64,000 nucleotides of DNA from Erwinia mallotivora (GTDB lineage: Bacteria; Pseudomonadota; Gammaproteobacteria; Enterobacterales; Enterobacteriaceae): the NCBI RefSeq assembly GCF_000590885.1, contig NZ_JFHN01000053.1, positions 248,001-312,000 of the forward strand. Reading direction: 5' to 3'. Both the position numbers and the translations under genes were made by a program. Below are positions 1-64,000 of the stretch, piece by piece (position 1 is the stretch's first letter; each line of letters begins with the position of its first letter). The notes beneath the pieces are model-generated. The model was not told the DNA's origin. It ran no database searches and worked only from the letters and a program-made list of their open reading frames with translations.

Positions 1-3000
1 AGTCCAGGCGATGACCCTGACTTTAAGCCGATCGTTTATCGTAGCCTTTACCCGATTGAAGTCACGGATGCCGAGGTGTCGCACATCTTCAACCTGACCT
101 TACAGCGCGACCCGCTGGTTTCACCCGAAAAGGAATCGGGCCTGGTGTGCGGCGTCAGCGGACAGCGTCTGCGTATAGCAGCAGCTGCCGCCGGGGACAA
201 TTTCCCGAAAGAACAGCAATTTAATATATTTAATAACAAGTACAAAACCGAAGACAGCACGCAGCCGATGGGGCTGGTCATCACCGATCCCTTATTTTCG
301 ATGCAGCAGGGCAACCGCAGCATCGATATCGTGATTCATCTCAAGGAGGTACGTTCAGGCATTGTTGCCCAGGAATTACTGGCGGTGGATGATGATGATA
401 AAACCAGCGCAGCCCTGACGCGCGTATTCACCCATTTACTCACTCTGCATGCCCATCTGCTGGAAGACTGGTCCGCGCGGATAAGCGCTGTCAGGCTGGC
501 AGAGCAGGTAAAAGCAGAGCAGCTCAGCAGGTTTCGGCATCTCAAACCGTCACAGCGTGTCTGGGGGGCCTGTAAATTATTTTTTCTGCAAATGCTCCAG
601 TTTATATGTTCAACCCCGGACGAAGGGATGCAATATGGCCTTGCCAGGACAGAGCTGCTGTTTCGGGTCATCGGTCAGATAGTCAGCCGACGCGCACTGT
701 ACACGGTACCGTGGTTAACCGAATCCGAGAGCGCAGAGGTCCTCAGCGGTTTAAAACCCATTTTTGCAGAAGATTCAACGGCTTACACTACGATAAAAGC
801 GCTGCTCTGCCACTCGGCCACGGCGACTTTTTATCAACTCTTTGAGGGTGTATTCCATATTGAAGCCTCAACCGAAAATGGTTGGGAGGTGCTTGATAAT
901 GTGGAAATTTATCCCTGCGCCCCCCACGAGTGTGAAACGGGATTCAGGGTGAAATGTCATGTGGATACCGGCTTTGCGCCCGTCATCTCCCGCCATGCGC
1001 ATCTGCTGCACAGTGCATCGCTGAGAATAACCCTGAAGCGACAAAGCAACTGCTTTCCCTACGCTATTTTCCGCGATTTTGAATTAGCAAAACTGGCGAT
1101 GTCGGCACAGGTCAGCGGCGTAACCCGGATGCAATTATTTAACCCTGAGGGGCAAATTGATTCCTCGCAGCCCTTCTTCTTATTTGGTTCCCAGCCTTAT
1201 CCCGATGCTTATGCGGTGATAGCTAACGAAGAAATTGCCCGGAAAAACCTTAACCAGTTGCTGCTGCACCTTGACTGGGGGAATCTGCCGCGAGGTTCAG
1301 ATGGCTTCAGCGAATACTATGCTGAATACCCTTATCCCTACACCAACGCCAGTTTCCAGATTCGTGCAGAAATGCTCAGTAACGGGCAGTGGGTTGAACC
1401 CGCCCCGACTACCTTACCGTTATTTACGCCAGCCAGCGGCGCACTTCACCATCACAGACATTTTCATTTTCCGCATATCAAAAACGGCTACACGCCGGTG
1501 ACCCACCCCTGGCCAAAGACGCCCTACAGTAACCAGTCTGGGTTACGTAATGGGTTATTTAAGCTGAAGTTAACCGGCCCGGAGCCGGCATTTGGCCACA
1601 AAAGCTACGCCCCGTTGCTGAGTGAGACACTCACTTACAACGTCAGCAAAAAGCATAAAAGAACGCTGCCCGCTCCGCCTTATACGCCGCTGGTCACCCG
1701 GATTGCCATCGACTATTCCGCGGAGTCGACCATTGATTTATTAAGCGTCGACGGTCACAGCCAGAGTGAAATTGTGCACCTGCACCCTTTTGGCGAAAAC
1801 GTCATTTATCCGCCAAAGCAGACTCACCAGCTCCACAGGCCGCGATTCTTTCCGAATTACGAAGAAGACAGCCACTGCTTTATCGGGATCACCGCGACCG
1901 AATTATCGGGATATTTAAATATTTTCTTCGTGTTTGACGGTAACTCCCGCCTGCTGACGCCCTTTCCGTCTACCGCTTATCGCTGGTATTACCTGGTGGA
2001 TAATGAATGGCAGACACTTCATCCACACCAGATTATCCATGACACTACCCTTAACTTTCTTACCACCGGTATTGTCACCTTAGACCTGCCCGATGACATC
2101 AACAGGGAACACACCGTGATTCCATCGGGGCTGTTCTGGATCCGTGTCAGCACCAACCGGGGGATCGACCGCTATCCCGACTGTCTGCATGTCGCCACGC
2201 ACGTTGTAAAGGTCACGGGAAAAGGCGCTCCCCTTGCCGATGACGGTATCACCCCGCTCTCATTTTCTGCATGGCGTAGCACACCACGAAAACCGAATCT
2301 GGCGGTGATAGCACAAATTAATGCGATGATAAAAATCCCCGAAACGGAGAGCGATCGGCACTTTCAGATGCGGGTGAGTGAACGCCTGCGTCACAAAGGC
2401 AAAGCCTTAACCCCGTGGGATTACGAGCATCTCATTCTGGAAAACTTCCCGGAGGTGGGTGCCGTACACTGTTTCCCTGCCCGCAGCTATTATGCTCTTA
2501 AGCAGCAGCCAGGCCGCGTACTGATCATCGTGACCCCGGTCAATACCCATTGCGATCACTCACTCTGTTCGCCAAAGCAGTTAGATTCTTCCTGTCTCCT
2601 CACCATTCGCCGTTACCTGTTGGCCGTGTCTCGCCCGCACGTCGAGATTGAAGTCCGTAATCCTGGCTACGAAAAAATCCAGATCAGATGCAAAGTCATC
2701 TTAAAAGACGGCGTCAGCCATGGCCCCGCCTTGCGAAGACTGGAATATGCTGTCAAATCACAGCTATGCCCCTGGGCAGCGGATACCCTGAACACCGGGC
2801 TGGGATTCTGCTTATCACTTGAGAAGCTCAGCGCCTTTATTCTCAGGCAAAAAGACGTGGTAAGCGTCAGTGCGCTCTCCGCACTGAAAATCAGCATGGA
2901 TGAAGATGCGGAATACACCCTTCAGGACAGTGCGGCAAACAGTGAACCTGTTCGGGCTGCCTTTCCGTGGTATTTACTGATCCCGGAAGAGCATCAGTAC

Positions 3001-3132
3001 ATTCAAATTTCAGCCGATAGCCTTACCCATAAACCCGTTACCGTCGGTATTGGCGAACTGGTTATCGGGGAACAATTTATTGTCGGCACATCAACTCCCT
3101 CTCTCCCCGAAGGCGAAAAAAATAATGGCTAA
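1..3132 (+). CDS. eCIS baseplate J-like protein (Afp11-like), 5' partial
   Basis: The reading frame is open from base 1, so the gene starts upstream of the window; the GTG at 76 is only an internal codon. About 1,043 residues are visible. The C-terminal third (bases 2340-2760) has the signature of eCIS/phage baseplate J proteins: a stretch like RLRHKGKALTPWDYEHLIL, then a valine-rich strand region (RVLIIVTPV) and a C-terminal ferredoxin-like part. The family forms the wedge around the spike that triggers sheath contraction. The middle part is beta-rich and Afp11-like. The gene overlaps the next by 8 bp (3125-3132), so the genes are translationally coupled. Family assignment is from remembered motifs, not a search; the coding call is certain. 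Confidence 0.85.
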   Translation, partial: SPGDDPDFKPIVYRSLYPIEVTDAEVSHIFNLTLQRDPLVSPEKESGLVCGVSGQRLRIAAAAAGDNFPKEQQFNIFNNKYKTEDSTQPMGLVITDPLFSMQQGNRSIDIVIHLKEVRSGIVAQELLAVDDDDKTSAALTRVFTHLLTLHAHLLEDWSARISAVRLAEQVKAEQLSRFRHLKPSQRVWGACKLFFLQMLQFICSTPDEGMQYGLARTELLFRVIGQIVSRRALYTVPWLTESESAEVLSGLKPIFAEDSTAYTTIKALLCHSATATFYQLFEGVFHIEASTENGWEVLDNVEIYPCAPHECETGFRVKCHVDTGFAPVISRHAHLLHSASLRITLKRQSNCFPYAIFRDFELAKLAMSAQVSGVTRMQLFNPEGQIDSSQPFFLFGSQPYPDAYAVIANEEIARKNLNQLLLHLDWGNLPRGSDGFSEYYAEYPYPYTNASFQIRAEMLSNGQWVEPAPTTLPLFTPASGALHHHRHFHFPHIKNGYTPVTHPWPKTPYSNQSGLRNGLFKLKLTGPEPAFGHKSYAPLLSETLTYNVSKKHKRTLPAPPYTPLVTRIAIDYSAESTIDLLSVDGHSQSEIVHLHPFGENVIYPPKQTHQLHRPRFFPNYEEDSHCFIGITATELSGYLNIFFVFDGNSRLLTPFPSTAYRWYYLVDNEWQTLHPHQIIHDTTLNFLTTGIVTLDLPDDINREHTVIPSGLFWIRVSTNRGIDRYPDCLHVATHVVKVTGKGAPLADDGITPLSFSAWRSTPRKPNLAVIAQINAMIKIPETESDRHFQMRVSERLRHKGKALTPWDYEHLILENFPEVGAVHCFPARSYYALKQQPGRVLIIVTPVNTHCDHSLCSPKQLDSSCLLTIRRYLLAVSRPHVEIEVRNPGYEKIQIRCKVILKDGVSHGPALRRLEYAVKSQLCPWAADTLNTGLGFCLSLEKLSAFILRQKDVVSVSALSALKISMDEDAEYTLQDSAANSEPVRAAFPWYLLIPEEHQYIQISADSLTHKPVTVGIGELVIGEQFIVGTSTPSLPEGEKNNG

Positions 3133-3970
3133 ACGTAACCGCAGCACGCTCAAGAACTATTTTCGTCATGGGACCATGCCGTCAGCCGAACATTTTTCAG
3201 ACCTGATTGATTCATGCGTTAATCACAGTGATGAAGGCTTTATTAAGCCAGCGGAAACGGGCCTTCAGCTCAGGGCATTGGATCAGCAGCATCTGCTGAG
3301 CTTTTACCAGCAAAACAGTCCCGATACTCCGCTGTGGCAGGTCGGATTTGCCCCTCAGGGTAGCAATTTACAGATTTTCGCAAACCCCAGTGCAGATATC
3401 ACCGATGAAAACCCGGCGGAGAGCGAAGCCACCCAGGCGGTCAGTCTCTCAATGACGCCCAAAGGACAGGTGGGGATCAATACCGCCACGCCGCAGCAGA
3501 CGCTTGATGTCAACGGCACGATCGCCTCGCAGGCCAGAATGGGCAGCGTATTAACAGATACGCCGATCCCCGCCGACGGCGAATGGCACGATATCACCCC
3601 CGATCTGGAGGGGTGCCATATGTTGGAAATCGTCGCGGGTATTGGCATCCGCTACAGCGGCCGTTATGCGCTTGTGCATGCCATCGCCATTAATACCTGC
3701 GCACCAAACAAGCGTTGGTGGCAGCGCGGAGATAAGAACCCCATTCATCTGACTCAGGCATTCTTTCACTCGTCGGCTGACAAAATCCAGCTGCGCTGGC
3801 GGCAACATAACCACCGAGGCACCGTCCGCCCTTACGCATTACAAATTCGCACCACTACGCCATTTGGCGAAGGCCAGACCATCCGCTACCACATTACGCA
3901 ACTGTGGAATGACCCCTTTATGCAGCAATGCCACTCCACGGCAACGGGGAATAAAGTCAATGATGTCTGA
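3125..3970 (+). CDS. eCIS-associated short fibre-like protein, 281 aa
   Basis: The start is the ATG at 3125 (MAKRNRSTLK), which overlaps the stop of the preceding gene; an in-frame ATG at 3050 would overlap it much more and is unlikely. The N-terminus (residues 8-40) has a pattern I associate with eCIS fibre/adhesin-type genes, a Tyr-Phe-x-x-Gly-x-x-Pro segment followed by FSDLIDSCVNHSDEG. Around residues 115-135 is a GINTATPQQTLDVNG segment, the turn motif common in trimeric tail-fibre and adhesin heads. The C-terminal 140 residues are beta-rich and unassigned. There is no signal peptide, as expected for a particle part. It lies between two baseplate genes, so a baseplate-attached fibre or adaptor is likely; receptor binding is inferred. 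Confidence 0.75.
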   Translation: MAKRNRSTLKNYFRHGTMPSAEHFSDLIDSCVNHSDEGFIKPAETGLQLRALDQQHLLSFYQQNSPDTPLWQVGFAPQGSNLQIFANPSADITDENPAESEATQAVSLSMTPKGQVGINTATPQQTLDVNGTIASQARMGSVLTDTPIPADGEWHDITPDLEGCHMLEIVAGIGIRYSGRYALVHAIAINTCAPNKRWWQRGDKNPIHLTQAFFHSSADKIQLRWRQHNHRGTVRPYALQIRTTTPFGEGQTIRYHITQLWNDPFMQQCHSTATGNKVNDV

Positions 3971-6341
3971 GGCTATTTCCAAACAGCGCCATAATGATAA
4001 TCCGAACAGCTTCGAACATCTTTATCAGCTTGGCCTGACATACATCCAGCAGATGAGTGGTCGACTCTGGACTGACTACAACACGCACGATCCGGGTATG
4101 ACGATCCTGGAGCAGGTGTGTTATGCCCTGACCGACCTTATCTACCGCTGTGAGTTTGAGGTGACCGATTATCTCTGTGATCCCTCAGGGAAGATTGATT
4201 ACCGGGCTCATGGCTTAGCGCTGCCGCAGGATATCCTGCCGGCATACCCGCAGCAGCCAGAAGAATATGAAACATGGTTATTAGCCCGGCTGCCTGAGCT
4301 GGATAAAGTGTGGTTACGCCTGGCTGAGCATGCCCCGCAGCTGGGTATTTACACCCTTAATGCGCAGCTCAATCATTTTTACGCGTTAAGCCAGCAGCGT
4401 TCAGTGTCAGGTCAGCATTCGGTTTACAGCCAGCAACATGCCGCGGTGGATCATATTCGCCAGGCGTTTCATCGGGTACGGGCAGTGGCAGAAGATTTAT
4501 CCACCATTGAATTAACCGGGCAACACCCGCTGACGCTCAACGCTGTCATTCACGTCAGTGATGATATCGAGGATGTCACCGGTTTTGCTGCCCGTATCTG
4601 CCACCGGATTGGCCTCTGGCTGGAAGCCAATGTGCAAATCACCCCTGCGACGGTGATTAAAGAATCACTGCTGGCTGAAGATGGGGTCCAGAATATCGAG
4701 CGGCTGGCGTTTATTCAGTACCGGGATAACGCCGGTTATGCTGAACCTGTGCCGCTTGATGATATTGCGCCGTTTTCATATCTGACCCTGCCGCAACCCT
4801 CTGCCCATTCAGGAATTGAGATTATTCAGTTTCAGCACCCGGTTGATATCGACTATGCCGATCTCGCCATTCAAATCGAGCAGATTCAATACCAGCAACG
4901 TTTTGCCCGGCTGAACGCGGCCACGCCTGTGGCGCTGCCCGTTGGTCACCACGTTGAGTTCAGCCACTATGAGTCCATTCAAACGCTGTTCCCGAGGAAC
5001 TATCATTTAGCGCCGGGGATGCCGAATGATTACCATGCGCAACAACAGGCGCAACGGCATCAGCTTCGCAGCTACTTACTGCTGTTTGATCAACTGATGG
5101 CTAATTTTTGTGATGACATTGACGGCCTGAATACCCTGTTCTCGCTGTCATTAACGCCTGAGACCACCTATCACGCGCATCTGTTACAGGATGAAGAGTT
5201 TTATAATATCGCCAGGCATTACCCGCCGGATGCCGCAACGCGTCTGGATCAGTTACGTGCCCGGCTTGATGATTATCCTGAACGGAAAAATCGCATCTTT
5301 GATTATTTGCTCGCCCTGTACAGCGAACGGTTTCCGGCAGGATTACATCGCCAGTTCAACCCCTATTTTCCGGGCCCGATATTAGAAAAACAGCTACTGA
5401 AATATAAACAGGCCTTTATGCTGAATATCGTCACTATGACCCGTGAGCGGGGCATGGGTGATAATTTGCTTCAGCCTGAACATCAGGGGGGATATCGTCA
5501 GCGCCTTTCGCTGCTGCTGGGACTCCTGCCACAGGCATCCTCACAGGGAAATTGTACCGAGGCTATTACCCGCTACTCACTGAAGCTGGTTGCGGACCCG
5601 CTCTACTTCCCCAGCGATGCAGGCAAAAAAGTGTTGTGGTTACTCAGCCCCGGCGCACAGACAAACCTGCTGCCTTTAGCTGATAACCGTTTAACGGAAT
5701 ACCCGAACGAAGAGGATATTCAACATCGTCTGTTAGCCACCTCGCTGTTCCACGAGCGAATGCTGCCGGACGTGCTGATGCGGTTCGGCATTGATAACAG
5801 CAGATACCGTCTGCTCCATTGCCCGGAGCATGGTTATTACCAGCTGTTTTTTAACGCCGATATTGCAGGTCCCCGGCAGTGGTTTTATATCGCCAGCCAC
5901 CCTGACAAACAGACACTCACCGGGCTTTGCCACCTGTTGCAACGTTGGCTGACCGGGCTGAACCAACGCAGCGAAGGGCTTTATGTCGTTGAACCGATTT
6001 TACTGCGTACCGGGGACGATAACGCATCGTTGAGCGACTATGCCAACCGGGTAATTGTTGTTTTGCCGGGCTACACCGCGCGCTTCAGCAACGTCAGATT
6101 TCGGGAGCGGGCGGAGCAATTAATCATCGAAAACAGCCCGGCGCATCTGCTGACGCAGTGCCTGTGGCTTGATTTCTCCGCGCTTGCCCAATTCGAAACG
6201 CTCTACAGCCAGTGGCGGCAGGCAAAATCCAGCGCGCTACAGCATAAAGAACAGCAGCCGGCGTGCGATGCCATTGCCAGGCAGCTGTATCTGTTTCTGC
6301 AACGGTCACGCAATGAAACAGATGAGGCGTTGAGTCTGTGA
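3960..6341 (+). CDS. eCIS baseplate wedge protein (Afp12-like)
   Basis: About 793 residues. Two adjacent ATGs (3960, 3963) are preceded by a GGGGA ribosome site; 3960 has the better spacing. The N-terminus carries the eCIS signature WTDYNTHDPGMTILEQVCYA followed by LTDLIYR. The centre has LLLFDQLMANF. The C-terminus has an EGLYVVEPILLR block followed by a VVLPGYTARF / FRERAEQLI block and a final PAHLL. This order is typical of the second large wedge protein that pairs with the J-like protein. It starts inside the previous gene and ends in a GTGA overlap with the tape-measure gene. No membrane segments or signal peptide are visible. The function is known for the family, not shown here. Confidence 0.82.
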   Translation: MMSEAISKQRHNDNPNSFEHLYQLGLTYIQQMSGRLWTDYNTHDPGMTILEQVCYALTDLIYRCEFEVTDYLCDPSGKIDYRAHGLALPQDILPAYPQQPEEYETWLLARLPELDKVWLRLAEHAPQLGIYTLNAQLNHFYALSQQRSVSGQHSVYSQQHAAVDHIRQAFHRVRAVAEDLSTIELTGQHPLTLNAVIHVSDDIEDVTGFAARICHRIGLWLEANVQITPATVIKESLLAEDGVQNIERLAFIQYRDNAGYAEPVPLDDIAPFSYLTLPQPSAHSGIEIIQFQHPVDIDYADLAIQIEQIQYQQRFARLNAATPVALPVGHHVEFSHYESIQTLFPRNYHLAPGMPNDYHAQQQAQRHQLRSYLLLFDQLMANFCDDIDGLNTLFSLSLTPETTYHAHLLQDEEFYNIARHYPPDAATRLDQLRARLDDYPERKNRIFDYLLALYSERFPAGLHRQFNPYFPGPILEKQLLKYKQAFMLNIVTMTRERGMGDNLLQPEHQGGYRQRLSLLLGLLPQASSQGNCTEAITRYSLKLVADPLYFPSDAGKKVLWLLSPGAQTNLLPLADNRLTEYPNEEDIQHRLLATSLFHERMLPDVLMRFGIDNSRYRLLHCPEHGYYQLFFNADIAGPRQWFYIASHPDKQTLTGLCHLLQRWLTGLNQRSEGLYVVEPILLRTGDDNASLSDYANRVIVVLPGYTARFSNVRFRERAEQLIIENSPAHLLTQCLWLDFSALAQFETLYSQWRQAKSSALQHKEQQPACDAIARQLYLFLQRSRNETDEALSL

Positions 6342-9300
6342 GCCAACTTCACAAAATCAATCACGCCAGCCTCGAATTTAATTTCAGCGGAGTTGCTGAT
6401 GCAGAAGCCTTTGAGCTACGCGCCGCACAGTGGGTTGTGCAGCAATTCATCCCGGTGATGGAAGCGGTATTTGACGAGGTCTGTCCTGAGCACCAGACCC
6501 TGGTTATCGACACGCTGACGCTCGATCTTGGTGTGCTGAGCGCAGGGGCGTTTTACCAACAGGCACCAGAAAGGCTCAAACAGATACTACAAACCACACT
6601 GCGCTCACAGCTCCAGATCGCCAGGCAGACACCTCAGAGCAGACCACCGGCTGAACCTCATCACATGCAGGTGCTGAGCCAGCAGCAACAGCGCTGGAAC
6701 CTGCTCTGGCAATTCCTTCGTACCGGTGCGCTTCCATGGTCTGTTGCAGGCAGGCAATTGCCGGAATCACTGGGGTTGCCGGATATGCTGACCGAGCACT
6801 CGGCCCGGCTGATTAACGCACTCAGTACCGCCAGTCGGCCTGAGCAGATAGTTCGACGGCTGGTTGAGCAATTTCCTGCCAGACACATTGCCGCGCTGTT
6901 TCCCTCGTTAGCGCCAGCCTGGCAATGGCAGATGATGTCACTGTTATTAACGCACCCGGTCAGCCGCCAGGGAGAATTAACCGATCGGCTGGCACTGGCG
7001 TGGTTCAACCGCTTCAGCCAGCTGTTAGCACAACACAACCTGACTCCGCTGCGTGCCGACTGGGAAAAGCTGATTCAGCAGTATGCACCGCAGCTGATTA
7101 ACGCGCTCCGGCAACGGCACAGCGACAGCCAGCTGCCCTGGTGTCTGGTGCAGGATTTAACGGAAGCTGAGCGTTTGCTGCTGTTAAGCGTATTAACGCC
7201 GCAGGAATATCCATTTCTGAGCGCTATTCTGCAAATGCCAGACTGGTGGCAGTTTAAAAGTCGGGCCGATTTAACCTCGCGCGATGTTTACGCCACGCAG
7301 GCATCAGGCGCGGAGAAATCCGTCACGCTGTTAGCCACCTCGCAAATCCACCAGCATTTATGGCTGTTCACCCTCCAGTACCTGCTCATCGATCGTGGCA
7401 GTGCCTTTAACCGCCAGAGCTACATGGCAGGCCTGGTGACCCGGATGGCAAATGCGCAAAACCAGAAGGCAGAGACGCTGCTGGCATCGTTAATCTCAAC
7501 GCTGAACAGCATCACCCTCCATAGCGCACTGCGGGAACAGTTATTGCATTTACTCCATGCCATTGCGCCCGTCATTGCTTCACCGACAAGGTTAAACGCG
7601 TCCGATAAACAGGAAATCGCTGAAATCAGCCTGGCCGCTGGCGCACCCGCTGACGAGGCACATCTGCCGATCGGTACGCTGCCATTTCTGCATATCAATG
7701 AGCTGGTTATGGCGCTCTGTGCCGGTAAAGAAAAACAGCTCCTGCTGCACTGGCCACCACCTTCGCAGCCGTTTGCCGCCTTATTACGCTGGTGTGGTCA
7801 ACTGGAGTATGTGCGTCGCCATTGGTGTGAAACCTATTCTGATAAAACCTTATCAGCGCTGGTCGGGATACTGGAACCGAGTGCCACGCCTTTAATACGG
7901 ATCCTCAGGGTGCAACATCGCCTGTTTACACCCCAGCACACCACGGCGATCGGCCGCACAACAACGATGAATTTATGGCGATTCACCTTTGCCTTTCTGA
8001 TTGTGGAAAGCAGTGGCGCATTTAATCCCAAAAGCTATCTGCGTTATTTAATCCGCCAGATGGCACGCTGGCATCATGTCTCTTATCACCATCAGCTGGC
8101 GTCACTGAGCAACAGCGTTATCGATGCCGGTGATTTTTTACTGCACGGCGTCCCCCTGAGCCGTCTGCTTGAGGAGATCGCGCCCTCCGATTCCGCGGAA
8201 AAAACCGTTAAGGATGACGCACCATCACCTTCTTTTTTCCGGCTGTCACTCTCACCCTCGCTGATAAGCGGGCTCTCTCTGGCGCAGCTCGCCGACATCG
8301 AGCAGATCATTCTCACGCTGCAAAGTGCCCGGCTGATTCAGTGGAATAACCACATTAAGCAATGGCAGCGCGACCACGGGAAACGACTGCCGCTGCTGAT
8401 TGTCAGTCTGGGAAGCTCGCAGCCCACGATTAAGCGCTGGGTAGCCCATTTTGATGACCCTGCTCTGTTCACATTAACCAGCCTCGTCACTCCACAGGCC
8501 ACCGAGAGCGTGCGCACGGTGATTACCGGGCGTCAGACCATCGCCCTCGCCCTGAGTCATGGGGCAAATCCACCCGACGCCAGCAACACCAGAACTGCCC
8601 TGTGGGAGCTGACGCTGCACTACCTGATAAGCCGCCGGGGAAGTGAATTTAATCACTACCAATATTTGCTGAATATCACTGAACAGCTTTCTGCCCGCTA
8701 TCAGATTAACGTTGCGCTATTAATTCATGAGTGGCTGCGTCTGAGCGATAGCGGCTTTTTATGGCGTCAGCAGTTAATCGACCTTGTTGAACATCATCAA
8801 CGGCCGCCGGTCACGGCACCTCAGTTGCTCAGCAGTGTGCAGGCCGACGATCAGACAGTGGCTGTAAGCCAGCAGCAACAAACGCTTTTACAGCACTATG
8901 CCGCGATCAACGCGTCGGCAACCGCCATGCAGCTTCAGACATGGAGCCTCCCCCAGCTGACGCGCCTGATACGCATCATGCAGCCGCAATGCAGTGAGCG
9001 CCTCACCGCGTTGTTGCCTTTACTGCTTGCGATAGTCAATCAATTTCAATTGGCCCCTCACTGGTTTTACCCACTGCTGCTCAGCCATGACTGTCCTGCC
9101 ACGCCAGAGCAATGGCTTCAACGGTTGCTACAACAGATAAACAGGCAAAATGCATCACCAGACCGAACGCTCCACCATCAGTTGCAACAGCTGGTGCTCA
9201 GCAGTAATGACATTCATCACCCGCTGGCGGAACGCCGGCGATGGACAGAGAACCTTCTGCCAGAAGAAGCGCTGCCTGAAAAATTACAGCTATGGCTGGA

Positions 9301-10441
9301 AGGTAAAGCCCCGGCTCCGACACAAAGCATCCTGGCAGGCTTATCGCCGCGCGGGCCGCAGCTCCCGCTACTGCAATGGCTACAGCGCACGCTGGCAAAC
9401 CCACGCCATATGCAATGCTGGCTTGAAGGGCTGTCGGCTGAAACACACCAGGCGATTTTGTTCCCGAGACTGACCAGCACCACCCTCGCATTGCTGGCAT
9501 TGCGCCAGGCATTTTGTCAGCTCTTTGCCTCGCCAAAACAGGGAGAGGTTTTTTTCTGGCAAACGCTGTATCGCCAGCACTGGCTCAGAGGGATTGCCAT
9601 GACCGGCGACAGGTTCATGCAGGAAGTACTTATTGAGCTGACACAATTTTGGCGAACTCACGCCGTGCAGGACAACGCATCAGACGACAGGTCGGTTGCT
9701 GCGCTGACTGAACGGCTGGTGCCGTTGATATCCTCCACCTCACAGCGAAAAACGTTAGTACAGATAGCCCGTCAGGGGAAACAACACCCGCCGGGAAAAG
9801 CCCCCCGGGCGGCACACCTTAATCATCAGCAACCTGAAATCAGACAGCTTGCAGAGGCCATTGATATGACAGACAAAGGCATGAAAAAAAGCACGGAGAA
9901 TACACGGGAAGAATCGCAGGATAATGCAGAAGTCAGCGCGGATCCCATCGTTATTCACAATGCGGGGCTGGTTCTCGCTTCAGTCTATATTCCGGTGTTA
10001 TTTCAGAAATTAGCCCTGACCGACGGGCGCAATTTCGTTGACGGTCAGGCACAGTTGCAGGCACTGTTCTGCCTGCAATGGATGACGGATTACACCAACA
10101 GCGCGCCTGAATATCAGCTGCTGCTGAATAAGGTGCTCTGCGGGATTGCTCCATCTACCGCTATACCCCAGCAGGTTACCTTGCCGGAAGGGGCAGAAAC
10201 GCTGATAGAGGGTTTACTCACCGCCATTATTACCCACTGGCGGGCCATAGGAAAAACCAGCATCAGCACGCTGCAAGCCTCTTTTTTTCAACGTGAAGGC
10301 ATGCTCACCTCCACCCCTGAACACTGGCAGCTTAAAATCTTCCCCGCCCCCTTTGACATGCTGATCGACCAGTTGCCGTGGAGTTTTCAGACCATCAAAT
10401 ACCCATGGATGGATCTCCCCCTTTTTGTTTCATGGCGCTAA
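6338..10441 (+). CDS. contractile injection system tape-measure protein
   Basis: 1,367 residues from a GTG at 6338 that overlaps the previous TGA. The N-terminal 70 residues (an acidic helix with a LVIDTLTLDLG strand) and the last 130 residues (GLVLASVYIPVLFQKL, a THWRAIGKTS helix, ending PWMDLPLFVSW) match the conserved ends of CIS tape-measure proteins, which set tube length during assembly. Between them are three similar modules about 205 residues apart, each with LW-x-FT/LT-x-x-YL followed by an S-x-FN-x-x-x-Y motif, anchored at residues 341, 546 and 755. The interior is helical and rich in Gln, Leu and His. If length tracks the ruler function, this predicts a long particle. Confidence 0.88.
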   Translation: MSQLHKINHASLEFNFSGVADAEAFELRAAQWVVQQFIPVMEAVFDEVCPEHQTLVIDTLTLDLGVLSAGAFYQQAPERLKQILQTTLRSQLQIARQTPQSRPPAEPHHMQVLSQQQQRWNLLWQFLRTGALPWSVAGRQLPESLGLPDMLTEHSARLINALSTASRPEQIVRRLVEQFPARHIAALFPSLAPAWQWQMMSLLLTHPVSRQGELTDRLALAWFNRFSQLLAQHNLTPLRADWEKLIQQYAPQLINALRQRHSDSQLPWCLVQDLTEAERLLLLSVLTPQEYPFLSAILQMPDWWQFKSRADLTSRDVYATQASGAEKSVTLLATSQIHQHLWLFTLQYLLIDRGSAFNRQSYMAGLVTRMANAQNQKAETLLASLISTLNSITLHSALREQLLHLLHAIAPVIASPTRLNASDKQEIAEISLAAGAPADEAHLPIGTLPFLHINELVMALCAGKEKQLLLHWPPPSQPFAALLRWCGQLEYVRRHWCETYSDKTLSALVGILEPSATPLIRILRVQHRLFTPQHTTAIGRTTTMNLWRFTFAFLIVESSGAFNPKSYLRYLIRQMARWHHVSYHHQLASLSNSVIDAGDFLLHGVPLSRLLEEIAPSDSAEKTVKDDAPSPSFFRLSLSPSLISGLSLAQLADIEQIILTLQSARLIQWNNHIKQWQRDHGKRLPLLIVSLGSSQPTIKRWVAHFDDPALFTLTSLVTPQATESVRTVITGRQTIALALSHGANPPDASNTRTALWELTLHYLISRRGSEFNHYQYLLNITEQLSARYQINVALLIHEWLRLSDSGFLWRQQLIDLVEHHQRPPVTAPQLLSSVQADDQTVAVSQQQQTLLQHYAAINASATAMQLQTWSLPQLTRLIRIMQPQCSERLTALLPLLLAIVNQFQLAPHWFYPLLLSHDCPATPEQWLQRLLQQINRQNASPDRTLHHQLQQLVLSSNDIHHPLAERRRWTENLLPEEALPEKLQLWLEGKAPAPTQSILAGLSPRGPQLPLLQWLQRTLANPRHMQCWLEGLSAETHQAILFPRLTSTTLALLALRQAFCQLFASPKQGEVFFWQTLYRQHWLRGIAMTGDRFMQEVLIELTQFWRTHAVQDNASDDRSVAALTERLVPLISSTSQRKTLVQIARQGKQHPPGKAPRAAHLNHQQPEIRQLAEAIDMTDKGMKKSTENTREESQDNAEVSADPIVIHNAGLVLASVYIPVLFQKLALTDGRNFVDGQAQLQALFCLQWMTDYTNSAPEYQLLLNKVLCGIAPSTAIPQQVTLPEGAETLIEGLLTAIITHWRAIGKTSISTLQASFFQREGMLTSTPEHWQLKIFPAPFDMLIDQLPWSFQTIKYPWMDLPLFVSWR
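7340..8760 (+). repeat. three ~205-residue protein repeats inside the tape-measure gene
   Basis: The translated modules starting near W342, W547 and W756 share a Leu-Trp, a Phe/Leu-Thr, a Tyr/Phe-Leu, then a short loop with Gly-x-Phe-Asn or Ser-x-Phe-Asn, a Tyr, and an amphipathic helix. Spacing between equivalent tryptophans is 205 and 209 residues. The DNA copies have diverged too far to be an assembly artefact. Bounds are approximate. Confidence 0.6.
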
Positions 10442-10452
10442 GGACAAAAATA

Positions 10453-13167
10453 ATGATGAATCCTGGTTTCAGTCTGCTGTTACTCAGTCGTCAGCCGACA
10501 CGCTGGTTCGCCGGACGTGTGGCCTGCTGGCTGTTGTGTGGTGGTTTGCTTGGCGCCGTGCCCGCGCATGCTGACACCGCGCAGAACGAGCTGGTCGACA
10601 GCGTCCAGCCGGTTAAAACGTGCAGCAAACAGCTAACGTGGAGCGATAAACGCAATCTGGGGAGATCGATACAAACGCAGCTTGCCGCGTTGTATCAGAA
10701 CAACAGTGATTTTCAGGCCCAGCTGCAAAGAGGGCAACGGCTTAACGATGGCGTCGTCGGTCCCACTACCCGTTACTGGCTGGATTACTTCTGCGGTGAA
10801 TTTGCCTTTGCCACGCCAGAGACGTCCAATGATCCGCACCAGGTTTTTGTTGAATCATTAATGATTGCGCTAAATCGCGCCGCCGAGCGCAATGCGCTGT
10901 ATCCAACGTGGCGTACGGCAATTACCCCGCCCGAACTGCTTGGTTTAACCTCCGCGCAGATCGAGCAAAAACTCAGCCCCAATGGCGCAGGCTCTGCTAA
11001 AAGTGACGATGGGGCAAAACCGGCGCAGCCGCCTGTAGCGCAGAGGCCCGACAGCGATACCGCCCCCTATTATTACCAACTGACAAAAAAAGACTTCGCC
11101 AGCCTGACGTTGCGTCAGACCGTGCTGGCAACCTTTGCAAAACTGGAAAAGCAGCAGTTCGATCAGCGCAGTCAGCTTTATAATCAGCTCAGTGATTTAT
11201 TTTCTCAGCTGAATATTCCGATTGCCCCACCGCTGAATATCGATAATTTGATTGATTCTTACACCATCGAGAGTTCGCAACCCAGCACGAGCACAAGTAC
11301 CAGCACCAGCACCAGCACCAGCACCAGCACCAGCACCAGCACCAGCACTAATACCAGTGCCAGTAACAATACCAGTGCCGGCAACAATACCAGTGCCGGT
11401 AAAAGTGCCAGCAGTAATGCCAGCACCAGTGCCAGTCCCGGCGCAAGTCAGAATACTCCCGCTGGCGGCAGTGATAGTGAGAAAGATAAGCAAAATCCTG
11501 ATGACAAAAACGGCGATATCCCTGAACCATCAACCCAGGTCATTGAAACCAACACGCAGAGCGATACACAAACATCGGCACAACAGGTCGTGTGGCAATT
11601 AAATCCGCAGGCGTTAAATGACTCCATCCGGGAATTGGGGATCACCGCCCTGTCTGAAGAGGTATTAAAAACGCTGGCACCGTTGCAGGATGAAGTCTTT
11701 CCCAGCCTCTATTTATTACAGATCGCGATTAATGAGTCGGGTATCCCGCCAGAGAGTCTTCAGGACAAGGGCGTCTTTACCTTAGCCAGGAAAAGTGGTC
11801 CCAGCCCCGCTCGCGCTGTCCCGGTCAACTGGCAGGCGCCGCCGGACTGTGGATGTCAGGACAGTGCTAAATCTATTTTTACCATGGGCACTTTTTATGG
11901 TTTCTATCCTTACTGGCAACACCTCGAAACGGGACAATCTATTGATTTCAGTCGCTTAGACCGCATTGGCTATCTTGGTGCAGTAATGAAACCGGAAGGG
12001 AGCGGCAATACGCTGGTTCTGCCACAAAACTGGCAGGCCGCCCCCGGATTCAGCCAGTTTATTCAGATTACCCACCGTTACAGGACCAAACTTGATCTGG
12101 TCGTCACCACGCCCATGGATCTTTCCCGGGAGCAGCTGGTTGGGCTGTTTACCGATGATATGGTTAAGCAGCTGGTGAAATCCGTGACCACGCCAATGGA
12201 TAAGTACCTGATTAATAATCTGAAGCCGTGGGTGAGCTTCGGGCTGGAAAGCGTTCCGTCGATGGCAGACGGCATTACGCTGGATATCGACCTGTCCATC
12301 CTTGACACGCCGCAAAGCCAGCAGGCTTTTTTCACATTTCTGGACAAGCTTAAGATTGCGCTCCGTCAGAGCTATCACCCGCATGCCAGCAGCAGTGAAT
12401 CAGATGGCCCTGCTACCGACGGTGATAAATATTATTTAAGCGTAATTGTTCCTGTTAAAGATGTGGTAGAGACAAAAAATGGTTTCTACAGCTTTACCAA
12501 TTTCGATGCATTATCACAACGCACCAACCTGCTGATCGTCCGGCCGGGTTCACCAGCAACGCTTGATAAAGCCAGTGATGAACTCGATCAAATAAAAGCA
12601 CTACAGCAATGGTTAAGCAATCAGCCAAATCAACTGGAAGTCCAGCAGGTCTACAAGCGACTGGTCCCGGTGCTGATCAGTGAGGATAACCGTAATCAGC
12701 CCTCTGCCCTGACCCAACTGGTCAATCTTTCCAGCTGGACCTTTTTGGGGGCTGGCTACTGGCCGTTACCATTAAGTGACGCCAACGAGAAGCTGATAGA
12801 TAAAACGTTCTTCCCGGAAACACAGCAATATCCGCAGCCACTTAATCAGCTGACCAACGGCGTCGCCAGCCTGTTGAACTGGGTTTGTGTGCATCGCTGG
12901 GAGCTGAGAACCGGATTATTTGTATCATTCCTCTTTATTCTGCTGGTCCTGGTCATCTGTATCTGGTCGTTCCCACTCAGAAAACATTTGAGCCGCTTTC
13001 CTTTTGTGGCGCTGACGTCGCTGTCCATCAGCGGACTGATGCTGGTGTTTGTCGCCGACCCTGCGTTTCAGGATTATCAGGGACCTATTCTGCTGATCTT
13101 TATGGTGGTGATTGGCTGGATATTATTTGCGGTGCGAATGGTGAGGAAGGAGGGGGATAAGCCTTAA
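10453..13167 (+). CDS. eCIS-linked secreted/membrane protein: PG-binding-like region, Ser-Thr linker, degenerate GH18-like domain, C-terminal TM helices
   Basis: 904 residues from the ATG at 10453 (AAGGA eight bases upstream). An N-terminal signal sequence (basic, then WLLCGGLLGA, ending PAHA at about residue 40) is followed by a peptidoglycan-binding-like segment (residues 65-115, ending DGVVGPTTRYWL). Next come a low-complexity Thr-Ser/Asn linker (about 277-345) and a region resembling a GH18 barrel: GFYPYW at about 482-487, then DFSRLDRIGYLG, a LDLVVTTP strand and GITLDIDLS near 607-615. The usual DxDxE ends in Ser615 rather than Glu, so it is probably not an active chitinase. Three hydrophobic helices near the C-terminus (about 815-900) would anchor it in the inner membrane. 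It sits 11 bp after the tape-measure stop. A role in wall docking or particle release is inference. Confidence 0.75.
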   Translation: MMNPGFSLLLLSRQPTRWFAGRVACWLLCGGLLGAVPAHADTAQNELVDSVQPVKTCSKQLTWSDKRNLGRSIQTQLAALYQNNSDFQAQLQRGQRLNDGVVGPTTRYWLDYFCGEFAFATPETSNDPHQVFVESLMIALNRAAERNALYPTWRTAITPPELLGLTSAQIEQKLSPNGAGSAKSDDGAKPAQPPVAQRPDSDTAPYYYQLTKKDFASLTLRQTVLATFAKLEKQQFDQRSQLYNQLSDLFSQLNIPIAPPLNIDNLIDSYTIESSQPSTSTSTSTSTSTSTSTSTSTSTNTSASNNTSAGNNTSAGKSASSNASTSASPGASQNTPAGGSDSEKDKQNPDDKNGDIPEPSTQVIETNTQSDTQTSAQQVVWQLNPQALNDSIRELGITALSEEVLKTLAPLQDEVFPSLYLLQIAINESGIPPESLQDKGVFTLARKSGPSPARAVPVNWQAPPDCGCQDSAKSIFTMGTFYGFYPYWQHLETGQSIDFSRLDRIGYLGAVMKPEGSGNTLVLPQNWQAAPGFSQFIQITHRYRTKLDLVVTTPMDLSREQLVGLFTDDMVKQLVKSVTTPMDKYLINNLKPWVSFGLESVPSMADGITLDIDLSILDTPQSQQAFFTFLDKLKIALRQSYHPHASSSESDGPATDGDKYYLSVIVPVKDVVETKNGFYSFTNFDALSQRTNLLIVRPGSPATLDKASDELDQIKALQQWLSNQPNQLEVQQVYKRLVPVLISEDNRNQPSALTQLVNLSSWTFLGAGYWPLPLSDANEKLIDKTFFPETQQYPQPLNQLTNGVASLLNWVCVHRWELRTGLFVSFLFILLVLVICIWSFPLRKHLSRFPFVALTSLSISGLMLVFVADPAFQDYQGPILLIFMVVIGWILFAVRMVRKEGDKP
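11299..11346 (+). repeat. (ACCAGC)8 in-frame microsatellite
   Basis: Eight exact tandem copies of a six-base unit encode eight Thr-Ser pairs in the linker between the two halves of the preceding protein; similar degenerate units flank it on both sides. Since the unit is two codons, gain or loss of copies changes linker length but not frame. Confidence 0.95.
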
Positions 13168-13182
13168 TCGTTTTTTCAGACT

Positions 13183-13210
13183 GGGGATAACTGCTGAAGC
13201 CGTTATCCCC
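13183..13210 (+). terminator. hairpin after the eCIS structural operon
   Basis: A perfect 9-bp stem (GGGGATAAC at 13183-13191 with GTTATCCCC at 13202-13210) lies 15 bp after the last plus-strand stop. It is followed only by a weak T-rich stretch, so termination is likely but not canonical. Confidence 0.55.
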
Positions 13211-13252
13211 CGGTTTGTGTTGCCTTAAATATTCATGGGTATGAAATGAAGT

Positions 13253-13274
13253 AAAAAGCCTGATTCAATCAGGC
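13253..13274 (-). terminator. intrinsic terminator of the minus-strand cargo operon
   Basis: The stem GCCTGAT / ATCAGGC (13258-13264, 13268-13274) has a 3-base loop and, read on the minus strand, is followed by five T (AAAAA at 13253-13257 on plus). It lies 36 bp after the stop of the last minus-strand ORF. Confidence 0.75.
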
Positions 13275-13310
13275 CGATAAAAAATTACGCAGAATTTAAA
13301 AAGTTAGCCA

Positions 13311-13865
13311 TTAATTCCATGGGATAACAGCACGCTTTTCATAACCTTCTATCCATTTTCTAAAATTCATTATGTCAGATATAACCACGTCAGCATTATA
13401 CGTTAACTGTCCTCTTTTTTCAGATTCTGACTTCGAAAGTATATCTTGCAATATGACCAGAACAGTGTCCAGATAACTATTCCTTGCTGCTTCTATTTCA
13501 TCAGGAGACAAATATCCAGGTTCTAAAAATGTATGGCTTATCGCATCTAAGCCCCCCCTGATATTTTCTGCTTTTGCAGTTTCCAGACCACCAATCAACC
13601 CTGATTTTCGGCTCTCAGATTTCCTGTCTAAATAAAGACCTCTGAGCGTTTTTTTTATACTTCCAATATGCATTGCATTGTTTTTGATGGTAAAGCTTAG
13701 TAATTTTAATCGCTCTTTTGACTTTCCAGCTAACACCAGAGCATCCATCAACGTTTTATATATTTTATCTGGTCTTGAGAGTCTTTGTTCCAGAGCTGAT
13801 TTGGTCATGGACCAATGACTTTCATTGTTAATCACTGAAAACCGACCGGCATCGGGGGATTCCAT
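13311..13865 (-). CDS. helical ORF overlapping the end of the DUF4157 cargo gene; possible detached C-terminus
   Basis: About 184 residues if the ATG at 13865 is used; the frame is open back to 13880 (TTG), and another ATG lies at 13808. None has a good ribosome site. The frame overlaps the 3' end of the cargo gene by up to 49 bp and lies one base back from it. The product is lysine-rich and mostly helical, with SALEQRLSRPDKIYKTLMDA near the start; this resembles the helical segment that often follows an AbiEii-like nucleotidyltransferase core. I therefore favour a split effector. A separate immunity or chaperone gene is the alternative. The DNA is AT-rich compared with its neighbours, as is common for polymorphic toxin tips. 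Confidence 0.6.
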   Translation of the reverse strand: MESPDAGRFSVINNESHWSMTKSALEQRLSRPDKIYKTLMDALVLAGKSKERLKLLSFTIKNNAMHIGSIKKTLRGLYLDRKSESRKSGLIGGLETAKAENIRGGLDAISHTFLEPGYLSPDEIEAARNSYLDTVLVILQDILSKSESEKRGQLTYNADVVISDIMNFRKWIEGYEKRAVIPWN

Positions 13866-15157
13866 TTCTTCTGTTCCCAATATTTTTCAGCCTTCCCATC
13901 AATATAGTGAAAGGAGTACTCCAAATCGCGGCTTTTAAAAATAATTGTTGACCCCATTGTAACAGTAGGGTTATCGACAGATAAAGTCTTTGAAATCGCC
14001 CCCAGGCTGGTAATTACGAGACCTATTTGCTCCATCACACCAGAGATTCCCGAATCATCTTTTGGTGCATACTTAGGGTCCGCTCCTTTTTTTAGCTGAA
14101 AGTCCATATCTATATCTCTCATATTATCTGAAGGTCTTCCCAACCTTCCGTCGTCAGGATGTTTAAGTGTCAGAGCGGACCCACCACCTAAAATAAAATC
14201 AAAGTTCTTTAATAGTTTATTTTTAGCAAAGGCACTGGTAAGCAACGCAACAAGATTGGGAATTTGAATTAGTCGACTTCGATGTCTGGGACTGACTGGC
14301 TCGCCACCTTTGGATTCATGCTCAGCTTCATGAGCTTTTATCTTCTCCAAATCCAGGCGAAGAGAAGGCTTCTTCGATTTAGCAAACTCTTCCCCCACAG
14401 AATTCAGTGCTGTACTGAATCGAGAAGGAATAACGCCAGCTTGATGAGCCATTGCTGCAATCCATCCTGCTTTCTTTTTATCCGTAGTGGTTGAAAGCAA
14501 ATAATCAAATAGCTGACCGTTATCCATTTCATCCTGGTTTAAATCATCAAATTCCTCCTGTCTATCTTTGAGATTGACGCCTGAGGCCTTAACTCTTTCG
14601 AACATATCTTCCATATCTTTTTTAGTCCCTTTCACCATTCCATTCATGAAGTAACCCTGTAAAACATTAAGTTTAGAAACTGAAGGTGCTTTCAGGCTTT
14701 CATTTCCTCGGCTGGAGTCAATTTCCTTTAACTGAACCGCCCTTCCGCCCAGCACATCTGCCTCATGCTCCAGCGCCGGACTGTCATTCACCGCCATTCC
14801 TGCCACCGAGGTTGTCGCCGAAACCCGTCCCTGCGCCTGCTGCACCACATGCCCCAGCTCATGCGGCAGGTGTTTTTCCTGCCCGGAAGCCAGATGGATA
14901 TCACTGCCCTGCGCGTAAGCGTGCGCCTGCACGGTGGCAGGTTTTGCAGAGTTATAATGCACCCGCACGTGATCCAGGCTCATGCCGCTGATATTCTCCA
15001 TACCGCTTTTCAGGTTATCGGGCAGCCCGGTTTTATTTGGCTGTCTTTGAACCGTCTCCGTGCGGTTGTCCTCCAGCGTTGCCGATGCATGACTGACTTT
15101 GCGCTGCGAAACCGCCTTGCGGCTTGATTGATGTCGTGCCGTCTTTTTTGAATACAT
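13832..15157 (-). CDS. DUF4157 eCIS cargo protein with nucleotidyltransferase-like C-terminal half
   Basis: 441 residues from the ATG at 15157 (GAGGA nine bases upstream; a GTG at 15160 is possible). Residues 1-40 are basic and disordered. Residues 45-140 are a textbook DUF4157 (PVC-metallopeptidase) domain: LPDNLKSGMENISG, VHYNS, AYAQG, then HLPHELGHVVQQAQGRV with the HExxH zinc motif (H99, E100, H103) and LEHEADVLG. Such domains mark toxins loaded into eCIS particles. After a lysine-rich helical middle, residues 320-353 read ILGGGSAL...RPSDNMRDIDMDF, matching the GG[S/T]-x(n)-DhD signature of MNT/AbiEii nucleotidyltransferases, followed by a DLEYSFHYID strand that could supply the third carboxylate. 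It lies downstream of the AAA+ gene. The NTase reading is from motifs; its target is unknown. Confidence 0.8.
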   Translation of the reverse strand: MYSKKTARHQSSRKAVSQRKVSHASATLEDNRTETVQRQPNKTGLPDNLKSGMENISGMSLDHVRVHYNSAKPATVQAHAYAQGSDIHLASGQEKHLPHELGHVVQQAQGRVSATTSVAGMAVNDSPALEHEADVLGGRAVQLKEIDSSRGNESLKAPSVSKLNVLQGYFMNGMVKGTKKDMEDMFERVKASGVNLKDRQEEFDDLNQDEMDNGQLFDYLLSTTTDKKKAGWIAAMAHQAGVIPSRFSTALNSVGEEFAKSKKPSLRLDLEKIKAHEAEHESKGGEPVSPRHRSRLIQIPNLVALLTSAFAKNKLLKNFDFILGGGSALTLKHPDDGRLGRPSDNMRDIDMDFQLKKGADPKYAPKDDSGISGVMEQIGLVITSLGAISKTLSVDNPTVTMGSTIIFKSRDLEYSFHYIDGKAEKYWEQKKWNPPMPVGFQ

Positions 15158-15237
15158 CACGAATCGTCCTCTTTCTTAATTCTGCTAAATCACCTGGTGC
15201 GTTCCGGTTATCTGATCTTCGGGCACGGACGCCGCAT

Positions 15238-16611
15238 TCACTCAAAGAATATTTTGTTATCTTTCCTGAATTCCTGACGGATGCTGGCAATGATGTCGTC
15301 CTGCGTAACCGTGCGTTCGCCGCGCTGAACGGCGATTAAGGCACACTGGCGCAGCACGTTAATGATTAGCCCGCCGGCAACTTCATAGCGGTCGGCGAGG
15401 GCCGCTAAATTGACATCTTCTGCGAGTTCACATGTACCGTTAAAAGCGTTTTGCCAGAGTGTCAGGCGCTCTTTCGGCCCCGGAATAGTAAACTGCACCA
15501 TGTTCTGAAAGCGCCGGGTAAAAGCTTCATCCATATTGTTTTTCAGGTTGGTGGCAATGATCACCGTGCCGGGGAAATCTTCTATCTTTTGCAGTAAATA
15601 ACCCGTCAGCTGGTTGGCATGTCTGTCGTTGGACGAACTGCCCTCCGAGCGTTTGCCAAACAGCGCATCCCCTTCATCAAAAAACAGGATCCACTCTTTG
15701 TAACTGGCGGCGTCAAATACACGGGACAAATTTTTCTCGGTTTCACCAATATATTTAGAAACCACCATGGATAAATCGACGCGATAGACATCCCGCCCGG
15801 TAGCCTTCCCCAGCAGCGCGGCGGTCAGCGTTTTACCTGTCCCTGGCGGGCCGAAGAACACCGCCCGATAGCCCGGCTTCACCTTTTCTGCCAGTTGCCA
15901 CTCATTCATCAGCGTCTGACCATGTCTGAGCCACGCATGCAGCTCTTCAACTTGTGCCATGACGTCTTTATCCAGCACCAGATCGCCCCATTCCAGTGGA
16001 GATTCCAGCAGATGGGCCGGGAAGCTGGCGCTTAATTCCGGACGAAGCCGCTCACCGGTAGTGAAATAGTGCAGCCACTCATCGTTTAACCGATAGATAC
16101 CGGCCCATTTTGGCACGCCATCATCAACTGACAGCAACTGAGTAACCTGTTCAGCCATCAGCCGATGTTTGTTTGCAAGGATGCCGTGCGCGTGGAGACG
16201 CCAGTCAGGGTCATTAGCGCTGATGAGAAAGTTGAGCGTCTGCCCGGTTGGGATAAAACCACTGAAGGCTTTATCGCTGACGCCTCCAAATTCAGTGAAA
16301 GGACGATCGATAAGGCTGTTAAGTCCAAAGAAAATATCAAGCGCATCAGGTTTCACACCGGGTGCCATAGCAAGAGCCAGCGCCAGGCGTTCAAAAACAG
16401 ACAGTTGCCAGTCAATATTTAAATCGGCATAAGGCGTGCCTTTAACCAGTTCCGGCGGCGCAATAGCTGACCAGTGCCGTTCATGCCCCTCTTGTTTGAG
16501 ATAGCTACAAATAACCTGATTAATGACCTGCGACAGCCACCCCATTTCGCGATAAAGCACAAGAACGTTATCTGCCTGTTGATGATTTTCGACATTTGCT
16601 TGTGGGGCCAT
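15238..16611 (-). CDS. eCIS AAA+ ATPase (Afp15-like)
   Basis: 457 residues from the ATG at 16611 (AAGGA upstream). The N-terminal 200 residues are the winged-helix-like region seen in Afp15/PVC15 ATPases. The AAA+ module follows: Walker A GPPGTGKT at 254-261, Walker B ILFFDE at 308-313, sensor ATN near 353-355, arginine finger in TRRF near 365-368. This ATPase is found in nearly all eCIS loci and is thought to help assembly or cargo loading. It is on the strand opposite the structural genes and upstream of the cargo gene, so it is the first gene of a short divergently oriented cargo operon. Confidence 0.9.
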   Translation of the reverse strand: MAPQANVENHQQADNVLVLYREMGWLSQVINQVICSYLKQEGHERHWSAIAPPELVKGTPYADLNIDWQLSVFERLALALAMAPGVKPDALDIFFGLNSLIDRPFTEFGGVSDKAFSGFIPTGQTLNFLISANDPDWRLHAHGILANKHRLMAEQVTQLLSVDDGVPKWAGIYRLNDEWLHYFTTGERLRPELSASFPAHLLESPLEWGDLVLDKDVMAQVEELHAWLRHGQTLMNEWQLAEKVKPGYRAVFFGPPGTGKTLTAALLGKATGRDVYRVDLSMVVSKYIGETEKNLSRVFDAASYKEWILFFDEGDALFGKRSEGSSSNDRHANQLTGYLLQKIEDFPGTVIIATNLKNNMDEAFTRRFQNMVQFTIPGPKERLTLWQNAFNGTCELAEDVNLAALADRYEVAGGLIINVLRQCALIAVQRGERTVTQDDIIASIRQEFRKDNKIFFE

Positions 16612-17286
16612 GGCACATCCTTGAATAAGGAAGCTTTATGATTCAGATTACGTTCAGCCAGTAGCGTATGCAATGATTCATTTATAATCGTTTTTATTCA
16701 ACAACGCTAAGTACCGTCAGTTACAAACGGTAATCGACATCACCTCACTCACAGTGATGAATAACCTAACAAATAGTCGGTAATATAATGAATTTAAAGG
16801 CTTCAGAAAAATGTATCAATACTCAGATATCTGGGCATTTACAGGTAAATATAAGAATGAATCATTAATAATGGTCATAAACAGCTTAAAATAAGGCGTG
16901 GAGGGAAGTTGTTAATGCTGACTTAAACCCGCTTTCCAGTGACAGAACTTGTGCAATGATAAAAAAACCTGATGCCGTGTTTTGCACATCAAACATAAAT
17001 ACCCCGATTTGTATCGACATCAGCTTTATCACTTCTCCAGATTTTCATTGTTTCGAGCGTGCTCGAAGAAAGTGGCCTGGCCGCTGGTTTTCCTGTTATA
17101 CAGACTCCGTTATCATATTCGCCACGTACTCGTGAAAGGACATCCAGGTTGTAGCCCGTGAGGCTACCCCTTAACCCAGAGTAAAATGTGGGATTTCATG
17201 AGATTCAGTGAGACATCGTGAGAACTAACAATAATGATAAAATCACTTAACTCTCTAATTTTTAAGATAATGGACATCTCAACACT
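16612..17286. other. 675-bp AT-rich intergenic region between the eCIS cargo operon and mutS
   Basis: No convincing ORF. It must hold the divergent promoters of the AAA+ gene (near 16620-16700) and mutS. One clear dyad lies at 17052-17067 (TTCGAGC, two bases, GCTCGAA). I see no tRNA, integrase remnant or flanking direct repeat marking an island boundary. Confidence 0.6.
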
Positions 17287-19842
17287 ATGAGTACATTAGA
17301 AAACATCGGTACACATACCCCGATGATGCAGCAGTATCTGCGCCTGAAAGCCGAGCACCCGGAAATCCTGCTCTTCTATCGTATGGGGGACTTCTACGAG
17401 CTGTTTTATGATGATGCGAAGCGCGCCTCACAGTTACTGGATATTTCGCTGACCAAACGCGGAGCCTCGGCGGGCCAGCCAATTCCGATGGCGGGTGTGC
17501 CCTATCATGCGGTGGAGAACTATCTCGCCAGGCTGGTGCAGCTGGGAGAATCCGTCGCCATTTGTGAACAGATCGGTGACCCGGCGCTGAGCAAAGGTCC
17601 GGTAGAACGCAAAGTCGTCCGTATTGTGACTCCCGGCACCATCAGCGATGAGGCGCTGTTGCAGGAGCGTCAGGATAATCTGTTAGCGGCTATCTGGCAG
17701 GATGCACGTGGCTTTGGCTATGCCACTCTGGATATCAGTTCCGGGCGATTCCGGCTGGCAGAGCCTTCTGATACCGAGACAATGGCAGCAGAACTCCAGC
17801 GTACCAATCCGGCAGAACTGCTCTATCCTGAGGATCTTGCCGCCATGTCGCTGATTGAAAACCGTCGGGGGCTGCGTCGCCGTCCTTTATGGGAGTTCGA
17901 GATCGATACCGCCCGCCAGCAGCTTAATATGCAGTTTGGCACCCGGGATCTCAGCGGTTTTGGCGTGGAACAGGCCCAGCTGGCGCTGCGTGCCGCAGGC
18001 TGTTTGTTACAGTACGTCAAGGATACCCAACGCACTTCTCTTCCTCATATTCGCTCACTGACGATGGAACGCCAGCAGGATAGTATCGTCATGGATGCGG
18101 CCACCCGGCGTAATCTGGAGATTACCCAGAATCTGTCCGGTGGCAGCGAAAATACGCTCGCCTCTGTGCTGGACAAAACTGCCACGCCAATGGGCAGCCG
18201 TATGTTGAAACGCTGGTTGCATATGCCTGTCCGGGATACCAGCACGATTGTTAATCGTCAGCAGTCGATTGGTTCGCTCCAGGATATTTGCGCAGAACTC
18301 TCTCCGCTGCTGCGTCAGATTGGCGATCTGGAGCGGATCCTCGCCAGACTGGCCTTGCGCACTGCCCGCCCACGCGACCTTGCCAGAATGCGCCATGCCT
18401 TCCATCAGTTGCCTCAGTTGGATGCAATGTTGCTGGATAGCACCACACCACACCTGCAAACACTGCGTCAGCAGATGGGGCAATTTACTGAACTGCGAGA
18501 ACTGCTGGAGAAGGCGATCGTTGAAGCGCCGCCTGTACTGGTTCGTGATGGCGGGGTGATTGCGCCGGGTTACAACGCGGAACTGGACGAGTGGCGCGCA
18601 CTGGCCGATGGCGCAACCGATTATCTGGATCGCCTGGAGATCCGCGAACGGGAAAAGCTCGGGCTGGATACCCTGAAGGTCGGTTTTAATGGTGTGCATG
18701 GCTACTATATTCAGGTCAGCCGTGGGCAGAGCCATCTGGTGCCAATTCATTATGTGCGTCGCCAGACGTTGAAAAATGCCGAACGCTACATTATTCCGGA
18801 GCTGAAAGAATATGAAGATAAGGTGCTCACCTCCAAAGCAAAAGCACTGACGCTGGAAAAAGCGCTGTACGAAGAGCTTTTCGATCTGCTGCTGCCGCAT
18901 CTGGAGGCGCTCCAGCTGAGCGCTGCCTCACTGGCTGAACTGGACGTGCTGGCAAATCTCGCAGAGCGTGCCTGGACGCTTAATTACAGCTGCCCGACGC
19001 TCACCGACAGGCCTGGCATCAAACTGAGTGGCGGACGTCATCCGGTGGTCGAACAGGTGTTGAAAGAACCGTTTATTGCCAATCCTCTGTCGCTGTCACC
19101 TCAGCGCAGAATGCTGGTGATCACCGGTCCAAATATGGGCGGTAAAAGCACCTATATGCGCCAGGCAGCGCTGATTACATTGATGGCCTGTATTGGCAGC
19201 TATGTACCGGCTGATGAGGCTCAGGTTGGTCCGGTGGATCGTATCTTCACCCGTGTGGGGGCAGCGGACGATCTCGCCTCTGGCCGTTCAACCTTTATGG
19301 TGGAAATGACCGAAACGGCCAATATTCTGCATAATGCGACAGAACACAGTCTGGTGCTGATGGATGAAATTGGTCGTGGCACCTCCACCTACGATGGTTT
19401 GTCACTGGCCTGGGCCTGTGCAGAGAGTCTGGCTAATCGTAATAAAGCGATGACGCTGTTTGCTACTCACTACTTTGAACTGACCACGCTGCCGGAGAAA
19501 ATGGAGGGCGTGGTAAATGTGCATCTGGATGCGGTTGAGCACGGCGATAGCATCGCTTTTATGCACAGTGTTCAGGAAGGGGCAGCCAGTAAAAGTTATG
19601 GTCTGGCCGTCGCGGCGCTGGCAGGCGTGCCGAAGGAAGTGATTAAGCGCGCCAGGCAGAAACTAAGAGAGCTTGAGGCTATGTCTGGCAACAGTGCGGC
19701 AACCGGGGTGGATGGGTCGCAACTACCGTTGCTGGTGGAGGAAACGTCTCCGGCCGTTGAGGCACTGGAAGCCCTGGATCCTGATTCGCTCTCTCCCCGA
19801 CAGGCGCTGGAGTGGATTTACCGCCTTAAGTCTCTGGTGTGA
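17287..19842 (+). CDS. mutS: DNA mismatch repair protein MutS
   Basis: 851 residues, close to the 853 of E. coli. It binds base mismatches and short loops as a dimer and recruits MutL/MutH. The mismatch-contact Phe-x-Glu is present (F36-Y37-E38 in MGDFYELF). The C-terminal ABC-type ATPase has Walker [10 protein letters not shown] at 614 and Walker [13 protein letters not shown]. The gene is convergent with rpoS, in the usual enteric pairing where the region beside mutS is a hotspot for accessory DNA; here that DNA is the eCIS locus. No defect is visible. Confidence 0.98.
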
Positions 19843-19866
19843 AAAAAACTGCGCTGAACCCAGTAA

Positions 19867-19889
19867 AAAGCCGCCTTTAAGGCGGCTTT
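19867..19889 (+). terminator. mutS terminator
   Basis: A perfect 9-bp stem AAAGCCGCC / GGCGGCTTT with a 5-base loop begins 24 bp after the mutS stop; A- and T-tracts on each side could make it work in both directions. Confidence 0.85.
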
Positions 19890-20011
19890 AATGTACTGAA
19901 AACCTGAGAACAGGCCTCAGCCCGTTTTGTTAACTTCAAATATCCGGACAATCAGGCAGGGCCAAACCCGTTTATGACCACTTTCCGGGGACAGGGTTTT
20001 CAGTTAGCAAT

Positions 20012-20045
20012 AAAAAAAGCGGTGATCGTCAGACCACCGCTTTTT
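20012..20045 (-). terminator. rpoS terminator (possibly bidirectional)
   Basis: The stem AAAAAGCGGTG / CACCGCTTTTT (20014-20024, 20035-20045) has a 10-base loop and lies 25 bp beyond the rpoS stop. On the minus strand a run of seven T follows the stem. Confidence 0.85.
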
Positions 20046-20069
20046 GTATCAACAATATAAAATGCCGGT

Positions 20070-21062
20070 TTACTCGCGGAACAAAGCTTCGATATTCAGC
20101 CCCTGTGCCTGCAAAATTTCCCGCAGACGACGAAGACCTTCCACCTGAATCTGACGAACCCGCTCACGGGTCAGACCGATCTCACTCCCCACATCTTCCA
20201 GCGTCGCCGCTTCATAGCCTAACAGGCCGAAACGACGTGCCAGCACTTCTCGCTGCTTGGCGTTCAGTTCAAACAACCATTTGACGATGCTCTGCTTCAT
20301 GTCATCGTCCTGAGTACAGTCTTCCGGACCGTTGTCTTTTTCGTCAGCCAGGATATCGAGCAGTGCTTTGTCAGAATCTCCGCCCAGCGGCGTGTCAACT
20401 GAAGTGATGCGTTCGTTGAGACGCAGCATACGGCTGACATCATCAACAGGCTTATCGAGCTGTTCAGCAATCTCTTCTGCGCTTGGCTCATGGTCCAGTT
20501 TGTGGGCCAGTTCACGCGCTGTACGCAGATAGACGTTCAACTCTTTAACAATGTGGATTGGCAGACGAATTGTTCGGGTCTGATTCATAATAGCCCGTTC
20601 AATGGTCTGACGAATCCACCAGGTCGCATAGGTTGAGAAACGGAACCCTCTCTCAGGGTCAAATTTCTCAACCGCACGAATTAACCCAAGGTTACCTTCC
20701 TCAATCAGATCCAGCAAAGCCAGACCACGATTGCTGTAACGACGGGCAATCTTAACAACCAGACGTAAATTACTTTCAATCATGCGGCGACGGGAAGGAA
20801 CATCACCACGCAAAGCACGACGTGCGAAGAAAACTTCTTCTTCGGCAGTTAGCAGTGGAGAGTAACCAATCTCTCCCAGATATAACTGCGTGGCATCGAG
20901 TACACGTTGGGTCGCACCTTGCTGTAGTAGCTCTTCCTCAGCTAAATCGTTATCAGCAGGATCATTTCCGACAAGAGCCTTCTCATCAAAAACTTCAGCT
21001 CCGTTTTCGTCGAATTCCGCATCTTCATTTAAATCATTAACTTTTAGCGTATTCTGGCTCAT
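20070..21062 (-). CDS. rpoS: RNA polymerase sigma factor RpoS (sigma-38)
   Basis: 330 residues, the same length as in E. coli and nearly identical through regions 2 to 4: [18 protein letters not shown] in region 2, [13 protein letters not shown] in 2.4/3.0, and a [18 protein letters not shown] helix-turn-helix in region 4.2. It directs RNA polymerase to general stress and stationary-phase promoters. The start MSQNTLKV is conserved. As in relatives, its main promoter probably lies inside nlpD just upstream; I cannot place it to the base. The gene is intact, unlike in many laboratory-passaged strains. Confidence 0.98.
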
Positions 21063-21112
21063 AAGCGGCTCCTACCCGTGATTTCAGGGCAGAACACCAG
21101 GGTTCTGCCGGC

Positions 21113-22255
21113 TTATCGCTGCGGTAAATAACGCAACGGGTTTACGGATTTCCCCTTGTAACGTATTTCAAAGTGTAATCTAACAGAACTGGTGCCTGTA
21201 CTACCCATGGTCGCTATCTTCTGACCCGATTTTACTTCCTGCTGTTCGCGAACCAGCATTGTATCGTTATGGGCGTAGGCACTCAGGTAGTCATCATTAT
21301 GTTTGATGATAATCAAATTACCGTAACCGCGTAGCGCATTCCCGGCATACACAACCCGCCCGGAGGCGGTTGACAGGACGGGTTGTCCTCGCGATCCCGC
21401 GATATCGATGCCTTTATTTCCGCCTTCGGAAGCAGAGAAGTTATCGATAATCTTCCCATCTGTCGGCCAACGCCAGCTTCCCACAGGGGTTGTGCTGTTT
21501 GTTGTGCTACTGACGGTCGGTACAGTAACCGGCGCTGTCGTCGTTGCAACAGTATTGGTGCCGGATGAAGGTAACATTTTGCCTTCACTTGGTTTACCTG
21601 AATCCTCAGAATACGTAATAACTGGCTGATGTGCAACCGTTACGCCTCCGATTTGTCCTGGAGAGGATTTAGTGACCACGCCACTGGCTTTATCATCTGC
21701 GGCGGTGATGGCATTACCGCCGGTCAGCGTGCCTCCGGAGCCATTACTGACCTGCAATTGCTGACCAACATTCAGGCTGTAAGGCGCAGGGATATTATTT
21801 CGCTGGGCTAAATCACGAAAGTCATTACCGGTTATCCAGGCAATATAGAACAAAGTATCGCCATGTTTAACGGTATAAGTCTGACCGCTGTAACTGCCTT
21901 TAGGAATGTTGCCGTAGGCGCGGTTGTATACAATGCGTCCGTTTTGAGTAACAACATTTTCATTTTCGCCAGCGGCAACAGGAGCCGTTACCGGCGTACT
22001 GACCATTTTAGGCTGGTTGACGGCTATAGAAGGAGGAGGTGAGATGAGTCCGCCGCCGCCGCCTGTTGCTGATTCACTGGCTATGCCAGAATTGCCACCC
22101 ATGCCTGAACTGCTGTTCATACCGTCATTGTTGCCGCCGCCAACCGAACTGATGGGGGCCTGCGTGCCATTGCTGGAACAACCCGCCAGCCAAAAACTTA
22201 CCAGTGAAATGGCCGCAATACGGCGCAATTTGAAAACCGGGCTTCCCGTGCTCAT
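21113..22255 (-). CDS. nlpD: murein hydrolase activator lipoprotein NlpD
   Basis: 380 residues from [10 protein letters not shown] (ATG at 22255, behind a G-rich ribosome site); an upstream ATG at 22276 is less likely. The signal peptide ends in the lipobox LAGC. A LysM domain ([17 protein letters not shown], near 130-175) binds peptidoglycan. The C-terminal M23-like domain lacks the first metal-binding His (GIDIAG instead of HxGxD), so it is catalytically dead, as in E. coli, where NlpD activates the amidase AmiC at the septum. The linker is rich in Gly, Ser, Thr and Val. It is upstream of rpoS and co-oriented with pcm and surE. Confidence 0.97.
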
Positions 22256-22396
22256 TTCCATCCCCCAATACGGCAAAACAGTGTTAACGCGACACCCTGC
22301 CCCGCGCCAGCAGTAATAAAAACCTTAACTTACGAGATAGTAACAATATCGCGGGCCGGGTGCCAATTCGCAGATGTATACAATTGCTAACGTCGG

Positions 22397-23023
22397 TCAG
22401 GCCAGATCGCCTTTGACCAGCGGCACAAATCTGACTGGCTCTACGGTTTCCACCACAAACTCATCGCCCTTACGGATGATTCGTTTCAGCTGCTGCTGCT
22501 CATCGCCTACGGGCAGCACCATGATGCCCCCTTCAGCTAACTGCGACATCAGCTCCTGGGGGATTTCCGGCGGGGCAGCGGTCACGATGATGGCATCGAA
22601 AGGCCCACGAGCCGACCAACCCTGCCAGCCATCGCCGTGGCGGGTAGAGACATTATGCAGATCAAGCTGCTTCAGACGCCGTCTGGCCTGCCATTGCAGC
22701 CCTTTAATTCGCTCTACAGAATAGACGTGTTCTACCAGGTGAGCCAGAACGGCGGTCTGATACCCCGAACCGGTGCCAATCTCCAGCACCCGTGAAGTCG
22801 GCGTTAAGCCCAGCAGCGAAGTCATTTTAGCGACCATATAGGGCTGGGATATGGTCTGACCAGAACCAATTGGCAGCGCCGTATTTTCCCAGGCTTTATG
22901 CTCGAACGCTTCATCAACAAAACGCTCACGCGGCACTTCCTCAATCACTTTTAACAATCGCTCGTCGTCAATACCCTGCTGGCGCAATTGTGCAACCAGC
23001 GTTCCGATGCGCCGACTCACCAT
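22397..23023 (-). CDS. pcm: protein-L-isoaspartate O-methyltransferase
   Basis: 208 residues, equal to E. coli Pcm. It repairs isoaspartyl residues in aged proteins by SAM-dependent methylation. The SAM-binding motif [11 protein letters not shown] and the conserved [15 protein letters not shown] loop are present. Its start overlaps the 3' end of surE by 7 bp, so the two are co-translated, as in most enterics. No anomaly seen. Confidence 0.98.
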
Positions 23024-23778
23024 TTGCCACTGACCTCCACACGCGCCAGCCAGTCAGCCACCACGTTCTGCGCGGCGTGGGCAGTTAAGTCAACATGTAA
23101 GGCCGTAACCGAGACATACCCTTCGTCGATGGCGGCAAAATCCGTGTCCGGCCCTGCATCCAGTTTTTCACCCGGAGGGCCAATCCAGTAAAACGTATTG
23201 CCTCGCGGATCCAGCTGAGGGATCGCCCGATCGCTGGGATGACGACTGCCACAGCGCGTGACCCGAATCCCCTTAAGCTCGGCGAGAGGAAGATCGGGAA
23301 CGTTGATATTCAGTATTCGCCCGGTGTGCAGCGGTTCATGCTGTAAGGCGCGCAGGATGGAACAAGTGACGGCAGCGGCGGTGTCGTAATATTGATGACC
23401 ATTGAGTGAAACGGCAAGCGCAGGCAGGCCCAGATGTCGCCCTTCCATCGCCGCAGCCACCGTGCCTGAATAGATGACGTCATCGCCCATATTGGGGCCG
23501 GCATTGATTCCGGACACCACAATATCCGGTTTTGGGGTCATCAGCGTGTTCACCCCGAGCCAGACGCAGTCGGTTGGCGTTCCCTGCTGGACAGCAATAT
23601 CGCCATCAGGATAGCGAAAGGTGCGAAGCGGCGTTTCCAGAGTCAGAGAGTTGGATGCGCCACTACGGTTCCTGTCTGGCGCTACCACCTGTACATCAGC
23701 AAACTCCCGCAGCGCTTCTGCCAGCACCTGAATACCCGGCGCATGAATGCCGTCATCATTACTCAGCAATATTCGCAT
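23017..23778 (-). CDS. surE: 5'/3'-nucleotidase SurE
   Basis: 253 residues. The N-terminal metal-binding motif [12 protein letters not shown] has the paired Asp residues, and the downstream [20 protein letters not shown] segment is conserved. The enzyme dephosphorylates nucleoside monophosphates and short polyphosphates in stationary phase. It is the first gene of a surE-pcm-nlpD-rpoS string. Unlike E. coli, where truD abuts surE, a 422-bp spacer lies upstream here. Confidence 0.98.
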
Positions 23779-24200
23779 CTACAACTCAACCCCTTATTCT
23801 GATTCTGTTTTTCATCCCGATGTGCTCTGCCGTATCCTGCCGGGCTACCTGGCTTGTTATTGTTGCAGACTGACTGAAGGGCAATTCCAGATAACAGGCC
23901 GAAATATTCTATCGCGTGGTGGCGAACAGTGGTAGAAGCAACAGACAGTCGGATATCCTGTTGTTTTTGCTTTAGTGGCATCAACTTCGCAATAACGTTA
24001 ACGCCATTCGCTTCATTTGGTCATATGACGAACATATCATAACCAACTGAAATAAAAGAAAAATAAAAAAATCCTGGATTAAAAACGCGTCCTTACGAGG
24101 AATAATATCAGCAGCAGGATTAATGCAGAGAGGCGAATTCTCTGTGGCTGTGCCTGCGGACGGCCAGGGGACACGCCGTAATGACAGGCACCGTGCGCTG
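23779..24200. other. 422-bp spacer between truD and surE
   Basis: No plausible gene: the ORFs crossing it are short and lack family features. It contains a perfect inverted repeat ATATG-ACGAA-CATAT at 24023-24037 in an AT-rich stretch, a possible operator for surE-pcm-nlpD-rpoS or the residue of a deletion. In E. coli the two genes abut, so this DNA is lineage-specific. Confidence 0.5.
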
Positions 24201-25250
24201 CTATTCATCCACCCCGGCATCACCTTCCGTCTGTTGCAAAACTTCACGCAGAACGCTGGTCGCAAAGCTGCCAGCCGGTAACCAGAAATTCAGCTCAACG
24301 GTAACATCATCCAGCCAGCACCAGCGGAGATCTCGGGGAATCAACAGCATCGCGCGCCTTGCAGCATCAACACCTTCCCGCTCCAGCAGTGCATTAAGTT
24401 CAGCATCATCGGCCAGGCTTTGCTGCTCAAACGCCAGCGCAACGGACTCGCTTCCCCAGGGACCTCGTCCTGGCAAGGGTGCCGTAATCCGCAACTCGTT
24501 GCTCTCGACCCGTTTTTGCAACTCGTCCAGTTCGCCCTCCTGTGCCACAAACCAGCTGCCGCGACCGGTTAATTGCAACGCATCACCGGGCTGTACACGC
24601 AGTAGCGAGCCGTGGGAGGAGAGACGGTCACTGACCACCCGATTAAACAGCGCGCTGCGGGCAGCGGAAAGCAGAAAGCTGCGTTTGTTACGCTCGCGCA
24701 CCACGAGGTTATTCGCCGCCCAGCGTTGTGCCATCAGCAGGTTATTGCCGTTATGACCAAAACGCTGCATACCAAAATAATTGGGAACGCCAACAACCGC
24801 GATCTGCTGCAACCGTTCTTCCACCGCAGCCCGATCGGAAATCTGACGCAGAGTCAGTCGAAACGCATTGCCCTGTAACGCGCCGGTTCGAAGCTTACGA
24901 CGATGGCGGGCGCTTTCCAGTACCTCGCAACCTTCGGGCTGAAAAGCGGATAAATCAGGCGTCTGTTTGCCGGGAATACGCAGGCAGAACCACTGTTCAG
25001 TCACCGCATGACGATCTTTCATCCCGGCAAAACTGACATCACGGGGAGGTATACCGGCAAACTTCGCCAACGCTTCAGCAACAAAACGGGTATTACAACC
25101 GACCTTGCGGATGCGAACCAGCAACTGCTCTCCCTCGCCGTCAGGCCGATAGCCAAGGTCTTCAATGACAACGAAATCTTCCGGAAAAGCCTTCACCACG
25201 CCAGTGGCGGTGGGTTGTCCATGCAACCAGCACAGATCGCTGAATACCAT
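24201..25250 (-). CDS. truD: tRNA pseudouridine(13) synthase TruD
   Basis: 349 residues, equal to E. coli. It makes pseudouridine at position 13 of tRNA-Glu. The catalytic segment [14 protein letters not shown] carries the active-site Asp near residue 80. The start overlaps the ispF stop by one base (TAATG), so translation is coupled. The C-terminus (ending EGDAGVDE) is acidic. No defect seen. Confidence 0.97.
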
Positions 25251-25732
25251 TACTTTTCTGTCCTGAACAGCGTTGCCACAGCTTCACAGGCAATACCCTC
25301 GCCCCGCCCGGTAAAACCCAGCTTCTCGGTGGTAGTGGCTTTAACATTCACATCATCCATGTGAATGGCCAAATCTTCCGCGATATTGATTCTCATCTGC
25401 GGAACATGCGGCAACATTTTGGGAGCCTGAGCGATGATAGTGACGTCAACGTTACCCGGGCGGAAACCTTTTTTCTCAATCTGTCGCAGGGCTTCACGCA
25501 GTAGTTCCCGACTGTCTGCCCCTTTCCAGGCCTCATCGGTGTCCGGGAACAGTTTGCCGATATCGCCAAGAGCCGCCGCGCCAAGCAGGGCATCGGTCAG
25601 CGCATGCAGGGCCACATCACCATCGGAGTGGGCCAGCAGTCCCTGAGGGTATGGAATTCGCACGCCGCCTATGATCAGCGGGCCTTCGCCACCAAAAGCA
25701 TGAACATCAAAACCGTGGCCGATACGCATCAT
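25250..25732 (-). CDS. ispF: 2-C-methyl-D-erythritol 2,4-cyclodiphosphate synthase
   Basis: 160 residues. It performs the cyclisation step of the non-mevalonate isoprenoid pathway. The zinc ligands lie in [10 protein letters not shown] (Asp and His) with a further His in [10 protein letters not shown]; the [10 protein letters not shown]-terminal loop is conserved. It follows ispD by 8 bp and overlaps truD by one base, the standard enteric arrangement. Confidence 0.98.
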
Positions 25733-25740
25733 GCGCTCTC

Positions 25741-26445
25741 CTAGTTATGTAATTGGGTCAGATAAAAGGACGCCAGTGCCAAATCTTCCGGGCGCGTCAC
25801 CTTGATATTATCGCTACGTCCGGTAATCAGCTGAGGCTGATAGCCACAATATTCCAGCGCAGAGGCCTCATCAGTGATTGTCGCACCCTCATGCAGGGCT
25901 TTTTGCAGGCAGTCGCGCAGTAGCGCCAGGGGAAACAGCTGCGGCGTCAGCGCATGCCATAGCGCCTCGCGATCCACGGTGTGGTCTATTACCGATGCAT
26001 CCCGGCGTCCGCGCTTCATGGTGTCGCGAACCGGAGCAGCCAGAATGCCGCCAGTGCAGCCGTCAGAAGCTATCGCCAGTAAACGTGTCAAATCGTCAGG
26101 ATGCAGGCAGGGACGCGCCGCATCATGCACTAAAACCCATGGTGAGGCCGATGCCGCCTGTAATCCCGCCAGCACAGAATCTGCACGCTCTTTACCTCCC
26201 GCGACGCGGATGATACGAGGATCGCTGGCGATGGGCAGTGCGGCAAAGTAGGGATCGGTTGGGCTGACAGCGATAATAATGCGGTTAATGGCCGGATGGG
26301 CCAGCAGGCTGTCGATAGCATATTCAAGAAGGGTTTTACCCCTGATGGTCAGATATTGCTTGGGGCACTCTGCCAACATACGGCTGCCAATCCCGGCTGC
26401 GGGAACAACGGCAATCACGTCCGGAAACGAATCTGTACTCTTCAT
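25741..26445 (-). CDS. ispD: 2-C-methyl-D-erythritol 4-phosphate cytidylyltransferase
   Basis: 234 residues (236 in E. coli). It transfers CMP to MEP in isoprenoid synthesis. The nucleotide-binding loop [11 protein letters not shown], the KQYL segment and the [10 protein letters not shown] active-site block are present. It lies 3 bp downstream of ftsB and 8 bp upstream of ispF in one operon. Confidence 0.98.
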
Positions 26446-26448
26446 GCG

Positions 26449-26769
26449 TTATCGTTGCTGGCTGCTCAGATTCCCCTGCTGCGCGTTTCGTTTATTCTGA
26501 TCCGGCACCAGGCGATAAAAGGTCTCACCGGGTTTAATCATCCCCAGCTCGTTACGTGCGCGCTCCTCAATTGCTTCAGAACCGCCGTTAAGATCGTCGA
26601 TTTCTGCAAACAGCTGATCGTTTCGCGCTTTTAATTTGGCGTTACTGCTCTGTTGCACCGCAACATCGTCATTAACCCGTGTGAAGTCATGTATGCCGTT
26701 CTTGCCCAGCCAGAGCGAATATTGCAACCAGCAGAGTAAAGCAAGCAGCAGCAGTGTCAGTTTTCCCAT
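26449..26769 (-). CDS. ftsB: cell division protein FtsB
   Basis: 106 residues from MGKLTLLL (ATG at 26769), the conserved start; an upstream in-frame ATG at 26823 would add 18 residues not found in relatives. One N-terminal transmembrane helix (residues 3-21) is followed by a periplasmic coiled coil (about 30-70, with [18 protein letters not shown]) and the [17 protein letters not shown] tail that contacts FtsL and FtsQ. It is part of the divisome FtsQLB subcomplex. Confidence 0.97.
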
Positions 26770-26955
26770 CCCCGCCCCCTGAAAAACGGCCCAATCATCC
26801 CATAACTTTCCATCTGACTCCACTACGCCGTGAAATAGCTGTCAATTGACGCATCGCTGAGCAATCACCGTGATGACGGCAATCTGGCAAAATTTTGTAA
26901 CCGCCGTAAGCAACCAGAAACCAGTGCCTGGCGCAGGGATGGGCCTTTTTTCAGC

Positions 26956-27276
26956 TCACCAACCGCTAAGCAGGGTGAATAATAGCCAGAAAAGGGCAAT
27001 AACTAACAGTGCGGTGAGCAACAGCGTCCAGATCAGATGACCACGCAGCAGCGCGCTGATCGCAATGCCAATCAGCACAGAGGCCGGTAAAAGCGCGAGG
27101 AAAAAGGGCCAGGTATAGAGGAAGAAAAACAGTGTGTTAGAGCCATAGAGCAGGAACGGGATGGCGAGAGCACACCAGTAAGAGGCAAAACCGACGACGC
27201 CTCCGGGAAATGACCAGGATATCTCTTCCTGGTCTCTCTCTTCTTTGCGGGCCAGCATGGGCGTAACATTATGCAT
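26956..27276 (-). CDS. ygbE: YgbE-like inner-membrane protein (DUF3561)
   Basis: 106 residues. AGGA lies 5 bases before the ATG at 27276. The sequence has about three hydrophobic helices (VVGFASYWCALAIPFLLYG, a phenylalanine-rich TLFFFLYTWPFFLALL segment, and a C-terminal leucine-rich helix), matching E. coli YgbE in the same place between ftsB and cysC. The function is unknown. Confidence 0.9.
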   Translation of the reverse strand: MHNVTPMLARKEERDQEEISWSFPGGVVGFASYWCALAIPFLLYGSNTLFFFLYTWPFFLALLPASVLIGIAISALLRGHLIWTLLLTALLVIALFWLLFTLLSGW

Positions 27277-27332
27277 AAGGATCCTGTTGGCGCGGAAAAC
27301 AGCCCGTTCAGAGGCGTTTCGTTATGGCTATC

Positions 27333-27938
27333 TCAGGACCTGATGATATCGCGCTGACGAAGCAGATCTAACACTTGAACCAGCAATTTTGTTACCAATT
27401 GTTGACCATCAAGATGCAGTTCAGCCGCGTCGGGAGCCTCATAAACAGCATCGATTCCGGTAAAATTACGCAATTCTCCGGCCCGCGCTTTTTTATACAG
27501 CCCTTTTGGATCGCGCGCTTCGCAAATTGCCAGCGGGGTATCGACAAAGACCTCAATAAAGCGTCCTTCTCCCAGCATATCCCGCACCATCTGGCGCTCT
27601 GCCCGATGCGGAGAGATAAAGGCACTCAGCACCACCAGACCGGCATCAACCATCAGCTTTGCCACTTCCCCAACCCGACGAATATTCTCTTTGCGATCTT
27701 CGTCGCTGAAGCCCAAATCGCGGCACAGGCCGTGGCGCACATTGTCACCATCCAGCAGATAGGTGCTGACACCCATCTGCTGAAGTGCCTGTTCCAGCGC
27801 GCCCGCCACGGTCGATTTCCCGGAGCCTGAAAGCCCGGTAAACCACAGCACCACGCCCTGATGACCGTGCTGCTGCTCACGTTCAGCCCGCGTTACCGCG
27901 TGGCTGTGCCAGACCACGTTTTCATCATGACCCGCCAT
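27333..27938 (-). CDS. cysC: adenylylsulfate (APS) kinase CysC
   Basis: 201 residues, as in E. coli. It phosphorylates APS to PAPS in sulfate assimilation. Walker [10 protein letters not shown] (near residue 35), the [17 protein letters not shown] substrate loop and the [10 protein letters not shown] lid segment are present. Its start overlaps the cysN stop by one base. It is the last gene of cysG-cysD-cysN-cysC. Confidence 0.98.
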
Positions 27939-29365
27939 TATTCACCGCCTGAAATATCGCGCGCGCCCCAGTGGGGAAAATGACGACGCACCAGCGCATT
28001 GAATTCCAGCTCGAACGCGCTGTAATTCCCGGCCGCCTGCACCCGATCCTGTCTGACTTCGCGGATCATGCCGGCACCAACGGTCACATTGCTCAGACGA
28101 TCGATAAAGATCATGCCGCCGGTCACCGGATTTTGCTGGTAGCTGTCCAGCACCATCGGCTCGTCAAAAATCAGATCGACCAGACCGATGCCGTTCAGCG
28201 GCAGACTTTCCACCTTACGCTGCGTCAGGCTGTTGATCTCCACCTGATACTGAATGCTTTCCACCCTGGCGCGGGTTTTCTTACCGGCAATTTTGATGTC
28301 AAAACTCTGTCCCGGCACCAGCGGCTGTTCAGCCATCCATACCACATCCACGCTTGCGGCCTGGACCGGTTTCAGTTCTGCACTGGCATCCACCAGTAAG
28401 TCGCCCCGGCTGATATCGATTTCATCTTTTAGCACCAGAGTGATCGCTTCCCCGGCCTGCGCTTCCTGAAGGTCGCCGTCAAAGGTCACAATACGCGCAA
28501 TAGCTGACTCCACACCGGATGGCAGGACCTTCACCCGCTGCCCTACCTGCACAACCCCGGACGCCAGCGTCCCGGCATAACCACGGAAATCCAGGTCCGG
28601 ACGATTAACATACTGCACCGGGAAGCGCATCGGCTGCTGCTCCACCACGCGGGTCACTTCAACGGTTTCGAGCACGTCAAGCAGCGTCGGGCCGTTATAC
28701 CAGCTCATCGCCTCACTGCGGGCGGCGACGTTTTCACCTTCCAGCGCAGAAAGCGGCACGAAACGAATATCCAGGTCAGCGGGTAGCTGACTGGCAAAAT
28801 CCAGATAGTCCTGGCGGATCTGTTCAAAACGCGCTTCGCTGTAATCAACCAGATCCATCTTATTTACGGCGACAATCAGATGCTTAATCCCCAGCAAGGT
28901 GGAAATAAAGCTGTGACGACGGGTCTGATCCAGCACGCCTTTGCGGGCATCTATCAGCAGGATAGCCAGATCGCAGGTAGAGGCACCGGTTGCCATATTG
29001 CGGGTGTACTGCTCGTGCCCGGGCGTATCGGCAATGATAAATTTGCGTTTTTCAGTGGAAAAATAGCGATAGGCGACATCAATGGTGATGCCCTGCTCAC
29101 GCTCAGCCTGAAGGCCATCCACCAACAGCGCCAGATCCAGTTTTTCACCCTGTGTACCGTGACGCTTACTGTCGTTATGAAGGGATGACAGCTGGTCTTC
29201 ATAAATCTGCCGCGTATCGTGCAGCAGGCGACCAATCAGCGTGCTCTTGCCATCGTCGACGCTGCCACAGGTGAGAAAGCGCAGCAGGCTTTTGTGTTGC
29301 TGGGCATGCAGCCAGGCTTCCACGCCACCCTGATCGGCAATTTGTTGTGCAATGACGGTATTCAT
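27938..29365 (-). CDS. cysN: sulfate adenylyltransferase subunit 1 (GTPase) CysN
   Basis: 475 residues. It is an EF-Tu-like GTPase that drives formation of APS from ATP and sulfate in complex with CysD. G1 is [11 protein letters not shown]3 is [12 protein letters not shown] and G4 is VNKMDLVD. C-terminal beta-barrel domains follow. Nine bases separate it from cysD. The protein is intact and not fused to CysC. Confidence 0.98.
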
Positions 29366-29374
29366 GTTGGCTCC

Positions 29375-30283
29375 TCAGAAATAACCCTGGCGTTTTTTCA
29401 GCTCCATCGAACCAGACTGATCGCGATCGATCACCCGGCCCTGACGCTCGCTGGTGGTGGAAACCAGCATCTCTTCGATAATCGCAGGCAGGCTCTGGGC
29501 CTCAGACTCCACCGCGCCGGTCAATGGCCAGCAGCCCAGCGTACGGAAACGCACCATCCGCTGCTTAATCTCTTCGCCAGGCTGTAAATCAATGCGTTCA
29601 TCATCAATCATCATCAGCATGCCGTCGCGCTCCAGCACCGGTCGACTGGCGGCCAGATAGAGCGGAACGATCTCGATATTTTCGAGAAAAATGTACTGCC
29701 AGATATCCAGCTCGGTCCAGTTGGAGAGCGGGAAGACGCGGATGCTCTCGCCTTTATTAATCTGACCGTTGTAGTTGTGCCACAGCTCAGGGCGCTGATT
29801 TTTAGGGTCCCAGCGGTGAAAACGGTCGCGGAAGGAGTAAATACGCTCTTTGGCGCGGGACTTTTCTTCATCGCGACGGGCACCGCCAAATGCGGCGTCG
29901 AAACCATATTTGTTCAGTGCCTGCTTCAGCCCTTCGGTTTTCATAATGTCAGTGTGCTTTGCGCTGCCGTGCACAAAGGGATTTATCCCCATTGCCACGC
30001 CTTCCGGATTGCGATGCACCAGCAGTTCCGCACCGATCTGTTTCACCGTACGGTCACGGAATTCGTACATTTCGCGAAATTTCCAGCCGGTATCAACATG
30101 CAACAGCGGGAATGGCAACGTACCGGGCCAGAACGCCTTGCGCGCCAGATGCAGCATCACCGAGGAATCTTTCCCGATGGAATACATCATTACCGGATTA
30201 CTGAATTCTGCGGCGACTTCACGGATGATATGGATACTTTCCGCTTCCAGTTGACGCAGGTGGGTGAGTCGTTTTTGATCCAT
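29375..30283 (-). CDS. cysD: sulfate adenylyltransferase subunit 2 CysD
   Basis: 302 residues. It is the catalytic ATP-sulfurylase subunit, a PP-loop/adenosine-phosphosulfate-type nucleotide hydrolase: [17 protein letters not shown] is the ATP-binding loop, and the [10 protein letters not shown] and [19 protein letters not shown] blocks are conserved. It follows cysG by 9 bp and precedes cysN by 9 bp. Confidence 0.98.
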
Positions 30284-30292
30284 AACTTTTCC

Positions 30293-31708
30293 TCAAGCCA
30301 AATTTACAACGGCGGAGTCGCGTCCGGCCTGCTGTGCTGAATGTTGAAACCACGCCAGCTGCTGATGAAGATTAACCACTTCGCCAATCACGATCAGCGC
30401 TGGCGTCGGTGCGCGTTGCGCCAGTTCATCGAGAGTCTCCAGCGTGCCGGTCAGCACCTGCTGGTCCTGTCGCGTTCCACGACCAATCACCGCCACGGGG
30501 GTATGCGCATCGCGACCATGAGCAATCAGCCTGGCAGAAATCTCTGCCGCTTTTACCGTGCCCATATAAATAGCCAGGGTTTGCCGGGCGCGGGCCAGGG
30601 AAGGCCAGTCCATCTCTTCGCCGCCTGCACGGCAGTGGCCGGTAATAAACAGGGCGCTCTGCGCGTGGTCACGATGGGTCAGCGGGATGCCCGCATACGC
30701 CGTCGCGCCGGCAGCGGCGGTGACGCCAGGCACCACCTGAAAGGGGATGCCAGCCTCGACGGCGGCCTGTAGCTCTTCTCCGCCGCGGCCAAAGATAAAG
30801 GGATCGCCGCCTTTCAGACGCACCACCCGTTTTCCTTTTCTTGCCAGCTCCACCAGCAGGCGATTAGTCTCTTCCTGCGGTACGCTGTGGGCATTGGCGC
30901 GCTTACCTACGCAGATGCGATCGGCATCGCGCCGGACCAGATCCAGTACCTCATCGCTGACCAGATGGTCATATAACACCACGTCTGCCAGCTGCATCAC
31001 CTGTAAACCGCGCAGGGTCAGCAAACCGGCATCGCCGGGGCCCGCTCCCACCAGGATGATTTCTCCCTGGCTGGCATCAGGATTGTCGAGTTGTTGATCG
31101 AGGGTGCGTTTGGCGCCAGCAACGTTGCCGGAGGCAATCTGACTGGCAAACAGCCCGTTAAAGGCCGTTTCCCAGAACCGACGGCGCTGGGACATTTTAC
31201 TGAAGCGCTGTTTGACCTTATCCCGCCACTGTCCGGCAATTTCCGCCATCTGTCCCAGATTGCCAGGCAGCAACGCTTCCAGCTTTTCACGCAGCAGACG
31301 CGCCAGAACCGGCGCGGTGCCGCTGGAAGAGATCGCTACCACCAGCGGTGAACGATCGACAATGGAAGGAAAGATAAAGGAGCATTTGGGCTGGTCATCC
31401 ACCACGTTGGCAAGCAGTCGTCGTTCTCCGGCATCAGTATAGACGCGGCTGTTCAGCTCACCATTATCCGTTGCGGCAATCACCATCCAGACGTGGTCAA
31501 GCTGGCTGCTCTGATACTCTTCAGCCAGCCACTCAACGGCTCCGCTGGCGTGCAGCGCAGTCAGCTCGGCGCACAATTCGCGTGCGACGATCTGCGCCCG
31601 CGCGCCCGCACGACGTAGCAGCTCAATCTTGCGTGCGGCGACATCACCGCCGCCAACAATCAGCACAGGTTTATCACGGAGGTCGGCAAAAATCGGGAGA
31701 TAGTCCAC
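30293..31708 (-). CDS. cysG: siroheme synthase CysG (cysDNC-linked copy)
   Basis: 471 residues from the GTG at 31708 ([10 protein letters not shown]), which has AGGG five bases upstream; another GTG at 31729 lacks this and is less likely. The N-terminal half ([14 protein letters not shown], an NAD-binding loop) is precorrin-2 dehydrogenase/ferrochelatase. The C-terminal half ([42 protein letters not shown]) is uroporphyrinogen-III methyltransferase. Siroheme is the cofactor of CysI, which explains its place at the head of the cysDNC operon; E. coli has its only cysG elsewhere, beside nirBDC. Confidence 0.95.
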
Positions 31709-32027
31709 GTCAACCCTGTTGTTAATCACAAAAAGTTCACGAGACTATACGGCCCCGGCCAAAGCCTTATGAAATTACTAATTGGAATGAGTAGTTACCG
31801 AATGGAATAACAATCTGACTAAGCTAAGAAAAAAAAGTGCTTAACGGATGATATTCGGGCCATTTTGAGCTGAATCAAATGGCGCGATAGCGGTCACACT
31901 TTAATGCTGAAGCAGAAATTTTTTTGTCACCCGGAGCGGATAACTGACCTGAAACGGACGTTAACGGTCCGGATATTCCATGCCAGCGGCAGTTCCGTCA
32001 CTGGCAAACTGAGCCTGAGGAGACCGA
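31709..32027. promoter_or_regulatory. divergent control region of cysGDNC and the YciI-like gene
   Basis: No ORF. Two GGAAT half-sites on the plus strand (ATTCC on the cys coding strand) lie at 31784-31788 and 31804-31808, two helical turns apart in AT-rich DNA. This fits the ATTCC-type half-sites described for CysB activation of cys promoters, and a CysB site here would match the operon's job. A GAGGAGA ribosome site precedes the divergent gene. Exact -10/-35 elements were not assigned. Confidence 0.4.
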
Positions 32028-32312
32028 ATGTACATTGTCAGCCTGAGTTACACCCGCCCCATCGTCGAAGTCGAACCCTTGCTGGAAGCTCATCTCAGCT
32101 GGCTGAATCACTATTTTGCGGCCGGGGTGTTTATTGCCGCCGGACGCAAAGAGCCGCGTACCGGAGGGGTGATCATCGTTAGCGATATGGAGAGCGATCG
32201 GCTGGATGCCATTCTGGCAGAAGATGCTTTCCAGGCGGTAGCCGACTATGAAGTCACAAAAGTTAACGTCACCGTTGCCGGCGATGAATTTGCCAGCCTG
32301 GTGGGCCGCTGA
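32028..32312 (+). CDS. YciI family protein
   Basis: 94 residues from the ATG at 32028, behind a strong GAGGAGA site. It has the small ferredoxin-like alpha+beta fold of the YciI/muconolactone-isomerase group, with the typical HLSWLNHYFAAGVFIAAGRK and TGGVIIVSDMESDRLDAILAEDAF blocks. The biochemical role of this subfamily is not established. It is divergent from cysG and stands alone on its strand. Confidence 0.85.
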   Translation: MYIVSLSYTRPIVEVEPLLEAHLSWLNHYFAAGVFIAAGRKEPRTGGVIIVSDMESDRLDAILAEDAFQAVADYEVTKVNVTVAGDEFASLVGR

Positions 32313-32413
32313 TTATCGCTGTCAGAGAATAAGGATACCGCATGCCACCGATCTGCTGTGGGTGCTGAAAGAGAGCGATCGTGTGGCGTGCTGTGCAGTT
32401 AAACGGAGCTGTG

Positions 32414-32450
32414 GGTTATCCGGGAAGCGGAGTCTGCCTGGCGGATAACC
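32414..32450. repeat. 9-bp inverted repeat downstream of the YciI gene
   Basis: GGTTATCCG (32414-32422) pairs perfectly with CGGATAACC (32442-32450) across 19 bases. A second GC-rich hairpin (GCGGGC / GCCCGC at 32466-32484) follows before the convergent gene's stop. Neither has a clear T-run, so the termination role is tentative. Confidence 0.45.
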
Positions 32451-32486
32451 TGAAAGCTTACAGGTGCGGGCGGCAAGAGCCCGCGT

Positions 32487-32906
32487 TCAGTTTGTCAGGA
32501 TCGATTCAATGCCGTATATCAACGCGGGGAAATAAGACTGATCGATGATAATTCCTCCGGTCAGTTTCCAGCTGTCATATACCTGAGGCGAAGCGCTGAA
32601 GGTAAAGCCCACCGAATCACTTCCCACAATCGCATTAAATCCACAGGTAAACGTTTCAATTCTCGGTGCAAAACTTACCGGTTCAGGCGATTCATTTCGG
32701 GACAGAGAAGCATAAAAACCCGATATCATCTCCTTCAGGCTTGTAAGATCATAGGGCGTAAGTTCACACTGGCACTGGAGATTTATGCCACACCCCTCTA
32801 TCTCAAGCCAGCACCTTATCTCATCTTCCTGAGGTTCCTCTGGCTCCTCAATCCGCTCAATAAATGAGAGTCGGAAGAGGGTTGCTTCGTTCTTTATTTC
32901 AAACAT
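32487..32906 (-). CDS. hypothetical protein, possibly WapI-type immunity family
   Basis: 139 residues, acidic, no signal peptide or membrane segment. The layout (MFEIKN start, a CWLEIEG strand, LTPYDLTSLKEMISGFYASL helix, and a C-terminal TGGIIIDQSYFPALIYGIESIL segment) resembles WapI-type immunity proteins as I remember them; the DQSY helix near the end is the best match. No toxin gene is adjacent, so it would be an orphan immunity gene, or the likeness is structural only. It sits alone between the YciI gene and cysH, the place where E. coli carries its CRISPR-cas insertion. Confidence 0.65.
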   Translation of the reverse strand: MFEIKNEATLFRLSFIERIEEPEEPQEDEIRCWLEIEGCGINLQCQCELTPYDLTSLKEMISGFYASLSRNESPEPVSFAPRIETFTCGFNAIVGSDSVGFTFSASPQVYDSWKLTGGIIIDQSYFPALIYGIESILTN

Positions 32907-32998
32907 TTATTGTCCCGTCGCTCAATCGATATGGCAGTGCATGCCAGCAAAAAAGCGGGTAAACATCTGGCATAACACAATGCCATGCAGCAACGGGA

Positions 32999-33730
32999 TT
33001 ACTCGTGCAGGCCGCATTCACGTTTCAGGCCAAAGAAACGCGTCTCTTCTTCCGCCATCCCCGGCTCCCATTTACGCGTGGTGTGGGTATCTCCCACCGA
33101 GAGATATCCCTGATCCCACAGAGGGTGATAATCGAGGCCATGCGCTTTAAGGTACTGATAGACCTGCTTGTTATCCCAGTCGATAATCGGCAGCACCTTA
33201 AACACGCCGCGCTGAATCGCCAGCACCGGTAAATTAGCCCGGCTGCCGGATTGTTCGCGGCGCAAACCGGCAAACCAGGTCTGACCGTTAAGCGTTTGCA
33301 ACGCACGGTTCATCGGCTCGACCTTGTTAATCTGGTTGTAACGCTCAATGCCTTCGACGCCCTGCTCCCACAGCTTGCCATAACGCGCCTCCTGCCAGGC
33401 GGGGCTCTGCTCAGCACGGAAAATTTTCAGATTGAGATTGAGCTGCTCAGTCAGCCGGTCAATAAACTGGTAGGTTTCCGGGAACAGATAACCGGTATCG
33501 GTCAGGATCACCGGAATGTCTGGCTTCACCTGGCTTACCAGGTGCAGGCTGACCGCCGCCTGGATACCAAAGCTGGACGAGAGCACCGCTTCACCGGGCA
33601 GGTTTTCCAGTGCCCAAATTACGCGATCGGTTGCTGACAGTTTTTCCAGCCTGTTATTCATTTCCGCCAGCACCATCACCCGCTCAACTTTAGGCAACGC
33701 GTTCAGTGCAGAGAGATCGAGTACAGCCAT
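32999..33730 (-). CDS. cysH: phosphoadenosine phosphosulfate (PAPS) reductase CysH
   Basis: 243 residues (244 in E. coli). It reduces PAPS to sulfite with thioredoxin. The [17 protein letters not shown]-loop, [14 protein letters not shown] and the C-terminal KRECGLH with the catalytic Cys are present. Without the extra Cys pairs of APS reductases it should be PAPS-specific. It is the last gene of cysJ-cysI-cysH, 12 bp after cysI. Confidence 0.98.
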
Positions 33731-33742
33731 ATCACGCCTCCG

Positions 33743-35458
33743 TTATTGCCAGAAATCACGAGCCGGATCGACAACCGGTTTCACAATGCCTGCCCGCACG
33801 GTGAAATCGCCAAAGCCTTCACCCGCTTCGCGCTCTGCTGCCCAGCGGCTCATTAATTCATCAAGGGTAGACAAAATTTCGTCTTCAGTAATGTTTTCAC
33901 GGTACATCCGGGGGATGCGCGTACCGATACGGTTACCTCCCAGATGCAGGTTGTAACGTCCCGGGGCCTTGCCCACCAGGCCAATCTCCGCCAGCAGCGC
34001 ACGACCACAACCATTCGGACAGCCGGTGACGCGCAGCACAATGTGCTCATCACCGACGCCGTGTGCGCTCATGATACCCTCCACGCGGGTAACAAACTCT
34101 GGCAGGAAACGCTCGGCTTCGGCCATCGCCAGCGGGCAGGTGGGAAAGGATACGCAGGCCATCGAATTTTCACGCTGAGCGCTGACGCTTTCCATCAGAC
34201 CATGATCTCGCGCCAGTTGCTCAATGTGCGATTTATCCGCTTCCGGCACGCCCGCGACGATCAAATTCTGATTTGCCGTCAGGCGGAAATCGCCTTTATG
34301 TACTCTGGCAATCTCCGCCACGCCCGTTTTAAGAGGGCGGCCGGGATAGTCCAGTAAGCGGCCATTTTCAACAAACAGCGTCAGATGCCATTTATCATCA
34401 ATGCCTTTTACCCAGCCAAACCGGTCGCCGCGCGTGGTGAATTCGTAGGGGCGAACAGGCTCGAAGGTGATCCCGGCGCGACGCTCAACTTCCGCTTTAA
34501 ACGTCTCCACGCCGACACGTTCCAGGGTGTACTTGGTTTTGGCGTTTTTGCGATCGGTACGATTGCCCCAGTCACGCTGGGTGGTGACCACGGCCTCCGC
34601 CACCGCCAGGGTTTTATCCAGCGGCAGATAACCGAACTCACTGGCGGTGCGGGCATATGTCGCTTTGTTACCATGATCGATTGACAGTCCACCGCCAACC
34701 AGCAGGTTAAAACCAACCAGCTTACCGTGCTCTGCAATGGCGATAAAATTCAGATCGTTAGCATGCAGATCGACATCATTGTGCGGCGGCACCACCACGG
34801 TAGTTTTGAATTTACGTGGCAGATAGGTTTCACCCAGGATCGGCTCTTTATCGGTGGTGGCCACCTTTTCCTGATCCAGCCAGATTTCAGCATAGGCGCG
34901 GGTTTGCGGCAGCAGATGCTCAGAGATCTTTTTCGCCCACTCATAAGCCTGCTGATGCAGTTCAGATTCCACAGGATTGGAGCTGCATAACACGTTACGG
35001 TTAACATCATTAGCCGTCGCCAGCGCGTCCAGCCCCACCTCGTGCAGCATCTGATGCGCAGGTTTGACGTTGCCTTTCAGAATGCCGTGAAACTGGAAGG
35101 TCTGCCGGTTAGTCAGGCGAATACTGCCGTAAATAGTGTTTTCTTCGGCAAATTTATCAATGCCCAGCCACTGCTGCGGGGTGATAATGCCACCCGGCAG
35201 GCGACAGCGCAGCATCATGGCATGACGTGGCTCCAGCTTCTGCGCGGCACGCTCGGCGCGGATATCCCGGTCATCCTGTTGATACATACCGTGAAAACGG
35301 ATCAGCAGAAAGTTATCGCCGGTAAAGCCTCCGGTGAGACCATCCTGCAAATCGTCAGTAATGGTACCACGCAGGTAGTTGCTCTGTTTTTTCAGGCGCT
35401 CGGCATCGGTGAGTTTACCTTCAACCACCAGTGGGCCGGGATGTTTGTCATTGCTCAT
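33743..35458 (-). CDS. cysI: sulfite reductase hemoprotein subunit CysI
   Basis: 571 residues from [16 protein letters not shown] (ATG at 35458); an upstream in-frame ATG at 35533 adds residues not in relatives. It reduces sulfite to sulfide at a siroheme coupled to a 4Fe-4S cluster. The four cluster cysteines are visible in [10 protein letters not shown] and [10 protein letters not shown] near 430-485. It works with CysJ, encoded just upstream, and needs siroheme from the cysG found in this window. Confidence 0.98.
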
Positions 35459-35593
35459 CAGGCTGTATCTCTCAATTGTTCGTGAATGCCGCGGGTGGCT
35501 ATCTTTCCTGCCAGCAAGGCGCGAGCGGGACAATCAGGCGATCTGAAGGGCAGCGGTGAATGCGCAACTGCCCCTTAAATTTTCGCCACCGTT

Positions 35594-37405
35594 TTAGTAA
35601 ACGTCTCGCTGATAACGGCGCTCAATGCGCAGTTCACTTAAAAATTCATCGGCCGTTTCCAGATCCATCCCACCCTGTTCAGCCACTACCTCCAGCAATG
35701 CCTGTTCCACATCCTTCGCCATCCGGTTGGCGTCACCACAGACATAGATGTGCGCGCCCTGTTCAATCCAGCGCCAGACCTCATCACCTCTGGCACGAAT
35801 TTTATCCTGCACATAAACCTTATGCTGCTGGTCGCGGGACCAGGCAAGATCGATATGCGTCAGCAGGCCGTCTTTCACATAGCGCTGCCATTCAACCTGG
35901 TAGAGAAAGTCTTCGGTAAAGTGTGGATTACCAAAGAACAACCAGTTTTTCCCTTCCGCCCCGTCGTTGTCACGCTGTTGCAGAAAAGCGCGGAATGGCG
36001 CGATGCCGGTGCCGGGGCCGATCATAATCACCGGCGTTTCCGGATTGGCGGGCAAACGGAAGTTATCGTTATGTTCAATAAACACCCGAATCTCGCCGTC
36101 TTCTTCCAGACGATCGGCAAGGTAGCTTGAAGCGCCGCCCGCACGGGCACGGCCTTCGATATCAAAACGCACCGCCCCGACGGTGATATGCACCTCGGTT
36201 TCATTTTCAGCCTGCGATGAAGCGATGGAGTAGAGCCGTGGCGTCAGTGGCCGCAGCAGTGCAATTAGCTGTTCCGCCTGCAATGCTACCGGTGCCTGAC
36301 GTACCATATCGACGATGGGCGTGGTCTGCGCGTACTGCTGTAAATGGTTCTTGTCGCCGGTCAACGCCAGAAGTTTTTCATCGCGGGAATGTTTGCCGTA
36401 CTCCGCGACAATCTGCGGTGTATTGACGGTCAGTTCAAAATGCTTTTGCAGCGCTTCAGACAGCGTCAGCGTCTGACCGTTGACCTCTGTCGTTTCGTCG
36501 CCTTTCAGCCACAGCAAGTCGAGCAGTTCCTGCACCAGAGCCGGATCGTTTTCGTACCAGACGCCCAGCGCATCCCCAGGCTGATAGCGCAAACCTGAAT
36601 CACCCAGGTCGATTTCGATGTGGCGCACATCCTTATCGGAGTTGCGCCCGGTAATTTTCTGGTTAACCGCCAGGCTCGCCGTCAGCGGGGCTTCTTTGGT
36701 ATAAGGACTGGTAAAAACTTCATTAACTGCACCCGCCACCGATACCGTCGGCCCTGTGGGCGCACCGTCGGGCACTCTGGCTTTGAGGATGGCAACAATC
36801 TCTGTGCGCCACTTTTCAGCTTCCGTCGCATATTCAACATCGGCATCAACGCGTGCCAGCAAACGCTCCGCGCCCATCTCTGCCAGCCGGGTATCAAAGT
36901 CTTTTCCGGCCTGACTGAAAAATTCATACGAGGTATCACCCAAACCAAATACCGCAAAGGCCGTGTTGTCCAGTTTTGGTGCCTTTTTCGACATCAGAAA
37001 CTTATGCAGGGCCACAGCTTCTTCCGGTGGCTCGCCTTCGCCCTGGGTGGAGGTCACCACAATCAGCAATTTGTCCTGAGCGATCTGCTTGAATTTGTAG
37101 TCACCGGCATTAACCAGGTTGACCTTAAGCGTGGCCGCCAGCAAATCATCCCGCAGTTGTTCCGCCAGACGACGGGCATTGCCGGTTTGTGAAGCTGACA
37201 GCAGCGTAATGGTTGGCGTTTCCGTCGGAGCAGGCGCACCGGGTGCGGCAGACGCAGATGTCGACGTCTGATTCACCATGCCCCAGAAGTAACCGGAAAG
37301 CCATGCCAGCTGGGTAGTGGAAAAATCACCGGTCGCGGCTTGCAGGCGAGCGAGTTGTTCAGGAGTGAGCGGAAGCAGTGAGCCTGGAGGTGCCTGAGTC
37401 GTCAT
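35594..37405 (-). CDS. cysJ: sulfite reductase flavoprotein subunit CysJ
   Basis: 603 residues from [10 protein letters not shown] (ATG at 37405; the frame extends upstream to 37516 but not in relatives). Domains in order: flavodoxin-like FMN domain ([15 protein letters not shown], then [14 protein letters not shown]), connecting/FAD domain (RLYSIASS), NADPH-binding domain ([27 protein letters not shown]). It passes electrons from NADPH to CysI. A 135-bp gap separates it from cysI. Confidence 0.98.
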
Positions 37406-37709
37406 TAGCTTGAGTGTTCCAGTGAAGGCGCTGAGCCATAAAGTCAGAGATATAGCATTAGGGTAACGACTGGCATAATAACCCTTAAATAAGGGTTGGT
37501 AATAATAAATAACCAAAATGACTAAACGGTTTTATCGCTAAGATATAGCAGCAAAACAGGTTAATTAATTCCTTTATTATCATCACGTTATGCCGTGTTA
37601 CATTCTGTTGCCTGCTGCTTAATATGAAAAGGCCGGGAAACGGGTGCGAAAAAAGCAATTTTCCGGTAGACTTCGCCGGTTTTTTTCAGGAAATAACCGG
37701 GACTGTGTC
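37406..37709. promoter_or_regulatory. cysJIH / queD divergent control region with a palindrome and a queD leader hairpin
   Basis: A perfect dyad AACCCTTA-AA-TAAGGGTT lies at 37480-37497, about 75 bp upstream of the cysJ start, in AT-rich DNA expected to hold the CysB-dependent promoter. On the queD side, CCGGT / GCCGG (37663-37667, 37675-37679) is followed by seven T (37680-37686), a weak terminator-like element 24 bp before the queD ATG. An alternative pairing, CCGGGAAA (37633-37640) with TTTTCCGG (37659-37666), would disrupt it. A switch role is hypothetical. Confidence 0.4.
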
Positions 37710-38072
37710 ATGGCCACCACGCTGTTTAAAGATTTTCAATTTGAGGCTGCTCATCATCTGCCTAATGTTCCTGCTGGTCACAAATGCGGGCGTCTGCACG
37801 GGCACTCTTTTCTTGTGCGGCTTGAAATTACCGGCGAAGTGGATGCGCATACCGGCTGGGTGATGGATTTTGCCGAACTGAAAGCGGCATTCAAGCCCGT
37901 TTATGACCGTCTGGATCACTATTATCTCAATGAGATTCCGGGGCTTTCTAACCCGACCAGCGAAGTGCTGGCGAAATGGATCTGGGATCAGATGAAGCCA
38001 ACCCTGCCGCTGCTGAGTGCGGTGATGATCAAAGAAACCTGTACCGCAGGCTGCGTCTACAGGGGGGAATAA
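37710..38072 (+). CDS. queD: 6-carboxytetrahydropterin synthase QueD
   Basis: 120 residues from [10 protein letters not shown] (ATG at 37710); a longer in-frame start at 37644 would read through the leader hairpin. It converts 7,8-dihydroneopterin triphosphate to 6-carboxytetrahydropterin, the first committed step to queuosine. Zinc-binding histidines are in FEAAHHLP and GRLHGHSF; the C-terminal catalytic region [10 protein letters not shown] is intact. It is convergent with queE. Confidence 0.97.
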
Positions 38073-38089
38073 CGCCAGCCGCGGCCCGG

Positions 38090-38764
38090 TCAGGCAATAT
38101 TCAGGTATTTGTGGGTCTGCATGGATAAACGCCAGTTTCGTGCGATGCAGGTTTCAATGCAAAGCTGTGTCGCGTCTTTCTTCTGACTGATAGGTTGCAA
38201 CGCCACAATGCGGCTTTTCTGATCGTCCAGGGTTACCAGCAGGGCATCCAGTGCATCGATATCACGCTGACGCGCCACCGGATGTTTCACTTCATCGGCA
38301 CGGACCAGCGCCTGGTTCAGTACGTCATAGCCCCCACGCATATTGACCTTTGGTGACACCGTGACCCAGGTAGCTGAACTGCAAAGCACCTGATGCGTGC
38401 CACTGGTTTCAATCTGGCAACGGTAGCCCTGCTGTTCAAGATATTCTGTCAGCGGGGTAAGATCGTAAATGCAGGGTTCACCGCCGGTGATCACCACATG
38501 TCGGGCGGTCCAGCCATGTTGCCCTATCACTGCCAGCAGAGCCTGAGCATCTGCCATTCCCCAGGCATCTGACTCTACTGTTTTCAGCAGAATATCGCCC
38601 AGCGCCGTTTCCCGACTGGCCAGCTTATCCCAGGTGTGTTTGGTATCACACCAGCTGCAACCAACCGGGCATCCTTGCAGGCGGATAAAAATTGCCGGAA
38701 CGCCGGTATAAAAACCTTCGCCCTGCAATGTCTGGAACATCTCATTTATCGGGTACTGCATCAC
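38090..38764 (-). CDS. queE: 7-carboxy-7-deazaguanine synthase QueE
   Basis: 224 residues. It is a radical-SAM enzyme that contracts the QueD product to 7-carboxy-7-deazaguanine. The cluster motif CPVGCSWCD has the CX3CX2C spacing, and VVITGGEPC and QIETSGTH are conserved. The protein is full length, so the early queuosine steps appear intact although queF at the other end of the window is broken. Confidence 0.97.
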   Translation of the reverse strand: MMQYPINEMFQTLQGEGFYTGVPAIFIRLQGCPVGCSWCDTKHTWDKLASRETALGDILLKTVESDAWGMADAQALLAVIGQHGWTARHVVITGGEPCIYDLTPLTEYLEQQGYRCQIETSGTHQVLCSSATWVTVSPKVNMRGGYDVLNQALVRADEVKHPVARQRDIDALDALLVTLDDQKSRIVALQPISQKKDATQLCIETCIARNWRLSMQTHKYLNIA

Positions 38765-38907
38765 GCTCTCAACTGACCGGAAAAAAACAGGAGCGGAAGT
38801 ATGACAGAAAGCCCCCTCTTAACCAAACGGCTTCGTGCGCAGCGGGTAACTTGATCTGCCACTAAAACATCGGGGCGGTGCTGGACGGCAACGCCCCGGC
38901 AGAGGGT

Positions 38908-40793
38908 TTACATAAAGTTATCCTGGTGCATCTCCTGCATCGCCTGCCCCATCACATCCTTCGCACCACTTAACGTCAGATGACCATAGTCATTGGAGAT
39001 GGGGTGACCATCGGAAGCCAGTCCACGGCAGACATCACCGGGGCAGATAATGGCGTAGACCGAGATATAGGGTATCTGCATATCCAGCATCGCCTGCTTC
39101 ATCGTCAGGTCGGTGGTTTTGATACTGCGATCGATGGAGGATGCCACCAGGTCCTTACGCCCGTCTGTCTGGTAGGCCAGCAAATCCGGCAAGGCTTCCG
39201 AATACTCAATGGTTGGTCCCAGAACAATAATGTTGTCTGATACGGTTTTCAGGTGCGCCAGCGTGGCTTTCAACGGTGCGATGTCCTGCGGTAACCAGCG
39301 GGCAGAGATAATCACACCATCAATTTTATGTTGTGGGATCCAGCTTTCGTACAGCTCATCCACCAGCTCAGTACAGGGATTGCGCAATGACTGATGATAG
39401 AGGGGTTTGCAGCCCGCCGAGGTGGCCTGAATGACATTGACGCCCTCGCCCGCCGCCAGGCTCATCGCCCGCCAGAGATGGGCCGCATGGCTGTCACCAA
39501 TCAGCACATAGTTGCGGGCAGTGTCGGACATTTTCAGGCAGTATTCGCGATCGAAAGGCTTATCCTCCTGACTTTTTCCATCAACAAAACAGCGGCCCGG
39601 ACGGTACTGATAGCTGAACTCCGGCATATCTTTGTACTGAGAATAGTTCGCCAGCGCCAGCGCCTGCTGGGAGAACTGCCCGGCATTATTACTCACATGG
39701 CCTTTATACAAGGTGCCAGAAGCCATCAGCACCAGGGCTGCGACCGAGGCCGCCACAATTCTGGCAGGTGGTAACACCGCCAGTTTGTAACGAAACGGGA
39801 TCTCAATCAGATAACGCGAAGCCACCGCCAGTCCCAGTGTCAGGCCCGCAATCACGCCTTCACGAATGCCCGGTGCAAAGTTAAAGAACATGCGGCTGTA
39901 AACAATAATCGGCCAGTGCCACAGATAGAGGCAGTATGAAATCATACCGATATAGACTACCGGCCTTAGCGCCAGCAGTCGGGAAACCACCGCTTTCTGC
40001 CCCGCCAGAATGATTAAAAAGCTCCCCAAACAGGGCCAGAGCGCATTCCACGCCGGAAAAGGTTTGCTGGTGTCCAGCCAAAAAATCCGCCAAGGATCAG
40101 CGCCAGTCCGCTAAGACTCATCAGGTGTTTCACTCCCTGTGATACCTTCACCATTTTCGCTTCAAGGCCTGCGACAGCAATCAGCCCGCCCAGCGCCAGC
40201 TCCCATGCCCGTGTTGGCAACATATAGAAGGTGAAGGTCGGTTTTCGGGTGACGGCATAAAGGCTGAGAAGAAAAGAGATAAAGATAATCAGCAACATCG
40301 CCTGAACGACCCGCTGGCGAAAAAAACGCATCACCAACAGCAGGATTACCGGAAAAACAATATAGAACTGTTCTTCAACGGCCAGTGACCAGGTGTGTAA
40401 CAGGGGTTTCAGCTCAGCAGGTCCGGCAAAGTAACCGGTGGTTTTCCAAAAGAAGATATTGGAGGAAAAAAGCAGGGTCGCCAGTGAACTGTTGCTGAGG
40501 TCATTGAACTGAACCGGCAGCAAATGGTAGTAGCCAAAGATGAGCGTAGCCAGTAAGACCACAAACAGAGGAGGCAAAATACGCAGGCAGCGGCGCTTAT
40601 AAAAATCCAGATATGAGAACGTATTGTTAACCGCGCCGGAGTAGATAATGCCGCAGATTAGATAACCCGATATAACAAAAAAGATATCCACCCCGGTGAA
40701 ACCGCCGGGTATGCCGGTGATCCCCATGTGATAAGCAATTACTGGCAGCACCGCCAGTGCCCGCAGTCCATCCACGTCCGCCCTGTATTTCAT
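38908..40793 (-). pseudogene. OafA-type acyltransferase with SGNH domain, split by a frameshift
   Basis: Two ORFs on the minus strand (40793-40014 and 40029-38908) together form one protein of about 628 residues. The first has the acyltransferase-3 membrane domain (DVDGLRALAVLPVIAYH, FFVISGYLI, LLHTWSLAVEEQFY); the second continues the membrane part (YCLYLWHWP) and ends with an SGNH hydrolase domain (VLIGDSHAAHLWR, then SDGHPISNDYGHLT). Adding one base to the A6 tract at 40080-40085 restores an uninterrupted frame (FFWLDTSKPFPAWNALW). The family acetylates O-antigen or other surface glycans. It may be inactive, phase-variable, or a sequencing error. Neighbours queE and eno are unrelated. Confidence 0.85.
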
Positions 40794-40932
40794 TTTTCAA
40801 TGGTCCTGATTACATTTACTTACCGGAAATTTACATAAAATTGATTAGAAATTCTGTAATAAGCGGATAAATCAGACCATTCCGCAATCAGCGGGGTGAC
40901 TTAACAAATTAATTTCATTGAATAAAAAATAA

Positions 40933-40960
40933 AAAAGCCCCGTCCTGAGACGAGGCTTTT
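40933..40960 (-). terminator. eno terminator
   Basis: The stem AAAAGCCCCGTC / GACGAGGCTTTT has a CTGA loop; its single mismatch becomes a G-U pair in the minus-strand RNA, and a T-run follows. It lies 39 bp after the eno stop. Confidence 0.85.
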
Positions 40961-40999
40961 CAGAAAATCCTCAACCATAAAGGCGAGGAATATTCAGAT

Positions 41000-42361
<1,362 letters not shown>

Positions 42362-42373
42362 TTATGAAAATAC

Positions 42374-44032
<1,659 letters not shown>

Positions 44033-44198
44033 TTAAAGACGATGGAATAACCAGGACGGGAAAACAGTATACCGGAATCCCTGCATTGCCACAATTGCTC
44101 GTTTCTGGTTATCAGCCAGCCATCGCACAGACCGCCATAAGGTTACCCTGGCAGGCACGCTCAGAGGTTGAGCCAGGTCACATTTTTGTTGAATCGAG

Positions 44199-45005
44199 TC
44201 AGCAAATTATTCCTTCAGGCGATGACTCTGCCGCTTTCACCTGCTGCCAGGCAGCTTCCATCTGTTCCAGCGAGGCATCCTGCATCTTCATGCCCTGCGC
44301 AGCAATAATCTCTTCCACTTTGCGGAAACGCCGTTCGAACTTATCATTGGCCTTCTGCAAAGCAACTTCAGCTTTGCTGCCAAGGTGGCGGGAAAAATTA
44401 ACGGTAGCAAACAGCAGGTCACCGATCTCCTCTTCCAGCTTTTGTTGACAGACCACCGCCTGCTGAGCTTCATGCATCACTTCGTCGATTTCTTCATACA
44501 CTTTATCCAGCACCGGCCCTAACGTGTTCCAGTCAAAACCCACGTTGCTGCAACGTTTCTGGATTTTATGAGCCCGCATCAGCGCAGGTAACGCGCGTGG
44601 AATATCATCCAGCGCCGAGTGCTGTTCTTTATCCGCACGTTCATCACTTTTGGTCTGTTCCCAGTTGGTCACCACATCCCCGCTGTTACTGACCTTTTCG
44701 TCGCCAAAAATATGCGGATGTCTGCGCTCAAGCTTATCGCTGATGGTGTTGCAGATGTCGTTAAAATCAAACCGTCCTTCTTCTTCCGCTATCCGGGCGT
44801 AGAAAACCACCTGAAACAGCAGATCGCCCAGCTCACTCTTCAGCGCATCAAAATCCTGCTGGCTGATGGCATCGAGCACTTCATAGGTTTCTTCCAGCGT
44901 GTAGGGGGCGATGGAAGCATAGGTCTGTTCACGATCCCACGGGCATCCTTTTTGCGGATCGCGCAGGGAGGTCATGATGCCCAGCAGGCGATCGAGTGAG
45001 TTCAT
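44199..45005 (-). CDS. mazG: nucleoside triphosphate pyrophosphohydrolase MazG
   Basis: 268 residues (263 in E. coli). Two MazG repeats are visible: the N-terminal one with CPWDREQTY, EETYEVLDAI and ELGDLLFQVVFYARIAEEE, and the C-terminal one with VYEEIDEVMHE and EEEIGDLLFATVNFSRHL. It hydrolyses NTPs and lowers ppGpp in E. coli. Notably the mazEF toxin-antitoxin pair that sits between relA and mazG in E. coli is absent; only about 200 bp without a gene lies there. Confidence 0.97.
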   Translation of the reverse strand: MNSLDRLLGIMTSLRDPQKGCPWDREQTYASIAPYTLEETYEVLDAISQQDFDALKSELGDLLFQVVFYARIAEEEGRFDFNDICNTISDKLERRHPHIFGDEKVSNSGDVVTNWEQTKSDERADKEQHSALDDIPRALPALMRAHKIQKRCSNVGFDWNTLGPVLDKVYEEIDEVMHEAQQAVVCQQKLEEEIGDLLFATVNFSRHLGSKAEVALQKANDKFERRFRKVEEIIAAQGMKMQDASLEQMEAAWQQVKAAESSPEGIIC

Positions 45006-45209
45006 AAAAAATCCTTACGTCGAAATAAAGAGGAAAACAGCAATATAAATGAGCAAAATTTGTGCGGGGAACATCCATTAAATCAGGCTATGCGCTGGCG
45101 CTGTGGACCCGGCCCGCTGGCAAACCGCCAGCGCGTTATCCCCCTGGCCACATATCGGTGTCGGTGACCAGGGGAAGCACTCGCCGGAGGCGACAGCGCC
45201 GCGTTAAAA

Positions 45210-47438
45210 TCAATGCAACCTTTTGGCGTCGATAATATCCGGCACCTGATTGAGCCGTGCCAGTACCCGGCCCAGTACCTGCTGGTTATAAATTTCAATA
45301 TCCATATCAATGGTCGCCAGCTGTTTTTTGGTATCGCTTCTGCTGGAGACGCCCAGCACGTTGACCTTTTCATTAGCCAGAATCGTGGTGATATCACGCA
45401 GCAGGCCGCTGCGGTCGTTGGCAGTAACGCGCACCACCAGCGAATAGCCGCTGGAATAACTTTCTCCCCAGACCGCATCAACGATACGTTCGGGCGCATT
45501 GGTCATCAGCTCGCTCAGCTGGTCACAGTCAGCACGATGGATGGAAATACCACGGCCGTGGGTGATAAAACCAACAATTTCATCACCTGGAATAGGCAAA
45601 CAGCAACGGGCGATGTGGTGCATCAGGTTACCCACGCCTTCCACCACCACCCTGCCACTCTCTTTACTGCGCGGTGCTGCCGATTTCTGCGTCAGCTGAC
45701 GCAAGGCTTCACGATCTTCTTCTTCTGCGCTGGGCTTATTCAGTTTAGATTGCAGGAAGTTAGTCATCTGGTTCAGGCGAATATCGCCGCCACCAATTGC
45801 CGCCAGCAGCTCATCCAGCGAGTTAAAGTTATAACGCGGCAGCAGCAGTTTTTCGGCCTCTTTCAGGCTGATATCCAGGCTTGCCAGCTCGCTGTCGAGG
45901 ATCTGCCGCCCCGCGACAATATTTTTGTCGCGATCCTGCTTGCGGAACCAGGCATGAATTTTTGAGCGTCCACGGCTGTTAGTAATGTAGCCAAGATTGG
46001 GATTCAGCCAGTCGCGGCTTGGGTTGGGTTGTTTCTGGGTGATGATATCGATCTGATCGCCCATCTGTAACTGATAGGTAAAAGGCACAATGCGACCGCC
46101 AATTTTCGCACCGATGCAGCGGTGTCCAATGTCGCTGTGAATATGATAAGCAAAATCCAGCGGCGTGGATCCGGCAGGCAGATCAACCACGTCGCCTTTT
46201 GGCGTAAACACATAGACGCGATCATCAAAAACCTGACTGCGCACTTCATCCAGCATTTCGCCGGAATCAGACATCTCCTCCTGCCAGGCAATCAGCTTAC
46301 GTAGCCAGGCGATCCGCTCTTCATGACCTGATGCGCCACGGGCGCTACCGACGGAGCCGCCCTCTTTATACTTCTAGTGTGCGGCCACGCCCAGTTCGGC
46401 ATCTTCATGCATCTGTCGGGTACGGATCTGAATTTCCACCGTTTTACCCTTTGGCCCCAGCACAACGGTATGAATCGACTGATAGCCATTAGGTTTTGGA
46501 TTGGCGACATAGTCGTCGAATTCACTGGGCAGATGGCGATAGAGGGTGTGCACAATCCCCAGCGCTCCATAGCAATCCTGCAAGCGTTCCGCCACGATAC
46601 GCACTGCCCGCACGTCAAACAGCTCATCAAAAGTCAGCGACTTTTTCTGCATTTTGCGCCAGATGCTGTAGATGTGTTTGGGACGACCATATACCTCGGC
46701 CTTTACACCCTCTTTAACGATTTCGGTGCGCAACGACTGCACGAAAGTGTCGATGTACTGTTCACGATCGATTCTTCGCTCGTGCAACAGCCTGGCAATG
46801 CGCTTGTATTCATCCGGATGCAGATAACGGAAGCAGAAATCCTCCAGCTCCCATTTCAATTGCCCGATACCCAGGCGATTGGCCAGCGGCGCATAAATAT
46901 TGGTGCACTCTTTGGCTGCCAGCACCCGTTCATCTTCCGGGGCATCCTTTACTTCACGCAGGTGGGCGATACGTTCAGCGAGCTTGATGACCACACAGCG
47001 GAAATCTTCCACCATCGCCAGCAACATACGACGAACATTATCGACCTGTTCCGACGCCATCGAGTCGTTATGCGTGGCTTTAAGCTGGCGAATAGCATCC
47101 ATATCACGCACGCCATGAACCAGCGAGACGATAGCTTTACCAAATTTCTCTTCCAGCACCGCTTCCGACACGACGTTGGCATCCGCCAACGGGAACAGCA
47201 GGGCTGCACGTAAACTTTCGCTGTCCATGCTCAGCATCGAGAGGATTTCCACCATCTCCACGCCGCGCCACAGCAGGAGCGCCGCATCCGCATGGTGCTG
47301 CGTCGCCTCCTGACAATAACGCCAGGTATCGGCCAGTCGTTCACATGACTGCTGGTTGGAGATCCCTAAACTGCTTATCCATTGATCGAGAGCAAACTCG
47401 CCAGCCGTGTTCAGATGTGCACTTCTTACCGCAACCAT
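45210..47438 (-). pseudogene. relA: relA, GTP pyrophosphokinase gene interrupted by TAG at codon 355
   Basis: The frame starting MVAVRSAHLNTAGEF (ATG at 47438) would encode 742 residues, matching RelA throughout, but codon 355 is TAG (CTA on plus at 46374-46376). Relatives have Trp there in GVAAHWKYKEG. The same frame resumes directly (KYKEGGSVGSARGASGHEE) to the natural stop at 45210. Before the stop are the inactive HD region and the (p)ppGpp synthetase domain (YGRPKHIYSIWRKMQKK, FDELFDVRAVRIV, KPNGYQSIHTVV). After it are TGS, helical, zinc-finger-like and ACT/RRM domains that sense stalled ribosomes. A TGG-to-TAG transition is the simplest explanation. The product may be inactive or an unregulated synthetase fragment. 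Confidence 0.9.
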
Positions 47439-47451
47439 AACCTCTCCTGGC

Positions 47452-48786
47452 TTACTCCCGCTCGGGAGCCTGTTTTCGGCTAAATAACACCATGGACTCC
47501 ACGTGCCCGGTATGCGGAAACATATCAAGCAGCGAAACCCTTTCCAATTGATAACCGGATGCCAGAAGTTTCTGGCTATCCTGGGCAAGTGTAGTCGGAT
47601 TACAGGAAACATAGACCACGTTTTGCGGGGCAAGTTTAACGATGTGAGACATCACTGCCGCCGCTCCCGCACGGGCTGGATCCAGTAAAACTTTATTAAA
47701 TCCTCTGGCAGCCCAGGGCTGCTTAACTACGTCTTCTTCCAGATTGTGCTGAAAGAAATCAATATTATTCAGATTATTTCTGTCGGCATTACGGGCCGCC
47801 TGGCTGACTAATGCCGCTATCCCTTCCACACCGGTGACATTTTCAACCCGCTTTCCTGCCGGAAGCGTGAAATTACCCATACCGCAAAACAGATCCAGTA
47901 ACCTGTCTTCCGGTTGGAGGTCCAGCCATTCCAGAGCCTGAGCGACCATCTGTTGATTCAGTTCACCATTAATCTGGATGAAATCACGAGGGCTGAATGT
48001 CAGTGTAAGACCATCGATACGATAAAAGGGCATCTCGCCGTTAACCTGAATCAGTGTATCGCTGTCTGGCGCAAGAAACAGGGCGACCTGATGATTATGC
48101 GAAAAGCGTTCCAGTTTTTGCTGGTCCACATGGTCCAGCGTATCAAGATGGCGCAGAACCAGCAGCGGACCATTATCCGCCAGCACCAGTTCGACATGCC
48201 CCAGACGCCGGACAGCCTGCAAACTGTTCAGCAACTGATGCAATGGCAGGAGCAACGCATTAAGCTCGGGCTTCAAAACGGGGCATTGGGTCACCGGGAC
48301 CAGATCGCTGGAAGCAGCCTGACGAAATCCCATCTGCAACGTCTGACTGCGCTTATCATAATTCAGGCTTAGCCGCGCCCGCCGACGGTAACCATAAGCC
48401 GGGCCCGAAATAATGCTGTCGAGGGTAACATCATGGCCAGTTTGCTGACTGAGCAGGCGGACCAGTGCGCTGGCTTTACTTTGTTGTTGCAGCTCAGGTG
48501 CAGCATGTTGCAGCTGGCAACCGCCACAGCGCGAAAAATGTGGACAACGTGGCACCACACGCTGCGGGCTGGCAGAGAGAATTCGTGTTGCCTTACCGCG
48601 CGCCCAGGCACTCTTCTGCTGGGTAATTTCGACTTCTACCTGCTCACCGGGCAATGCACCACTGATAAACAGCGCTTTACCCTCTATCCGTCCGACACCC
48701 TGTCCCAAACCATCCAGCTCATTAACTGTCACAGTGATGATCTGGCGGGTCGTCACGCGCCGTTTTGCAGAGTAGAATTGCGCCAT
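47452..48786 (-). CDS. rlmD: 23S rRNA (uracil(1939)-C(5))-methyltransferase RlmD
   Basis: 444 residues (433 in E. coli; also called RumA). An N-terminal TRAM domain (residues about 15-70) is followed by the 4Fe-4S cysteines in [14 protein letters not shown], the SAM-binding [12 protein letters not shown] and the catalytic Cys in [13 protein letters not shown]. It lies 13 bp upstream of relA on the same strand and is divergent from barA, as in E. coli. Confidence 0.97.
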
Positions 48787-48897
48787 TATTCAGTTTCATC
48801 CGGAAAAGAGTTAGCAGGAAAGCGTGCGTAGCCTACACCAGCGATCAAAAAAATTCGACCTGTGTAGCCCGGACGGGCAGCGCACTACAGGACCATT

Positions 48898-51621
48898 ATG
48901 ACCAAATACAGCCTGCGGGCGCGCATGATAATTTTGATTCTGGCTCCCACGCTAATGATTGGGCTTCTGCTCAGTACCTTCTTTATCGTGCATCGCTACA
49001 ACGAATTGCAGCATCAGCTGGTCGATGCCGGGGCGAATATTATTGAGCCGCTGGCCACCGCCAGCGAATATGGCATGACCTTTCACAGCAAAACATCTGT
49101 TTATCAGCTCATCAGCCTGTTACACCGCCGCCATTCCGGTATTGTTCGGGTGATTGCTGTATTTGACGCGCAGAATCAGCTGTTTGTCACCTCTAATTAT
49201 CATCTGAACGTTGAAAAACTGCGCATGCCGGAAGGCACCCGGTTTGTTTCCGCCTACACCAAAGAGCGCCAGGGAAATTCGGTTATTTTACGCACCCCAA
49301 TTCTTGCTGAAAGTTATTATCCTGATGAGTCGCCGGATGAAAATGCCAAACCAGACCATAATCCGCTGGGCTATGTAGCCATTGAACTGGACCTACAGTC
49401 AGTCAGATTACAGCAGTATAAAGAAGTGTTTGTCTCCACCCTGTTACTGCTGTTCTGTTTGTGTCTGGCTATGCTGTTTGCCTACCGGCTGATGCGCGAT
49501 GTCACCGGACCAATACGTAATATGGTCAACACCGTTGATCGCATCCGCCGTGGGCAGCTCGACAGCCGGGTCACGGGACATATGCTTGGCGAGCTGGATA
49601 TGCTGAAAAACGGCATCAATTCTATGGCCATGTCGTTAACGGCTTATCACGAAGAGATGCTGCAAAATATCGACCAGGCGACCTCCGATCTGCGGGAAAC
49701 CCTGGAGCAGATGGAGATTCAGAATGTGGAGCTGGATCTCGCCAAGAAGCGAGCACAGGAAGCCGCCCGCATTAAATCTGAATTTCTTGCCAATATGTCT
49801 CATGAACTGCGCACGCCCCTTAATGGCGTGATTGGTTTTACCCGACAGACGTTAAAAACCACGCTGAACGCCACCCAACGCGACTATCTGCACACGATTG
49901 AACGTTCTGCTAATAATCTGTTGAGCATCATCAATGACGTGCTTGATTTCTCCAAACTGGAGGTGGGAAAACTGGTGCTGGAAACCATTCCTTTCCCCTT
50001 ACGCGCGACGCTGGATGAGGTCGTGGTGCTGCTGGCGCAGTCTGCCCACGAAAAAGGTCTGGAATTAACGCTGAATATTCAGCATGACGTGCCGGATAAT
50101 GCCATTGGCGATCCGCTACGTCTGCAACAAATCATCGTTAATCTGCTGGGGAATGCCATCAAGTTCACCGAGCACGGCAATATCGACATCCGCGTGGAAA
50201 AACGCTCGATGAGTAATAACCGGGTCGATCTGGAGGTACAGATCCACGATACCGGGATAGGTATTGCCGAGAAGCAGCAGTCGCAACTTTTCCAGGCCTT
50301 CCGCCAGGCTGACGCCAGCATATCCAGACGGCACGGTGGAACCGGGCTGGGCCTGGTGATCACCCAGAAGCTGGTTAACGAAATGGGCGGTGAGAGCTCG
50401 TTCCACAGCCGACTCAACCAGGGGTCAACATTCTGGTTTCATATTAATCTGGCGCTCAATCCGAATGCCGCAAGCGATCCCCGCGCCGTCGACTGTTTGC
50501 AGGGTAAAAGCCTGGCTTACGTCGAGGCCAATCCGGCAGCCGCGCAAGCCACCCAGGATCTGCTGGCTGCCACCCGCATGAATGTCAGCCACAACGCCAC
50601 ACTGGAGGGTCTGCCCGGCGAGCATTATGACGTCCTGTTGATGGGTTTGCCGGTAAGCAGACAGCCGGAGCATGAAATCGCCAGTCATGAACTGCTACCG
50701 GCGCTGAAACGTGCTGATAGTGTGATTATGGCTCTGCCCTGTCAGATGCAGGTTTACGCCGAAGACCTGAAAGCACGCGGCGTGAGCGCCTGCCTGATAA
50801 AACCCGTATCCCTGTCGCGTTTGCTGCCGGTACTGCTGGAAAATCACCTGCGCGATGCAGAATACCGACCAGAGAAGCAGCGTCTGCCTCTGACCGTGAT
50901 GGCAGTGGATGATAATCCCGCCAATCTCAAACTCATCGGCGCATTGCTGGAAGAACAGGTTGAGCATATCGTTCTTTGCGACAACGGAATTACCGCTATT
51001 CAGGAGGCACAAAAGCAGGCGCTGGATATTATTCTGATGGATATTCAGATGCCGGAAATTGATGGCATCCGCACCAGTGAGCTGATCCGTGAACTGCCGC
51101 AACATCATTCCACCCCGATTGTCGCCGTCACCGCCCATGCACTGGATGGTGAACAGGAGCACCTGTTTAACGTTGGCATGATCGATTATCTCGCCAAACC
51201 TATAGATGAAATTAAGCTGCGCCATTTGCTGTCGCGTTACTCACCGGCTCCGGTCAGCAAAGTACCGACGGTTTCCGCTTCTCTGGACTGGAATCTGGCA
51301 CTGCGTCAGGCAGCCAACAAAGAAGTTCTGGCGCTTGATCTGCTGCAAATGCTGGTCGATTTCCTGCCCGATGTGCAGATGCTGGTTGAACGCCATATGC
51401 GAGAAAATAATACGGAAGGCTTGCTCGATATCATTCATAAACTTCACGGCAGTGCCAGCTACAGCGGCGTTCCCAGACTCAAGAAGCTTTGCCAGCAACT
51501 GGAGCAGAACCTGCGGGCAAATAACAGTATTGAAGCGGTGGAGCCTGAGCTGCTGGAGCTGCTGGATGAAACAGAGAATGTGGGCAGGCTGGCAAAAGAG
51601 AGGTTGGGATTAGCACAATGA
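48898..51621 (+). CDS. barA: hybrid two-component sensor kinase BarA
   Basis: 907 residues (918 in E. coli). Two transmembrane helices (about 10-30 and 178-197) flank a periplasmic sensor. Then HAMP (residues about 200-250), the histidine kinase core with H302 in [12 protein letters not shown], ATPase boxes ([16 protein letters not shown]), a receiver with D715 in ILMDIQMPE, and a C-terminal Hpt domain with H850 in [12 protein letters not shown]. It phosphorylates UvrY, which activates csrB and csrC; csrB is in this window. All phosphorelay residues are intact. Confidence 0.98.
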
Positions 51622-51636
51622 AGAACCGGTACTCCG

Positions 51637-51669
51637 GGGCGGAACAGCCTCCGCCCTGCCGTGCTTTTT
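51637..51669 (+). terminator. possible barA terminator
   Basis: The stem GGGCGGA / TCCGCCC (51637-51643, 51650-51656) lies 15 bp after barA; a run of five T follows eight bases later, so the form is imperfect. It is in the 55-bp convergent gap with garK. Confidence 0.5.
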
Positions 51670-51676
51670 CGTCAGA

Positions 51677-52825
51677 TTACTCCATCCGGATGCTGTTACC
51701 GATGGCGATAGCCGCCGCAATATTACGCGCAGCCATCCTCACATTGGCAGCCGCATCTGACAGCGCATCTTCCAGCTTACAAATTCGGTAAATGACACTA
51801 AAAACGGCATCCAGACCATGCTGATGAACCACGGCCACATCCGCAGTCAGACTACCGGCAATGCCAATGACCGGCTTGTTATAACGCTTCGCCACCTTCG
51901 CCACGCCAATCGGCACTTTGCCATGAATGGTCTGACTGTCAATGCGTCCTTCTCCGGTGATCACCAGGCTGGCATCTTTCACCAGCCGATCCAGACCTAA
52001 TGCTTCGGTCACTATCTCCACTCCCCGGCGCAACTCTGCCTGACAGAAGGCATGTAACCCGGCCCCCATGCCACCGGCAGCCCCGCCCCCCGCAAGAGAC
52101 AATACGTCAATGTCCAGTTCGCGATGGATGACTTCAGCATAGTGGGCCAGGGCCCGATCCAACTGTTGCACACGCTCCGGCGTCGCGCCTTTTTGCGGGC
52201 CGAATACTGCCGATGCGCCCTCCTCTCCCAGCAACGGATTACTGACATCACAGGCAATCTCAAAGCGACAGTTTTTAATCCGCGGGTCAAAATCCTGCAT
52301 ATCGATAGCCGCCAGCTCTGGCAGCTGTCCACCGCCGTAACCAATCTGCCGTCCCTGCCTGTCCAGCAGCTTTGCCCCCAACGCCTGAACCATCCCTGCA
52401 CCACCATCGTTAGTGGCGCTGCCGCCAATACCAATAATGAAGTGTTCAACCCCTTTATCCAGTGCGCTTCGTATCAGCTCTCCGGTGCCATAAGACGTGG
52501 TTATCCAGGGATCGCGACGGGCTGCGGGAACCAGTTCCAGTCCACTGGCAGCCGCCATTTCAATAAAGGCGCAACTTTTATCCCCGGACAAGCCGTAAAA
52601 TGCCTCCACCGGCTCGCCCAACGGACCGGTGACCTGAAGGCAGATCACACTGCCGCTGGTCGCCGCGACCATCGCCTCAACCGTGCCTTCACCCCCATCG
52701 GCCACCGGCAATTTGACGTAGTCTGCATCAGGAAAAATTTCACGGAATCCCAACTCAATCTGCGTGGCAACCTGCTGGGCGGAAAGACTCTCTTTATATG
52801 AATCCGGTGCGATTACTATTTTCAT
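51677..52825 (-). CDS. garK: glycerate 2-kinase GarK
   Basis: 382 residues of the GarK/GlxK glycerate kinase family. It starts MKIVIAPDSYKESLSA and carries LPVADGGEGTVEA and IGIGGSATNDGGAGM loops. It phosphorylates D-glycerate to 2-phosphoglycerate, the last step of the glucarate/galactarate route and the entry to glycolysis. It is the last gene of the gud/gar operon, 77 bp after garR. In E. coli garK is with garPLR and away from gud, so here the pathway is merged. GlxK is the main alternative name. Confidence 0.93.
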   Translation of the reverse strand: MKIVIAPDSYKESLSAQQVATQIELGFREIFPDADYVKLPVADGGEGTVEAMVAATSGSVICLQVTGPLGEPVEAFYGLSGDKSCAFIEMAAASGLELVPAARRDPWITTSYGTGELIRSALDKGVEHFIIGIGGSATNDGGAGMVQALGAKLLDRQGRQIGYGGGQLPELAAIDMQDFDPRIKNCRFEIACDVSNPLLGEEGASAVFGPQKGATPERVQQLDRALAHYAEVIHRELDIDVLSLAGGGAAGGMGAGLHAFCQAELRRGVEIVTEALGLDRLVKDASLVITGEGRIDSQTIHGKVPIGVAKVAKRYNKPVIGIAGSLTADVAVVHQHGLDAVFSVIYRICKLEDALSDAAANVRMAARNIAAAIAIGNSIRME

Positions 52826-52902
52826 ACAGTATCCGTGCGCTGTTGAACTAACCCGAACAAAGCGGGCACAGGGTGCGGCCCGGTATCAGCCGGGCCACGC
52901 TG

Positions 52903-53787
52903 TTATTTACTGATTTCAACTTTGGCTAATTTCTCGTAGTAACAGGCCAGCGCGCTGTGATCGGCGGTGCCCAGCCCATCGGCGCGCAGTGCCTGCATCA
53001 TCTCCATCACTGCGGCGGTTAATGGCAACTGAGCGCCCACGCCATGTGAGGTATCCAGCGCGTTAGCCAGGTCTTTGATATGCAAATCGATGCGGAAACC
53101 CGGTTTGAAGTTGCGATCCATTACCATTGGCGCTTTCGCATCCAGTACGGTACTGCCTGCCAGTCCACCACGGATGGCCTGATAGACCAGGTCCGGATTA
53201 ACACCGGCTTTCGTCGCCAGCGTCAGGGCTTCAGACATCGCAGCGATGTTCAGCGCCACAATCACCTGATTCGCCAGCTTGGTGACGTTACCCGCACCGA
53301 TTTCACCAGTATGCACCACCGATCCGGCCATCGCTTTCATAATGTCGTAGCATTGATCGAACAGCGCCTTATCGCCGCCCACCATCACCGACAGCGTACC
53401 GTCGATGGCTTTTGGCTCACCGCCGCTAACGGGCGCGTCCAGTAAGGCAATGCCTTTTTTCGCCAGTTCAGCATGAATTTCACGGCTGGCCAGCGGCGCG
53501 ATTGAGCTCATATCGATAATCACCGTTCCCGATTTCGCCCCCTGAATCACGCTCTCTTCACCCAGCACCACCTCTTTCACCTGGGGTGAATTGGGCAGCA
53601 TGGTGATGATCACCTCACACTGTTCAGCGACGGCTTTTGCCGATCCGGCAACCGTGGCACCCAGCTGTTCCAACTCCGCTTCATTTTCCCGATTATTGTC
53701 GCGTACCACCAGACTGTATCCGGCTTTCAGCAGGTTTTTACTCATGGGTTTGCCCATGATGCCCAGTCCAATAAAACCAATTTTCAT
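52903..53787 (-). CDS. garR: 2-hydroxy-3-oxopropionate (tartronate semialdehyde) reductase
   Basis: 294 residues from MKIGFIGLGIMGKPMSKNLL (ATG at 53787 with AGGAG upstream), the beta-hydroxyacid dehydrogenase NAD(P)-binding start; DAPVSGGEPKAIDGTLSVM and GAGNVTKLANQ with the catalytic Lys follow. It reduces tartronate semialdehyde from the aldolase to D-glycerate for GarK. It sits 22 bp downstream of garL. Length equals E. coli GarR. Confidence 0.95.
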   Translation of the reverse strand: MKIGFIGLGIMGKPMSKNLLKAGYSLVVRDNNRENEAELEQLGATVAGSAKAVAEQCEVIITMLPNSPQVKEVVLGEESVIQGAKSGTVIIDMSSIAPLASREIHAELAKKGIALLDAPVSGGEPKAIDGTLSVMVGGDKALFDQCYDIMKAMAGSVVHTGEIGAGNVTKLANQVIVALNIAAMSEALTLATKAGVNPDLVYQAIRGGLAGSTVLDAKAPMVMDRNFKPGFRIDLHIKDLANALDTSHGVGAQLPLTAAVMEMMQALRADGLGTADHSALACYYEKLAKVEISK

Positions 53788-53809
53788 GATATTTCTCCTG
53801 AAGGGTGGA

Positions 53810-54580
53810 TTATTTTTTGAAGCGATCGCACAAAGCCTGGGTGGCTCCACGGAAGACACCCACATCGCTGCCTACCGCCACAAAGCCGGCCCCCCATTCC
53901 AGATAACGGCGGGCATCAGCCTCTACCGGTGCCAGAATGCCGCTGGGTTTCCCTGCCGCTTTCGCCCGTTCAAAAATATGTTTAATCACTTTCAGCACTT
54001 CCGGATGTGCCGGCTGGCCGAGATAGCCTAACGCCGCCGAAAGATCGCCCGGCCCGACAAAAATCCCGTCCACGCCGTCAATCGCGGCGATAGCGTCAAT
54101 GTTGTCCACCGCCTGTTGTGTTTCAATCTGCACCAGCACAGTGATGTTTTCATTGATGGTCAGGTTGTAATCCGGCACGGTGCCATACATGTTGCTGCGA
54201 TGAGAAACGGAGACGCCACGAATACCCAGTGGGGGATAACGGGTGGAGGCCACGGCCCGCGCCGCTTCCTCTGCGGTTTCCACAAAGGGGATAAGAAAGT
54301 TGGAAAAACCGATGTCCAACAATCGCTTGATAATCACCGGCTCGTTGCAGGGCGGCCGCACCACCGGCGCGCTGACGCTCCCCTTGAGCGCCATCAACTG
54401 CGGAACAAAGGTGGTAATATCGTTGGGCGCATGTTCCCCGTCCAGCACCAGCCAGTCAAAACCGGCCAGTCCCAGAATTTCAGTGGTAACCGGATTAGCC
54501 AGCGCACACCAGCTGCCGATTAAAGTCTCTCCGGCCAGCAGTCGCTGACGAAAACTGTTAGGGGTATTGACGTAGCTCAT
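53810..54580 (-). CDS. garL: 5-keto-4-deoxy-D-glucarate aldolase
   Basis: 256 residues from [18 protein letters not shown] (ATG at 54580), the same as E. coli GarL. It is a HpcH/HpaI-type class II aldolase: [20 protein letters not shown] and [13 protein letters not shown] are the conserved metal/substrate blocks. It cleaves 5-keto-4-deoxy-D-glucarate to pyruvate and tartronate semialdehyde. Placed between the dehydratases and the reductase, in pathway order. Confidence 0.96.
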
Positions 54581-54599
54581 CACACTCTCCTGAAAAAAG

Positions 54600-55940
54600 T
54601 TAGCGCACCAGACAAGGGCGTTTGTTGTCGAAGGTCCAGTCCGGCACCAGGAACTGCATCGCCTGTGCATCATCACGTGCGCCAAGCCCGTGCTGTTGAT
54701 ACAGCTGATGCGCCTTCATCACCTGGTCCATATCCAGTTCAACACCCAGTCCCGGTTTTTGCGGAACCTCAACCTGGCCGCCTTTGATTTGCAGCGGCTG
54801 GCGAGTCAGACGTTGATTGCCTTCCTGCCAGATCCAGTGGGTGTCAATAGCGGTGATTTTGCCGGGCGCAGCGGCAGCAACGTGAGTGAACATCGCCAGC
54901 GAGATATCAAAGTGGTTATTGGAGTGAGAACCCCAGGTCAGCCCGAAATCGTGGCACATCTGCGCCACGCGCACGGAGCCCTGCATGGTCCAGAAGTGAG
55001 GATCGGCCAGCGGGATATCGACGGATTGCAATGAAAGCGTGTGTCCCATCTGCCGCCAGTCAGTGGCAATCATATTGGTGGCCGTCGGCAGACCCGTAGC
55101 ACGGCGAAACTCTGCCATCACTTCCCGTCCGGAATAGCCCTGCTCAGCACCACAGGGATCTTCTGCATAAGCCAGCACGCCGCGCAGCGATTTGCCCAGT
55201 TCAATCGCCTCATTCAGTGACCAGGCACCATTGGGATCGAGGGTGATACGCGCCTCAGGAAAGCGTTTCGCCAGTGCGGTGACCGCCTCGGCTTCTTCAT
55301 TGCCTGCCAGTACGCCTCCCTTCAGTTTGAAATCATTAAAGCCGTATTTCTCATACGCCGCTTCGGCCAGCCGGACCACACGCTCCGGGCTGAGCGCTTC
55401 TTCATGCCGCAAACGATACCAGTCGCACTTTTCATCTGCCTGACTCTGGTAGGGCAACGAGGTTTTACGGCGGTCACCGAGATAAAACAGATAACCCAGC
55501 ATTTCAACCTGACGACGTTGCTGCCCGTCACCCAACAGAGAGGCAACATTGACTCCCAGATGCTGCCCCAGCAGATCGAGCAGCGCAGCCTCAATTCCCG
55601 TCACCACATGAATGGTGGTGCGCAGATCAAAAGTCTGATTACCGCGCCCGCCCGCATCTCGGTCGGCAAAGGTGTTGCGCACCAGGCTTAGCAGATTTTT
55701 ATATTCACCGATGGTATGGCCCGTCACCAGCGATGCCGCGTCTTCCAGGGTCTGACGGATTTTTTCACCGCCGGGAATTTCTCCCACGCCGGTATGGCCG
55801 GAGTTATCTTTAATAATGACAATGTTACGGGTGAAAAATGGCGCATGGGCACCGCTCAGGTTAAGCAACATACTGTCGTACCCGGCAACGGGGATCACCT
55901 GCATTTCGGTGATCTTCGGCGTACTTATAGCTTGATTCAT
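54600..55940 (-). CDS. gudD: D-glucarate dehydratase GudD
   Basis: 446 residues, equal to E. coli GudD and near-identical in the active site: [12 protein letters not shown] with the KxK pair, LDPNGAW and AEDPCGAEQ for metal binding, and the general-base His in [18 protein letters not shown] context. It dehydrates D-glucarate (and L-idarate) to 5-keto-4-deoxy-D-glucarate. It is an enolase-superfamily enzyme. The next gene upstream is a paralogue, GudX. Confidence 0.96.
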
Positions 55941-55967
55941 AAAGCGTTCCTTTTGAAGAATCGGGGG

Positions 55968-57305
55968 TTAACGCCCAAAAACCGGGCGCTTGCGATCGAA
56001 TGTCCAGCCAGGGATCAGGTATTGCATGGCGACGGCATCGTTACGCGAGCCGCCCGCCAGCGTCTTATACAGCGCATGTGCCTGCTCCAGCCTTGCCCAG
56101 TCCAGCTCCACACCCAGACCAGGGGCATCCGGGACGGCAATTCTGCCGTTTACTATCTTCAGCGGTTCTCTGGTCAGACGTTGATTGCCCTCCTGCCAGA
56201 CCCAGTGCGTATCGATTGCCGTAGGTTTGCCCGGCGCGGCAGCGCCTACATGGGTGAACATCGCCAGTGATATATCGAAGTGGTTATTAGAGTGACATCC
56301 CCAGGTCAGGCCCCATTCATCACAGAGCTGAGCGACTCGCACCGCACCGCTCAGCGTCCAGAAATGTGGGTCGGCCAGCGGAATATCGACCGCATTCAGC
56401 TGCACCGCATGGTTCATCTCACGCCAGTTAGTGGCAATCATATTGGTGGCGACCGGCAGCCCGGTGGCCCGCCGGAATTCGGCCATCACTTCCCGCCCTG
56501 AATAGCCCTGCTCCGCACCACAGGGATCTTCGGCGTAGCTGAGCACCCCCTGTAAGTCTTTGCACAGCGCAATCGCTTCATCCAGCAGCCAGGCGCCGTT
56601 GGGATCAACGGTAATACGGGCGTCAGGGAAGCGTTTTTTTAATGCCTTGGCGGTTTCAATTTCCTGTTCACCCGGTAAAACGCCACCTTTGAGTTTGAAG
56701 TCTTTGAAGCCGTATTTGTCCTGCGCAGCTTCCGCCAGCCGCACCACAGCAGCACTGTCCAGCGCCTGCTGATGCCGCAGGTGATACCACGCATGACCGC
56801 TCTGTTCGCCTGCCAGATAAGGCAGATCGGTTTTCTCGCGATCGCCGATATAGAACAGATAACCCAACACCGTCACTTCATCACGCTGTTTACCTGGCCC
56901 CAGCAGTTCTGCCACCGGTACATTCAGGCACTGTCCGAGCAGATCCAACAGCGCGGCCTCCAGCGCGGCCACCGCATTAACCCGCAGTTCGAAAGTCCAG
57001 GCTCCCTTACCAAAGGTATCGAAATCCGCCGTCTGATTGCCGCGGTGAACCCGTTGCACCAGGCTGTTCATCCGCGCCACCTCACTCCCCTGCACCAGGG
57101 GAACGGCGGCCAGCAACGTCTGATAAATGGTTTCTCCCCCCGGCGCTTCGCCCACGCCGGTATGTCCCGCACTGTCGGTCAGCACCACGATATTGCGGGT
57201 AAAATAAGCACCATGTGCGCCGCCGATATTCAGCAGCATACTGTCATGACCCGCCACCGGAATAACTTTCATATCAGTGATAACCGGGCTGCTTTGCGTG
57301 TTCAT
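55968..57305 (-). CDS. gudX: glucarate dehydratase-related protein GudX
   Basis: 445 residues. It begins [20 protein letters not shown] and carries [20 protein letters not shown], which identify the GudX rather than the GudD branch. The KDFKLKGG lysine pair and EDPCGAEQG metal motif are kept, so some dehydratase activity is possible; in E. coli GudX is described as a weak or accessory partner of GudD. It lies 9 bp after gudP and 27 bp before gudD. The two paralogues have diverged well over their length. Confidence 0.94.
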
Positions 57306-57314
57306 ATCGCGTCC

Positions 57315-58658
57315 TCAGAGGGGTTTCAGCTCAATGCGTTTGATATCTTTCACCAGAACCAGATAGCTCAACACGGCGACGAAAGCATGGATACCGACAT
57401 AAATCAGCGCGCCGTTGTAAGAGCCGGTGGTGGCGATGATATAGCCGATAGCAATTGGCGTGATGATGCCGGAGATGTTGCCGAACATATTGAATAACCC
57501 ACCACTGAGGCCGCTGATCTCTTTCGGTGCGGTATCTGCCATCACTGCCCAACCCAGCGCACCGATGCCTTTACCGAAGAAGGCCAGCGCCATAAAGAAC
57601 ACCACCACCCATTCGGTATCGACGTAGTTACACACCACCATGGAAATCGACAGCAACATGCCCAGCACGATGGGCGTTTTGCGGGCAATATTCAGCGAGC
57701 CGGTTTTGCGCATCAGCCAGTCGGAGATAATCCCTCCCAGTACGCCACCAAGAAAACCGCAGATGGCCGGTATCGAAGCCACCATCCCGGCTTTGAGGAT
57801 CGACATACCCCGAGCCTGCACCAGGTAAACAGGAAACCAGGTAATAAAGAAGTAGGTCAGGGCATTGATACAGTACTGGCCGAGATAGATACCAATCATC
57901 ATTCTGGAGCCAATTAGCTGTTTGATTTGATACATTTTTTCAGCCCAGCTGACTTTACGCGCCTCTTTTTTCTGATCCATATTAATCAGCGCGCCACCCT
58001 GCTCCATGTACTCCAGTTCCGCTTTGTTCACCCCTGGATGATCGTTAGGGTCACGGATAACCCGCAGCCAGATAAAGCTGAGAATGATGCCAAGGCCCCC
58101 CATAAACCAGAACACGTGCGCCCAGCCGACGGCAGAGACCAGCCAGCCCATGATCGGGGCGAAAATCACCGTGGCGAAATACTGAGCCGAGTTAAAAATA
58201 GCCACGGCGGTGCCGCGTTCCTGGGCCGGAAACCAGGCGGCGACAATGCGGCTGTTACCGGGGAAAGAGGGAGCTTCTGCCAGACCGACCAGAAAGCGCA
58301 GCATAAAAAGCACGGCGATAACGGTAAAACCACTCAGCAGATCGACAAACCCCTGAAGCAGGGTGAACAAAGACCAGAGGAAGATACTCCAGAAATAAAC
58401 CCGTCGTGATCCAAAACGGTCCAGCAGCCAGCCGCCAGGGATCTGGCCGATAACATAAGCCCATGAGAAGGCAGAAAAGATATAACCCAGACCGACCGGA
58501 TCAAGACCTATCTCTTTCGACATTGCCGATCCGGCAATAGCGATAGTTGCCCGATCGCCATAATTAAACGAGGTGACAATAAACAGCATCACCACTATCC
58601 AGTAGCGGGCATTAGTTCTTTTTTGCACGTTGCTCGCCGTACCAGTGATTGAATTCAT
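57315..58658 (-). CDS. gudP: D-glucarate/galactarate MFS transporter GudP
   Basis: 447 residues from MNSITGTASN (ATG at 58658), a length matching E. coli GudP (450). It is an anion:cation symporter family member of the MFS with about 12 hydrophobic helices; the loop-2/3 signature GGWLLDRFGSRRVYFWSI and the RFLVGLAEAPSFPG segment are typical of hexuronate/glucarate transporters. It imports D-glucarate and related diacids by proton symport. First gene of the gudP-gudX-gudD-garL-garR-garK operon. Confidence 0.95.
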   Translation of the reverse strand: MNSITGTASNVQKRTNARYWIVVMLFIVTSFNYGDRATIAIAGSAMSKEIGLDPVGLGYIFSAFSWAYVIGQIPGGWLLDRFGSRRVYFWSIFLWSLFTLLQGFVDLLSGFTVIAVLFMLRFLVGLAEAPSFPGNSRIVAAWFPAQERGTAVAIFNSAQYFATVIFAPIMGWLVSAVGWAHVFWFMGGLGIILSFIWLRVIRDPNDHPGVNKAELEYMEQGGALINMDQKKEARKVSWAEKMYQIKQLIGSRMMIGIYLGQYCINALTYFFITWFPVYLVQARGMSILKAGMVASIPAICGFLGGVLGGIISDWLMRKTGSLNIARKTPIVLGMLLSISMVVCNYVDTEWVVVFFMALAFFGKGIGALGWAVMADTAPKEISGLSGGLFNMFGNISGIITPIAIGYIIATTGSYNGALIYVGIHAFVAVLSYLVLVKDIKRIELKPL

Positions 58659-59171
58659 GATGCACTCCTGAAATATAGCCCGCAGGCTACCTGCACTCTG
58701 AACTGCATACACATCGCGTTGGGTATCAGAATGATGTTGGGTTAAACACAGCGATTAATATTTACTGGCAGAAAAGTTAAAACGCAGCGTGGCAATCCAT
58801 CGTCAGTGGAGAGAAGTATAAAAACCGGGAAGCTGGAACACATCGGAATAACGCACAACTAAACCGATACAAAACGGATAATATTATTGCACTTGCACAA
58901 TACATTGCGGGATGGCTCACGTAACGTCGTTAATCTGCGGGGCCAGTCACACTCTGGTGTGCTTTGTGAGGGTTATCACTGAAACCTGTTCTTACGCCAG
59001 AAAAAGTATCGCCGTCTCAGGCCATTTGTCAGACATTTGCATAATGTTTTTGCGCCTTTGCCTTTTTATACTGTTCAAAGCAGAAAGGTTTAAAACGCTG
59101 GCGAGCCATCATCGTTGTTCAGGGAAAGATAAAAACGCCCCTACATTCATTTAGTCAGGACTTGTCGAGCA
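58659..59171. promoter_or_regulatory. divergent gud-gar / garD control region with a CRP-like site
   Basis: 513 bp without a credible gene. A near-consensus CRP site TGTGA-GGGTTA-TCACT lies at 58965-58980, about 190 bp upstream of garD. AT-rich segments at 58740-58800 and 58870-58900 could hold the gudP promoter. In E. coli the sugar-diacid regulator CdaR activates both units; I cannot identify a CdaR site by eye, and no cdaR gene is in the window. Confidence 0.5.
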
Positions 59172-60731
59172 ATGAACAACTCAAGAAATGATCCCCCACT
59201 CTATATTCAGGTGCATGAAAACGACAATGTTGCCATCGTGGTCAATAATAATGGCCTCCCGGCGGGCACGGAATTTCCCTGTGGCCTGCGCCTGAAAGAA
59301 CATATTCCGCAGGGCCATAAAGTGGCATTGCAGGATATATCCCACGGCGGCAACATTGTGCGTTATGGCGAGATTATCGGGTATGCCGTGCGGGATATTG
59401 CCCGTGGTAGCTGGATCGATGAATCGCTGGTGCTGCTGCCGGAAGCGCCCGCGCTCTCCAGCCTGCCTCTGGCCAGCAATATTCCGCCAACCCTGCCCCC
59501 CCTCACCGGCTATACCTTTGAAGGCTATCGTAATGCCGATGGCAGCGTAGGCACGCGAAATCTGCTCGGCATCACCACCAGCGTACATTGTGTGGCGGGG
59601 GTGGTGGATTATGTGGTGAAAATCATTGAGCGTCAGTTACTTCCGCGTTATCCGAATGTCGATGGCGTGGTGGCGTTAAATCATTTATATGGCTGTGGTG
59701 TGGCGATCAACGCCCCGGCTGCGGTGGTGCCAATCCGTACCATCCACAATCTGGCGCTCAACGCCAATTTTGGCGGTGAGGTAATGATTGTCAGCCTGGG
59801 GTGTGAAAAGTTACAGCCGGAAAGACTGCTGGAAGGCACACCGGATGTGCAGGCCATTTCACTGGGTGAAGAAGATGTGGTTCGCCTTCAGGACGAGAAA
59901 CACATTGGCTTTGAATCCATGGTGGACGATATTCTTCAGGTCGCGGAGCGCCATTTACAACGTCTCAATCGACGTCAGCGTGAAACCGTTCCGGCTTCTG
60001 AGCTGATTGTCGGGATGCAGTGCGGTGGCAGCGATGCGTTTTCCGGCGTGACCGCCAATCCCTCGGTCGGATTTGCTTCGGATCTGCTGGTACGCTGTGG
60101 TGCCACGGTAATGTTCTCAGAGGTGACAGAAGTACGGGATGCCGTTCATCTGCTGACCCCAAGAGTGATCAACGAAGAGGTGGGACAGCGCCTGCTGGAA
60201 GAGATGGCCTGGTATGATGACTATCTGAACATGGGCAAAACCGATCGCAGTGCTAATCCCTCCCCCGGAAATAAAAAAGGCGGTCTGGCAAACGTGGTGG
60301 AAAAAGCCCTGGGCTCCATCGCCAAATCAGGCCGCAGCCCGATTGTGGAAGTCCTCTCCCCCGGACAACGCCCCACTAAGCGCGGATTAATTTATGCTGC
60401 CACGCCAGCCAGCGATTTTGTCTGTGGTACACAACAGATGGCATCCGGCATCACGTTACAGGTGTTTACCACCGGACGCGGCACCCCTTACGGGCTGGCG
60501 GTCATACCGGTGATCAAAATGGCTACCCGCACTGCGCTGGCTGACAGATGGCATGATTTGATGGACATCAATGCGGGCACTATCGCTACGGGAGAGGAAA
60601 GCATTGAACAGGTTGGCTGGAGGCTGTTTGAACTGATTCTGGATATTGCCAGCGGCCGAAAACAGACCTGGTCTGACCGCTGGGGAATTCATAACGCGCT
60701 GTCGGTGTTTAATCCTGCACCGGTAACCTGA
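59172..60731 (+). CDS. garD: galactarate dehydratase GarD
   Basis: 519 residues (523 in E. coli). It belongs to the UxaA/GarD family: N-terminal SAF-like domain (residues about 15-95) and the C-terminal Fe-dependent part with [43 protein letters not shown] and [10 protein letters not shown]. It dehydrates galactarate to the same 5-keto-4-deoxy-D-glucarate used by GarL, so both diacids converge on the divergent operon. The ribosome site is weak. It is convergent with yqcA. Confidence 0.96.
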
Positions 60732-60776
60732 AAAAAGCATTGCAGCAGGCCACCAGTCCGGAGCAGAGCAGTGGCA

Positions 60777-61226
60777 TTAACCGAGGCGCTTTGCCCATTG
60801 TTCAACCCAGGGCGAAGTCACTTCTTCCGGTTCCGGATTTTCGCTGGCATCCACCATCAGCACTTCTGCCACGCGCTGTGCAGCATGTTCCTGCAACAGC
60901 GCATCGAACTTTTTGCCACCGCCACAAAAATCATCATAGCTGCTGTCGCCAAGGGCTATCACGCCATAACGCAGCGTCGGCTGATGCCCCAGCGTCTCTC
61001 TGATACTGTGAAACAGCGGCGCAATACTGTCAGGCAAATCGCCCTGGCCGGTAGTGGAGGTGATCACCAACGCAACCTGATCGCTGTAGCGCTGCCAGTC
61101 TTCAAGCGTGGGATCTTCAAAAATTTTAACCTGATGGCCCTGCTCAGCCAGTAACGGCTCTGCTTCTTCAGCTACCAGCAAAGCATTACCGTAAACTGTG
61201 CCAACAAAAATACCTATCTGAGCCAT
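60777..61226 (-). CDS. yqcA: flavodoxin-like protein YqcA
   Basis: 149 residues, the same as E. coli. The FMN-binding loops are clear: [17 protein letters not shown] for phosphate, [11 protein letters not shown] and [14 protein letters not shown] for the isoalloxazine. It is a short-chain flavodoxin whose redox partner is not established. It is downstream of truC, 103 bp away, in the conserved yqcC-truC-yqcA order. Confidence 0.95.
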
Positions 61227-61329
61227 GCTTTTCTCCTGTGCTGGCGCTTATGCCCTTCATACTTCAGTTTGCAGATGCCCTGACTGCACGACGCACCCCG
61301 GCCACTTACCTGAGTAAGCTCCCGGGGAT

Positions 61330-62151
61330 TTACTCGCTGGCCGTCTTGCTGCAACCCAAATTCTTTTGGCTGGATGTTGAGGCTTTATCCTGAAGATAAA
61401 CCGATGCAAACTCAACCCCGGCTGGATGGGGGAAGCAATCCTGCCAGCCAAAGGCGTTAATCATATTCTGCCAGACAGCATCCATCCCGGCGCGCAATCG
61501 CAGCGTTTCACCGGTGACAGGATGCGTCAGATGCAACTCACTGGCATGCAACATCAGCCGGTTCATACCGAAGTTCTGTGCAGCATGGCGATTCTGTCGC
61601 AGATCGCCGTGCGCCGTATCGCCAATAATCGGATGACGAAGATACCGCATATGTCGGCGCAACTGATGCTTACGCCCAGTCTGCGGTAGCAGTTCGGTAA
61701 GTGTGTAGCGCGAAGTCTGATAGCGACTGACCGGCACCGGCAGCTCCGCCGTGGCCAGAGTACGCCAGTGGGTTACCGCAGGCTGCGGTGCTTTATCGGG
61801 TTGCGCGAATTTGTCGGCTATTTTGTCGACCTGTTCGCTCAGGGGATAGTCCAGCGTATCCTTACCCGACAGCCATCCCCTGACCACCGCATGATAGACC
61901 TTCTGCATCTGGTGCTGAGCAAACTGTTCTGATAGTTGACGGGCAACTTCGCTCGACAGTGCCAGCAGCAGCACTCCGGAGGTGGGCCTGTCCAGACGGT
62001 GAACGGTATATACGTGCCGACCAATCTGATCCCGAAGCGTTTGCATCACAAACACCGTTTCATGGCGGTCCAGCCAGCTACGGTGTACCAGCCAGCCAGC
62101 GGGTTTGTTAACTGCAACCAGCCATTCATCCTGATAGATAATTTCCAACAT
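61330..62151 (-). CDS. truC: tRNA pseudouridine(65) synthase TruC
   Basis: 273 residues. It is an RluA-family pseudouridine synthase; the catalytic Asp is in VHRLDRPTSGVLLL, followed by TGRKHQLRRHMRYLRHPIIGD. It modifies U65 in tRNA-Ile and tRNA-Asp in E. coli. The last ~20 residues (basic, polar) extend beyond E. coli TruC. Its start overlaps the yqcC stop by one base. Confidence 0.96.
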   Translation of the reverse strand: MLEIIYQDEWLVAVNKPAGWLVHRSWLDRHETVFVMQTLRDQIGRHVYTVHRLDRPTSGVLLLALSSEVARQLSEQFAQHQMQKVYHAVVRGWLSGKDTLDYPLSEQVDKIADKFAQPDKAPQPAVTHWRTLATAELPVPVSRYQTSRYTLTELLPQTGRKHQLRRHMRYLRHPIIGDTAHGDLRQNRHAAQNFGMNRLMLHASELHLTHPVTGETLRLRAGMDAVWQNMINAFGWQDCFPHPAGVEFASVYLQDKASTSSQKNLGCSKTASE

Positions 62152-62477
62152 CAGGAATGCGACTCAAAAAGTTGATCCATCTGGTTCAGAGCATGCAACA
62201 ACGTCGCCCGGCACGGGATCTCCCCTTCCAGCGCAACCTCAAAATAAGGTGCAATAGCCAGCTTAGCCGGCAACTCTGCCCCGGCACAAAGCAGGGCATC
62301 CATCCTTGCCAGAAAAACCCATTGCAGCCACTGCAATGGCATCATGGTATCAACGCAAAAGGGCTCCTGGCTTTCAAAGGCCGCAGCGTTTGGGGCGCAG
62401 GTTTGCCACAGCCCGGCGTCCTGTAAAATTTCTTCAATTGCTACCAGGCATTGCCTGACCTGCGTTTCGCGGCTCAT
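62151..62477 (-). CDS. yqcC: YqcC family protein (DUF446)
   Basis: 108 residues (109 in E. coli). The QEPFCVDTMMPLQWLQWVFLAR core and the final LHALNQMDQLF helix match YqcC. The function is unknown; the gene is almost always paired with truC. It lies directly downstream of csrB. Confidence 0.94.
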   Translation of the reverse strand: MSRETQVRQCLVAIEEILQDAGLWQTCAPNAAAFESQEPFCVDTMMPLQWLQWVFLARMDALLCAGAELPAKLAIAPYFEVALEGEIPCRATLLHALNQMDQLFESHS

Positions 62478-62551
62478 CAGCCCTCTCCTCTGGGTTTACA
62501 GCTGGCTGCCAGCATACCATTCTCCATCAGCAGCGGTAAAAAGTACCGACG

Positions 62552-62584
62552 AAAAAAAGGGAGCACTGTAATAACAGTGCTCCC
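62552..62584 (-). terminator. csrB terminator
   Basis: A perfect 11-bp stem GGGAGCACTGT / ACAGTGCTCCC (62559-62569, 62574-62584) with a 4-base loop; on the minus strand seven T follow. Confidence 0.95.
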
Positions 62585-62863
62585 GATTCGTTCGCAACCA
62601 TCCCGCTACATTAATGCTCCCTGCTCGTCCTTGATAACTTTGTCCTTAAATGTTTCCTACAACTCACCATCAATGGTGATATTCCCTGAGCATCCTGCCT
62701 CACTATCTATACTGATAGCTCTCATTCTCCATCCTGGAGGTGTCCCTTATCTCGTCCTGAGATGTTCCTGTTCTTCGTCCTGAAGACTATCCCTGCGTCA
62801 TCATCCAGATGTGTCCTGATTCATTCCATGAATCACAGCATCCTTTCCGATGAGAGGTATTCT
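62552..62863 (-). ncRNA. csrB: CsrB regulatory RNA
   Basis: It lies between yqcC and syd, the E. coli csrB position, on the same strand. Read on the minus strand, the ~312-nt region has about 20 GGA motifs, many as AGGAC, AGGAUG or AGGGA in predicted hairpin loops, including CACCTCCAGGATGGAGAATG, shared with E. coli csrB. It ends in a strong terminator. CsrB sequesters the translational repressor CsrA. The 5' end is estimated from a -10-like CATATT near 62871-62876 and may be off by several bases. Confidence 0.93.
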
Positions 62864-63021
62864 GCCCTAATATGATAAGCAAACAATACGGGTCACATCC
62901 GTTTTTGATTAAAATAGTATTTTTACAAAATAATACTGTAAACAAGATTATGATTTACAATGTTTTTAATCAAAAAGCTTGAGAACATTCCGCCCGTTAA
63001 ATAGCGATCTCTTACAATCCA

Positions 63022-63039
63022 TGTAAGACATATCTCACA
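63022..63039. promoter_or_regulatory. UvrY/GacA-type binding box upstream of csrB
   Basis: TGTAAGACATATCTCACA matches the 18-bp TGTAAG-N6-CTTACA box with one mismatch in the second arm. It lies about 165 bp upstream of the estimated csrB start, similar to the distal UvrY site in E. coli, and just beyond the syd stop at 63046. A second, overlapping dyad (CTTAC ... GTAAG, 63011-63027) extends it. Confidence 0.8.
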
Positions 63040-63045
63040 AATTCA

Positions 63046-63609
63046 TCAGCAGTTTTCCGCAGAATTGACTGAATTTCTTAATAATGAAAGAAAATCAATG
63101 AGATTCGGGGCCAGTACGTTGCGCTTTTTTGTTCCCGTCTTTTCCAGCACCACTTCACCTGTGAGATTACATACCGCAATCACCTCCTGCTCGCTGGCGG
63201 ATGTCGCGATAAACAGCGTCGGAGAAAGTTTCAGGCGACGTTGCATAACCAGGTGCCCAATCAAATTTTCCTGTAAACGTAGAAAATCTTCTTCGCTCCA
63301 TGTTTGCAGCAGCGTATACATTTGCCCTGCCAGAGTAACAGTCATATCACCGGAAAATTGCGCTGTATACCAGTCAACCACTGATGGCTGAATACGCAAT
63401 TCCATTGCACGCTCAACTGCATCAAGATTTTTTGCCAGAGTAAAAGGCTGTGGCAGCCAGAAAACCTGATCGTCACAGCTGCTTTGTATGCAGGGCGATG
63501 GCACACCGTACAAATCACGGCTGGCAGGAGGGTGTCCACAGATACGCTGCCAGTCTTCGCAATAGCCCCGGGTAAAATCGGTCAGGGCGCGGGTCGTCTC
63601 TTCAGTCAT
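63046..63609 (-). CDS. syd: SecY-interacting protein Syd
   Basis: 187 residues from MTEETTRALTDFTRGYC (ATG at 63609; the frame extends to 63657 but not in relatives). The YGVPSPCI, QPQPFT-like WLPQPFTLAKN, QFSGDMTV and LLQTWSEEDFLRLQENLIGHL blocks match E. coli Syd (181 aa), which binds the SecY translocon. It is divergent from the queF remnant. Confidence 0.95.
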   Translation of the reverse strand: MTEETTRALTDFTRGYCEDWQRICGHPPASRDLYGVPSPCIQSSCDDQVFWLPQPFTLAKNLDAVERAMELRIQPSVVDWYTAQFSGDMTVTLAGQMYTLLQTWSEEDFLRLQENLIGHLVMQRRLKLSPTLFIATSASEQEVIAVCNLTGEVVLEKTGTKKRNVLAPNLIDFLSLLRNSVNSAENC

Positions 63610-63736
63610 TATTTTTTTCACTCCTGGTGGCCTGAGTTTCACTAAGGCGATGCTCATCCTGGCAGTCGGATCGATAGTGTCCGCTTGCCAACAATTTTTT
63701 CACTCTACCTGCTGGTAGCAGGCCGCAAGGTAAACC

Positions 63737-64000
63737 ATGTCTTTACAGGATACAAATCGGACGGTGAATGGTCTGACGCCGGGAAAACCGACAGAATATC
63801 ACGATATTTATCAACCCTTTTACTGCAAGCCGTGCCACGACGTTTGAACCGTGAAACCCCCGCCTCTTTCCTGAAAGCTTACCCTTTCAGGGTGCCAACA
63901 TCTGAGCGCTATATGAACTGTCCTGGCTGAATGCACGGGGCGTGTCACAGGTGGCGGCCTTGATATTAATCCGTGGCGAAGCAATGGAATATTCAAACCC
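63737..64000 (+). pseudogene. queF: queF remnant: preQ0 reductase gene with frameshifts, a nonsense codon and a large internal deletion
   Basis: The expected start is the ATG at 63737 with AAGG upstream. Pieces of QueF are readable only by changing frame: GLTPGKPTEYHDIY, then LLQAVPRRLNRE, then LPFQGANI. At 63900-63902 a TGA replaces the Trp codon of the DIW/NIW segment; then ALYELSWLNARGVSQVA follows. The sequence jumps within GGTGGC (near 63950-63956) directly to GGLDINPWRSN, which is the QueF C-terminus, so about 180 codons including the catalytic Cys region are gone. QueF reduces preQ0 to preQ1 in queuosine synthesis. The 3' end may extend beyond the window. Confidence 0.9.

What the first reader, a model, noticed from the sequence alone, without database searches (positions are those of the whole stretch)
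13311..15157. DUF4157 eCIS cargo with a nucleotidyltransferase-like tip
The N-terminal DUF4157 domain with HELGH is seen directly and is a known marker of eCIS-loaded toxins. The C-terminal half has GGGSAL ... RDIDMDF, matching MNT/AbiEii nucleotidyltransferases, a fold used by MenT-type toxins that modify tRNA. A nucleotidyltransferase delivered by an injection system would be an unusual effector, and I know of no described member with this architecture.
Basis: partly seen in the sequence, partly recalled or inferred. Interest (0 to 1): 0.82.

Follow-up and report, generated by a model that had tools for sequence, protein, structure and literature searches.

The report
Injection-system cargo with nucleotidyltransferase tip
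Next to a phage-tail-like injection machine this bacterium carries a cargo gene whose business end is predicted to fold like enzymes that attach nucleotides to tRNA or other molecules; the family is rare and unnamed, and the copy here is split into two reading frames.

The parts
13832..15160 (-). ORF A (442 aa): DUF4157 leader, helical middle region and first part of the NTase tip (GG, DxD and third-carboxylate strand)
13311..13880 (-). ORF B (189 aa): remainder of the NTase tip in another frame (conserved RLxRPDKIxKTLxDA and C-terminal helices)
   Evidence: (profile E 1.7e-60)
14720..15160 (-). Leader, residues 1-147, 56.9% GC; 142 of 144 aligned residues identical to the Erwinia mallotivora protein
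14828..15025 (-). PF13699 eCIS_core (DUF4157) match, residues 46-111
14849..14863 (-). HELGH (HExxH) motif
14294..14719 (-). Middle region, residues 148-289, 42.0% GC; largely helical in the model of relative P0003
14171..14188 (-). GGGSAL: the hGG signature after strand 1 of the NTase fold
14099..14119 (-). RDIDMDF: candidate catalytic DxD at the start of strand 2
13907..13927 (-). DLEYSFH: strand with the candidate third carboxylate
13740..13784 (-). RLSRPDKIYKTLMDA: conserved basic/acidic helix after the core, in ORF B
13257..13275 (-). Terminator-like hairpin with T tail just after ORF B (consensus scan only; 5 such sites in the scanned stretch, 3.9 expected)
15238..16611 (-). AAA+ ATPase next to the cargo gene
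   Evidence: PF00004 E 1e-25; 86-89% identical to Cedecea/Mangrovibacter homologues
10378..13167 (+). 929-aa eCIS cluster protein with transmembrane-like stretches (my reading of the sequence); relative of PDB 9r9a chain B
6338..10441 (+). Tape measure protein (PF19268)
3864..6341 (+). Baseplate protein, relative of SalCis12 and Algo12
76..3132 (+). Baseplate J-like protein; the ORF as listed matches residues 306-1323 of 9rce_A, so the gene begins before the window (L002:19146 onwards is the probable start)

Best explanation
This is an eCIS effector. The DUF4157 leader and the neighbouring AAA+ ATPase mark it for loading into the tube (inferred from eCIS biology). The tip is a DNA-polymerase-beta-type nucleotidyltransferase that, after delivery, would transfer a nucleotide from an NTP to a target in the recipient, with a metal ion held by the DxD and a third carboxylate. 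The closest folds make RNA, especially tRNA 3' ends, the leading candidate target, but protein or small-molecule targets stay open. Shown: gene, leader, eCIS context, family and conservation. Predicted: the NTase fold. Inferred: loading, toxicity and substrate. In this genome the tip is divided between two frames, so the copy is probably non-functional or recently inactivated, unless the break is an assembly error.
Confidence: 0.68

Rival explanations
1. The tip is an NTase that modifies a protein or a small molecule (AMPylation/UMPylation, or an ANT-like transfer), not tRNA.
Against: MenT3 aligns over 204-225 residues, ANT(2'') over 159-169. In one search the ANT rows end by model residue 505 and the MenT3 rows run to 597-601; both reach about 399.
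Confidence: 0.3
2. The tip makes a nucleotide signal in the recipient, as a CD-NTase or alarmone synthetase would.
For: Foldseek's first rows for the P0003 model are DncV, a cGAS-like receptor and CdnD. DUF4157-fused alarmone synthetases exist (7 sequences, PMC12691689, passage seen).
Against: The CD-NTase rows have TM-scores of 0.13-0.28 and E of 0.0099 to 0.40; VIA ranks MenT3 above them. No RelA/SpoT match was listed in the Pfam scans and no CD-NTase in the PADLOC scan of 7 of the 13 relatives.
Confidence: 0.12
3. About this copy (not exclusive of the above): the gene is a dead remnant. The eCIS keeps a loading leader, but the tip is decaying and ORF A and ORF B have no function.
For: Two frames; the break separates the metal-binding core from the conserved C-terminal helices. 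The other Erwinia copy, P0002, also lacks the end. 0 of 36 other genomes of the genus match P0003.
Against: 62 of 62 invariant residues intact and the rest of both frames open: little time for decay. An assembly error cannot be excluded.
Confidence: 0.5
4. About this copy: the two ORFs are made as two polypeptides that assemble into an active enzyme, or ribosomes shift frame.
For: The ORFs overlap, and all 62 invariant residues are kept.
Against: The 10 full-length relatives encode the tip in one frame. No re-initiation or slippage signal was tested.
Confidence: 0.07

Closest known systems
MenT3/TglT and MenT1 (AbiEii-like tRNA NTase toxins)
   Same: Predicted fold over the tip, GG and DxD with R just before the first D (MenT1 R40 and D41xD43 from PMC11375011, passages seen)
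   Different: Fused to an eCIS leader, no antitoxin gene seen, no PF08843 match, longer spacing from the conserved Ser to DxD, motif III/IV counterparts unassigned
ANT(2'') aminoglycoside nucleotidyltransferase (PF10706)
   Same: NTase core; sub-threshold sequence hint in P0010
   Different: Shorter (174-185 residues in the listed chains); stand-alone resistance enzyme; match below Pfam's cut-off
DUF4157 eCIS-associated toxins (EATs)
   Same: N-terminal DUF4157, C-terminal enzymatic tip, eCIS neighbourhood (PMC8213781, PMC11297309; passages seen)
   Different: No NTase tip in the passages seen; words beginning with 'nucleotidyl' or 'NTase' occur 0 times in both main texts
DUF4157-fused alarmone synthetases
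   Same: eCIS leader on an enzyme of the wider NTase-like group (RelA/SpoT is related to the pol-beta fold, PMC3482391, passage seen)
   Different: RelA/SpoT-type synthetase; no RelA/SpoT match here
eCIS with solved baseplate 9rce (SalCis12)
   Same: Baseplate proteins match at 1936 and 1304 bits, the 929-aa protein matches 9r9a_B
   Different: Its cargo was not examined; no paper on it was found

Membership tests
DUF4157 eCIS cargo (EAT) | N-terminal PF13699 domain with HExxH | tested here: met
   E 5.3e-13, 49.4 bits over cut-off 22; HELGH
DUF4157 eCIS cargo (EAT) | Encoded next to eCIS core genes | tested here: met
DUF4157 eCIS cargo (EAT) | Loaded into the particle and toxic | not testable with these tools
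   needs experiment; gene split in this genome
DNA polymerase beta-type NTase superfamily | Core fold | tested here: met
DNA polymerase beta-type NTase superfamily | hG[GS] then Dx[DE] on the next strand | tested here: met
   G324, G325, D347, D349, D351 (P0003 numbers) invariant; motif pattern itself recalled
DNA polymerase beta-type NTase superfamily | Third carboxylate on the neighbouring strand, in one pocket | tested here: inconclusive
   E416 nearly invariant on strand 415-422; geometry not inspected
AbiEii/MenT (DUF1814, PF08843) | Match to the family profile | tested here: not met
   No PF08843 match in 14 members at E<=10 nor in 10 relatives at E<=1; hhalign to 14 AbiEii rows prob 1.2%, though above 150 of 150 shuffles
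AbiEii/MenT (DUF1814, PF08843) | Motif I with Ser/Thr two residues before the first D (MenT1 T39, D41) | tested here: not met
   Conserved S342 lies five before D347
AbiEii/MenT (DUF1814, PF08843) | Motif III Lys and motif IV Asp (MenT1 K137, D152) | tested here: inconclusive
   Invariant K468, K471, D475 could play these roles, but spacing differs and no residue map was available
AbiEii/MenT (DUF1814, PF08843) | Adjacent antitoxin gene | tested here: not met
   Gap 13168-13310 overlaps no ORF of 20 aa or more; the other gap, 15161-15237, is 77 bases
RelA/SpoT alarmone synthetase | Pfam match to the synthetase domain | tested here: not met
   Not listed

The most novel reading that the evidence does not exclude
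A new family of injected tRNA (or other RNA) nucleotidyltransferases: contractile injection systems of Enterobacterales and Bacteroidota deliver a MenT-like enzyme into recipient cells, without an antitoxin partner, as a cassette swapped onto a conserved loading leader.
Probability: 0.33. Interest if true: 0.8.

Novelty: new variant of a known kind. Interest (0 to 1): 0.6.

Why it matters
Most DUF4157 proteins predicted as eCIS toxins have no further annotated domain (983 of 1130 in PMC11297309, passage seen). This gives one such dark tip a testable fold and active site. If it modifies tRNA, it moves a mechanism known from toxin-antitoxin and phage-defence modules into an injected weapon, and the lack of an antitoxin would bear on whether the targets are eukaryotic or distant bacteria.

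Tried and rejected
Family libraries: Pfam gave only PF13699 above its cut-off in the cargo and its relatives; sub-cutoff Pfam matches on the tip were PF10706 (P0010, E 0.025), PF21650 DnaG_cat_HB (P0006, 574-618, E 0.0073), PF24235 (E 0.11-0.13) and PF21040 (P0009, E 0.23), all but the first taken as chance. PADLOC, PHROGs and NCBIfam were run on 7 of the 13 relatives: best E 0.029 (AbiEi, P0013), 0.11 and 0.0027 (a kinase model over the leader, far below its cut-off). A profile search of the PDB by sequence gave nothing up to E 10. Foldseek alone was not significant. A search for stand-alone relatives with the tip alignment returned only DUF4157 fusions (candidate lengths limited, 7997 candidates scored). 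Viral contigs gave two leader matches and plasmids 8 records, leader only. E. coli genomes hold no DNA match to the AAA+ gene. Literature searches for the solved SalCIS system and for an NTase eCIS effector found no paper in the held library. RelA/SpoT and CD-NTase readings were considered and ranked low. I could not check whether the split is an assembly error (no reads). No tail-fibre gene was identified in the cluster.

Rows dropped: of 16 AbiEii loci examined (L100-L115), 14 entered the alignment; L113 and L114 failed my motif filter. One search reports 4671 matches and lists 120; a tip profile run on all 121 protein records held finds the tip in 14 of them, the window's own and the 13 relatives. 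The unlisted 4551 were not seen, which scored the tip of P0004 alone, found 14. P0121 entered A3, A4 and A5 but not A1 (so not the 62-column count).

Full report
What is there. ORF A carries the eCIS core domain PF13699 (DUF4157) at residues 46-111 (E 5.3e-13), with HELGH, then GGGSAL and RDIDMDF. It is the one PF13699 match in the 4.64 Mb genome.

One gene in two frames. In the protein collection, relatives of ORF A continue past its end, and that continuation is ORF B. With a profile of the tip made from 13 relatives, ORF A scores E 1.2e-61 and ORF B E 1.7e-60 against complementary parts of the profile; P0003 matches the two places of the genome as residues 1-438 and 425-616. The break separates the metal-binding core (ORF A) from the conserved basic/acidic helix and the C-terminal helices (ORF B). 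Of 62 tip columns invariant in 12 relatives, 37 are intact in ORF A and 25 in ORF B, none changed, so the split is young, or an assembly error that I cannot test. The nearest relative, Erwinia mallotivora P0002, is open across this place but ends at 548 aa, where full-length relatives have 617 or more. Intact copies exist in other organisms.

Surroundings. The cluster from L002:11175 through window 13167 is an eCIS: Pvc16-type cap protein, sheath, two gp19 tubes, CIS tube protein, spike, gp25, a 99-aa PAAR-like ORF (L002:18384-18683, my reading), J-type and Algo12/SalCis12-type baseplate proteins, and tape measure. No tail-fibre gene was identified. A 929-aa protein matches chain B of PDB 9r9a. 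The AAA+ ATPase at 15238-16611 lies beside the cargo gene. mutS follows on the other side (name recalled from the ORF's sequence). In the genus, 2 of 37 genomes have a tape measure protein match, and 0 of 36 others match the cargo protein P0003.

A swapped cassette. In 392 genomes of the family (a sample), 14 match P0003 including this one; the other 13 match only within residues 1-148, the leader. In Mangrovibacter and Cedecea (L005-L007) the same slot, beside an 86-89% identical AAA+ gene, holds a leader-only ORF of 148-149 aa followed by one or two genes without a tip match. GC content marks the seam: leader 56.9%, middle 42.0%, tip 41.6% and 38.1%, window 53.0%; in L005-L007 leaders are 55.5-59.5% and the following genes 33.6-37.8%. 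The window and E. mallotivora proteins agree at 142 of 144 leader positions, but at 94 of 134, 112 of 144 and 104 of 122 in the three blocks after it.

The family. Searches with ORF A (capped list), with the tip of P0004 and with a tip alignment give 13 relatives besides the window's own protein. All 13 carry PF13699. Three end early in the tip (P0002, P0008 and P0015; 62-77% of the tip query covered, the other nine relatives that are not the query 95-100%). Named sources are Erwinia mallotivora, Flavobacterium sp. 9AF and uncultured Winogradskyella. The tip is found in 1 of 397 genomes sampled from the Winogradskyella genome's family (its own) and 1 of 398 from the window's phylum (its own). 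In L004 the gene lies with an AAA+ gene and two more PF13699 proteins, one with a sub-cutoff GNAT match.

Active site. G324, G325, D347, D349 and D351 (P0003 numbers) are invariant, and E416 on a later strand is nearly so. In MenT1, D41xD43 holds Mg2+, R40 and K137 contact the nucleotide, and D41, K137 and D152 are needed for toxicity (PMC11375011 and PMC10435456, passages seen). R346-D347-I-D349 resembles R40-D41-x-D43. The conserved Ser is five residues before D347, not two, and the counterparts of K137 and D152 among K468, K471 and D475 could not be assigned. Profile comparison with 14 AbiEii sequences gives probability 1.2% and score 23.3 over 37 columns; 0 of 150 column shuffles reach it, and GGG falls on AbiEii's GGT, but the aligned stretch stops before the DxD: a faint sequence trace only.

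Mechanism. The AAA+ neighbour and the leader suggest loading into the eCIS tube; the start of the abstract of PMC11495950 (seen) says that effector loading into the PVC tube is facilitated by the AAA ATPase Pvc15. After delivery the tip would transfer a nucleotide. By nearest fold the target is RNA, perhaps tRNA 3' ends, as for MenT3 (PMC10435456, passage); ANT-like, AMPylating or signalling uses stay open. No antitoxin gene is seen, in line with the remark that a notable proportion of PVC-type systems lack adjacent immunity genes (PMC3482391, passage seen).

Known or not. The two large eCIS toxin surveys hold no word beginning with 'nucleotidyl' or 'NTase' in their main texts (supplements were not readable). 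DUF4157-fused alarmone synthetases are the nearest described relatives in kind (7 sequences, PMC12691689). I therefore call it a new variant of a known kind: an eCIS cargo with an undescribed NTase-type tip, present here as a split gene.

Noticed in passing
window 10378-13167: 929-aa cluster protein with a Ser/Thr repeat stretch and transmembrane-like segments (my reading), with relatives in Mangrovibacter (L006), Cedecea (L007) and Marinomonas (L008) loci and a match to 'uncharacterized protein' 9r9a_B; possibly a membrane partner of the eCIS, as CisA is in Streptomyces (PMC12237407, passages seen).
   Followed up: partly
L005 10579-12355, L006 10492-11703, L007 10475-11464: Low-GC genes after leader-only DUF4157 ORFs begin with a stretch rich in E, K, N and QKK then DNR; that of L007 is close by eye to the N-terminus of P0006. 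It may be a loading signal shared between groups.
   Followed up: no
L004 8402-9733: A neighbouring DUF4157 protein in Winogradskyella has a sub-cutoff GNAT acetyltransferase match (PF13508, E 7.8e-5): another possible transferase tip.
   Followed up: no
G000:C65:54488-55357 (locus L103): The same genome carries an ordinary AbiEii gene (PF08843, E 3.9e-38) on another contig.
   Followed up: no
window 3050-3970: 306-aa ORF in the eCIS cluster without a Pfam match at E 0.001 or a significant solved-structure match; it overlaps both neighbours and may be partly spurious.
   Followed up: partly
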